Assembly: GCA_025360615.1 (NCBI GenBank)
Contig: JANYBX010000200.1
Location: forward strand, 1-40,141
Length of the DNA stretch: 40,141 nucleotides
From: Opitutia bacterium
GTDB taxonomy: Bacteria; Verrucomicrobiota; Verrucomicrobiia; Opitutales; Opitutaceae
Reading direction: 5' to 3'
The notes beneath the pieces were generated by a model. It was not told the origin of the DNA, did no database searches, and was given only the letters and a program-made list of their open reading frames with translations. Below, one piece after another: positions 1 through 40,141 of this stretch. The translations under genes were made by a program, and so were the position numbers. Numbering within the stretch: the first letter of the stretch is position 1; each line of letters begins with the position of its first letter.

Positions 1-1485
1 CCCGAGCAGACCCACCGTCGGCAGGCCGGCTTTCGCCCGCGCCTGATTGATGATCGCGATCAGCCCCGCCCAGACCGGACCGGTCAAACTCGAACCACCC
101 ACGCCGATGGTCTGCCCGCCGCGAATGACGAAGGGAAACAGTGTGCCTGTTGTCGTGATACAGGTGGAAATCGACGCCGCATCCGGCACGCAGCGCATCG
201 TGCCGGCGGGCACGCCGGGACCGGCCTGCCACGACGGCCGCGCAAAAACGGCGCTCACGCCACCGCCCGTCGAGGGCCAGACCACTTCGTCGGTCGCGTT
301 CCAGTTCGCATCGAACGTCATCATCGTGCCGCTGAGTGCGGCCACAAACGGATCGCTCGCGGGATAAGTCGGCGTGCCGTTCGTGCCGTTGTCCCCCGAG
401 CCGTGAAGCACGGTGATCCCGGCGGCGGCCATCTGCGCAAAAACCTGCGAGTAGGCCCGCAACGAAGTCGGCGGGAGCCCGCTCTCCAACGCGCTCGCGC
501 TGTGCGAAACGATTTTCGCCTGACCGTCGTTCATGATCTGGGTGCAGGCGGCGACGAAGTCCGCGATGCTGATCGTCGGCGTGGCATAGACCATGAGCTT
601 CGCGCCCGGCGCCATGCCGCTCGCCCACTCGGTGTCCATCGTCACCTCCTGGAACGCACTCGTCTGGCTGTCTGCCGTCGGGCCGCCGTTAACCGGGACA
701 ACGGTGACATTCGATGCGTTCGCCGCGATTCCCGCCGCCTGATAAAATGCCGTCAGATCGCTCGCGAGCGGCACCGCGCCCATGACGATCGCGATGGTCT
801 GGCCGGATCCGTCGAGATCGCCCGGCACATGGTAAGCCGCGAGCAGATCGGCCGGAATCGCCCGCGACAAATGCGCCGCGTCCACCGTCGGGCCGGACGG
901 ATTTTTATCCGTCTGCAACTGCACGTGCGGCTGGAGCCCGTCGATCCCCAAAACCACCGCCGCCAATTCCGCCGGCAGCGCCGGTGCCGCGACCGCCGAG
1001 GTAAATTCTCCGTCGCTCGTCGCCACGCGCGCAAACGCCACGTCCAGCGCGTCCGCGATCTTCGCGACCGTCCCGCGCACAAATATATTCGTGTGGCCCT
1101 GATCCACGAGCGTCGGCGTGAAACCTTGCTCGGCGAGCCACGACGCGACGCGGTCGTAGTCGCGCTTCAACGGCAAATAGTCCGCCTCCATCTCGGCTTT
1201 CGTCACGGTGCCGCCCGATTGCAGGACGGTTTGAAACCGGTCAAAATTTCTCATGCGCAAGCTGACGACGAAATTGAGCGATGCCGCAGACTCACTTTCC
1301 GTGAGCTGCTCGCGCACCCGAATCGCGTTCCCGGCCGGCGCATCGCGGCGCACGATCTTGATCGAGTCCGCGAAACGAACGCCGGGACCGGACGGCGCAG
1401 CCGATGTCGGGAGCGTCGTGATCAAGGGAAACGCGATGGCTCCCAAGAGCAGCCGGACGCGCGAAATTAATTCTGTTTTTTTCAT
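1..1485 (-). CDS. Sedolisin-type (S53) secreted peptidase, 3' end cut by the window
   Basis: This reading frame is not in the ORF track because it runs off the left edge; I translated it from the complement and found 495 codons without a stop. It starts with a signal peptide (MKKTELISRV..., Ala-rich cleavage region near residue 30). An N-terminal prodomain of the Pro-kumamolisin type follows (about residues 35-190). The catalytic part shows E-V-T-M-D (the ExxxD pair of sedolisins, about residue 270), HGSGDNG (oxyanion Asp) and GGSSLTGPVWAG, which matches the GTSxxxPxWAG serine motif. Sedolisins are acid-active Ser-Glu-Asp proteases made as secreted zymogens. The window ends shortly after the serine motif, so only the calcium-site tail should be missing. 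It is divergent from the sigma factor gene; a short imperfect hairpin lies in its 5' leader. Confidence 0.9.
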   Translation of the reverse strand, partial: MKKTELISRVRLLLGAIAFPLITTLPTSAAPSGPGVRFADSIKIVRRDAPAGNAIRVREQLTESESAASLNFVVSLRMRNFDRFQTVLQSGGTVTKAEMEADYLPLKRDYDRVASWLAEQGFTPTLVDQGHTNIFVRGTVAKIADALDVAFARVATSDGEFTSAVAAPALPAELAAVVLGIDGLQPHVQLQTDKNPSGPTVDAAHLSRAIPADLLAAYHVPGDLDGSGQTIAIVMGAVPLASDLTAFYQAAGIAANASNVTVVPVNGGPTADSQTSAFQEVTMDTEWASGMAPGAKLMVYATPTISIADFVAACTQIMNDGQAKIVSHSASALESGLPPTSLRAYSQVFAQMAAAGITVLHGSGDNGTNGTPTYPASDPFVAALSGTMMTFDANWNATDEVVWPSTGGGVSAVFARPSWQAGPGVPAGTMRCVPDAASISTCITTTGTLFPFVIRGGQTIGVGGSSLTGPVWAGLIAIINQARAKAGLPTVGLLG

Positions 1486-1501
1486 GGTGGAGCACCCCGT
1501 A

Positions 1502-1530
1502 GCCGTCGCCCGAAAGTCCGGGCGAACGGC
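1502..1530. other. Imperfect hairpin in the S53/sigma divergent intergenic region
   Basis: GCCGTCGCCCG and CGGGCGAACGGC form a stem of about 11 bp with one bulge and a 6-nt loop. It lies 17-45 nt upstream of the peptidase start, so it would be in that gene's leader transcript. Role unknown; GC-rich chance pairing is possible. Confidence 0.3.
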
Positions 1531-1607
1531 CGCGCCCGATTTTTCCCGCGTTTATTTTCACATTGGTTGTTCGCTTCGCGCCGCGGCCGGCTGCTAGTGC
1601 CATCACC

Positions 1608-3092
1608 ATGATTTCCGACGGCGAACTTCTCCGGCGCTACCTCGAAACCGGCGCCGAGTCCGCGTTCACCGAACTCGTGCAGCGGCACATCAACATCGTC
1701 TATCACGCCGCCCTGCGCCGCGTCGGCGGCAACGCCCACGCAGCGGACGATGTCGCCCAGCGGATTTTCACCGACCTCGCCCGCAAGGCGAAATCCCTCC
1801 GCGACCGCCCCAATCTCGCCGGCTGGCTTTACACGAGCACGCGCTTCGCCGCCGCCGACACCGTGCGCGCCGAGCAGCGTCGGCGCGTCTACGAGGAGCG
1901 AGCCCACGCGATGCACGCACTCGATTCGCCCGCGCCGGGCGAGGCCGACCGCTTCGAGCCGTTCCTCGACGAGGTCATGGATCTCTTGAACGAGCAGGAT
2001 CGCGACGCCGTGCTGCTGCATTTCTTCGAGGGCCGTTCCTTTGCCGAAGTCGGCACCACCTTCTCGCTCAGCGCCGATGCCGCGCGCATGAGGGTCAACC
2101 GCGCGCTTGAGCGCCTGCGCGCCGCGTTCGCCGAGCGAGGCATCACGTCAACCGCCGCCGCGCTCGGCACCGCGCTCTCCGCGCAGTCCGCCCTCGCCGC
2201 CCCCGCGCCGCTCGCGCTCAGCGTCGCCGGCCACGCCCTCAGTCACGCCGGCGCGGGAGCGGCGGTGATTCCACGGCTCATCCAAGCCGCGAAATTATCC
2301 CCGCTCATCACCGGAGCGGTGACGATTGTCCTTCTGGCGATTGCCGGTTTCGCCCTGCGACCACGCCCTCCCGCGGCCGCGTTCGCGACGACGAACGCCC
2401 TCCGTGCGCCGGCAGTAAACGCCGCGCAGGAACCGATCACCGAGAGCAACACCTCGACCTCAAACCCATCCGCTCCCGCCGCGGGGAGCACGCTCGCGGC
2501 GCCAATTTCAGAAGGCGCTTTGGCCAATTTCTCCGGTGCGGAAAAAAACATCCTCGCGATCCTCTGGTCCCGGCAAAAGAGCGCCCCGCTCACACCAGGC
2601 ATCCGCTCCACTCTCCGAATTGGGCAGCAGGCGCCGAATTTTAGCGGGCTCGTTCCACTCGTGAAAAAACGCCTGATCGAGCAACGCGCGGATCAAGGCC
2701 CCGTTTCACTCACGCCGGTAGGCCTGACGTTCTGCGAGGCGCACCGAGCGGAAATCGAGGCGCATCCCGTTTCCGCGAATCTGCGGGCTGCGCCTGATTT
2801 TGCGGGCCTTTCCGCCGCGGAAAAGGACTTGCTCAAAATGCTCTGGGTTCAGCAGGTGAACACGCCGCCCCAGCCGGGAGTGCGCGTCGGCCTGATGATC
2901 GGCCCGGAGTCGCTGGTGTTTGAAGCCTGCGATCCCCTCCTCGGGCACGGCCTCGTCGCGCTCGGCCCAAAGACCGGCATGATCTACCTGACGGCGGCAG
3001 GACGCGCGTATTGCGAGGCGCACCGGCCGGTGCTGAAGGCCCATGCGATTTTTACTCTCGCCGGAAAATCTCTTTCTCCCGTTGCTCCTTAA
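1608..3092 (+). CDS. ECF-like RNA polymerase sigma factor with membrane segment and duplicated C-terminal module
   Basis: Residues about 5-95 form sigma region 2 (ELLRRYLETGAESAF, DDVAQRIFTDLARK, GWLYTSTRFAA) and about 120-180 form region 4 with its helix-turn-helix (RDAVLLHFFEGRSFAEVG ... AARMRVNRALERLR). After an Ala-rich stretch there is one hydrophobic segment (ITGAVTIVLLAIAGFAL, about 233-250), a Pro/Ala/Thr linker, and two copies of an 80-residue module (about 304-387 and 400-481). Each module begins FSGAEK or LSAAEK, contains ILAILW or LLKMLW, and ends FCEAHR or YCEAHR. I moved the start from 1563 to ATG 1608, where homology to region 2 begins; protein length is then 494 aa. Only 3 nt separate its stop from the next start, so it is likely cotranscribed with the PQQ dehydrogenase gene. 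Sigma identity is certain; the role of the extension is unknown. Confidence 0.9.
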   Translation: MISDGELLRRYLETGAESAFTELVQRHINIVYHAALRRVGGNAHAADDVAQRIFTDLARKAKSLRDRPNLAGWLYTSTRFAAADTVRAEQRRRVYEERAHAMHALDSPAPGEADRFEPFLDEVMDLLNEQDRDAVLLHFFEGRSFAEVGTTFSLSADAARMRVNRALERLRAAFAERGITSTAAALGTALSAQSALAAPAPLALSVAGHALSHAGAGAAVIPRLIQAAKLSPLITGAVTIVLLAIAGFALRPRPPAAAFATTNALRAPAVNAAQEPITESNTSTSNPSAPAAGSTLAAPISEGALANFSGAEKNILAILWSRQKSAPLTPGIRSTLRIGQQAPNFSGLVPLVKKRLIEQRADQGPVSLTPVGLTFCEAHRAEIEAHPVSANLRAAPDFAGLSAAEKDLLKMLWVQQVNTPPQPGVRVGLMIGPESLVFEACDPLLGHGLVALGPKTGMIYLTAAGRAYCEAHRPVLKAHAIFTLAGKSLSPVAP

Positions 3093-3095
3093 ACG

Positions 3096-5303
3096 ATGAA
3101 GTTGGTCGCCCTCCTCTCGATCGCTGCCGGCGGGGCGCTACTCGCGGCCGGCCCGGCGCTCGCGGCCGCCGTCGGCGTTTCACCCGGTAGCGTGAAGATC
3201 GGCCTGCAACAAATCGCGAACGTCGGTGGTCCCGCCATGAGCATGGTCGTGGGGCCCGATGGGCGCTTCTATGTGTGCACGCTGGACGGCAAAGTGCGCG
3301 TGATCGACAACGGCGCCGTTACCACCGCGCTCGATCTCGCGACCGTGGCGGCGGTTCCTTTTCTCTTCGCCAGCGCGAATGGTTTCTACGGCCTCGCGTT
3401 TCATCCCGCGTTCAACGACGCCGCGAGCGCCGGCTACCGCAAATGCTATACCTACGCCGACGAGCGGAAATTCGCCAGCGGCAGCAGCGGCCCGCTCACC
3501 GGCTTGCCCGACTACTGGCACCCCGAGCAATACACGCCCGGCGCGCCCACGCCGACCCTCGCCAACTACGCGCTCGCGACGTTCGACCATTTCAACGTCC
3601 TCCACGAGTGGACGGTGAACACCGGCGCGACTCCCCCGACGATCGACCCCGCCTCGTCTCGCGTGCTGCTGCGTCTCGCGCACCCGAACGGCGGCGGACA
3701 CAATGGCACCGGCCCGCGTTTCGGCCCGGACGGTTTTCTGTATCTAGCGATCGGTGACGGTGGCGGCAGTGGCAACGACTACAGCGGCAGCGTCACCAGC
3801 CCGACCGACGGCCATTCCAACAACGGCGGCAACGGCCAGGACCGCACCCATCCCTTCGGCAAACTGCTCCGCCTCGATCCGCTCCCCGGCAACTCCGCCG
3901 GCACGCTCAGCGCCAACGGCCAATATCGCATTCCCGCGACCAATCCGTTTGCCGACGGCGCGAACGGGAGCCTCCGCGAAATCTTCGCCTACGGCCTGCG
4001 CAACCCGTGGGGTTTCAATTGGGACAGCCGCCCCGGCGGCGACGGCCGCCTGTTTCTCGGCAACGTCGGCCAGCACCACCGCGAGGAAATCAACATCATC
4101 ACCGCCGGCGGAAACTACGGCTGGCCCTATCTGGAAGGCAGCGTGCCCCTGATCAACCAGGATAATTTTTCCGGCGACGATCTCACCGCTGGCGTCACGT
4201 TCCTGCGCACGCCGCCCGGCGGCTATGCCAGTTTCTCGTCCGTCCTGCCGCTCGCGGAATACAAGACGCGCCGCCAGTATGCGCCTGACGGCGCGGCCGC
4301 CATCCCGGCCAATCTCACCGGCGACGGCACGGCGGTCACCGGCGGTTTCGTCTATCGCGGCACCGCGATTCCAGCGCTCGCGGGCACCTACGTTTTCGGC
4401 GACTACTCGGTCGGCGACGACACGCCGCCCGCCGGTTTCACGATTCACCAAGCCCGTCTTTTCTACCTGAACCCGGCGCAATCCGCTCCGGTGATTTTCG
4501 AGTTTGCCTACACCGCCGGCACCACCGTGCCGTCCTACCTGCTCGGGTTTGGGCAGGACAGCGCCGGCGAACTCTACGCGTTGTTCGCGACCGGCGACGT
4601 GCGGAAACTGGTGCCGGCGGCGGGCGCGCCCGAGATCGTCACCCCGCCCGTTTCCCAAACCGTGACAGCGGGCGGCACCGCCACGTTTTCGATCACCGCG
4701 AACGGCGGCGGTCCCTTCACCTATCAATGGTCGCGCAACGGCGTCGCCATCGCCGGCGCGACGAGCGCCACCTACGCGGTGCCCGCGGCCCAGCGTTTTC
4801 AATCCGGCGCGCTCACCGTGGTGGTCACAAATTCCGCGGGCTCCGTCACGAGCGCAGCCGCAACCCTGACCGTGAATGCCGCCCCGCCCTCGACCGCTCG
4901 GCTGATCAATCTCGCCACGCGCGGCTTCGTCGGCACCGGCGCCGCCGTGTTGATTCCCGGCCTCGTGATCTCACCCGGCGGAGCGAAGACCCTGCTCATC
5001 CGCGCGGTCGGCCCGACGCTCGGGCTCGATCCGTTCAACGTCCCGGGCGTACTCGCCGATCCGAAAATCACGATCTACTCCGGCTCAACCGTGATTCTGC
5101 AAAACGACGACTGGGGCGCGAATGCCGACGCCGCCACGACCGCGCTCGTGGCCGCACAAGTCGGCGCCTTTCCCTTGCCCGCCGGCAGCAAGGACGCGGC
5201 GTTCGTCGTCACGCTCCCCAGCGGCGGCTACACCGTGCAGGCGACCGCCGCCGACGGCACGAGCAGCGGCATCGCCCTCGTGGAAGTTTACGAGGTGCCG
5301 TGA
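3096..5303 (+). CDS. Secreted PQQ-dependent sugar dehydrogenase (GSDH family) with Ig-like and C-terminal surface domain
   Basis: A signal peptide (ending ALAAA, about residue 25) is followed by a six-bladed propeller of the glucose/sorbosone dehydrogenase family (about 30-505). Typical signatures are GGGHNGTGPRFGPDGFLYL, IGDGGGSGND, GLRNPWGFNWD, GGNYGWPYLEG and GGFVYRGTAIPALAGTYVFGDY. Next is an Ig-like domain (about 510-595: PPVSQTVTAGGTATFSI, YQWSRNG) and a 130-residue C-terminal domain (LINLATRG... RAVGPTLG ... DDWGAN ... EVYEVP). The same C-terminal domain closes the protein at 7371-8183. Family members oxidise sugars in the periplasm using PQQ and pass electrons to the respiratory chain. 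The exact sugar cannot be read from sequence. The gene follows the sigma factor by 3 nt. Confidence 0.9.
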   Translation: MKLVALLSIAAGGALLAAGPALAAAVGVSPGSVKIGLQQIANVGGPAMSMVVGPDGRFYVCTLDGKVRVIDNGAVTTALDLATVAAVPFLFASANGFYGLAFHPAFNDAASAGYRKCYTYADERKFASGSSGPLTGLPDYWHPEQYTPGAPTPTLANYALATFDHFNVLHEWTVNTGATPPTIDPASSRVLLRLAHPNGGGHNGTGPRFGPDGFLYLAIGDGGGSGNDYSGSVTSPTDGHSNNGGNGQDRTHPFGKLLRLDPLPGNSAGTLSANGQYRIPATNPFADGANGSLREIFAYGLRNPWGFNWDSRPGGDGRLFLGNVGQHHREEINIITAGGNYGWPYLEGSVPLINQDNFSGDDLTAGVTFLRTPPGGYASFSSVLPLAEYKTRRQYAPDGAAAIPANLTGDGTAVTGGFVYRGTAIPALAGTYVFGDYSVGDDTPPAGFTIHQARLFYLNPAQSAPVIFEFAYTAGTTVPSYLLGFGQDSAGELYALFATGDVRKLVPAAGAPEIVTPPVSQTVTAGGTATFSITANGGGPFTYQWSRNGVAIAGATSATYAVPAAQRFQSGALTVVVTNSAGSVTSAAATLTVNAAPPSTARLINLATRGFVGTGAAVLIPGLVISPGGAKTLLIRAVGPTLGLDPFNVPGVLADPKITIYSGSTVILQNDDWGANADAATTALVAAQVGAFPLPAGSKDAAFVVTLPSGGYTVQATAADGTSSGIALVEVYEVP

Positions 5304-5330
5304 ATGCCGCTCGATGCGAGTTCGCCGCCA

Positions 5331-6416
5331 CTAACGCTGGCGCAGCACGCGCACGCGGTGGGCCTCGCTGTCACCGAGAAAAACGGAGCCGTCGGCATCC
5401 GCGAAAATTCCGTGCAGCCGGTTCATCGCGCACTTCAGCGGATCGCCATCGGGGCCGGTGCCCTTTTCGCCGGTGCCCGCGATCAGCTCGATGCGGCCCG
5501 TCTTGGCGTCGATCATCCGCACGCTGTGGCTCTCGGTATCGGCCAGCCAGACGTTGCCGGCGGCATCGACCGCGATGCCCTTTGGCCCGCTCAACTTCGC
5601 ATCCTTGGCCGGGCCGCCGTTGCCGGTGAAACCGGATTCCCCCGTGCCCGCGATGAGGTGGATGATGCCGGCCTTGAGATCGAATTTGAACACTTGGTTG
5701 CCCTCGCGCGTGGCGAGCCAGAGGTTGCCGGCGCGGTCGAAATCCAGCGAGCGCGGCGACCGCAGCGGCGTGCCCGCGATGGGCGCACCATCGGGAGTCG
5801 GACCGGCTTTGCCCGTGCCCGCAAACGTGCGGATGATCCCGGTGGGCAGGTCGACGCAGCGGATGACCTGGTTGTTCACGTCGCAAATGTAGAGACTGCC
5901 GTCGGGGCCAAACTGGATGCTATGCGGTGAACTTAAACTCGCCTGACTGGCCGGCCCGCCGTCGCCCGAGTAGCCGCGCTGGCCGGTGCCCGCGAAGGTG
6001 GTGATGATCCCTGTCTTCGCGTCGATGCGACGAATGGCGTGGTTCGCCATATCGGCGATGAACAGGTTGCCCGCCGCATCGAAGCGAAGTTCGTGGGGGA
6101 GATTGAACGTCGCTTCCAACGCCGGTCCGCCGTCGCCCGTGTAACCTTTTTTTCCCGTGCCGGCCACCGTGCTGATCTTGCCGTCCGGAGCGATGCGGCG
6201 AATGCGCTGGCTGCCATATTCACAATACCAAATCGCACCGTCGGTCCCGCGCACCACACCGAAAGGACTGTCGAGCTGGGCCGCGGTGGCCGGACCGCCA
6301 TCACCCGAGGAACCCTGAACACCGGTGCCCGCCAACGTGGAGATCGTCCACTCCGCGGCCGGACTGCGCGAGGCCAGCAACCCGACCAAAACGAAAACGC
6401 GAATCCATGTGATCAT
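5331..6416 (-). CDS. Secreted NHL-repeat beta-propeller protein
   Basis: Starting at the internal ATG 6416 gives a clean signal peptide (MITWIRVFVLVGLLA, cleavage near SPAA). The mature protein is six repeats of about 55 residues, each opening with a variant of I-x-x-x-AGTGxxGxxGDGGPA and containing a D-x-x-GN-(L/V)-W/F-(I/L)-AD core, which is the NHL propeller pattern. Six repeats make one complete propeller; there is no extra catalytic domain. NHL proteins commonly act as binding scaffolds, and some are peptidyl-glycine lyase-like, but no metal-site residues of that class are obvious here. It converges on the PQQ dehydrogenase gene with a 27 bp gap. Function beyond a secreted binding protein is not supported. 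Confidence 0.85.
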   Translation of the reverse strand: MITWIRVFVLVGLLASRSPAAEWTISTLAGTGVQGSSGDGGPATAAQLDSPFGVVRGTDGAIWYCEYGSQRIRRIAPDGKISTVAGTGKKGYTGDGGPALEATFNLPHELRFDAAGNLFIADMANHAIRRIDAKTGIITTFAGTGQRGYSGDGGPASQASLSSPHSIQFGPDGSLYICDVNNQVIRCVDLPTGIIRTFAGTGKAGPTPDGAPIAGTPLRSPRSLDFDRAGNLWLATREGNQVFKFDLKAGIIHLIAGTGESGFTGNGGPAKDAKLSGPKGIAVDAAGNVWLADTESHSVRMIDAKTGRIELIAGTGEKGTGPDGDPLKCAMNRLHGIFADADGSVFLGDSEAHRVRVLRQR

Positions 6417-6508
6417 GCCGGCAACGTCTAGCGCAGCCGCCGCGCGTTTGTCCACGGCGATGTCCGGGGCCGAGGCTTCCGCGTCACTGCGGAAATCGCC
6501 GGGCCGCC

Positions 6509-7066
6509 CTAGCCCTTCAGGATTTTATCGCCGACGCGGATCGCGCCGGGTTGGATAACTTTCGCGTTGAGGCCGCGCAGCCGGAGCTGTCGCGCGAGCG
6601 GGGTGTTCACGAACTTCATCGCGGCGAGTCCAAAGCGTTCGCCGAATTTCGCGCAGCCGGTGTGCGGCACGGCGGTGATCTCGATGATCGCGTCGCCGAG
6701 ACTGAGCCGCGTGCCGGGCGGCAAGTTTTCCTCGCTGAGATCGAGGTCGATGAGGAGCTGATCGCCGGCCAGCGCCCAACGCTCGCGCGTGCGCGCGAGC
6801 AACGCCACCACGCGCGCGTTCATCACGTTGAGCTGCATCTCGGGATGCGCCGCGCCGTCGGCGGTCGCACGGTTTCCCCGCGCCTGCCAGTTGTCGCCCA
6901 CCAAGCCCAGCGTCAGGTCGAGCCGGGCTTCGCCCAACACCTCGCGCTCCCCGGCCGCGGGCCGTCGCACGATCATCTCCAGCACGCCGGGATTTTTCGG
7001 CGACGGGCCGATGTTCTCCCAGCCTTTCCCCAGTTCATCGGCCGTCAGATGAGTGGCGCTCGTCAT
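6509..7066 (-). CDS. MOSC-domain protein
   Basis: The protein (185 aa from ATG 7066) fits the MOSC fold: GLVGDNW, EMQLNVMNARVVAL, GDQLLIDLDLSEENLPPGTRLSLG and the conserved cysteine in PHTGCAKFGERFG. MOSC domains carry or transfer sulfur to molybdenum cofactor and include the YiiM/YuaD type that reduces N-hydroxylated compounds. There is no N-terminal beta-barrel, so this is the short stand-alone form. The ORF track start (GTG 7126) adds 20 residues without family character; I prefer ATG 7066. Its neighbours give no molybdenum context. Confidence 0.8.
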   Translation of the reverse strand: MTSATHLTADELGKGWENIGPSPKNPGVLEMIVRRPAAGEREVLGEARLDLTLGLVGDNWQARGNRATADGAAHPEMQLNVMNARVVALLARTRERWALAGDQLLIDLDLSEENLPPGTRLSLGDAIIEITAVPHTGCAKFGERFGLAAMKFVNTPLARQLRLRGLNAKVIQPGAIRVGDKILKG

Positions 7067-7370
7067 GGCGAAGTGGTGGCCGCGCGACCCGCCCGTGGCG
7101 AGGCCAACGTGGATTTTCGACGGCACACGTCGTGCCGTCGGGCAACATCACAGATGGGCGAACCGCTCAGGGCCGCCCTCGCCCAGGACGCGGCGCAATC
7201 TCCCCATGCTTTCAGGCGGAATCGCGCCCGCCCGACGCAACCTTTCCACCCAGCGTCACACCAAGACGGTTGATGAACGCTTCAACTCATTCCGCTGCTC
7301 TCCTCCGCGTGCGCTTTCGCGACGCGATTCGCCCGGCGATTTTTGGCCACGGAGAAAATTTTATTTCCCA
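7067..7370. other. Divergent intergenic region between MOSC and secreted protein genes
   Basis: About 304 bp without a convincing gene. It could hold the promoters of both neighbours. I see a weak inverted repeat (GTTGA / TCAAC, 8-nt spacer near 7269) and no clear -35/-10 pair. The N-terminal parts of the long ORFs drawn through it lack any recognisable domain. Confidence 0.4.
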
Positions 7371-8183
7371 ATGAAAACATGGATGACTTTGGCGCTGCTG
7401 GTTTTTACCGCGCGCCTGCATGCCCAGGGTTTTGCCCCGGCGTCGCTCAGCAACCAGATCTATACCGTGGTCGTCTCCGGCGGCACCGGCGTGTTCGCCA
7501 CCAGCGGCATCGCCAGCAAGGTCTTCCTCGCGAATGGCCAGGCCGTGGTCCTCGATTCGTCGGGCGACATCCAACTCGACCAACGCGCCGCCTATACTTA
7601 CACAAAAACCGGGGCCAACAGCGGCACGATCGTGCAGGCGCTCGCGAACGGGACGATCACGACCCAGGCGTTGTTGACCTTCACCTCGCCGGTCACGGGC
7701 ACGTATAGCGCAAGTGTGGTGTCGGGCGGCACGGGCACACAGACGGCGAGCTTTTCCCTCGCTCCGTCCACTCAGCCCCCGTTGGTCAACCTCTCGACGC
7801 GCACCAATGTTTCTCAAGGCGGCCAATCCATCGCGGGCTTCGTAGTGAGCGGCACCGCCGCGGCGCGCGTGCTCGTCCGCGCCATCGGCCCGACTTTGGG
7901 GGCGTTCGGGGTGAGCGGACCCATGAGCAGTCCCCGGCTTCAGATCTTCCGGTCCGGTGCCTCCACCGCCTTGGCCACGCGTGATGCGTGGGGCACGCCG
8001 AGCACGGATGCACCGGCGCTGCGAACGGCATTTTCCGCCGTCGGGGCATTTTCACTTACGGACGGGAGCCGCGATTCCGCGCTGATTCTGACTCTGGAAC
8101 CCGGCGCCTATACCGCCGTCGTCACGGGCGGCAGTTCGGCCGACGCCGGCGAAGTGCTGACTGAAGTTTATCTCTATCCGTGA
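7371..8183 (+). CDS. Small secreted protein with the Opitutaceae-type C-terminal domain
   Basis: I start the gene at ATG 7371, which gives a signal peptide (MKTWMTLALLVFTARLHAQ) and 270 aa; a GGAG lies about 16 nt upstream. The N-terminal half (about 20-130) is a Gly/Thr/Ser-rich beta-type region with two VVSGGTGxxxx motifs and is not recognised. The C-terminal half (about 135-270) matches the last domain of the PQQ dehydrogenase at 3096-5303: LVNLSTRT, RAIGPTLG, DAWGTP, VGAFSLTDGSRDSA and the end EVYLYP. The conserved tail on two unrelated secreted proteins suggests a surface-retention or export function, but this is inference. The ORF track start at 7053 runs upstream without domain support. 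Confidence 0.75.
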   Translation: MKTWMTLALLVFTARLHAQGFAPASLSNQIYTVVVSGGTGVFATSGIASKVFLANGQAVVLDSSGDIQLDQRAAYTYTKTGANSGTIVQALANGTITTQALLTFTSPVTGTYSASVVSGGTGTQTASFSLAPSTQPPLVNLSTRTNVSQGGQSIAGFVVSGTAAARVLVRAIGPTLGAFGVSGPMSSPRLQIFRSGASTALATRDAWGTPSTDAPALRTAFSAVGAFSLTDGSRDSALILTLEPGAYTAVVTGGSSADAGEVLTEVYLYP

Positions 8184-8273
8184 GCGGGGCCCGGTGAGAG
8201 CCTGCCGGAACTGACGGAGAAAAATTCGCGCCGTTGCGATAGGTGAATTTGACCTGGCAATCGCAGCGCGCGA

Positions 8274-8750
8274 TCAAGCGCCCGGAGTCTTCGGACCGCT
8301 CCGCCGGCGTCTCAAGGCCAGACCCATGAGCACCACCACCGCGAGATTTCCGATCAGCACGGTGCAGCGCACCCATGTCGTTTTTTGGATTACTTCGTAG
8401 AGCTCGAGCGGCAGATAAATCCCGCCGCTCACGAGCGCGAGCCACTCGGCCCAGGGGCGTTCGCGCCACAACCCATACCCCTCCACGAAGCGAAACAGTG
8501 CATATGCCATCGCGATGCCTGACCAGAGCCACAGCTTGGCATCCGTGACCTCCGACGCCGCGCGGATGAAGATGCTCGGATACCTGTGCTCCGGATTCAG
8601 ATGAAACCGGCCCACGAGTTCGACCACCAGTGCCCGCACGTCGCGATGCAGAAACGCCAGCACGCCAAACCCGGCCAGCACGAGCAACACGCCCTTCGTT
8701 ATTTCGAAGATCGCCACCGCGCGAACGCTTTTTCCGAGGGAGAAACTCAT
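8274..8750 (-). CDS. DUF2127 family membrane protein
   Basis: 158 aa with four predicted membrane segments: one near the start (FEITKGVLLVLAGFGVLAFL), one near LWLWSGIAMAYALFRFVEGYGL, one in EWLALVSGGIYLPLELYEV, and the last in VLIGNLAVVVLMGLAL. The K-G-x-L and VEGYGLWRERPWAEWL patterns are typical of DUF2127. Function is unknown for this family. It is divergent from the esterase gene at 8924, with 173 bp between them. Confidence 0.8.
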   Translation of the reverse strand: MSFSLGKSVRAVAIFEITKGVLLVLAGFGVLAFLHRDVRALVVELVGRFHLNPEHRYPSIFIRAASEVTDAKLWLWSGIAMAYALFRFVEGYGLWRERPWAEWLALVSGGIYLPLELYEVIQKTTWVRCTVLIGNLAVVVLMGLALRRRRSGPKTPGA

Positions 8751-8923
8751 TTTTATCGGACCGTATTGGCGGTGGCCGGCGGTTGCAAACCTCCGTCACG
8801 AAGCGGGCGCTTGCGTTCCCGGATCCATCAAAAAAAACGATCACGCGGACCCTCGTCCCTAGATTCGCGTCTATCCACGACACCGGCCGAAGTCCCCGCC
8901 CGGCCACCCCGCTTTCACTCCCC

Positions 8924-9886
8924 ATGAAAAAAATTCTCCTCTGGTGCGCCTGCGCTGCGTTCGCCCACGCCCAAAATCCCTCCCCCGTCGAAGCTCCCGC
9001 TGACACTCCACCGCCGGCCCTGGCGTCCGCCCCGCGCCCGCCGCCCAACACCCACGGCGTGGACATGCGCACGCAGGCCGGCCCGCCCGGCCCGCGCTAT
9101 TCCCCTCCCTCGCCGCTCGACGAAAAACGACCGACTCTCTGGCTGATCGGCGACTCCACCGTCCGCAATGGCTCCGCCGGCGATGGCACCAATCAAAACC
9201 AATGGGGCTGGGGCGCACCGCTCACCTTTTATTTCGACCCGCAAAAAGTGAACGTCGTCAACCGCGCCCTCGGCGGCACCAGCGCCCGCAGTTTCTATAA
9301 CGGCAATTGGAAAAACATGGCCGGCCTCATCAAGCCGGGCGACGTCGTCATCCTGCAGTTTGGCACGAACGACGGCGGTAAACCCGCCACGTCCGTCGGC
9401 GAACTCAAGGGCACCGGCGACGAAACCGAAGCCATCACCAACCGCGCCGGCCAACCCGAGACCGTTCACACCTTCGGCTGGTATCTCCGGCAGATCATCG
9501 GCGAGGCCAAGGCGAAAGGCGCCGCGCCCATCGTCTGCTCGCTCATCCCGCGCAAAAGTTGGGACGACAGCGGCCATGTTAATCGAGCCGTCGACTCCTT
9601 CGCCGGCTGGGCCGGACAGGTGGCCCGCGCCGAAAACGTCGGCTTCATCGACCTCAATGAATTGATCGCGCGCCGCCTCGATGCCCTCGGCCAGAAAAAG
9701 GTCGATCTCCTCTACGTCCCAAATCCGACGCCGGAAAAACCCAAGGGCGAAACCGTCCACCCCGGCTGGGACGGCGCCGTCCTCAATGCCGAGGTGGTCG
9801 TCTCCGGCCTGAAAGCCCTGAGGGAAAATCCGGTCGCCGGATATTTTTCCGAGAAAGCCCAAACCGTCGCCGCCGCGCGGCCGTGA
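8924..9886 (+). CDS. Secreted SGNH esterase, rhamnogalacturonan acetylesterase-like (CE12 type)
   Basis: The start at ATG 8924 gives a signal peptide (MKKILLWCACAAFAHAQ) and 320 aa. A Pro-rich linker (about 18-65) leads to the SGNH hydrolase domain: block I WLIGDSTVRNG (nucleophile Ser), block II LGGTSARSF, block III LQFGTNDGG, and a late ETVHPGWDGA with the catalytic-type His. GDST-V and the HTFGWYLRQII helix are those of rhamnogalacturonan acetylesterases, which remove acetyl groups from pectin side-chain backbone. The insert near residues 210-250 (CSLIPRKSWDD) is usual for the group. It precedes a DUF1080 gene by 87 bp in the same direction, so a carbohydrate-degradation role fits. Confidence 0.88.
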   Translation: MKKILLWCACAAFAHAQNPSPVEAPADTPPPALASAPRPPPNTHGVDMRTQAGPPGPRYSPPSPLDEKRPTLWLIGDSTVRNGSAGDGTNQNQWGWGAPLTFYFDPQKVNVVNRALGGTSARSFYNGNWKNMAGLIKPGDVVILQFGTNDGGKPATSVGELKGTGDETEAITNRAGQPETVHTFGWYLRQIIGEAKAKGAAPIVCSLIPRKSWDDSGHVNRAVDSFAGWAGQVARAENVGFIDLNELIARRLDALGQKKVDLLYVPNPTPEKPKGETVHPGWDGAVLNAEVVVSGLKALRENPVAGYFSEKAQTVAAARP

Positions 9887-9973
9887 TCACCGACTTGAAA
9901 TAAAGCGCGCGCGCAAGTTTGCGTTGCCCCACACCCTGCCGTGCCAAGCATCTCCCCGGTTCCCCCCTCTCCC

Positions 9974-10744
9974 ATGCGCTCCACCCTGCCCTGCCTCCTC
10001 CTCGTTTTTACCCTCCCGGCTTTCGCCGCCGAAACGCCCGCCGATCCCTTGCCGCCGCCCGAGGCCACCGAGTATTGGACGCCCGTCCCGCCGATCATCA
10101 CCGCCAATCCCGGCAGTGTTCCCTCGGATGCCATCGTGCTCTTCGACGGCAATAGCCTGGACGGCTGGCAACCGGTCCGCGCGGGCGAGTCGGGTTGGAA
10201 AATCGTCGACGGCGCGATGGTCATCGAGCCAAACGCGAAGCCCTGCGACCAAGTGACCAAGCAGACGTTTGGCGACATTCAGCTCCACCTTGAGTTTCGC
10301 ACCCCGGCCGAGGTGAAAGGCAAAAGCCAGGAACGCGGCAACAGCGGCATCTATTTTATGGGCCTCTATGAACTGCAAGTCCTCGATTCCTATAATAACC
10401 CCACCTACGTGAACGGTCAGGCTGGCTCCATCTACAAACAGCATCCCCCGCTCGTGAACGCCTCCCGTCCTCCCGGCGAATGGCAGACCTACGACGCCGT
10501 GTTTGTCGCGCCGCGCTTCGCCGCCGACGGCACCCTCGTCACCCCCGCCCGCATCACCGCGCTGCACAACGGCGTGCTCGTGCAGCACGACTCCATCCTC
10601 AAAGGCCCCACCGTGTGGCGCGGCCAACCCGCCTACAAAGCCCACGCCGAAAAATTGCCCCTTCTACTCCAGGATCACCGGAATCCCGTCTCGTATCGCA
10701 ACATTTGGGTGCGCGAACTGCAGTTGCCGGTCCCCGCCCGTTGA
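9974..10744 (+). CDS. Secreted DUF1080 (3-keto-disaccharide hydrolase-like) protein
   Basis: From ATG 9974 there is a signal peptide (MRSTLPCLLLVFTLPAFA) and a single jelly-roll domain of the DUF1080 family. Signatures are VLFDGNSLDGWQ, the GDIQLHLEFRTP strand, GNSGIYFMGLYELQVLDSY, and WQTYDAVFVAPRF. Members of this family include 3-keto-glucoside hydrolases or lyases acting on 3-keto sugars after oxidation, and many are unstudied. It lies directly behind the SGNH esterase and ahead of the TonB receptor. A second, diverged member is at 20608-21489 and a broken one at 21695-22241. Confidence 0.88.
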   Translation: MRSTLPCLLLVFTLPAFAAETPADPLPPPEATEYWTPVPPIITANPGSVPSDAIVLFDGNSLDGWQPVRAGESGWKIVDGAMVIEPNAKPCDQVTKQTFGDIQLHLEFRTPAEVKGKSQERGNSGIYFMGLYELQVLDSYNNPTYVNGQAGSIYKQHPPLVNASRPPGEWQTYDAVFVAPRFAADGTLVTPARITALHNGVLVQHDSILKGPTVWRGQPAYKAHAEKLPLLLQDHRNPVSYRNIWVRELQLPVPAR

Positions 10745-11274
10745 GCCCGACTCATCCCATTGCAGGAGTCTCTTGGCAGACGATATAAGGCCGACGTCTC
10801 TAGGTTTTTGGATTTTACGAAGAAGGGGCCCTCCCAGTCCCTCATCATCATACCAACGTCCCCTGGTAATTGAGACTCTCATTGCGTGTCCCGCAGCGAC
10901 GCTCGATCGCCACGGCGCGCTTCGTCCATGCGATGACAGAGACTTTGGTATACCGTCTCTCCCGTTCGACCGTCGCCCCCGCCCGTCTGCGTCCGCCTCG
11001 CCCACGGGATCAGTAGATCTTCCCTCTACCCTCGCCTTCGAGGGCAGGCGACTCCACGACGACACGTGTCTTTCGGACACGTGTCCTTTGAGATTGACGA
11101 CGCCCGCCGCGCCTGCGATTCCCAGCGCGCCCCTGCTGTCCGACGTGTCGTCTGGTCAGTGCCCCGCCTGAAGCTCGCGCACTGCCCGGCCCTCGCTTCG
11201 GCGTGTCGTCCGATCAAGCCACCGCTTTGATCGCCGGCCATCGGCAGAGGTCCAAAAAAGCAACCAACCAAATC
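10745..11274. promoter_or_regulatory. Long regulatory gap upstream of the TonB receptor gene
   Basis: This 530 bp stretch has no ORF with protein character and is more even in base composition than its surroundings. It holds TGAGACTCTCA (10871-10881, inverted repeat around one base) and two copies of the self-complementary decamer GACACGTGTC (11061-11070 and 11076-11085). It probably contains the receptor promoter and operators or a structured leader. No AraC- or sigma-specific consensus was identified with confidence. Confidence 0.5.
11061..11086. promoter_or_regulatory. Tandem CACGTG palindromes, possible operator pair or hairpin
   Basis: GACACGTGTC occurs at 11061-11070 and again at 11076-11085 (the second flanked to GGACACGTGTCC), with TTTCG between. 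Each copy is its own reverse complement, so together they can also fold as a 10 bp stem with a 5-nt loop. No T-run follows, so it is not a classic terminator. It lies about 190-215 bp upstream of the receptor start. Confidence 0.5.
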
Positions 11275-14200
11275 ATGACAAACCCGACTACCTCCCCCGT
11301 TTCGCGAGGCCTCGGCCGCTGGCTCACCACGTGCCTCGCCGCCTCGCTCCTCCTCATCGCCTCACCGCTCTTCGCCCAAACCACCGGTGGCACCGTCACC
11401 GGCACCGTCGTTGACGCCGGCACCGGCAAATATCTCGAAGGCGCCGAAGTCAGCGTCGACGGCACCGAGCTGCGCGCGACGAGTGATCGCTCCGGCGCGT
11501 TCGACCTGCGCGGCGCGCCCGCCGGCGCCCAGAAAGTCACCGTCGCCTATCCCGGCAAAGAGGCCGTCACCACCCCCGTGGCTGTCGCCGTCGGCCAGTC
11601 CGTCACCCTGCCCGTTCGCATCGGCGGCGATGGCGGCGTCATCACCCTCACCGCCTACAAAGTCGCCGGCACGAAGGAAGGCATGGCCCAAGCCATCGCC
11701 CTCCAGAAACTCTCGGTGAACACCAAGGTCGTCGCCGCCGGCGACCAATACGGCGACATCGCCGAAGGCAATGCCGCCGAATACCTCAAGTTCCTCCCTG
11801 GCGTCGGTATCGACTACAACGCCAACGACGCCCGCGCCGCCACGCTCCGCGGCCTGTCCACGGCCTTCACCAACGTCACGCTCAACGGCAATCCCATTGC
11901 CAGCGCCACCTCGGGCAACTTGTCCCGCCGTTTCGAATTCGAGCAGGTCGCGATCAACAACGTCGAGACCGTGGAAGTCATCAAGACTCTCACCCCTGAA
12001 ATCCCCGCCATCAGCACCGGCGGCTTGATTAACCTCGTCACCAAGAGCGCGCTCGACCGCCAGGGCAACCTCCTCTCCTACCGCGCCTACTTTCAGGCGA
12101 CCGACACCGCGCTCACCTTCGCCAAGACCGAAGGCTGGGGCCAGGAAAAGACCCGCAAGATTCTCCCCGGCCTCGATCTGAACTATGCCGTTCACCTCCG
12201 CCCGAATCTCGGCCTCAACGTCAGCTACAAAAACTCCCAGCTCTTTAACGATTACCCCCGCTCCACCTACACTTGGGAATATAACCCGACGAACGGCGGC
12301 GCCCCCGCGACTCCCGCCCTTACTTCGTGGAATCTGCAGAACGAGCAGAAAAATACGCGCCGCCAATCCGTCTCCGCCCAACTCGATTGGAAAGTTGACG
12401 ACCACACCAAGCTCTCCGCGACCGCGATGTGGAATTACTACGACCTTCTCTTCACCGACCGCGTGCTCACCGTGAATACCGGCACTCTCTCGCCGCTCGC
12501 CACGACTTCCCCCTTGGCCTTCGGCTACGGCACCGTCACTGGCCGTCCCGGCGCCGGCTCCGTCACTCTCGCCACGATCAATCGCTGGAAATCCGGCGTC
12601 ACTTGGATCAGCAATCTGGCCGCCTCCCATGAATTCCCGAACGGCGCCACCATCGAGGCCAGCCCCTACTGGAGCCAGTCCTACAGCAAATACCGCGACA
12701 CAAACGGCTCGTGGTTCTCCGACGCCACCGTCTCCCGCACCGGCCTGAACGTCAGCTTCGACAATGTCGGCGCCGTCGTCCCGTCCTACCGCATCACCGA
12801 TGCCACCGGCGCCGCCGCCGATCTTCGCGACCTCAGCAAGTTCAACACGACCACCATCCGCAGCCGCCCCCAGACCGGCGTGGACACCCGCAACGGTTTC
12901 TCCCTCGACTACAAACTCCCGCTCCACACCGCGATTCCCGTCACGGTCAAGGTCGGCGTCCGCGACGATCTCAACACTCGCAACATCGAGAACCACGTCT
13001 TCAACCGCACCGGCACGAGCGCCACGACCGGCTTCGGCGCCAACGGTGCCGCGACGAACGTCACCGGTACCCAGCTCGCCGCCCTGGCTGACACCGGCTT
13101 CTCCAATCACCCCATTGGCTACGGCCTCCCCGCCTATAATTTCGTGAGCCTCTACTCGGCCTTCACGAACCTCGGCGGCGCTGCCTATCTGCCCTACACG
13201 CCCGCCGCCGACGTCAACGCCCGCTTCGATGACGAGACGAAGTCCGGCTACATCCGCTTCGATGTGAACCCGATCAAGGATCTCCTCGTGGTCCTCGGCG
13301 TGCGCTACGAAGACCGACAGACCGACACCGAGAACCGTCTCACCACCCTGCCCAGCATCCTCAAGACCAAGTTCACCGACAAGAGCTGGTTCCCCTCGAT
13401 CAACTTGAAATACACCCCGAACAAGAATCTCGTGCTCCGCGCCTCCGCGAGCAAGTCCATCGGTCTCCCCGATTACAGCGATCTCCTCCCCGGCCCCACC
13501 GCCATCACCGCTCCCGACTCGACGACCGGTGCCCGCGGCAAGGTCAGTATCTACAATCCGAAACTAGAGGCTTATGACGTGACGAGCTTCGACGCCTCGG
13601 CCGAGTATTACTTCAGCCGCTCCAGTGTTGTCGCCCTCAGCGTGTTCCGGAAAGATTTCCGCAACTTCATCGTCACCGCCACGCAAGGCCTCACGAACGC
13701 GTCCGCCGCCGGTCTCGGCATCGACCCCACCACTCTCCTCGGGGTTGTCACCGATTACGACATCACCACGAAGTTCAACGTGAAGGACCCCGGCCACTAC
13801 AACGGCGTCGAGGCCAGCTACTCGCAGAACTTCTCGTTCCTCCCGAAGCCCTTCAACACCCTTGGACTTCAGATCAACGGCACCCTCGTCAGCATCGACC
13901 CGATCAAGACCAACATGGTTTTCAGCTCGACCGACGCCAACCTCAACCGCGTCGTGCTGGAGCAGGTCAACAAGACCCTCGAGTTCGCCTCCGTGAAGAA
14001 AGCCGTCAACGTCACCCTCAACTACAGCATCGGCAAGTTCAGCACGACCATCACGTCGAACTATACCGGGCGCGTATTGAAGGCCTTCTCGCAGAAGACC
14101 GTCAAATACACCGACGTCGCGACGAACAATTACTACAACGAGCTCCAATATCAGGCCCCCCGCGAATTGGTGGACGTGCGCATCGAGTATAAATACAGCC

Positions 14201-14334
14201 GGCTCCTCACGCCCTATCTTCTAGTGCGTAACGTCTTCGGCCGCCCCATCATCATGTCCACGCCGACCGTCCCGTTCAATCACGCCGAATACGGCGATCC
14301 CATCTACGAACTCGGCGTGCGCGGCGTCTGGTGA
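11275..14334 (+). CDS. TonB-dependent outer-membrane receptor with carboxypeptidase-regulatory-like N-terminal domain
   Basis: The start at ATG 11275 gives a 1019-aa protein with a signal peptide ending LFAQ (about residue 35). Residues about 38-115 form a carboxypeptidase D regulatory-like domain (GTVTGTVVDAGTGKYLEGAEV). A possible TonB box (ITLTAYKV) is followed by the plug (about 150-265: YLKFLPGVGIDYN, ATLRGL, NVETVEVIKTLTPEIPA, GGLINLVTK). The rest is the 22-strand barrel, with RFDVNPIKDLLVVLGVRYED and the C-terminal aromatic end GVRGVW. Such receptors import large or scarce ligands using TonB energy; in this phylum many import oligosaccharides. Context with esterase, DUF1080 and LamG proteins suggests a carbohydrate ligand. 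A clear terminator follows. Confidence 0.93.
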   Translation: MTNPTTSPVSRGLGRWLTTCLAASLLLIASPLFAQTTGGTVTGTVVDAGTGKYLEGAEVSVDGTELRATSDRSGAFDLRGAPAGAQKVTVAYPGKEAVTTPVAVAVGQSVTLPVRIGGDGGVITLTAYKVAGTKEGMAQAIALQKLSVNTKVVAAGDQYGDIAEGNAAEYLKFLPGVGIDYNANDARAATLRGLSTAFTNVTLNGNPIASATSGNLSRRFEFEQVAINNVETVEVIKTLTPEIPAISTGGLINLVTKSALDRQGNLLSYRAYFQATDTALTFAKTEGWGQEKTRKILPGLDLNYAVHLRPNLGLNVSYKNSQLFNDYPRSTYTWEYNPTNGGAPATPALTSWNLQNEQKNTRRQSVSAQLDWKVDDHTKLSATAMWNYYDLLFTDRVLTVNTGTLSPLATTSPLAFGYGTVTGRPGAGSVTLATINRWKSGVTWISNLAASHEFPNGATIEASPYWSQSYSKYRDTNGSWFSDATVSRTGLNVSFDNVGAVVPSYRITDATGAAADLRDLSKFNTTTIRSRPQTGVDTRNGFSLDYKLPLHTAIPVTVKVGVRDDLNTRNIENHVFNRTGTSATTGFGANGAATNVTGTQLAALADTGFSNHPIGYGLPAYNFVSLYSAFTNLGGAAYLPYTPAADVNARFDDETKSGYIRFDVNPIKDLLVVLGVRYEDRQTDTENRLTTLPSILKTKFTDKSWFPSINLKYTPNKNLVLRASASKSIGLPDYSDLLPGPTAITAPDSTTGARGKVSIYNPKLEAYDVTSFDASAEYYFSRSSVVALSVFRKDFRNFIVTATQGLTNASAAGLGIDPTTLLGVVTDYDITTKFNVKDPGHYNGVEASYSQNFSFLPKPFNTLGLQINGTLVSIDPIKTNMVFSSTDANLNRVVLEQVNKTLEFASVKKAVNVTLNYSIGKFSTTITSNYTGRVLKAFSQKTVKYTDVATNNYYNELQYQAPRELVDVRIEYKYSRLLTPYLLVRNVFGRPIIMSTPTVPFNHAEYGDPIYELGVRGVW

Positions 14335-14360
14335 TCGCCCGCCAGCACTGTTAAACTCTC

Positions 14361-14391
14361 AAAGGCCCGCATTCACCTGCGGGCCTTTTTT
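14361..14391 (+). terminator. Rho-independent terminator after the TonB receptor gene
   Basis: AAAGGCCCGC pairs with GCGGGCCTTT around an 8-nt loop and is followed directly by a run of T. It ends 57 nt after the receptor stop and separates it from the LamG genes. Confidence 0.9.
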
Positions 14392-14453
14392 ATTTCTCGC
14401 CGCTTCGTGCTGCCGCCAACTTTCGCCGGGAGCCAGCGTCTTTCTCCCCATCC

Positions 14454-15140
14454 GTGATTATCCTTCGCCATCCCCGCCGGTTCATTTGTGCCCTCGCTAC
14501 TCTCGCGATCCAGGCCGCCTTCGCCGACTCCCCCGTCGCGCCCCCCCGACCCGCCTCGCTCATCTGGCCGCTTGATCGCACCGACGTCATTTCCGGCCAG
14601 CCCACCACCGTGCTGGGCGCCCCGCGCGTGATCCACGAAAACTCCCACGCCGCCGCCGTTTTTGATGGCGCGCGCGACGGACTGATTCTTCCCGTCAACC
14701 CGCTCTTCGGTCTCGCGCAATTCACCATCGAGCTTCTCATCCGCCCCGATGCTCATGGCCCGGCGGAGCAGCGCTTCTTTCACATTCAGGACACCGACGG
14801 TTCCCGCTGCCTGCTCGAAATTCGCCTTACGCCCGACGGCCGCTGGGCCCTCGATACCTTTTTGCTCAGCGGAAAAAACAGCCTGCCTCTCCTTGACCGC
14901 ACACTCCTCCACACGGCGGACGAGTGGCACTGGGTCACCCTGCGCTACGACGGCCGAAAAATGTCCTCCTTCGTCGACGGCCGGCCCGAACTTTCTGGCG
15001 AGGTCGCCTTCGCCTCCACCTCCCTCGCCGGCCAGACCTCCATCGGCGTTCGCCTCAATCAAGTCTACTGGTTCAAGGGCGCGATTCGCGAAATTCGCAT
15101 CCATCCCCTCGCGCTTCCCCCCGCGCAGCTCGCGCACTGA
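14454..15140 (+). CDS. Secreted LamG/concanavalin A-like protein
   Basis: 228 aa with a GTG start, a signal peptide (ALATLAIQAAFA) and one LamG-like jelly roll (about 35-225). Typical strands are LIWPLDRTDV, AAVFDGARDGLIL, FTIELLIRPDAHG, WHWVTLRYDGRKMSSFVDG and FKGAIREIRIHPLALPPAQLA. LamG folds usually bind glycans or proteins. No enzymatic residues were noted. It is 42 bp upstream of the large LamG protein in the same direction and behind a terminator, so the two probably form one transcript and may act on the same substrate. Confidence 0.85.
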   Translation: MIILRHPRRFICALATLAIQAAFADSPVAPPRPASLIWPLDRTDVISGQPTTVLGAPRVIHENSHAAAVFDGARDGLILPVNPLFGLAQFTIELLIRPDAHGPAEQRFFHIQDTDGSRCLLEIRLTPDGRWALDTFLLSGKNSLPLLDRTLLHTADEWHWVTLRYDGRKMSSFVDGRPELSGEVAFASTSLAGQTSIGVRLNQVYWFKGAIREIRIHPLALPPAQLAH

Positions 15141-15182
15141 TCCCACTTGCTCGCGAATTTCGGTCCAACCTCTCCCCTTCGC

Positions 15183-18100
15183 ATGTCTTCTCCTTTTCCT
15201 TTTCATTCCCGCCCACTCACCTCCGCGCTTCTCATCGCTTTCTTCGGCTCGCTGGATCTGCCCGCTGCGCCCGCGCTCGACGGCCTGCTCTTCCACCTCT
15301 CCGGCGACCACGGCACCACCGCCGACCTCGCCGCGCCCGGCACCGCCGAGCCCACCTTCGTCAACGACGTCTCCACCATCGCCGACGGCGCGCGCGGCCC
15401 CGCCCTCCGCTGCGAAGATCTCCAACGCCTCGCCTGGTCTGCCCCCGGCAACATCTACGCGCAGCGCGGCACGCTCTCCTTCTTCTGGCGCTCGCGCTAC
15501 CCCGTCGGCCCGACCGCGTTTCCCCTTTTCCGCGTCAGCTACGGCGATCACTCGAGTTGGGACATGACCTGGCTCCGCCTCGACTACAACGGCCACGGCT
15601 TCGACGCCTTCGTCACCGACGCCAACCTCGCCCGCACCCGCGTCTCCGTCTCGCTCCCGAATTTTCCCAAGCCCGATCAATGGACTCATCTCGCGCTCGC
15701 GTGGGACGAAACCCGGGGCATCCGTTTTTATGTGAACGGCCAGCTCGCCGGCCACGTCGAGACCACCGCCCGCTACGACGCCGCCCTCGACCAGTTCGGC
15801 CCGCACTCGCGCATCATCAGTCCGCACAACGTCCAGAGTGATTATAATTTCGTCCGCGGCGGCGACATCGACGAAATCAAAATCCACGACCGCATGATCG
15901 GCGACGCTGACATCGCCGCGCTCGCCAAAGGCGACACGCCCACGCTCCCCGTCCTCGCCGCGCGCTCGCTGAATGATCCGGCGACCCGCGCCGAATGGTG
16001 GCATCGCTACGGTTTCGACGACCCGAAAAACCCCCCGCCCTATTACGCCGGCCCCACAATCAGCGTCCGCAAAGTCGAAATTCACGACGCCTACGATCTG
16101 AAACGCTGGTGGTGGAAAGCCAACGACGGCATCCGTGAAACCACCTGGCCCGGCGTCTACAACCGCTCCCGTCTCCCCGGTCGCAACGATTACTTTCAAC
16201 TCCCCGACTGGGATTGCTACGTCGATTCCGGCCGAGCCATCACCTTCGCCCTTCCCGACGAGCCCGTGAATCACATCGAGATTTCCGGCGCCGCTTTCGG
16301 GAAAATGGAACTGCTCCCCGTCGCCGCGGAAAACGAAACCGCCTCCGCCGCGAAAGCAGAGTCCATCCTTTTCGAGCGCGCGAAGAGTCATGAAAAAACC
16401 ATTCACACGCCGAAGCAGAATCTCACCGCTCGAAAAATCCGCTTCACCAACGTCGCGCAGGAAGAACCCATCGGCGAACTCGTCGCTTACAACGTCACCG
16501 CCGGACGCGAGCCCACCGGCAGCGCGAAACTTTCCTATCAGCTGGGAACGATTTCACCCGATGATACTGCTCTGGGTTCCCTGCCGACCCTCATCGCCGG
16601 TCGTTACCCGCGAGATGAAATTTCTCTGATGGTCGCCGCACCGACAGCCGGAGGAAAAGCGATCAAGCCGTCTGAAGTTCACGCCGGTTTCCAACTCCCG
16701 CTCGTCCACGTTGTAGTCCCCGCAAATTCAAATTCCGACGGCCTCGATGGCATCGCGATCGATCTCCCCGCGCTGAACGTCAAGCCGACCCACGGCGCGT
16801 TTTTTCCTCTCAACATCCAAGTCAAAGACCCGCTCTGGCCCGCGCGCAACCTGCTCGATTTCACCTTCAGTGTAAAACCCGGCGAAGCGAAAACTCTCTG
16901 GCTCGATCTCCGTGATCGCGTCCTCCCCGAGGGTAAACCACTCTGGATTACTCTCGCCGCCGCCGGCGCTGATTTTAGCGCGACCTCACTCGAAGGCGCC
17001 CAACTCCGCCTCGTCTTCAAACCCCGCGAAGCCGCCCGCGCCGAGCACGAGCTCGACCGTTTCACGCAAGCGCGCGACAGCTACGCGATGCTCGTCGAGG
17101 AACACCCGAAGAGCCCCAAGCTCGCACTCTGGGTCCGCTTCGAGGCCGATCTCACCGATCTCCTCCGCGTCAACCCGCAGCACCAACTCGGCCTCCAATA
17201 CGCCCTCGCCGCCGGCATCCCCGCCGCGCGACCCGCTTTCACCCAACCCGCCCCGCCGCCCGACGTGCCGCTCTGGGCTTTCCGCCAAACCGAACTTCTC
17301 GGCCGCGTGAAAAAATTCGTCCTCTGGTATATCGACCACCGCCAAGTCGCCGCCGGCGATTTCGGCGGCGGCATTTCCGACGACGTCGACCTCACCAACA
17401 CCTGGCCCGGCCTCGCGCTGATGGGCGCCGAGCCTGAAAAAATCCAACACTCGCTCCACGCGCTCCTCGAAGCCGCCTTCAAAAACGGCATGTTTACGAA
17501 CGGCCTGCCCACCATCCAAGCCGACGAACTTCACAGCTACGAGGAAGGCATCAACTGCCTCGCGCAAAATCTCCTCCTCGAGTTCGGCAGCCCCCGCCAG
17601 CTCGAGCGCGCCATGGCGACGGCCCGCGGTGTCGAGACCATCACCGGCATCAACGCCGCCGGCCACCGTCACATCCGTTCCTCTTACTACAGCGGCACGA
17701 AAATCGCCGAGGAAGAACCCTGGGGCCGCGCGAAACCCTACTCGTATCTCGTCCTCCAACCCGGCCAGCTTCTCGTCGATTTCAACGGCAGCCCCACTGC
17801 CAAAAAATACATGCTCGAACTCGCCGATGGCCTTCTCGCTCACCGCCCGCCCGACGGCAGCGGGCGAGCGTGGACGCCCGTGGCGATTCGTTTTTCGGAC
17901 GACCACGAAATCGAAACCACGCGCGGCTATTTCCCATGGCATGTTTTCTGGGGCGCGTGGAAATGGACCGGCGACCGCCGCTACCTTTCTCCCCTCCTCG
18001 ACAGCGGCCTCGGCACGCTCGCCTCCGTCAGCGCCAACACCCTCGACCTCCTCGATCTCCGCGCCGACTGGGGCGCACGCCTTCTCTCCGGCGAACGCGC

Positions 18101-19010
18101 CGCACCCACCGAGACGCGCCGCGCTGATGGCCGCGCCCGCGCGCCCGGTGCCGGCTTCCGCTCCTCCGCCACGGGCCATTTCACGTGGCAGCTCAACGGC
18201 GACAAAACCGCGCTCGAAAAACTTTACGCCTCCCAAATCGAAGACTGCGCCAATCTCGAATACATCAACACCGAGGGCAGTCTCTGGATCGATCGCGTCG
18301 GCGCACCCACGGCGGAACTCCAACGCGCCCGCCTCGGTGGAGTCGCCCTGATCCGCAACGGCCTCTACCCCGGCCACGTCGTGAGTTGGAAATTCACCGC
18401 GCCGGCGAACGATCAGAGCGTCGCCATCCTTCTCCCCGATGCCACGCCGACCTCCTTCACAGTCATCGCCTACAACCTCGAAAAAACTCCCGTCCACGCG
18501 ACGATGACCGGCTGGAACATCGACCCCGGCCAATGGGAAATCACCCAAGGCCTCGACGCCAACAACGACGACACCGCCGACGGCCCCATCGCCACCCGCA
18601 CTGCGTCGCTGGGCCGCTCGCAATCCCTCGAACTCACGCTCGCTCCGCGCGCGACCACGATCTTCACCTTCAAACTCAAAACTCCCGGCACGCCCTACTG
18701 GTCACGCCCCGACCTCGGCCTCGATCCCGAAGACATCCTCATCCGCGACCGCGAAGTCCGCGTCACCGTTCACAATGTTGGTGCCGTGTCCGCGTCAGTC
18801 GCCCGCGTCGTGGCCAAATCGCGCACCGGCCAAATCCTCGCCACCGCCGCGACACCCCTCATCGCCGCCCCGCTCGATCTCCAACCAAAGACGGCCGAGA
18901 TCACTCTCACGCTCCCTGCCAACACCGACCTCACCGGTGGCTCCGTCGAGATCGAACCTTCCGCCGACATCGAAGAACTCACCGCGCTCAACAACACCGT
19001 GAGACTCTGA
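15183..19010 (+). CDS. Large multidomain secreted protein: LamG domain, helical-toroid-like region, CARDB-like end
   Basis: The start at ATG 15183 gives 1275 aa and a signal peptide (LTSALLIAFFGSLDLPAAPA). Residues about 35-260 are a LamG-like domain (WTHLALAWDETRGIRFYVNG, GGDIDEIKIHDRMIGDADI). A Trp-rich region follows (about 280-420; KRWWWKANDG). Residues about 700-960 look alpha-helical with conserved-looking acidic and aromatic residues (FGGGISDDVDLTNTWPG, DELHSYEEGINCL, RPPDGSGRAWTPVAI, FPWHVFWGAWKWTGDRRYL), resembling the (alpha/alpha) barrels of polysaccharide lyases and hydrolases. The last 90 residues resemble a CARDB domain (VRVTVHNVGAVSA, EELTALNNTV). I do not recognise a named family for the core. 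Context suggests a polysaccharide-active protein; the enzymatic role is inference. Confidence 0.85.
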   Translation: MSSPFPFHSRPLTSALLIAFFGSLDLPAAPALDGLLFHLSGDHGTTADLAAPGTAEPTFVNDVSTIADGARGPALRCEDLQRLAWSAPGNIYAQRGTLSFFWRSRYPVGPTAFPLFRVSYGDHSSWDMTWLRLDYNGHGFDAFVTDANLARTRVSVSLPNFPKPDQWTHLALAWDETRGIRFYVNGQLAGHVETTARYDAALDQFGPHSRIISPHNVQSDYNFVRGGDIDEIKIHDRMIGDADIAALAKGDTPTLPVLAARSLNDPATRAEWWHRYGFDDPKNPPPYYAGPTISVRKVEIHDAYDLKRWWWKANDGIRETTWPGVYNRSRLPGRNDYFQLPDWDCYVDSGRAITFALPDEPVNHIEISGAAFGKMELLPVAAENETASAAKAESILFERAKSHEKTIHTPKQNLTARKIRFTNVAQEEPIGELVAYNVTAGREPTGSAKLSYQLGTISPDDTALGSLPTLIAGRYPRDEISLMVAAPTAGGKAIKPSEVHAGFQLPLVHVVVPANSNSDGLDGIAIDLPALNVKPTHGAFFPLNIQVKDPLWPARNLLDFTFSVKPGEAKTLWLDLRDRVLPEGKPLWITLAAAGADFSATSLEGAQLRLVFKPREAARAEHELDRFTQARDSYAMLVEEHPKSPKLALWVRFEADLTDLLRVNPQHQLGLQYALAAGIPAARPAFTQPAPPPDVPLWAFRQTELLGRVKKFVLWYIDHRQVAAGDFGGGISDDVDLTNTWPGLALMGAEPEKIQHSLHALLEAAFKNGMFTNGLPTIQADELHSYEEGINCLAQNLLLEFGSPRQLERAMATARGVETITGINAAGHRHIRSSYYSGTKIAEEEPWGRAKPYSYLVLQPGQLLVDFNGSPTAKKYMLELADGLLAHRPPDGSGRAWTPVAIRFSDDHEIETTRGYFPWHVFWGAWKWTGDRRYLSPLLDSGLGTLASVSANTLDLLDLRADWGARLLSGERAAPTETRRADGRARAPGAGFRSSATGHFTWQLNGDKTALEKLYASQIEDCANLEYINTEGSLWIDRVGAPTAELQRARLGGVALIRNGLYPGHVVSWKFTAPANDQSVAILLPDATPTSFTVIAYNLEKTPVHATMTGWNIDPGQWEITQGLDANNDDTADGPIATRTASLGRSQSLELTLAPRATTIFTFKLKTPGTPYWSRPDLGLDPEDILIRDREVRVTVHNVGAVSASVARVVAKSRTGQILATAATPLIAAPLDLQPKTAEITLTLPANTDLTGGSVEIEPSADIEELTALNNTVRL

Positions 19011-19021
19011 ATCCAAGGTAG

Positions 19022-19043
19022 GGCGGGTTATCCCTAACCCGCC
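19022..19043. repeat. Short hairpin repeat (REP-like)
   Basis: GGCGGGTTA-TCCC-TAACCCGCC is a perfect 9 bp stem with a 4-nt loop 11 nt after the large LamG gene. There is no T-run, so it looks more like a REP-type palindrome than a terminator, although it could still stabilise or end the transcript. Confidence 0.6.
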
Positions 19044-19138
19044 GTCCGAAAAACTGCACGCACCGTCCGCCCCGCTCGGTGCCTCCTCCGACAACTTTAT
19101 TCGTGCCCATCCGCGATCACCGTGTTTAGAAAAATCCC

Positions 19139-19930
19139 ATGACCATTCGCGAACCTGAAGCCATCGATCTCGCCACGCCCTCCGGCCCGATGAGGACGTT
19201 TATTTTTCGTCCGCAAGCTCCCGGCCGATATCCCGGCCTCGTTCTCTACTCGGAAATTTTTCAAGTCACCGGGCCCATCCGCCGCACCGCCGCGCTGCTC
19301 GCCGGCCACGGCTTCGTCGTCGCCGCGCCGGAAATTTATCACGAATACGAACCCGCCGGCACCGTGCTCGCCTACGACCAAGCCGGTGCCGACCGCGGCA
19401 ACGCCCTCAAGACCACCAAGCCCCTCGCCGCCTACGATGCCGACGCGCGCGCCGCGCTCGACTTCCTCAAAAGCTACGCGCCCTGCACCGGCCACCTCGG
19501 CGTCATGGGCATCTGCATCGGTGGCCACCTCGCCTTCCGCGCCGCGATGAATCCCGACGTGCTCGCCGTCGCCTGCTTCTACGCGACCGACATCCACAAA
19601 CGCGGCCTCGGCCTCGGGATGAACGACAACACCCTCGACCGCGTCGCCGAAATCAAAGGCGAAGCCCTCATGATCTACGGCCGGCAAGACCCGCACGTCC
19701 CCCTCGAAGGTCGTCAAAAAGTTCAGGCTGCGCTCGTCGCCGCCGGCACGAATTTCACCTGGCACGAGTTCAACGGCGCGCACGCCTTCCTGCGCGACGA
19801 AGGCTATCGTTACGACCCCGAGCTCGCCCTCCAATGCTACCGCCTCGCCCTCGACCTCTTCCGCCGCAAACTCGGCGAAGGCGACCAACACACCGCCGCA
19901 GTCAGCGAAGGGACGGAGACGAAGCACTAA
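19139..19930 (+). CDS. Dienelactone hydrolase family alpha/beta hydrolase
   Basis: 263 aa, cytoplasmic (no signal peptide). The dienelactone hydrolase triad is visible: Cys in GICIGGH (nucleophile elbow G-x-C-x-G-G, about residue 125), Asp in GRQDPHVP (about 182) and His in NGAHAFLRDE (about 218). The N-terminal motif RTFIFRPQ and the YSEIFQVTGPIR helix are also typical. Members hydrolyse lactones or esters such as dienelactone; the physiological substrate here is unknown. Only 13 bp separate it from the small membrane protein downstream, but the base composition changes sharply, so an operon is uncertain. Confidence 0.88.
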   Translation: MTIREPEAIDLATPSGPMRTFIFRPQAPGRYPGLVLYSEIFQVTGPIRRTAALLAGHGFVVAAPEIYHEYEPAGTVLAYDQAGADRGNALKTTKPLAAYDADARAALDFLKSYAPCTGHLGVMGICIGGHLAFRAAMNPDVLAVACFYATDIHKRGLGLGMNDNTLDRVAEIKGEALMIYGRQDPHVPLEGRQKVQAALVAAGTNFTWHEFNGAHAFLRDEGYRYDPELALQCYRLALDLFRRKLGEGDQHTAAVSEGTETKH

Positions 19931-19943
19931 GGCGAATTCGAGC

Positions 19944-20441
19944 ATGAACGAATTTCTAAACAAGAAACTTGTTGCCCATTTGGTAAGTGGGAGTGCGCGC
20001 CACGGCTCGGTGTCGAGCGATGGCATCATGCTATCTTACAGCCGCAGATACAGGAGGTTCTCGTTCCTGTCCTCGGCCGTGTTTATCTGCCTCCTACTAG
20101 CACTCGTATTTAACTGGTCCGCGTTGTGGTCGAGAGGAGAGCCCAAACAGAAGGTTGCGATGATCGCTTTCCTGCCGTTCGGACCCTTGATGAGCGCGGG
20201 GTTGATACTCTCAGCCAGAAATAGAAAAATCTTTTTTGGCCACGATGGGATCGCCGAATGGAATTTTATCGGCCGACGCAAATTCACTTCGTGGAGTGAA
20301 GTGGCCTCCGTCGAACATGATCCCATCCAGGACAACGTGGTGATAAAGCACGTTGGGGGAAACAAGACTGAGTTTAGCGCGCTCTTCGATGGCTTCGAAG
20401 AGCTCAAAGCAATGCTGGTGGCGAATCCCCCGAAATCGTAA
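19944..20441 (+). CDS. Small two-TM membrane protein with PH-like tail, unrecognised
   Basis: 165 aa. Two hydrophobic segments (FSFLSSAVFICLLLALVFNW, about 40-60, and MIAFLPFGPLMSAGLIL, about 73-90) are followed by a soluble domain of about 70 residues with a strand-rich pattern (KIFFGHDGIAEW, RRKFTSWSEVASVEHD, NVVIKHVGG, DGFEELKAML) like the PH-type domains of small bacterial membrane proteins. Codon use is lower in GC than the flanking genes (AAG/AAA, GTT, TTG codons are common), which hints at recent acquisition. Function unknown. Confidence 0.65.
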   Translation: MNEFLNKKLVAHLVSGSARHGSVSSDGIMLSYSRRYRRFSFLSSAVFICLLLALVFNWSALWSRGEPKQKVAMIAFLPFGPLMSAGLILSARNRKIFFGHDGIAEWNFIGRRKFTSWSEVASVEHDPIQDNVVIKHVGGNKTEFSALFDGFEELKAMLVANPPKS

Positions 20442-20607
20442 TGCCGCCCTGCTCAATATTCCCCGCGCTCGCCTCATAGCACGCTTGCCGCCACGCGCGA
20501 CCGCTCTGCCGTCCGCCCCCATGTAATGTTCATGGGATCCGAACAGCCTACCGTGCGGGAGCGGCGGCCAGTCGAGAGATCCTCGCAGGCTTCGGCACTC
20601 GCGCCGC

Positions 20608-21489
20608 TCACTTCTCCGCAAACTCCGGCGGCACTGCGGTGATCGGGCTCAGCTCGACGTTACGATAAAAAATTTCGGCACCCTCGGACTGGAGGAGGAT
20701 TTTCCCCGCAGTCAGCGTCGCAGGGGCCGCGCCGTCGAGGCGCGTGGCTTTTTTCAGCCGCATGACGACTGTGCCGTTCACGATGTGGATGCTCTCGTCG
20801 CCCACGCAGACGAGTTCGATCGTGTTCCACTCGCCGTGCGGCTTCTCGCGGTCTTCGAGCCGGATGCAGCGATTGCCCACTGGCGGTTGCTCAAGGAAAT
20901 CGGTTGGCTCACCTTTTGGGTCGTAATAGAAAAGCCGTTTCGTGGGATCGGGATGACGCGCCGAAACCGTCATCTGGCAGCCGATGGCGAAAAGATCGCC
21001 GCAATCGCGTTCCTGAATTTGGAGCTCAGGCGAGCGCGGCCAGGTCTTGCCGTTGAAATTCCAAGCGCTGTGCACGTGGTAGAGCAGGCCGCTGTCGCGC
21101 TGCGTCGCATCCTTCTCGCGGGGAGCCCACTTCTTGTCACCCCACTTGAACTGCAGTTTCAAGTGGTAGTTGGAAAATTCCTCCTTCGTCGTGATGCCGC
21201 CGAAAACCTGACCGGAAATGTGAATCGCCGGCTGACCATCGACGGTCTCGACCTTGAACACCCCGAGCGGATCGCGATTCGTGCCGATGGGCTGAGTGTA
21301 GTTCCCCTTGTCGTCCTTCGGCTCGTCGGGCAGCGCGACGCTCGCGTGGGGCTTGGCGAGCCAGGTATCCCAGCCCGTGAGATCCTTGCCATTCCAGAGC
21401 GGGCGCCAGGTGGATTCCGCCGCGGGCAACCAGCTCGCCGCCACCATCGCCAGCAATACACAACGCAGGGGTAATTTCGGGTAACGCAT
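20608..21489 (-). CDS. Secreted DUF1080 (3-keto-disaccharide hydrolase-like) protein
   Basis: I start it at ATG 21489 (MRYPKLPLRCVLLAM), giving a signal peptide and 293 aa. The single DUF1080 jelly roll shows WRPLWNGKDLTGWD, GVFKVETVDGQPAIHISG, NYHLKLQFKWGDKKW, DSGLLYHVHSAW, SPELQIQERDCGDLFAIG, GEWNTIELVCVGDESIHIVNG and a C-terminal KILLQSEGAEIFYRNVEL. This subgroup is longer than the one at 9974-10744. Its start codon context and the 13-mer CGGCCAGTCCGCG about 50 bp upstream are repeated ahead of the broken paralog at 22241, so the two probably arose by duplication. Confidence 0.88.
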   Translation of the reverse strand: MRYPKLPLRCVLLAMVAASWLPAAESTWRPLWNGKDLTGWDTWLAKPHASVALPDEPKDDKGNYTQPIGTNRDPLGVFKVETVDGQPAIHISGQVFGGITTKEEFSNYHLKLQFKWGDKKWAPREKDATQRDSGLLYHVHSAWNFNGKTWPRSPELQIQERDCGDLFAIGCQMTVSARHPDPTKRLFYYDPKGEPTDFLEQPPVGNRCIRLEDREKPHGEWNTIELVCVGDESIHIVNGTVVMRLKKATRLDGAAPATLTAGKILLQSEGAEIFYRNVELSPITAVPPEFAEK

Positions 21490-21572
21490 CGTGCGTGAAA
21501 CCTGCGTGACCGCCGCGCGGGCACAAATCTCTTTCCCACGGCCAGTCCGCGTAACCGACCAAAGCCGCATTT

Positions 21573-21651
21573 TGGAGGCGGGGTGCCCTCACCCCGCATT
21601 CGCGTCACTCGCACTATCACGTCAATGCGGGGTGAAGGCACCCCGCCTCCA
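21573..21651. repeat. 28 bp inverted repeat with 23-nt loop
   Basis: Left arm begins TGGAGGCGGGGTGCCC and right arm ends GGCACCCCGCCTCCA; they pair over 28 bp with one mismatch (21573-21600 against 21624-21651). It sits upstream of the DUF1080 gene and downstream of the composite pseudogene. It resembles a dispersed REP/BIME-type palindrome, and may mark the rearranged segment. Confidence 0.75.
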
Positions 21652-21694
21652 TTTAATAGATGTGACGCGCAAAACTCGCGCGCCCTATCTGCAC

Positions 21695-22241
21695 TCACTG
21701 CAACGGCAGTGGCAGCGCGCGGTAGCGCGCGGAGAGGTCATCGAGGATCTGGCTCGTGACCTGCGTCTTCACGTCGTCGCCGGTCTTCATCGTTTTCGCC
21801 GGGGTGAAATTTCCCAGCAGCGCGCAATAGTCGCTGTTGACCATGATGCCGAGCAGCTCGCCCGTCTTGCTAAAGACGAGGTCGCCGCGCGAGGGCGAGA
21901 AATCGCCGAAGATGCGTTTGAAAATCCGGTTGTCCACGCGCACAAAGCCGGGCTGCGAAGCGTCGAGCTTGAAGCCGACTTCGCCGTAGCCTTTGCCGCC
22001 GCCGTTCACGAGCACCGCCTCGGGAAACTTAAAGGGATCGGCCGCGAGGGGATAAGCTTTCGCACCGAGCGCGGTCATTTGTTCCTCCATGACGGGGAGG
22101 ACCACGATGCGCGGATCGTGCGCGAGAAATTCGATCCTGGCCGTTCCAAATCTGGCGCCACGCCGGTGCCGTGACGCTCGACGAACACGCGAAAAAAATG
22201 GCGAGGAGCGAGAGGAGTAAAAGCACTTTGGGGTAACGCAT
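21695..22241 (-). pseudogene. Composite pseudogene: DUF1080 signal region joined to the 3' end of a coiled-coil protein gene
   Basis: From ATG 22241 the frame reads MRYPKVLLLLSLLAIFF ... WRQIWNGQD, the signal peptide and first strand of a DUF1080 protein. At about 22134-22145 the similarity stops and the sequence becomes a near copy of the 3' end of the gene at 26210-27613, in a different frame. That part encodes 134 residues with about nine differences from the intact protein (GAKAYPLA.DPFKFPEAVLV, SRGDLVFSKTGELLGI, ending YRALPLPLQ). The junction carries the shared tetramer GATC. The two halves are out of frame, so no fusion protein is expected. The ORF drawn at 21695-22105 lacks a natural start. 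Confidence 0.85.
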
Positions 22242-22364
22242 GGAGTTCGACGCTGCCATGCGCAGGATTCAGCTCAAACCTGTTCTCCGCGGCCAGTCCG
22301 CGGGGGTTTCACCGTAAAAATCTCCGCGCTTGGCGCTCAACGGCACCCTGCCTTGCTTGACTCC

Positions 22365-23225
22365 GTGAAACTTTCCGTGCCCGGAAAACCCTATTGGTGG
22401 CAATGGCCCACGATGCTTTCACTCGATGCACCGGCGGTCGCAGTGCTGTGGCAGAGCCTGATCGCACACGTCGCGGGTGGCCCGCTGCGCTGGCACCACC
22501 GCTTCGTGCTCGGCACCTCCGTCTGGCTCGCCTACGCGGCCGACCGGTGGATCGAGGGATGGCGCCTCGCGCCGGGACAGGTGCGGACGCAGCGCCATTT
22601 TTTTTATCAACGCGCACGCTGGCCGATCGCGCTGCTGTGGCTCGCCATCCTAGTGACCGCGGTGGGAACCGCCCGGCAGTTTTTAACCCGGCACGAATTT
22701 CTCGCCGGCCTGCTGCTGCTGCTCCCCGTGCTCGTTTATTTGCTTTCGCACCAACTGGCGCACCGAACGCACCGCTGGCGCGCGCCCAAGGAGCTTTGTG
22801 TCGCCACGCTGCTGACCGGCGGTGTCGCGCTTTTTCCCTGCACCCAGCCCGGCGCTGCGCTTCAACCCGCGCTGGTCGCCCTCGGTCTTTTCGCACTGCT
22901 GTGCTTCACCAATTGCGTGCTCATTTCGACGTGGGAACGCGAGGTCGATGCGATGCACGGGCAAACCTCCCTCGCTCTTCAATTCGATCGCGCGTCCCGT
23001 CACAGCCGGCTGCTGCCTTGGATCGCAGCCATCGCCGCCGGAATCATCGCGCTCACGCTGAAGCAGCCCTACCGCATCGCCGCCCTTTGTGCGATGGGCA
23101 GCGCCCTGTTGCTCGGAGCGGTGGACTTGGTCGAGCGTCGTTCGGGCTGGCAACTCGCTCGCGTGCTCGCCGATGCCGTGCTGCTCACGCCGCTCATTCC
23201 GTTGTTGGCTGGATTATGGTCATGA
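22365..23225 (+). CDS. Polytopic membrane protein, weakly UbiA-like
   Basis: About 286 aa with around eight hydrophobic segments. The pattern AYAADRWIEGW after the second segment recalls the Asp-rich motif of UbiA prenyltransferases, and RAPKELCVATLLTGGVALF and SWEREVDA-like text (STWEREVDAMHG) recall the second polar motif, but the canonical NDxxDxxxD is absent. The start is uncertain: TTG 22353, GTG 22365, GTG 22377 and ATG 22413 are all in frame with no strong ribosome site. Its stop overlaps the methyltransferase start as ATGA, so the two are translationally coupled and probably serve one pathway, perhaps modification of a lipid. Confidence 0.7.
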   Translation: MKLSVPGKPYWWQWPTMLSLDAPAVAVLWQSLIAHVAGGPLRWHHRFVLGTSVWLAYAADRWIEGWRLAPGQVRTQRHFFYQRARWPIALLWLAILVTAVGTARQFLTRHEFLAGLLLLLPVLVYLLSHQLAHRTHRWRAPKELCVATLLTGGVALFPCTQPGAALQPALVALGLFALLCFTNCVLISTWEREVDAMHGQTSLALQFDRASRHSRLLPWIAAIAAGIIALTLKQPYRIAALCAMGSALLLGAVDLVERRSGWQLARVLADAVLLTPLIPLLAGLWS

Positions 23226-23881
23226 GTTCCGCGCCCGCCAATTTCGATGGCCTTGTCGGGATCTACCGCGCCCTCGAATGGGTCGCCTTTGGGCGCGATC
23301 TGGAGCGAGCGCGTTTCATTCACCTCGCGCAATTGCAGGCCTGCCGCGACATCCTCGTGCTCGGCGAAGGCGATGGACGCGCCCTCGCGCGATTGCTCCC
23401 TCTCGCACCGCACGCCCACGTTCATTGCCTCGACGTCAGCCCGGCCATGCTCAATCGCGCCGCAGCCCGCCTCAGTTCGCCCGACCGCTCCCGGGTCACC
23501 TTCGAAACTGCAAATATCCTCACTGCCCATCTGCCCGGAAGACGTTTCGACGCCGTGGTGACGCTGTTCTTCCTGGACTGTTTCACAGCGAGCGAAGTCG
23601 CCAGCGTCGTCGAGAAGGTTCAGGCGAGTTTGCGGCCCGGCGCCACTTGGCTCTTCGCCGATTTCTCGCTGCCCGCCCGCGGGTTTGCCCGGCTGCGGGC
23701 GCGGGTTTGGCTCTCAGTCCTCTATGCCTTTTTTCGATGGCAGACCAAGCTGTCGGCCCGCGCGCTTCCCCCGTCGGAGCAACTTCTGGCAGAAGCCGGC
23801 TGGTGCCGAATAGCGGAATGCGAATTTCAGGACGGCCTCGTGCGGAGTGTGGTTTTCAACCAACCTGGCTCGCGCACGTGA
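23222..23881 (+). CDS. Class I SAM-dependent methyltransferase
   Basis: 219 aa from the ATG in the ATGA overlap with the upstream gene. Motif I is ILVLGEGDGRALARLL (SAM-binding Gly loop, about residues 45-60), the acidic end of strand 2 is HCLDVSPAML, and FDAVVTLFFLDCF is the motif IV region, followed by LRPGATWLFADFSLPA. This is the small-molecule Methyltransf_25/11 type without an extra substrate domain. Its 3' end overlaps the convergent CLC gene by 55 bp. The link with the UbiA-like partner suggests a quinone- or isoprenoid-like substrate, which is inference. Confidence 0.85.
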   Translation: MSSAPANFDGLVGIYRALEWVAFGRDLERARFIHLAQLQACRDILVLGEGDGRALARLLPLAPHAHVHCLDVSPAMLNRAAARLSSPDRSRVTFETANILTAHLPGRRFDAVVTLFFLDCFTASEVASVVEKVQASLRPGATWLFADFSLPARGFARLRARVWLSVLYAFFRWQTKLSARALPPSEQLLAEAGWCRIAECEFQDGLVRSVVFNQPGSRT

Positions 23882-25686
23882 TCCTCGTGCAAGCGATGCA
23901 GGCGGGCTTCCAGCACTGCCGCGCGCCCGAGATAACCGACAATCGCGCGCGGATTTTCCCGCTCGACGATCGGCAGCCGCCCGCAGCGATGGTGCAACAT
24001 TCGCGCGAGCGCCTCACTCAGGGTTTCGTCCGCGTAGCCGACATGAGGCTGCCCGCTGCCAGCTTCGTCCGCCAAAAGTTTTCCATCGGGATCCCGTTCT
24101 AACGCACGCACCAGATCGCCGCGGGTCAGAATTCCCGAGAGTTCGCCCCGTTCATCGGCCAGCAACAGGGCTTGATGTTTGATCAGCGAAGGCTCGCCGG
24201 CCGCAATCCGCTCGGCGATTTCGCCAATCGTGCTCCATGCCGGAATGATCGCCGGGTGCCGGTCCATCGCCGTGGCCACGGTGACTTGTTGGAAAACATC
24301 CACCTCATATTCCTGGTGCACCCGCAGGCCGCGCCGGGCGAGCTTCTCCGTCATGATGGAATTTTTCATCAGGAGCATTGCCACGGCATGCGCCACGACC
24401 ACGACCAGCATCAACGGCAGCACCGCGTCGTAATCGCGCGTCAGCTCAAAGGCGAAAATGATGAACGTGAAAGGCGCGCGCGCCGCCGCCCCGAAAACTC
24501 CCGCCATCGCCACGAGCGCAAACGCGCCCAGCGAAAGCTGCGCCGACGGCGCAATGTGATTGACCGCGCCCGCATACAAACCACCCAGCGCTGCACCCAT
24601 CGTGAACATGGGTGCCAACAAGCCACCCGACGTGCCGGAACCGAGCGACACCAGCAGCGCCAGGCCTTTCGCCACCAGCACCAGTGCGAGCACACCCAGC
24701 GCGAGACGCGCGTTCAAAATATCCGAGATCGTCCCGTAACCGACCCCGAGAATCCGGGGCACAAAAAATCCGATGATGCCCAAGCCGAGGCCGCCAAGCG
24801 CGGGCCACCACATCTCATCGAAGGGCAATTTCTCGAACTGGTCCTCGACCCAGTAGAGCGCGCGGCTGAAGCCCGCGGCTCCGAGTCCACAAAGAACGCC
24901 CAGCGGCAGATACCATCCCAGCGAGGCCGGAAACCCAAAATCCATCGCGCCCACAGTAAACATCGCGCCACGTCCCATGATCAGAAAACGGACGGCCGTC
25001 GCGATCGTGCTCGCGATCACCAGCGGCACAAACGACCGCGCGCGGTATTCAAACAGGAGCAGCTCGATCGCCAGGATCACCGCGGCAATGGGCGTGCTAA
25101 ACGTCGCCGCCATTCCGGCTGCCGCTCCGCTCGCGAGCAGCACTTTTCGCTCTGAGGCGGTCAGGTGCAGCGCCTGCCCGATCATCGAGCCGATCGCGCC
25201 GCCGGTCTGGATGATCGGTCCCTCCGCGCCAAACGGGCCGCCGGTGCCGATGGCCACGGCGACCGACGCGGGCTTCAGCAGGGCCACGCGTGGTGAAATC
25301 CGGCTTTGGTTAAACAGCACCGCCTCCATCGCCTCTGGAATTCCATGTCCGCGAATTTTCGAGGAGCCATACTTTGCCATCAGTCCCACCACCAGCCCAC
25401 CGAGCACGGGCACGACGACCACCCATCCACCCAGCGCATGATCCGTCACATCGCGATGCTCCAGCGACCAATGGTGGTAAAATACCAAGTTCGAAACCAG
25501 CGTGATCAGCGCGTAAAGGCCATAGGCCGCGAACCCGGCGGCCGCTCCAATCAGTGCCGCCAGCGCCATGACAGGGAAAAGCCGCTCACGCATCACCAGT
25601 GGGGCCGCAGGCCGGCCCATGGGGCCTGAATGCGAACCGCTCCGCGATTTTCGGGACGAGGGAGACTTGGGGGTCGATGAGGACAT
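23827..25686 (-). CDS. CLC-type chloride channel/transporter with C-terminal CBS pair
   Basis: 619 aa. The CLC filter motifs are present: GHGIPEA (GxGIP), GPFGAEGPIIQ (GxEGP, with the gating Glu) and GTSGGLLAPMFTMGA (GxFxP region), within about 10-12 membrane helices (residues 35-455). Residues about 480-600 form two CBS domains (PAWSTIGEIAERI ... GILTRGDLVRAL; DETLSEALARMLHHRCGRLPIVE). CLC proteins move Cl- or exchange it for H+; CBS domains usually bind nucleotides and regulate gating. The first 30 residues are Ser/Arg-rich and could be untranslated; ATG at 25593 (MRERLFPVM) is an alternative start. It is divergent from a MarR gene with a palindrome between. Confidence 0.92.
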   Translation of the reverse strand: MSSSTPKSPSSRKSRSGSHSGPMGRPAAPLVMRERLFPVMALAALIGAAAGFAAYGLYALITLVSNLVFYHHWSLEHRDVTDHALGGWVVVVPVLGGLVVGLMAKYGSSKIRGHGIPEAMEAVLFNQSRISPRVALLKPASVAVAIGTGGPFGAEGPIIQTGGAIGSMIGQALHLTASERKVLLASGAAAGMAATFSTPIAAVILAIELLLFEYRARSFVPLVIASTIATAVRFLIMGRGAMFTVGAMDFGFPASLGWYLPLGVLCGLGAAGFSRALYWVEDQFEKLPFDEMWWPALGGLGLGIIGFFVPRILGVGYGTISDILNARLALGVLALVLVAKGLALLVSLGSGTSGGLLAPMFTMGAALGGLYAGAVNHIAPSAQLSLGAFALVAMAGVFGAAARAPFTFIIFAFELTRDYDAVLPLMLVVVVAHAVAMLLMKNSIMTEKLARRGLRVHQEYEVDVFQQVTVATAMDRHPAIIPAWSTIGEIAERIAAGEPSLIKHQALLLADERGELSGILTRGDLVRALERDPDGKLLADEAGSGQPHVGYADETLSEALARMLHHRCGRLPIVERENPRAIVGYLGRAAVLEARLHRLHEDHVREPGWLKTTLRTRPS

Positions 25687-25696
25687 GCTCCCACAA

Positions 25697-25715
25697 AATA
25701 TCGTACCACGATATT
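25697..25715. promoter_or_regulatory. Palindromic operator between CLC and MarR genes
   Basis: AATATCGTACCACGATATT is a perfect 8 bp inverted repeat with a 3-nt centre, in an 82 bp AT-richer divergent region. Size and symmetry fit a MarR dimer site. It overlaps possible promoter elements (TTGATA on the complement near 25719-25714; TATTAT on the top strand at 25712-25717), so binding would block transcription of both genes. Confidence 0.75.
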
Positions 25716-25768
25716 ATCAAGCCTTGCGTGGCGTTGACGGCCTGCGCCGAATCGCCCATTCGCTTGCC

Positions 25769-26203
25769 ATGCCCCCGCGCAAAATCCCGGAACCAGCCCG
25801 AGTCTCCCAAGCCGATTATCGGGCACTGGCCGAATTTCGCTACACGCTCCGCGGCTTTCTCCACTTCAGCGGGCAAGCGGCGGAATCCGCCCGATTGTCG
25901 CCGCAACAACATCAGGTTTTATTGGCCATCAAGGGTTTTCCAGGCAGCGATGGCGCTTCGATTGGCGAACTCGCGGAGCGGCTGCACGTGCGGCATCACA
26001 GCGCCGTCGGTTTGGTTGATCGCCTCATGCTGCGGAAACTGGTGACGCGCAAAACCTCCGCCATCGACCGCCGCCGCGTTCACGTGCGCCTTTCCCCGCG
26101 CGGCGAGACGTTGATCGACCGCCTTTCGGCCAGCCACCGCGAGGAACTGCGCCGGCTCGGCCCCGTGCTCCGGCAGTTACTCTGCGCTCTCGGCGTGGAG
26201 TAG
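25769..26203 (+). CDS. MarR family transcriptional regulator
   Basis: 144 aa from ATG 25769 (an earlier in-frame ATG at 25685 would put the operator inside the coding region). The winged helix shows LSPQQHQVLLAIKG, IGELAERLHVRHHSAVGLVDRL and the wing signature DRRRVHVRLSPRGETLI. MarR proteins are dimeric repressors released by small ligands, often phenolics or oxidants. The palindrome at 25697-25715 is its likely site, implying autoregulation and control of the CLC gene. Its stop lies 6 bp from the stop of the convergent coiled-coil gene. Confidence 0.9.
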   Translation: MPPRKIPEPARVSQADYRALAEFRYTLRGFLHFSGQAAESARLSPQQHQVLLAIKGFPGSDGASIGELAERLHVRHHSAVGLVDRLMLRKLVTRKTSAIDRRRVHVRLSPRGETLIDRLSASHREELRRLGPVLRQLLCALGVE

Positions 26204-26209
26204 GTGAAG

Positions 26210-27613
26210 CTACTGCAATGGCAGCGGGAGCGCCCGGTAGCGCGCCGACAGCCCATCAAGAATCTGGCTCGTGACTTGAGCCTTCACATCATCACCGGTC
26301 TTCATCGTTTTCACCGGGGTGAAGTTGCCGAGCAGTGCGCAATAGTCGCTGTTGACCATGATGCCGAGCAGCTCGCCCGTCTTGCTAAAGACGAGGTCGC
26401 CGCGCGAGGGCGCAAAGTCGCCGAAGATGCGTTTGAAAATCCGGTTGTCCACGCGCACAAAGCCGGACTGCGAAGCGTCGAGCTTGAAGCCGACTTCGCC
26501 GTAGCCCTTGCCGCCGCCGTTCACGAGCACGGCTTCCGGAAATTTGAAGGGATCGACCGCGAGCGGATAGGCTTTCGCGCCGAGCGCGGTGACTTGCTCG
26601 GCTGTGACCGGCAGCACGACGATGCGCGGATCGTGCGCGAGAAACTCGATCGTGGCCGCCGTGGCGCGACCGGCGCCGGGCCGAAGGAAATCGACGGTGA
26701 GTTTCTCCCAGTCCACGCCGGGTTGAATCAGCGAGAACGGCGTGTCGGCGATGTGCAGCAGCGCATAAGTGCGGCCGGCCTTGGTCACGAAAACCGTGCG
26801 CGTCTCCTCGGTGCGGTTGACCGCGCCGAGGAAGCCTTTGCGGTTCGCGGTGAACGTGGTCTGCACGCGGTTCGCGAGGAATTCGTTGAAGAGCACGTTG
26901 GCGTTGATCGGGCGGTTGTCGCGAATCTCCTTCGTAAGCTCGGTGGATTTTTCCGCAAGCTGGCCGACGCCGGCTGCGAGCTTTGTCGTGGTCTCCTGGA
27001 CCTTGATGCGCTCGGTGCGTTCGCTCTCGACTTGGGTCTTCAGCTCCGCCGCCCGCTCGCTGAGTTCCTTCTTTTGCTGTTCGCCGACGATGACGGCGAC
27101 GGTGAGTCCCTCGATTTGTTTCCGCGCCTCGAGCTGCTCTTTTTCGCGCTTGGACTCGAGCGCGGTGAGCGCCTGTTTCTGGCGTTCGGCTTCGGCGCGT
27201 TTCTCTTCCAGCTCGCGCTGGATTTGTGCGAGCTGCTCCTTGGTGAGCGTCGCTTCCTGCGCGGCGGCGGCGACTTTTTTACCAAGATCGGCGGCGGCCT
27301 GCTCGGAACTCGTGAGCCGGGTGGTGAGCTGGATTTTTTCCGACTGAAGCTGACTGAGGCTTTGCTCGCGCGCGGCGAGGTTGGTGTCGGCGGCGGTGAG
27401 TTTTTGCGCGAGCTCATCGCGGCGCGCCTGCTCGTCGGTGAGCGTCTGGCGCATGGTGTCCACGAGATCCTTGTCCTTCGTCGCGGCGTTGGCGGCCATC
27501 TCCGGCACCGGGGGCTGCTTGGCCGAGGGGGGCTCCGCCTTTTCCCAGCGGGTGAGCGCGAGGAGGTTCAGGAGGAGAAAATCGCAGAGGATGAGCAGGA
27601 GAGTTTTATTCAT
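26210..27613 (-). CDS. Membrane-anchored coiled-coil protein with degenerate trypsin-like C-terminal domain
   Basis: 467 aa. An N-terminal membrane anchor (LLLILCDFLLLNLLAL) is followed by a long coiled coil rich in Glu, Lys, Gln and Ala (about residues 45-235) and a C-terminal domain (about 240-467). The last part has a trypsin-like ending (PSRGDLVFSKTGELLGIMVNS) where GDSGGP would be, but no TAAH-type histidine was found, so activity is doubtful. It follows the 559-aa membrane protein by 45 bp and is probably cotranscribed with it. Its 3' third is copied in the composite pseudogene at 21695-22241. Function unknown; the shape suggests a periplasm-facing scaffold or sensor. Confidence 0.8.
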   Translation of the reverse strand: MNKTLLLILCDFLLLNLLALTRWEKAEPPSAKQPPVPEMAANAATKDKDLVDTMRQTLTDEQARRDELAQKLTAADTNLAAREQSLSQLQSEKIQLTTRLTSSEQAAADLGKKVAAAAQEATLTKEQLAQIQRELEEKRAEAERQKQALTALESKREKEQLEARKQIEGLTVAVIVGEQQKKELSERAAELKTQVESERTERIKVQETTTKLAAGVGQLAEKSTELTKEIRDNRPINANVLFNEFLANRVQTTFTANRKGFLGAVNRTEETRTVFVTKAGRTYALLHIADTPFSLIQPGVDWEKLTVDFLRPGAGRATAATIEFLAHDPRIVVLPVTAEQVTALGAKAYPLAVDPFKFPEAVLVNGGGKGYGEVGFKLDASQSGFVRVDNRIFKRIFGDFAPSRGDLVFSKTGELLGIMVNSDYCALLGNFTPVKTMKTGDDVKAQVTSQILDGLSARYRALPLPLQ

Positions 27614-27658
27614 GGCGCGGGCGGTGGCAGGACGCGAAGGAAACGCGGCGCGGCGGGC

Positions 27659-29338
27659 TCAGGCCTTGCGGAGTGATTTCAGCGTCGCCTCGGAATCGGT
27701 TTCAAGGATGAGGCTGCGCTTGAACGGCCGCACGTGGCGGATTTTCACGAGCGCCACGCAGGTGATGCCGAAAAGATTCGAGGAATACGCGGCGAGCAGG
27801 TTCGGCTCGATCACGCCGAGCACCTGCAGCACGAGCGCGGTGGCGGTGCCGCCGATGCCGAGGTAGAGGCCGCCATCGAAAAGGTTTTCCTCATTCTCGA
27901 TGAGCTTGAGGCGCACGAGTGGAGGCAGTTCCTGGGCGGCGATCTCGCGAATTTTAACCAGGCAGATAAAATACATCGCGACCTGCAGCGAGGCGAACAG
28001 GCCGATGGAGATGAGCGTTGAGGAGTCCATATGGTGGTTGGGTTGAGAAGGGGTGGCGGGGGCAACCGGGGCGGACGAAGCGGCGAAGAGCACCGGGAAA
28101 TGAACGCGGACCTGATACTCTGATGGCGGTGCCGCCTTGAGCAAAAACGGTTCGGTGCCGACGACGAGCAGCGCGGCGAACAGCAGCGCGAGCACGCCGG
28201 CCTTCATGCGTGGCAGCGCCATCAGCGGGGTGCCTGGACCGGTGCGGGTGACCACGAGGTCGAGCCCGCGCAGCACTAAAAACGCGCCGAGCAGGTAGCC
28301 AAGATATTTCAACGCGAGCGTGAGCTGCGCATGCGCCAGCGCGAATTCACCCGCGGCGCTGATCGCCGGCCCCGTCTGGCGGTTCACGGGCACCTGGCGT
28401 TGGAGCAGCACGCGCACCGCACCCTGGCCTTGCGCCAGCGCGAGCCGCAAATCCTCGGCCCCGGCTTTGCCATATTGAATCAAATAGCTCGCCACCCGGT
28501 CCGCCGAGTCGGCGAACAACGCGGCGGAATAGATGAGCGGCAGCTGATCGGGGGCGACCCGTGCCAAGTGCGCGTAGGCGCTCACCGTCTTCGTGTCTTC
28601 GGTATGGCGGAGGAGTTCGCTGAGCTGCGCCCAGTCAAGCCGTCGGCCGAGCGAAAGCAGGTCCATGAAAAACGGTTCAAGTTCGCCGAGGTCCTTCTTC
28701 AACACCGCCGTCTCGGCGAGCGCGCGCAATTCTCGCTGGAGCGACGGCGAGAGATGCTCGCCTTGGCAGAGCAACGCCGTGAGCAGCATCAGCGCATCCA
28801 AGGGTTGCCCGCCCGCCCGCGACGCCGGCACGAACCGCCCCGTCGCCGTGAGATCGCGCGTCTGCAGGATGGCCTGCACGCTGAGCGCGCCGGAGGTGGC
28901 GAGGTAGGCGCGGAGTTTTTCGCGCGCCGCCTGCGGGAGGAAAAACGTCAGCACCGGCGTGCTCCCCGCGCGGCCCGAGCTCACCCGCAGGTTGAAAAGC
29001 GGATCGAGAAACGGATCCCAGCCACCCCACGCCGCGAGGGCCGGCTGGCGGGCGGTGAGTTCCTCCAGCGCGCGGGCCAGCGCCGGCGCACGCGGATCAC
29101 CCACATTCTGCGACGCCGCGAGCAGCAACGCCGCCGGGCCGATTTTTTCCGAGTCCACCAAGTCGCGCCCAAACGCCGCCAGCGACCGGGTCTGTGCGCC
29201 CGCCGCGCGTAACAGCGCAGGGCTGACCGACTTGATGTTCACCGGCAGCAGCCAAGCGACGACGCCCAGCGCGAGTCCCGCCAGCACAAGAGTCATGGGC
29301 GCAAAAGCGGTGGGACGTCGGGCTGCGCCGGCTTTCAT
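27659..29338 (-). CDS. Membrane protein with large helical extracytoplasmic domain, unrecognised
   Basis: 559 aa. One hydrophobic segment near the start (MTLVLAGLALGVVAWLLP, about 15-32) precedes an Ala/Leu-rich helical domain of about 330 residues (ALARALEELTARQPALAAW, LQRELRALAETAVLKKDL). Then come about four to five membrane segments (LKYLGYLLGAFLVLRGLDL, MKAGVLALLFAALLVVG, LISIGLFASLQVAMYFICL, LGIGGTATALVLQVLGV) and a basic cytoplasmic tail. Most residues in between look like protein-protein helical repeats. I cannot assign a family. It leads the operon with the coiled-coil protein at 26210-27613 and is divergent from def; the 70 bp gap must hold both promoters. Confidence 0.75.
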   Translation of the reverse strand: MKAGAARRPTAFAPMTLVLAGLALGVVAWLLPVNIKSVSPALLRAAGAQTRSLAAFGRDLVDSEKIGPAALLLAASQNVGDPRAPALARALEELTARQPALAAWGGWDPFLDPLFNLRVSSGRAGSTPVLTFFLPQAAREKLRAYLATSGALSVQAILQTRDLTATGRFVPASRAGGQPLDALMLLTALLCQGEHLSPSLQRELRALAETAVLKKDLGELEPFFMDLLSLGRRLDWAQLSELLRHTEDTKTVSAYAHLARVAPDQLPLIYSAALFADSADRVASYLIQYGKAGAEDLRLALAQGQGAVRVLLQRQVPVNRQTGPAISAAGEFALAHAQLTLALKYLGYLLGAFLVLRGLDLVVTRTGPGTPLMALPRMKAGVLALLFAALLVVGTEPFLLKAAPPSEYQVRVHFPVLFAASSAPVAPATPSQPNHHMDSSTLISIGLFASLQVAMYFICLVKIREIAAQELPPLVRLKLIENEENLFDGGLYLGIGGTATALVLQVLGVIEPNLLAAYSSNLFGITCVALVKIRHVRPFKRSLILETDSEATLKSLRKA

Positions 29339-29408
29339 GGGAGGATATACAAAGTAAAGATTTGCGAGCCGGGCCGGGCAAATTAACCCTAACTGTCCAC
29401 ACCGACCA

Positions 29409-29978
29409 ATGTCCTTGCGAATTGTTCACTACAACGAACCCGTCCTCCGAAAAAAAGGCGAGAAGGTAACCAAATTTGACGACGCCCTGCGCGCCCTCGC
29501 CGCCGAGATGATCGCCACCATGCACGACGCCGCGGGCATCGGCCTCGCCGCGCAACAAGTCGGCCGCGCCCTCCAGCTCTGCGTCGTCGACCTAAGCGAG
29601 GCCGACGCCGATTTCACGTGGACGCTCGACGGCGCGAAACTGCCGCTCGACCTCATCATGCCCATGGTCATCGCCAACCCGGTCATCACCGTGGCCAAGG
29701 GCGCGCCGGAGGAAATCTTCGAGGAAGGCTGCCTGTCGTTTCCTAAAATCCGCGGCGATGTGAAACGCCCCGAAGCCATCACGGTGAAATACAAGGACGA
29801 GCGCGGCGGCGCCCACACCCTCGTGTGCAACGGTCTGCTCGCGCGGTGCATTCAGCACGAGGCCGACCACCTCAACGGCGTGCTCTTCATCGACCACATG
29901 ACCAAGAAAACGTTCGCCCAAATCGACGACGCCGTGAAAACCCTCGTGAAGGAAACCCGCGCCGCCGCGAAAAAATAA
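29409..29978 (+). CDS. def: Peptide deformylase
   Basis: 189 aa with all three deformylase motifs: GIGLAAQQVG (motif I, GxGxAAxQ), EEGCLSFP (motif II, EGCLS with metal-binding Cys) and IQHEADHLNG (motif III, HExDH with two metal-binding His and the catalytic Glu). It removes the formyl group from N-terminal methionine of new proteins in the cytoplasm, using Fe2+ or a similar metal. Length and motif spacing fit the type 1 enzyme. The usual partner fmt is not adjacent; the next gene is an oxidoreductase 104 bp downstream. Confidence 0.97.
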   Translation: MSLRIVHYNEPVLRKKGEKVTKFDDALRALAAEMIATMHDAAGIGLAAQQVGRALQLCVVDLSEADADFTWTLDGAKLPLDLIMPMVIANPVITVAKGAPEEIFEEGCLSFPKIRGDVKRPEAITVKYKDERGGAHTLVCNGLLARCIQHEADHLNGVLFIDHMTKKTFAQIDDAVKTLVKETRAAAKK

Positions 29979-30082
29979 GCGGACCGCATGGGCGGCCTTA
30001 CGCCGCGATTCAGAACCACCATCGCCGCGCCGAGCCTCTCGTTCATTCGCCGAACCGAATCCATCTCACCCGACCGAATCTC

Positions 30083-31162
30083 ATGAGCCAAAAATCCGAC
30101 GGCCAAAACTACGCCCCGCAAGGCAAACCCAGCCCCGTGGTGCAGCCCGGCGAATTCATTTTCGCCGCCGCCTACCTCGAGCACGGCCACATCTACGGCC
30201 AGTGCAACGGCCTGCTCGAAGCCGGTGCCGAGTTGAAATGGGTTTACGATCCCGATGTGACGAAAGTCGAAGCCTTCCGCGCGAAATATCCGCAGGCGCA
30301 AGTCGCGCGCTCCTTCGACGAAATCCTCGCCGACCCGGCCGTGAAACTCGTCGCCGCCGCCGCCATCCCGAGCGAGCGCGGTGCCATCGGCTGCCGCGTC
30401 ATGGAGGCCGGCAAAGACTACTTCACGGACAAGACTCCCTTCACCACGCTCGACCAACTCGATCAGGCCAAAGCCGTCGTCGCGCGCACCGGCCGCAAAT
30501 ACGCGGTGTATTATAGCGAGCGCCTCCACGTGGAGTCCGCGATGTTCGCCACCGACCTCGTCGCCAGCGGCGCCATCGGCCGCGTCATCCAAGTGCTCGG
30601 TCTGGGGCCACATCGTTTAGGGAAACCGGCGCGCCCGGCGTGGTTTTTCGAAAAAGCGAAATACGGCGGCATCCTCTGCGACATCGGCAGCCACCAGTTC
30701 GAGCAGTTCCTCACCTACTCCGGCGCGACCGATGCGATCATCACGCAGGCCGCCGTCGGCAACTTTGCCAACGCCGACACCCCTGAGTTCGAGGACTTCG
30801 GCGAAGCCTCGCTCCTCGGCAACAACGGCGCCTCGAACTACATTCGCGTCGACTGGTTCAACCCCGCCGGCCTCAGCACGTGGGGCGACGGCCGCACCGT
30901 CATCCTCGGCACCAAGGGCTACATCGAACTCCGCAAATACGTGGATGTCGCCCGCGAGAAATCCGGCGACCACGTCTACATCGTGGACGAAAAAGGCGAA
31001 CAACACCTCAACGTCACCGGGCAGGTCGGCTTCCGCTTTTTCGGCCAGCTCATGCTTGATTGTCTCAACCGCACCGAGAACGCGATGACGCAGGTCCACG
31101 CCTTCAAGGCCGCCGAACTCTGCATCCGCGCGCAACTCGCCGCGCGCAAAATTACGCCGTGA
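30083..31162 (+). CDS. Gfo/Idh/MocA family NAD(P)-dependent oxidoreductase
   Basis: 359 aa from ATG 30083; the longer ORF start lies inside def. The N-terminal Rossmann domain lacks the textbook GxGxxG and begins FAAAYLEHGHIYGQCNGLLEAGAELKWVYDPD, followed by ARSFDEILADPAVKLVAAAAIPSERG. The family EKP-like motif is replaced by DKTPFTTLDQL, and the catalytic region is YGGILCDIGSHQFEQFLTYSG with the conserved Asp and His. C-terminal strands match the Gfo/Idh/MocA fold. The missing glycine motif is seen in some members from this phylum. Substrates in the family are usually sugars, inositols or their acids. Confidence 0.85.
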   Translation: MSQKSDGQNYAPQGKPSPVVQPGEFIFAAAYLEHGHIYGQCNGLLEAGAELKWVYDPDVTKVEAFRAKYPQAQVARSFDEILADPAVKLVAAAAIPSERGAIGCRVMEAGKDYFTDKTPFTTLDQLDQAKAVVARTGRKYAVYYSERLHVESAMFATDLVASGAIGRVIQVLGLGPHRLGKPARPAWFFEKAKYGGILCDIGSHQFEQFLTYSGATDAIITQAAVGNFANADTPEFEDFGEASLLGNNGASNYIRVDWFNPAGLSTWGDGRTVILGTKGYIELRKYVDVAREKSGDHVYIVDEKGEQHLNVTGQVGFRFFGQLMLDCLNRTENAMTQVHAFKAAELCIRAQLAARKITP

Positions 31163-31169
31163 ACGCCGT

Positions 31170-31299
31170 GAACATCCAACGCTCAACATCGAACCTCCAA
31201 CGTCCAACGATTCGGAGAGACGCGTTTCTCCGCCGAGTGAGTGGAGGTTCGAAGTTGGATGTTGGATGTTGGAAGTTCGATGTTGGATGTTGGAAGTTC
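31170..31299. repeat. Long heptamer-based inverted repeat with inner palindrome
   Basis: The left arm (31173-31207) is built of seven-base units such as CATCCAA, CGCTCAA, CATCGAA, CCTCCAA, CGTCCAA. The right arm (31248-31296) is built of TTCGAAG, TTGGATG, TTGGATG, TTGGAAG, TTCGATG, TTGGATG, TTGGAAG, containing a perfect 21 bp direct repeat (31258-31278, 31279-31299). The arms are imperfect reverse complements over about 39 bp (31170-31208 against 31261-31299). Between them lies the near-perfect palindrome CGGAGAGACGCGTTTCTCCG (31213-31232). The right arm ends 6 nt before the GTG start of the adenosyltransferase. Confidence 0.9.
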
Positions 31300-31304
31300 C
31301 TCCC

Positions 31305-31829
31305 GTGAGCATCGCCACGCGCACCGGCGACGACGGCACGACCGGCCTCCTCTACGGCCAGCGGGTACGGAAAGATCACCCGCAGATCGAGGCCATCGGC
31401 GCGTTCGACGAACTGAACGTCGCCCTCGGCGCCGCAAAACCGCTCCTGACCGACGAGCACACGCGCGCGCTCATCGTCGCACTCCAGCAAAATCTTGTCG
31501 CACTCATGGGCGAGCTCGCCTGCGCCGAGGCGGACATCGCTCGCTACTCCGCGTCGAAGTTTGCGAAGATTTCCTTCGACGATGTCCAACGCCTCGATGC
31601 CGCCGTCGCCACGCTCGAAGCGCGCGGGTTAAAATTCGACGGCTGGGCCACGCCCGGGGCGAATGCACTCGGCTCCGCCTTCGACACCGCGCGCGTCATC
31701 GCACGCCGCGCCGAGCGCCGCCTCACCGCCCTGCCCGCGCACGGCCGCAGCGTGCGGCCAGAGCTGCGACAGTTCACCAACCGCCTCGCCGACCTGCTCT
31801 GGCTGCTCGCACGTCAGGCGGAGCAGTAG
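31305..31829 (+). CDS. pduO: Cob(I)yrinic acid a,c-diamide adenosyltransferase, PduO type
   Basis: 174 aa with a GTG start at 31305, giving the usual opening VSIATRTGDDGTTGLLYG. The family signatures are the ATP-binding TRTGDDGTTG, FDELNVALGAAK, the AFDTARVIARRAERR helix and the C-terminal QFTNRLADLLWLLAR. The enzyme transfers the adenosyl group of ATP to cob(I)alamin, making coenzyme B12. In-frame ATGs at 31266 and 31287 would translate part of the upstream repeat into nonsense residues, so GTG is preferred; a GGAAG in the repeat arm lies about 10 nt upstream and may serve as ribosome site. It is followed by a DUF6580 gene. Confidence 0.9.
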   Translation: MSIATRTGDDGTTGLLYGQRVRKDHPQIEAIGAFDELNVALGAAKPLLTDEHTRALIVALQQNLVALMGELACAEADIARYSASKFAKISFDDVQRLDAAVATLEARGLKFDGWATPGANALGSAFDTARVIARRAERRLTALPAHGRSVRPELRQFTNRLADLLWLLARQAEQ

Positions 31830-31858
31830 CCACGGCCACTCCCGTCTCCGTCTGCAGG

Positions 31859-31877
31859 CCCGACCGCCGGTCGGGCT
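31859..31877. repeat. Hairpin palindrome after the adenosyltransferase gene
   Basis: GCCCGACC-GCC-GGTCGGGC is a perfect 8 bp stem with a 3-nt loop in the 158 bp gap before the DUF6580 gene. No T-run follows. It may be a weak terminator or a REP-type element. Confidence 0.5.
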
Positions 31878-31987
31878 TCGGCCTCCGACCAGCCGTCAGT
31901 TCGACAAACGGGCTTTCAATGCGCCCTCCCTCCACCAGCCGCGCAAAAAATCCTGTCCATCCCCGGCGTTCTCTCTAAAACCCCGTC

Positions 31988-32566
31988 ATGCCGTTCGCCC
32001 TCGTCATTCTCGTGCTGGCCGCCGCCTGGCGCATCTTCACGCTGCACGTGCCCGCCCTGAGCAATTTCTCGCCGCTCATGGCGCTCGCGTTTTGCGGCGG
32101 GGTTTATTTTCGCGGTCGCTGGCTCTGGCTCGTGCCACTCGCCGCGCTCACGTTGTCCGACCTCTACATCGACCACTACTACGCGACGCAGTATCACTAC
32201 GAATGGACCGTTGGCGGTGCCGTGCTCCGCGCGCTGTGTTTTGCCGCCGCCGCGGGCTTCGGGCAACTGGTCTCGACGCGTCGCAGTTGGCTGAATCTTT
32301 TCAGCGGATCCCTCGGTGGGTCCGTCCTGTTTTATCTCGTGACCAACACCGCCTCGTGGCTCGGCGATGCCGGCTACGCGCACAACGCCGCCGGCTGGTG
32401 GCAGGCGCTCACCGTCGGCCACCCGCAATTTCAGCCCACGCTGTTTTTCTTCCGCAACACCCTCGTGAGCGACCTGCTCTTCACGGGCGTTTTCGCGCTC
32501 GCCATGGAGTCCGTCGCGCAACGCCGCGGCGCGCCAAGCCTGCTCGCCGGCCGCACGTCCGCCTGA
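31988..32566 (+). CDS. DUF6580 family membrane protein, possible transport component
   Basis: 192 aa with about five membrane segments. The motifs NFSPLMALAFCGGVYF, LVPLAALTLSDLYI, SLGGSVLFYLVTNTASWL and FFFRNTLVSDLLFTGVFAL match the DUF6580 pattern, which resembles the substrate-binding S components of ECF transporters in size and layout. Position next to the cobalamin adenosyltransferase gene makes a cobalamin- or precursor-uptake role plausible, but no cobalamin riboswitch was seen upstream and no ECF ATPase genes are in the window. It is followed after 1 nt by the HAD gene. Confidence 0.75.
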   Translation: MPFALVILVLAAAWRIFTLHVPALSNFSPLMALAFCGGVYFRGRWLWLVPLAALTLSDLYIDHYYATQYHYEWTVGGAVLRALCFAAAAGFGQLVSTRRSWLNLFSGSLGGSVLFYLVTNTASWLGDAGYAHNAAGWWQALTVGHPQFQPTLFFFRNTLVSDLLFTGVFALAMESVAQRRGAPSLLAGRTSA

Positions 32567-32567
32567 A

Positions 32568-33272
32568 GTGGCTCGCGCCATCGGCTTCGACCTCGGGGAG
32601 ACGATCCTCACCTACGCCGACACGCCCCTGAGCTGGGCGTCGCTCTATCGCCCCGCGCTGGAGCGCGTCGCCAAAACCTGCCACGCGAGCCCGGACGAAG
32701 CCGCTTTTTCGCGCGCCGAAAAAATCCTAGCCACGCACAACACCCGCCTGCATCCGCGCACCCGGGAAATCGGCGCCGAACGAATCTTCACCGAAATCCT
32801 GATGGCGTGGGCCCTCCCACCCACTCCGTACTTGCCATCCACCCTCGCGGAGTTTTTTGGATTTTTTCAACAGCGTCTCGTCAGTTATCCCGAATCAGCC
32901 CCTGCGCTGGCCGCGTTGCGTGCCACGGGCTATCGTCTCGGCGTGCTAACTGATGTGCCCTACGGCATGCCGCGAGCTTTCGTCGAACGCGATCTGCACA
33001 ACGGCGGACTGGGCGCCGCCATCGATGTGTTACTCACCTCCGTCGAAGTCGGCTGGCGCAAACCGGCGACGCCGGGATTTCACGCACTCGCCACCGCCCT
33101 CGGCGTCGAGGCGTCCGACCTCTGGTATATCGGCAACGAGGAAAAGGACATCGCCGGCGCACTCGCCGCCGGTGCCACCGCCGTGCTGATCGACCGGGAA
33201 AATCGCCAGCCAAGCTGGGGCCAGTCGCACACGATCCGCGATCTGCGCGACCTGGAGCAGCTGCTCAGCTGA
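32568..33272 (+). CDS. HAD-superfamily hydrolase with altered motif I
   Basis: 234 aa, GTG start one base after the previous stop. The HAD layout is present: motif I GFDLGETILTY, motif II GVLTDVPYG, motif III Lys in VGWRKPATPGFH and motif IV region WYIGNEEKDIAGALAAG. The canonical DxDxT is DLGET here, so the nucleophile Asp is kept but the general acid/base Asp two residues later is Gly. Motif IV has GNEEKD in place of GD. Related haloacid-type proteins with this motif exist, but normal phosphatase activity is not assured. The cap inserted after motif I is helical. Confidence 0.85.
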   Translation: MARAIGFDLGETILTYADTPLSWASLYRPALERVAKTCHASPDEAAFSRAEKILATHNTRLHPRTREIGAERIFTEILMAWALPPTPYLPSTLAEFFGFFQQRLVSYPESAPALAALRATGYRLGVLTDVPYGMPRAFVERDLHNGGLGAAIDVLLTSVEVGWRKPATPGFHALATALGVEASDLWYIGNEEKDIAGALAAGATAVLIDRENRQPSWGQSHTIRDLRDLEQLLS

Positions 33273-33311
33273 TCACGGCGGCGATCGCTAACCGGTCCGC
33301 CCGCTGAATTC

Positions 33312-34853
33312 TCAGAGTAAATCCGCCGCGAGTTCCGCCAGCTTCGAGCGCTCACCCTTGGTGAGTTTCACGTGCGCGGCGATGGACTGGCCCTTCATGC
33401 GGTTGTGGCAATAGACGAGGCCGTTGCTGCGGGCGTCGACGTAAGGGTTGTCGATCTGCGCCGGGTCGCCGATGAGCACGATCTTCGAGCCCTCGGAAAT
33501 GCGCGTGATCACCGTCTTCACCTCGTGCGGGGTGAGTTGCTGCGCTTCATCGAGGATGAAGAAGCGGCGCGCGATCGAGCGTCCGCGGATAAACGCGAGC
33601 GCCTCGATCTCCACGAGGCCGCTGCGGATCAGCCGCTCGTAGGGTTTCATGACGGCCGCACTGCCGTGGCCGCCACCGTGGCTGGCGTGACTCGGCTGCG
33701 GCGCGCTCATCTGCGTGGTGAAATGATCGTCGTGGCTGCGGAATTTTTTCTTCGAAACTTTCTTCGCGGCGAACTGCGGTTCCTTCTGCGGCTTCGAGGG
33801 CATGAGCACTTCGAGCGCGTCGTGATAGGGTTGCAGCCAGGGTTTCATCTTTTCCTCGAGCGAACCGGGAAGAAAACCGATGTCCTTGCCGAGCGCGATC
33901 ACGGGGCGGGAAATGGAAACCCCGTCGTAGTGCGAGTGGTCGTCGTGCGTCTGGTGCAGCGCGCACGCGGTCGAGAGCAGCGTCTTGCCCGTGCCGGCCT
34001 TGCCGTAACACGTGAGCAGGTGGATGCCGTCGTCGAGGAGCCCGTCCATGAAAAATTGCTGCTCAAGATTGCGCGGACGAATCGGAATGCCACCGGGCGC
34101 CTTCACGAAATCGGGAATTTTCAGGCGGCGCACGAGGCCGTCGCCATAGTAGCGCGCGGGCATCGTCTTGCCCTCGTCGGAGCGGAGCAGCACGTATTCG
34201 TTGAGGTAAAGCGCCTTTGACGAATCAGCGTCGAGATCGAACAGGCCCTCGGAGGCGAAGCGCTGCAGTTCGTAAACGTTGAGCGCGATTTCGCGGTAGC
34301 TCGCCTCCTCGTCCGTCTCGGGCACCTTGTCGTTGAGATAATCCTGAGACTCGAGGCCGACCGCGCGGGCCTTGAGCTGCATGTTCACGTCTTTCGTGAC
34401 AAGAATCGTCGGCGGCGGAAAACGCTCCTGCACGAAGAGCGCCGCCGCGATGATGCGGTTATCCTTTTTGGAAAGGTCCGGCAAAATCGCGCGCAGGCGA
34501 TCCATGGCGGCCGAGCGGCGCGAAGGATCGGCGAGATAGGGATTGATGATGATCGAGAGCGTGCCGCCGTTGGAAAGCTTCACGCCCTCGTGCATCGACC
34601 GGGAATCCGGCAGGAGCTCCTGCAAAATCCGGTGCACCCGGCGCGCGTTGCGCCCGCGCTCGGTGGACTGCTCGCCCTTGATGCCGTCGAGCTCCTCGAG
34701 GACCTCCACCGGGATGGCGAGGTTGTTGTCCTCGAATTTATAAATCGACTGCGGGTCGTGCAGGAGGACGTTCGTGTCGAGCACGAAGGTCTTAACTTTA
34801 GCTGCCACCCTGAGCCGCGGACTTGGGGCTGTCGCCCCGTGAAGGTTTTCCAT
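33312..34853 (-). CDS. PIN-PhoH fusion ATPase (PhoH2-like)
   Basis: 513 aa from ATG 34853; the ORF track start at 35150 reads into the LysR gene. An N-terminal PIN nuclease domain (about 20-150) shows acidic sites in FVLDTNVLLHDP, VEVLEELDGIKG, KKDNRIIAAAL and TKDVNMQLKA. The C-terminal PhoH ATPase (about 245-510) has Walker A GKAGTGKT and Walker B FFILDEAQQLTP, with a late IGDPAQIDNPYVD. PhoH2-type PIN-ATPases unwind and cut RNA in vitro. Between the two Walker motifs is an unusual Lys/His/Ser-rich insert of about 50 residues (KKVSKKKFRSHDDHF ... SHASHGGGHG). It is convergent with the HAD gene. Confidence 0.92.
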   Translation of the reverse strand: MENLHGATAPSPRLRVAAKVKTFVLDTNVLLHDPQSIYKFEDNNLAIPVEVLEELDGIKGEQSTERGRNARRVHRILQELLPDSRSMHEGVKLSNGGTLSIIINPYLADPSRRSAAMDRLRAILPDLSKKDNRIIAAALFVQERFPPPTILVTKDVNMQLKARAVGLESQDYLNDKVPETDEEASYREIALNVYELQRFASEGLFDLDADSSKALYLNEYVLLRSDEGKTMPARYYGDGLVRRLKIPDFVKAPGGIPIRPRNLEQQFFMDGLLDDGIHLLTCYGKAGTGKTLLSTACALHQTHDDHSHYDGVSISRPVIALGKDIGFLPGSLEEKMKPWLQPYHDALEVLMPSKPQKEPQFAAKKVSKKKFRSHDDHFTTQMSAPQPSHASHGGGHGSAAVMKPYERLIRSGLVEIEALAFIRGRSIARRFFILDEAQQLTPHEVKTVITRISEGSKIVLIGDPAQIDNPYVDARSNGLVYCHNRMKGQSIAAHVKLTKGERSKLAELAADLL

Positions 34854-34948
34854 TCGCGTGGGAATAATCTGGCCGGAAATTGGGAAACCGCTCGCGCTTT
34901 GTCCATCCCGGAGTTCATCACTTCGCGTGATCGTAACCGAAAAAATAC

Positions 34949-35893
34949 TTACACCGAGTCCGCCGACGCGCCGGGATTTTTCAGCCCAAGCACTTCCGTG
35001 ACCGAGTCGCACAGGCCGACAAACGTCTCCTCGGCCAGAGCTAAACGCCGGCCTTTCAGGTGCGCCACCCCCCAGCGGCGCCGCAGTTTGCGCGGTCCCA
35101 GCGGCAGCGAGACGAGCGCGCCGCTCTCCAATTCCTCCCGCGCAATCCACGGCGCGAGCAACCCGGCGCCGAGCCCGATTTTCACCAACTCTTTAATCGC
35201 CTCCATGCTGCCGAGCTCGATCACGTTGAGCAGCGTGATTTTTTCCTCGCGGAAATAATCGCTGACGAGCCGGAAGGTGAAACTCGTCTTGTTATAAAGG
35301 ATCAGCGTCTCCGTCGCGATCTGCTCGCGCGGCGGCCGGCCGAGTTTCGCCCACGGGTGCAGCGGCGCGACGAAGAACCGCAGCTCGTCGCGAAACAGCG
35401 GCACGAAAACGAATTCATCCTGCACTCCGGCCGGCGGCTCGATCACGATCGCGAGATCCACCTGCCCGGCGCGCAGCAACTCGAGCTGTTGCCCGTGGTC
35501 GCCCGGCTCGATGCGAATTTCGCACTTGGGAAAACTCTGGCGAAATTCCCGCAGCACCGTCGGCAGGATGTGCTGGCACGCCGTCGTGCTCGCACCGACG
35601 CGCAACCGGCTGTGGCCCCACTTCGAGAGATCATCCAGCCCCGCGCGCGCCGTCTCCATCTCGCGCAGAATTTTTTCCGTGTGCCGGAGAAACTGCTCCC
35701 CGGACTGCGTGAGCATCACGCGCCGCCCCACGCGGTCGAGCAGCCGGCACCCGAGATCGTCCTCCAGCGCCTTGATCGCGTGGCTCACGGCGGACTGCGT
35801 GAGAAACAAATCCTTGGCCGCGAGCGTGAAGCTCCCGCGCCGCGCGAGCGCGGAGAAGGCGAGGAGTTGGCGGCTGTCGAGCGTGGGTTTCAT
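34949..35893 (-). CDS. LysR family transcriptional regulator
   Basis: 314 aa from ATG 35893. The N-terminal winged helix has the LysR signature (LLAFSALARRGSFTLAAKDLFLTQSAVSHAIKALEDDLG, about residues 8-45). The effector domain follows (RLRVGASTTACQHILPTVLREFR, FPKCEIRIEPGD, VDLAIVIEPPAG, IKELVKIGLGAGLLAPWI). It belongs to the group that includes CysB/Cbl and CbbR-type regulators. It is divergent from the nitrate-uptake genes, and a perfect palindrome lies 12-30 nt upstream of its start, which fits autoregulation and control of the nrt genes. Effector not readable from sequence. Confidence 0.9.
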   Translation of the reverse strand: MKPTLDSRQLLAFSALARRGSFTLAAKDLFLTQSAVSHAIKALEDDLGCRLLDRVGRRVMLTQSGEQFLRHTEKILREMETARAGLDDLSKWGHSRLRVGASTTACQHILPTVLREFRQSFPKCEIRIEPGDHGQQLELLRAGQVDLAIVIEPPAGVQDEFVFVPLFRDELRFFVAPLHPWAKLGRPPREQIATETLILYNKTSFTFRLVSDYFREEKITLLNVIELGSMEAIKELVKIGLGAGLLAPWIAREELESGALVSLPLGPRKLRRRWGVAHLKGRRLALAEETFVGLCDSVTEVLGLKNPGASADSV

Positions 35894-35904
35894 GAATGAA
35901 TGCG

Positions 35905-35923
35905 TTTCATCGTTCCGATGAAA
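35905..35923. promoter_or_regulatory. LysR-type operator between LysR and nitrate genes
   Basis: TTTCATCGTTCCGATGAAA is a perfect 8 bp inverted repeat with a 3-nt centre and contains T-N11-A, the LysR box. It lies in the divergent gap, 12 nt from the LysR start. A further TGAATGAA just beside it might be a weaker second half site. Confidence 0.75.
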
Positions 35924-36001
35924 TTTTCCATGAGCAGTAATTACGCCACTTTCTCCCCGCTGGCACACCGCGCGCTAAAGAGCGGCCAACTCATCCGCGT
36001 C

Positions 36002-37108
36002 ATGTCCTCGCTCTCGCCCACTTCATCCGCTTCCGCCGCCCACCCGCGGCCGCTCCGCGTGGGGTTTCTGCCGCTGACCGACGCCGCTCCCCTGATCGTG
36101 GCGCAACACCGCGGCCTGTTTGCCGCGCACGGCATTCGCGTCGAACTCCAGCGTGAAGTCGGCTGGGCCACCATCCGGGAAAAAATCATCTACGGCGAAC
36201 TCGACGCCGCGCCCGCGCCCGCGCCGATGCTGTGGTCGACCCAACTCGGTCGCGATTGCGCGCCGTGCAACGTGCTCACCGCGCTCATCCTCAATCTCCA
36301 CGGCAACGCTCTCACCCTCTCCCGCGCCCTCTGGGAAGCCGGCGTGCGCGACGCCGCCAGCCTGCGGGAATTCCTCGGCACGCGCCGCGAGCGCCAGCCG
36401 CTCACCCTCGGCGTCGTCTCCCTGTTTTCCTCCCACCATCTCCTGTTGCGCGCGTGGCTGCGCAGCGGCGTCATCGATCCGGAGCGCGATGTGCGCATCG
36501 TCGTCGTGCCGCCCGCGCAGATGTTTCGCAACCTCGCCGCCGGCACCATCGACGGCTACTGCGCCGGCGAACCGTGGGGCTCCCTCGCCGTGCGCGAAGG
36601 TGCCGGCTGGTGCCCGACGTGGAGCGCGGAGCAATCCCCCGCCCACATCGAGAAAGTGCTCATGGTCTCGCAGGTCTTCGCCGACACGCGCGCTGCCGAA
36701 CACGCCGCGCTCATCGCCTCGCTCGTCGAGGCGTGCGCGTGGTGCGACGAACCGCAAAATCGCGAGCCGCTCGCGGAACTGCTCGCCGATGCGAAGCACC
36801 TCAATCTTCCCGCGCGCATCATCGCTCCCGCGCTCCTCGGTCGTTTCGAGTGCGGCTACCACCGCACCGAACTCGTCCCGGCCTTTCACGTCTTCTCGCG
36901 CGGCGATGCGAATATCCCCACCGCCGCCAAGGCCGCCGCGCTTCAAGCCGAGCTCGTGAGCGCCGGCCTCCTGCCCGCCGAAGCCATTTCCCCCGAGTTA
37001 CCCCGCCGTCTCTTTCGCGAAGATCTCCATCGCGATGCCATCCACCCAAACCAACATCACCATGAAGTCCTCATCCCATCAGACCCTCGCGGGGTCGCCG
37101 TCCGCTAA
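36002..37108 (+). CDS. NasS-like cytoplasmic nitrate/nitrite-binding protein
   Basis: 368 aa from ATG 36002; alternative starts at 35900 and 35930 add no signal peptide either. The NrtA/CmpA-type binding fold is clear: RVGFLPLTDAAPLIVAQHRGLF, VGWATIREKIIYGELDAAPAPAP, NLHGNALTLSRALWEAG, VVVPPAQMFRNLAAGTIDGYCAGEPWG. The lack of any signal sequence matches NasS, the soluble nitrate sensor that controls the antiterminator NasT in other bacteria. No NasT is in the window; a LysR gene is divergent instead. The 3' end overlaps nrtA by 47 nt. Calling it a sensor, rather than a second binding protein, is inference. Confidence 0.75.
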   Translation: MSSLSPTSSASAAHPRPLRVGFLPLTDAAPLIVAQHRGLFAAHGIRVELQREVGWATIREKIIYGELDAAPAPAPMLWSTQLGRDCAPCNVLTALILNLHGNALTLSRALWEAGVRDAASLREFLGTRRERQPLTLGVVSLFSSHHLLLRAWLRSGVIDPERDVRIVVVPPAQMFRNLAAGTIDGYCAGEPWGSLAVREGAGWCPTWSAEQSPAHIEKVLMVSQVFADTRAAEHAALIASLVEACAWCDEPQNREPLAELLADAKHLNLPARIIAPALLGRFECGYHRTELVPAFHVFSRGDANIPTAAKAAALQAELVSAGLLPAEAISPELPRRLFREDLHRDAIHPNQHHHEVLIPSDPRGVAVR

Positions 37109-38396
37109 ACCCGACGTCGCCTCGCTCAACCGCCGCCAGTTCCTCACGCGCGCCGCCGCCGGTGCCGGAGCCGCCGCACTCTGGTCGTCCCTCGGCACCC
37201 GCTCCTGGGCCGCCACGGCCGCCAGCGCCTCGGATGCGCCCGAAGTCGCGGACCTAAACTTCGGCATGATCGCGCTGACCGATTGCTCGCCCATCGTAAT
37301 CGCGCACGAAAAGGGCCTGTTCAAAAAATACGGTATCAACTCCACCGTGACGAAAGGCGCCAACTGGGCCGCCATCCGCGACAATCTTTCCAGTGGATCC
37401 ATTCAGGCCACCCACATGCTCATCGGCATGCCCCTCGCCTCGTCGATGGGTCTCCTCGGCGCACCGAAGAAACCGATGGTCATCCCGTGGATTCTCAACC
37501 GCAACGGCCAGGCCATCAGCCTCAAGGCCGAGTGGAAGGGCAAGGTCGGCGCCGACCCGAAAGCGCTGAAACCCCTCGTCGATCAGGCAAAAAAACTCGG
37601 CGAGCCCCTCACGTTCGCCGTCACATTCCCGCCCGGCACACACGCGATGTGGATGCGCTACTATCTTGCCGCCGGCGGCATCAACCCCGGTGGTCCCAAC
37701 GGCGAAGGCGGCGATGTCACCCTCATCGTCGTCCCGCCCGCGCAGATGGTGGCCAATTTGAAAATTGGCAAGATGGACGGCTTTTGTGTCGGCGAACCGT
37801 GGAACGCCCGCGTCATCTCCGATGGCACCGGCTTCACCTCGGTCACGACCCAGGACATTTGGAAGGACCACCCCGAAAAAGTCTGCGCCTTCACCGAGGA
37901 GTTCGTCGCGAAAAATCCGAAGACGGTGAAAGCCGTTCTTAAAGCTCTGCACGAAGCCAGCGTCTGGCTCGACGTCATGGAAAACCGCCCTGAGCAGTGT
38001 GACCTCGTCTCGAAAGCGACCTATATCAACTGCGATCCCAAAACCATCCTGGGCCGCCTCCAGGGCAAACTCGACTACGGCGACGGCCGCAAAGTCGACG
38101 ACCACCACTACATGCATTTCAGCAAGCGGAACTGCAATTATCCCCAGGCAAAATACGCCAAGTGGTTCCTGTCGCAATATCGCCGCTGGGGCATGGTCAC
38201 CGGCGCGCCCGACTACGAAGGCGTCGCCAAGCGCGTCATGCGCGCCGACATCTACGAAGAGGCGATGAAGGAAATCGGCTACGCCCACGGCGGCGCCGAC
38301 CACACACCCGAAACCCTCTTCGACGGCGCCACCTTCAACCCTGCCGATCCCGAGGCCTTCGCCAAGGGCTTCGCGGTAAAAAGCCTGAAGGGCTGA
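37062..38396 (+). CDS. nrtA: Nitrate ABC transporter substrate-binding protein NrtA
   Basis: 444 aa from ATG 37062. The N-terminus has a Tat-type signal (NRRQFLTRAAAGAGAAALW). The binding domain matches NrtA/CmpA: NFGMIALTDCSPIVIAHEKGLF, GANWAAIRDNLSSG, NRNGQAISLKAEW, IVVPPAQMVANLKIGKMDGFCVGEPWN and the C-terminal YAKWFLSQYRRWGM and FNPADPEAFAKGFAVKS. The length equals typical NrtA. It delivers nitrate (perhaps nitrite or, by family similarity, bicarbonate) to the permease NrtB. Start choice: ATG 37035 also lies in frame but gives a worse signal. It overlaps the NasS-like gene. Confidence 0.92.
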   Translation: MKSSSHQTLAGSPSAKPDVASLNRRQFLTRAAAGAGAAALWSSLGTRSWAATAASASDAPEVADLNFGMIALTDCSPIVIAHEKGLFKKYGINSTVTKGANWAAIRDNLSSGSIQATHMLIGMPLASSMGLLGAPKKPMVIPWILNRNGQAISLKAEWKGKVGADPKALKPLVDQAKKLGEPLTFAVTFPPGTHAMWMRYYLAAGGINPGGPNGEGGDVTLIVVPPAQMVANLKIGKMDGFCVGEPWNARVISDGTGFTSVTTQDIWKDHPEKVCAFTEEFVAKNPKTVKAVLKALHEASVWLDVMENRPEQCDLVSKATYINCDPKTILGRLQGKLDYGDGRKVDDHHYMHFSKRNCNYPQAKYAKWFLSQYRRWGMVTGAPDYEGVAKRVMRADIYEEAMKEIGYAHGGADHTPETLFDGATFNPADPEAFAKGFAVKSLKG

Positions 38397-38406
38397 TCCG
38401 CCCGAC

Positions 38407-38670
38407 ATGCCCGCCTCGCTTCGCACCTGCTACATTCGCGCCTTGGCCGAGCCCGCCGTTTGGCGCCGGGCCGCCCGCCTCGGTCTCGTAGTTGGCCTCA
38501 TCCAAGTCGCCCTCAACCAGGGCGACCACTGGGTGAGGGGCGAGGTCACCCGGCTTATCCTTCTCAAATCGGTCTCCTCCATTTTAGTCGCCGTCCTCGT
38601 CGTCCTCCTCGCCTCCGCCTCCACCCGCGCCGACGCCATTCGCTCCTCCCTCCACCATGAAAAAATTTAA
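38407..38670 (+). CDS. nrtS: Small two-TM protein, NrtS-like nitrate/nitrite transporter
   Basis: 87 aa with two membrane segments (LGLVVGLIQVALNQGD and ILLKSVSSILVAVLVVLLA). The NQGD-x-x-x-x-G-E pattern between them and the small size match NrtS, a short protein tied to nitrate/nitrite transport in cyanobacteria and other bacteria. It lies 10 bp after nrtA and overlaps nrtB by 14 nt, so it is part of the operon and translationally coupled. NrtS assignment rests on pattern and context and is less certain than its neighbours. Confidence 0.7.
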   Translation: MPASLRTCYIRALAEPAVWRRAARLGLVVGLIQVALNQGDHWVRGEVTRLILLKSVSSILVAVLVVLLASASTRADAIRSSLHHEKI

Positions 38671-39442
38671 ACTCGACTGGCTCTTTCTCCCGCTCATCGG
38701 CTTCGCCGTCGTGCTCCTGCTCTGGTCGATCTCCAGCGGCACGTGGGCGCCAAATCTCCCCTCGCCGCTCAAAACCTGGCAGTCCAGTCGCGACTACATC
38801 ATGGACCCGTTCGCCAAACGCGGCGAGATGGACCAAGGCATCCTCCGCTTCACCTGGTATTCGCTCATCCTCGTCGCGAAAGGCTACGCCCTCGCGCTGA
38901 TTGTCGGCACGCCCATCGGCTTCTGTCTCGGACTTTCCAAGACGTTTACGAAAACGTTCGACCCGATCATCCAGATCCTCCGCCCCGTCTCGCCGCTCGC
39001 GTGGCTGCCGCTCGGCCTCGTGCTCTTCATGAGCGCCGGCAAGGAGGCCGGCACCTACGGCGCGCTCTTCACCATCGCGATCTGCGCGATGTGGCCGACC
39101 GTGCTCAACACCGCCGTCGGCGTGCGCGCCGTGCCGCAGGATTTTCTGAACGTCGGCCGCGTGCTGAAACTCTCGCGTTGGAAAACGCTCACGAAAATCC
39201 TCATCCCCGCGACGCTGCCGTATATGTTCACCGGCTTCCGGTTGTCGCTCGGCATCGCGTGGCTCGCGATCGTCGCCGCCGAGATGCTCACCGGCCGGCC
39301 CGGCGCCGGCGGTTTTCTTTGGCAGGAATACAACGCGCTCATCTACGAGCACATCATTCTCTCGATTATCACCATCGGCCTCGTCGGCTTCGGCCTCGAC
39401 CGCCTGATGGGCCTCGTCGAGCGCCGGTTCAAATCGGTCTGA
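38657..39442 (+). CDS. nrtB: Nitrate ABC transporter permease NrtB
   Basis: 261 aa with six membrane segments. It has the binding-protein-dependent permease pattern: VGTPIGFCLGLS, DPIIQILRPVSPLAWLPLGLVLF, a conserved EAA-type loop region (VGRVLKLSRWKTLTKILIPATLPYMFTG) and IAWLAIVAAEMLTGRPGAGGFLWQEYN, which is typical of NrtB/SsuC/TauC transporters. It forms the membrane channel for NrtA with the NrtC/NrtD ATPases. The following gene in the operon is interrupted by the four-helix-bundle insertion, after which nrtD starts. Confidence 0.95.
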   Translation: MKKFKLDWLFLPLIGFAVVLLLWSISSGTWAPNLPSPLKTWQSSRDYIMDPFAKRGEMDQGILRFTWYSLILVAKGYALALIVGTPIGFCLGLSKTFTKTFDPIIQILRPVSPLAWLPLGLVLFMSAGKEAGTYGALFTIAICAMWPTVLNTAVGVRAVPQDFLNVGRVLKLSRWKTLTKILIPATLPYMFTGFRLSLGIAWLAIVAAEMLTGRPGAGGFLWQEYNALIYEHIILSIITIGLVGFGLDRLMGLVERRFKSV

Positions 39443-39482
39443 GCGGAATGTCCACCATGTGCGATGTATGAAGACTGATGTT

Positions 39483-39836
39483 CTAAACCGATTTTCGCGC
39501 CGTGCGGCGCATGGCGGAGAAAATTCGCACCAGCTCGCCGGCTTCCTTGCGCAACTCGACCAGCCGCGACTCGGGCAGAAAGGCTGCGCGCGCGATCAGC
39601 TCGATCCAGAACTCTGTTTCGTCCGCCTCCTCCAGCACGATGGCAAGCTTGTGGGCGAAATCCGCCCGGGACTTCGCGCGCTGCGTCGCCCGATAATTCG
39701 CGGCCACCGAGCACGCGCTGCGCGCGACCTGCGTCGCCACATTTTTTGCAGCCGCAGTCTTGGGCAGGCTCTCCGCCATCCGCATCACGCGGAGGGCAAA
39801 GATCATCGTCCGCTCGCACATCTCAGCCGGGTTCAT
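39483..39836 (-). CDS. Four-helix bundle protein (23S rRNA intervening-sequence protein family)
   Basis: 117 aa from ATG 39836, on the strand opposite to the nrt genes. The family signature is clear: RTMIFALRVMRMAESLPK, KNVATQVARSACSVAANYRAT, SRADFAHKLAIVLEEADETEFWIELI and LRKEAGELVRIFSAMRRTARK. These proteins form four-helix bundles, are found inside 23S rRNA intervening sequences and as stand-alone genes, and are related to the Avd accessory proteins of diversity-generating retroelements. Function unknown. It is flanked by CATC/GATG heptamer repeats and sits between nrtB and nrtD, which points to an insertion. Confidence 0.9.
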   Translation of the reverse strand: MNPAEMCERTMIFALRVMRMAESLPKTAAAKNVATQVARSACSVAANYRATQRAKSRADFAHKLAIVLEEADETEFWIELIARAAFLPESRLVELRKEAGELVRIFSAMRRTARKSV

Positions 39837-39845
39837 GCCTGATCC

Positions 39846-39876
39846 CATCACACATCAGCCATCGCTCATCAAACAT
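39846..39876. repeat. CATC heptamer repeat beside the four-helix gene
   Basis: Four consecutive seven-base units begin with CATC (CATCACA, CATCAGC, CATCGCT, CATCAAA), followed by CAT. A less regular GATG-rich stretch lies on the other side of the four-helix gene (about 39447-39480: GCGATG, CTGATG), so the flanks are roughly inverted copies. Confidence 0.7.
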
Positions 39877-39882
39877 TCTTCC

Positions 39883-40141
39883 ATGCCCTTCCTCGAACTC
39901 AACAACGTCACCAAAGGCTTCGGCGGTCCGCCGGTTCTCCAAGGCGTGAATCTCTCGATGGAGCGCGGCGAGTTCGTCGCCATCGTCGGCTACTCCGGCT
40001 CCGGCAAGACCACGCTCATCTCGCTCATTGCCGGCCTCACGCGGCCCGACTCCGGCACGGTGAAATTAAACGACCTCGAAATCACCGCGCCCGGCCCCGA
40101 CCGCGGCGTCGTGTTTCAAAATTACTCCCTGCTCCCCTGGC
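39883..40141 (+). CDS. nrtD: Nitrate ABC transporter ATP-binding protein NrtD/NrtC, 3' end outside window
   Basis: The ORF starts at ATG 39883 and is open to the window end (86 codons). It shows MPFLELNNVTKGF, Walker A GYSGSGKTT and the Q-loop VVFQNYSLLPW, all typical of nitrate/sulfonate/taurine transporter ATPases. Signature and Walker B lie beyond the window. Order nrtA-nrtS-nrtB-(insert)-nrtD supports NrtD or NrtC. The 46 bp before it is largely taken up by the heptamer repeat, so its expression may depend on readthrough or a new promoter. Confidence 0.9.
   Translation, partial: MPFLELNNVTKGFGGPPVLQGVNLSMERGEFVAIVGYSGSGKTTLISLIAGLTRPDSGTVKLNDLEITAPGPDRGVVFQNYSLLPW

Follow-up and report, generated by a model that had tools for sequence, protein, structure and literature searches.

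Repeat element upstream of the cobalamin adenosyltransferase gene

The window, that is, the whole stretch of 40,141 nt analysed here, contains a repeat element between two forward-strand genes: one encoding a GFO/IDH/MocA oxidoreductase (29825–31162; the start codon is uncertain and the longest open reading frame is given) and one encoding a cobalamin adenosyltransferase (31305–31829; PF01923, E = 2e-39), the latter in agreement with the assignment made earlier from the sequence alone (hereafter, the sequence-only reading). The left arm of the element (31170–31209, forward strand) consists of six (S)AACNYY heptamer cores (GAACATC CAACGCT CAACATC GAACCTC CAACGTC CAACG) with the outer end GAAC, and the right arm (31243–31299, forward strand), of eight heptamers in the inverted orientation (..GTTGGATG TTGGATG TTGGAAG TTCGATG TTGGATG TTGGAAGTTC) with the outer end GTTC. 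Tandem Repeats Finder identifies 31242–31299 at periods 7 and 21, and 31171–31209 at periods 7 and 14, confirming the 7-base periodicity initially proposed for both arms. The arms also pair over approximately 39 bp, as proposed, with mismatches at the variable position of the unit. The right arm ends 5 nt before the GTG codon (31300–31304, GTG at 31305), and not 6 nt, as was first counted.

The 130-nt RNA of the element folds with an energy of −68 kcal/mol (z = −8.93), a value not equalled by any of 200 shuffled sequences, while the Rfam scan of the element yielded only a sub-threshold miRNA match (23.7 bits versus a gathering score of 98 bits). The 20-bp near-palindrome described between the arms is indeed present (CGGAGAGACGCGTTTCTCCG, 31213–31232), but it is specific to the window copy and hence is not a feature of the family: none was seen in any other locus examined. 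The hexamer CCGTGA occurs on both sides of the element, overlapping the upstream stop codon TGA (31157–31162) and the downstream start codon GTG (31303–31308). It is a candidate target-site duplication and may be regarded as suggestive; such a duplication would restore an overlapping stop/start GTGA prior to the insertion, given the pre-insertion state seen at the empty sites. In another genome (G022, L175), an ACCGTCC-type array is situated directly upstream of cobO, the adenosyltransferase gene that also follows the element in the window, and apparently is an independent insertion in the same spot.

The window also contains a second element (39457–39876, L022). It comprises an intact PF05635 gene of a four-helix-bundle protein on the reverse strand (39483–39851), a TGATGTG-type heptamer array to the left of the gene (39457–39481), and an array to the right (CATCACA.., 39846–39876) that is inverted relative to the left one. 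Thus, the period-7 arrays previously noticed beside a four-helix gene near 39846 are real, although degenerate, and this pointer of the sequence-only reading turned out to be decisive.

Elements of the same type in the source genome

Three consecutive TTSRANG units were found 21 times in the 4.58-Mb draft genome, and the reversed pattern, not once; as these counts come from a pattern search, divergent types are missed. There are eight TTGGATG-type loci (two in contig C51 and one each in C113, C117, C132, which is the window, C166, C226, and C368), and a ninth match, in C458, is a lone direct array. In all eight loci the left arm is formed by repeated (S)AACNYY and the right arm by its complement, the outward polarity is constant, and the outer ends usually are GAAC..GTTC. 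Two outcomes had been named beforehand as speaking against the sequence-only reading, a single copy in the genome and loss of the heptamer phase between copies; instead, we observe eight loci with both the phase and the orientation retained.

The interiors of these loci are mutually unrelated. The interior of the C113 element is a PF05635 gene (23S_rRNA_IVP, four-helix bundle), and a gene of the same subfamily lies between TTGGATG-type arms in genome G013 (L067); no gene other than PF05635 was seen inside matching arms. Hence the initial description can be refined: the family has gene-bearing members, and these encode PF05635. The window element has two inverted outward-facing arrays of units in the 6–8-nt range typical of the family and no PF05635 gene, while the same-type elements of C113 (in the source genome, G000) and L067 (G013) enclose one; therefore we call the window element a non-autonomous relative.

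The C113 gene is the only PF05635 gene of this type in the source genome. It is frameshifted near the C-terminus, with homology apparently resuming in another frame, and the PF05635 gene of C543 has an in-frame TAG stop codon. The genome may have lost the ability to move its copies, assembly errors in the draft C113 and C543 sequences being also possible. Genome G035 has more than ten gene-less TTGGATG-type elements, but the seven PF05635 loci examined there are all of other repeat types. Thus, some copies are retained although no partner gene is visible.

Several other structures were also seen. The C117 locus (L005, 1500–1655) looks nested or composite, with the left arm of the TTGGATG type and the right arm of the TTAAACG type. 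Immediately next to the C113 element, at its right end, lies a long perfect hairpin (TGGAGGACGGAGTAATCTAGC..GCTAGATTACTCCGTCCTCCA; L004, about 1529–1578). Two stretches of L001 (about 1074–1122 and 1912–2018) have many dispersed matches in G013, G014, and G018 at 75–94% identity and apparently represent another intergenic repeat family.

Tandem arrays flanking PF05635 genes

For the PF05635 loci of the order (n = 70), the lag-7 score of the flanks exceeded the 99th percentile of the controls in 54 cases (mean 23.5 versus 7.6). Lags 4–6 and 9–13 were not raised, lag 8 was raised in 10 cases, and hexamers occurred in a small clade. Inverted flanking arms exceeded the control 99th percentile in 60 of the 70 loci; in 54, they also scored above the highest of the 600 controls. 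The unit sequence varies strongly between loci (GAGTAGC, ATTTTGG, GGAAGCC, GGCTGTG, TCGTTC, AAAGGCAC, and others) and is common to both arms within one locus. In genome G044 (L077, 1780–2000), a very long TTCTGTC array, far above five units, lies beside a PF05635 gene.

This tendency extends far beyond the order. Among 80 relatives gathered with a single PF05635 protein as the query and coming from about ten phyla, 63 have inverted arms; a period of 8 dominates in 51 cases and a period of 7 in 18, and units resembling AAAGGCAC are seen repeatedly. The phyla include Verrucomicrobiota, Bacteroidota, Nitrospirota, Desulfobacterota, and Planctomycetota, as well as KSB1/Caldithrix, Elusimicrobia, SAR324, Sumerlaeota, and a CPR lineage. 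Phage records contained no PF05635 relative of the L074 query.

The similarity of proteins is correlated with the similarity of arrays (rho = 0.23 after dropping same-site and same-genome pairs; null sd 0.038), none of 999 permutations yielding a value as high. As judged from these sequences, proteins and arrays are at least co-inherited; the linkage fits recognition of the units by the protein, and could also be plain co-inheritance.

Small GIY-YIG genes were considered as alternative residents of heptamer elements and rejected, as none of 13 such genes had arrays of the PF05635 type. In relatives (L219, L225), small GIY-YIG genes have inverted repeats of their own at the flanks (GTCATTCTGAGCGCAGCGAAGAATCC; TGGATCGCCGCGTCGCCACGCTCCTCGCGATGACG), and these loci perhaps represent another single-gene mobile element.

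Filled and empty insertion sites

In all 12 other members of the genus (12/12), the site occupied in the window has no array, and the gap between the host genes is short, from a few bases to some tens. Thus, the window element was inserted at this site and, within the genus set compared, is present in the source genome only. The empty sites, together with the eight loci in the genome, support the initial proposal of a family whose elements are non-autonomous and either mobile or regulatory. That proposal placed the family in this lineage, but it extends to others.

Other chromosomal sites are occupied in some genomes and vacant in others. At livK–livH, an element is present in G007, G008, G015, and G032, G005 and G011 have it in decayed form, and eight genomes have none. 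In the homologous elements at this site, the unit has changed on both arms together (TTGAAAG, TTGAGAG, CTGAGAG). The ureA–ureB spacer contains TTGRATG-type elements of equal length, 105 nt, in G000 and G035, which belong to two genera; the arms persist and the interior has diverged. In the same spacer, G015 has an element of the ATTTTCG type, which is the PF05635 type of that genome, G022 has an ATTGCGG-type element, and G016, G020, and G024 have none. (The liv and ure names were assigned from the translated sequences and not by family search.) In G017, the spacer holds an inverted array of a longer unit (CCACGGATTTCACGGATC; L182, 2230–2460), and thus it hosts very different repeat elements across genera. 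Target duplications are not evident at most of the chromosomal copies compared, and decayed remnants of elements were found in L331, L112, and L113.

At the base level, insertions are resolved in cyanobacterial plasmids that are 97–98% identical and differ by one element. Plasmid C of Trichormus variabilis reads AAAAA-GTAAT-(element)-GTAAT-TAACAAAT, and its four relatives read AAAAA-GTAAT-TAACAAAT; the insert of approximately 423 bp comprises the arrays and the PF05635 gene only. The same element subfamily occupies a second site in the Nostoc plasmids pNsp_a, pC052_D, and pNPM1, with the TTCTA duplication relative to empty homologues, and a third site in Aulosira. The plasmid insertions are clean, approximately 415–423 bp long, with 5-bp target duplications; such a duplication is clear at two plasmid sites only, and the window has the 6-bp candidate CCGTGA.

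We also considered the choice of targets adjacent to hairpins, as in group IIC introns, and dropped it: hairpins in the outer flanks were weakly enriched (z = −0.69 versus −0.09).

Number of units and pairing of the arms

In the window-type elements (n = 24), exactly five AAC cores are present in 29 of 43 arms, mostly followed by a closing SAA. Five cores are also the mode for the 7-mer arms of the order (44 of 108) and for the 8-mer arms across phyla (42 of 102). As the mode is the same at both unit lengths, it is the count rather than the length in nucleotides that is preferred. The scoring thresholds trim short arrays, but at least six units are still clearly rarer than five. The arms of the window element, with six and eight units, are exceptions to this mode.

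If the arms were selected for unit-by-unit pairing, their complementarity should exceed that of arms with permuted units. It did not exceed this null, and we rejected selection of this kind. Thus, recognition of the unit seems to be more important than exact complementarity of the stem.

PF05635 protein

To our knowledge, PF05635 genes, which are found in many phyla, have been without a function since the 1990s. They have been counted as CRISPR-associated, occurring in cas loci (PMC3936711, PMC10910872), they are scattered in CPR rRNA insertions (PMC11270868), and homology to Avd has been noted (PMC10053308). Solved members of the family form pentamers, with five chains in both 2rld and 2gsc, and the paper on 2gsc, going by its title, describes five four-helix bundles. 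The AlphaFold2 model of a window-type protein (pLDDT 90) matches 2rld, 2gsc, and Avd of diversity-generating retroelements (DGRs; 4dwl, 8ub7), one of the matches being to Avd within a DGR ribonucleoprotein. Residues Q42, R45, S49, and E79 (L024 numbering) are invariant in the alignment, and dN/dS is about 0.1 between elements at different sites, indicating purifying selection on the protein. Neither a recognisable catalytic domain nor another gene common to the elements besides PF05635 was found.

Possible mechanism and alternative explanations

We consider it probable that the window element belongs, as a non-autonomous member, to a mobile family encoding PF05635, whose pentameric protein likely binds one five-unit array at each end. 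The layout of the family, insertion into intergenic sites that are otherwise intact, duplications on plasmids, gene-less copies, the linkage of repeats and proteins, and the preference for five units all emerge from comparing sequences, as does the case for mobility; binding of an array by the ring is a prediction. A full-size member of approximately 420 bp would consist of a single PF05635 gene between inverted, outward-facing short tandem arrays. The homopentamer would bind an array of five units at either end, each subunit taking one unit, and the target would presumably be DNA or RNA in single-stranded form, or else an end that is melted or folded into a cruciform. The ring would then pair the two ends and promote transfer, possibly by recruiting a host or other transposase for the strand transfer step. 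Gene-less copies such as that of the window would be either moved in trans or relics. Inside an operon, transcription of an element would give a strong hairpin, which may affect the mRNA.

A more far-reaching version, which we put forward tentatively and with clearly less confidence, is that a homopentameric ring of four-helix bundles reads five tandem repeats per end and drives transposition with help from the host, the repeat co-evolving with the protein and its count being fixed by the symmetry of the ring; the GGGAATC heptamers of Xanthomonas would then be footprints of such elements. Dependence of the process on a reverse transcriptase was rejected. RVT_1 had no match in 9 of the 16 PF05635-rich genomes, one of them being the complete genome G015 with its eight PF05635 genes, and therefore no reverse transcriptase is required.

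The elements might also resemble MITEs moved in trans by an unrelated transposase of the Y1/HUH REP type or the DDE type, with PF05635 as passenger cargo or a regulator. The number of Y1_Tnp genes indeed correlates with that of PF05635 genes (rho = 0.67, genomes at least 90% complete), and target duplications of 5–8 bp at some sites resemble products of DDE enzymes. However, both counts rise with genome size, Y1_Tnp is absent in 2 of the 16 PF05635-rich genomes, and the elements have no common fixed terminal sequence. Moreover, the repeat type follows the PF05635 lineage across phyla, which would not be predicted for a foreign transposase. Hence we regard this explanation as unlikely.

Still less probable, in our opinion, is that the element is a regulatory RNA hairpin, dispersed long ago and now retained in operons for stabilisation, processing, or attenuation of mRNA. 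The very stable fold (z = −8.9), the positions inside operons, and the retention of the ureA–ureB arms at 105 nt in two genera despite the diverged interior would agree with such a role. However, the window site is vacant in all 12 congeners with no replacement there, genera differ in the repeat type or have nothing at the same operon site, and beyond the consensus the pairing of individual units is not conserved. Finally, we can practically dismiss a simple repeat that arose by replication slippage and is no element at all, a possibility that the sequence-only reading had also disfavoured. Short tandem units do occur in other bacterial heptamer repeats (PMC4692102, PMC4679880), but slippage is contradicted by two inverted arrays of fixed outward polarity, a five-unit mode shared by 7-nt and 8-nt units, the link to a single gene family, clean insertions flanked by target duplications, and pairs of filled and empty sites.

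Under the preferred reading, PF05635 as the single gene of mobile elements with tandem-array ends acquires a testable role, Avd would gain a relative with a simpler job, and unexplained heptamer repeats of bacteria are offered an origin. It also points to an unusual code of recognition, with five repeats read by a ring of five-fold symmetry. If the ring is the mobiliser, these elements, which have no recognisable nuclease, would rank with the smallest autonomous transposons, and if it were shown to drive transposition, the family would be categorically new.

Comparison with known systems

The family apparently has not been described, although its parts are known separately as the ORF of intervening sequences (IVSs) in 23S rRNA, Avd of DGRs, and the orphan heptamers of Xanthomonas. 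In the open-access literature, we found no account of PF05635 genes lying between tandem arrays; this is weak evidence, as subscription papers mostly lie outside it. Inverted ends made of tandem units are known in the Foldback elements of Drosophila, and TRAP is a ring-shaped protein that recognises short repeats at regular intervals; neither is known to have a sequence or a protein family in common with the elements considered here, and the likeness would be a functional analogy only.

Intergenic tandem arrays of 7-nt units, as seen here, have been described by Rehm et al. 2015 for GGGAATC in Xanthomonas and GGGGA(C/T)T in Nostoc (PMC4692102). In Xanthomonas, 70–75 inverted pairs are reported, most often with four units; the authors treat the heptamers as quadruplex-forming, and in the passages considered no link to PF05635 or mobility is drawn. 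As the protein Xcc0516 (PDB 2GSC) comes from X. campestris, its gene may sit in a GGGAATC pair. The TAACTGA repeats of Beggiatoaceae are likewise intergenic 7-nt tandem repeats near start codons, similar to the window element, but they are direct repeats of one sequence, with one inverted case reported (PMC4679880). The BrickBuilt MITE of Porphyromonas gingivalis is intergenic, non-autonomous, and contains tandem repeats, as does the window element; however, its 23-nt repeats are internal and accompanied by IS5-like terminal repeats, whereas here the arrays themselves are the ends (PMC4596501).

Avd is needed together with the reverse transcriptase for DGR retrohoming (PMC12875486). According to the model, the PF05635 protein has the same fold as Avd (4dwl, 8ub7), but DGRs have a reverse transcriptase, a template, and a variable repeat, which the elements considered here lack. 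IVSs of 23S rRNA with a conserved ORF (Ralph & McClelland 1993, cited in PMC3936711) also encode the PF05635 family and are inserted sporadically, but inside rRNA genes, while the elements described here are intergenic and occur both in chromosomes and on plasmids; in particular, the window element is situated between two protein-coding genes and not inside 23S rRNA. In this comparison, made by location, the elements described here have tandem-array ends, 5-bp duplications at the resolved sites, and gene-less copies.
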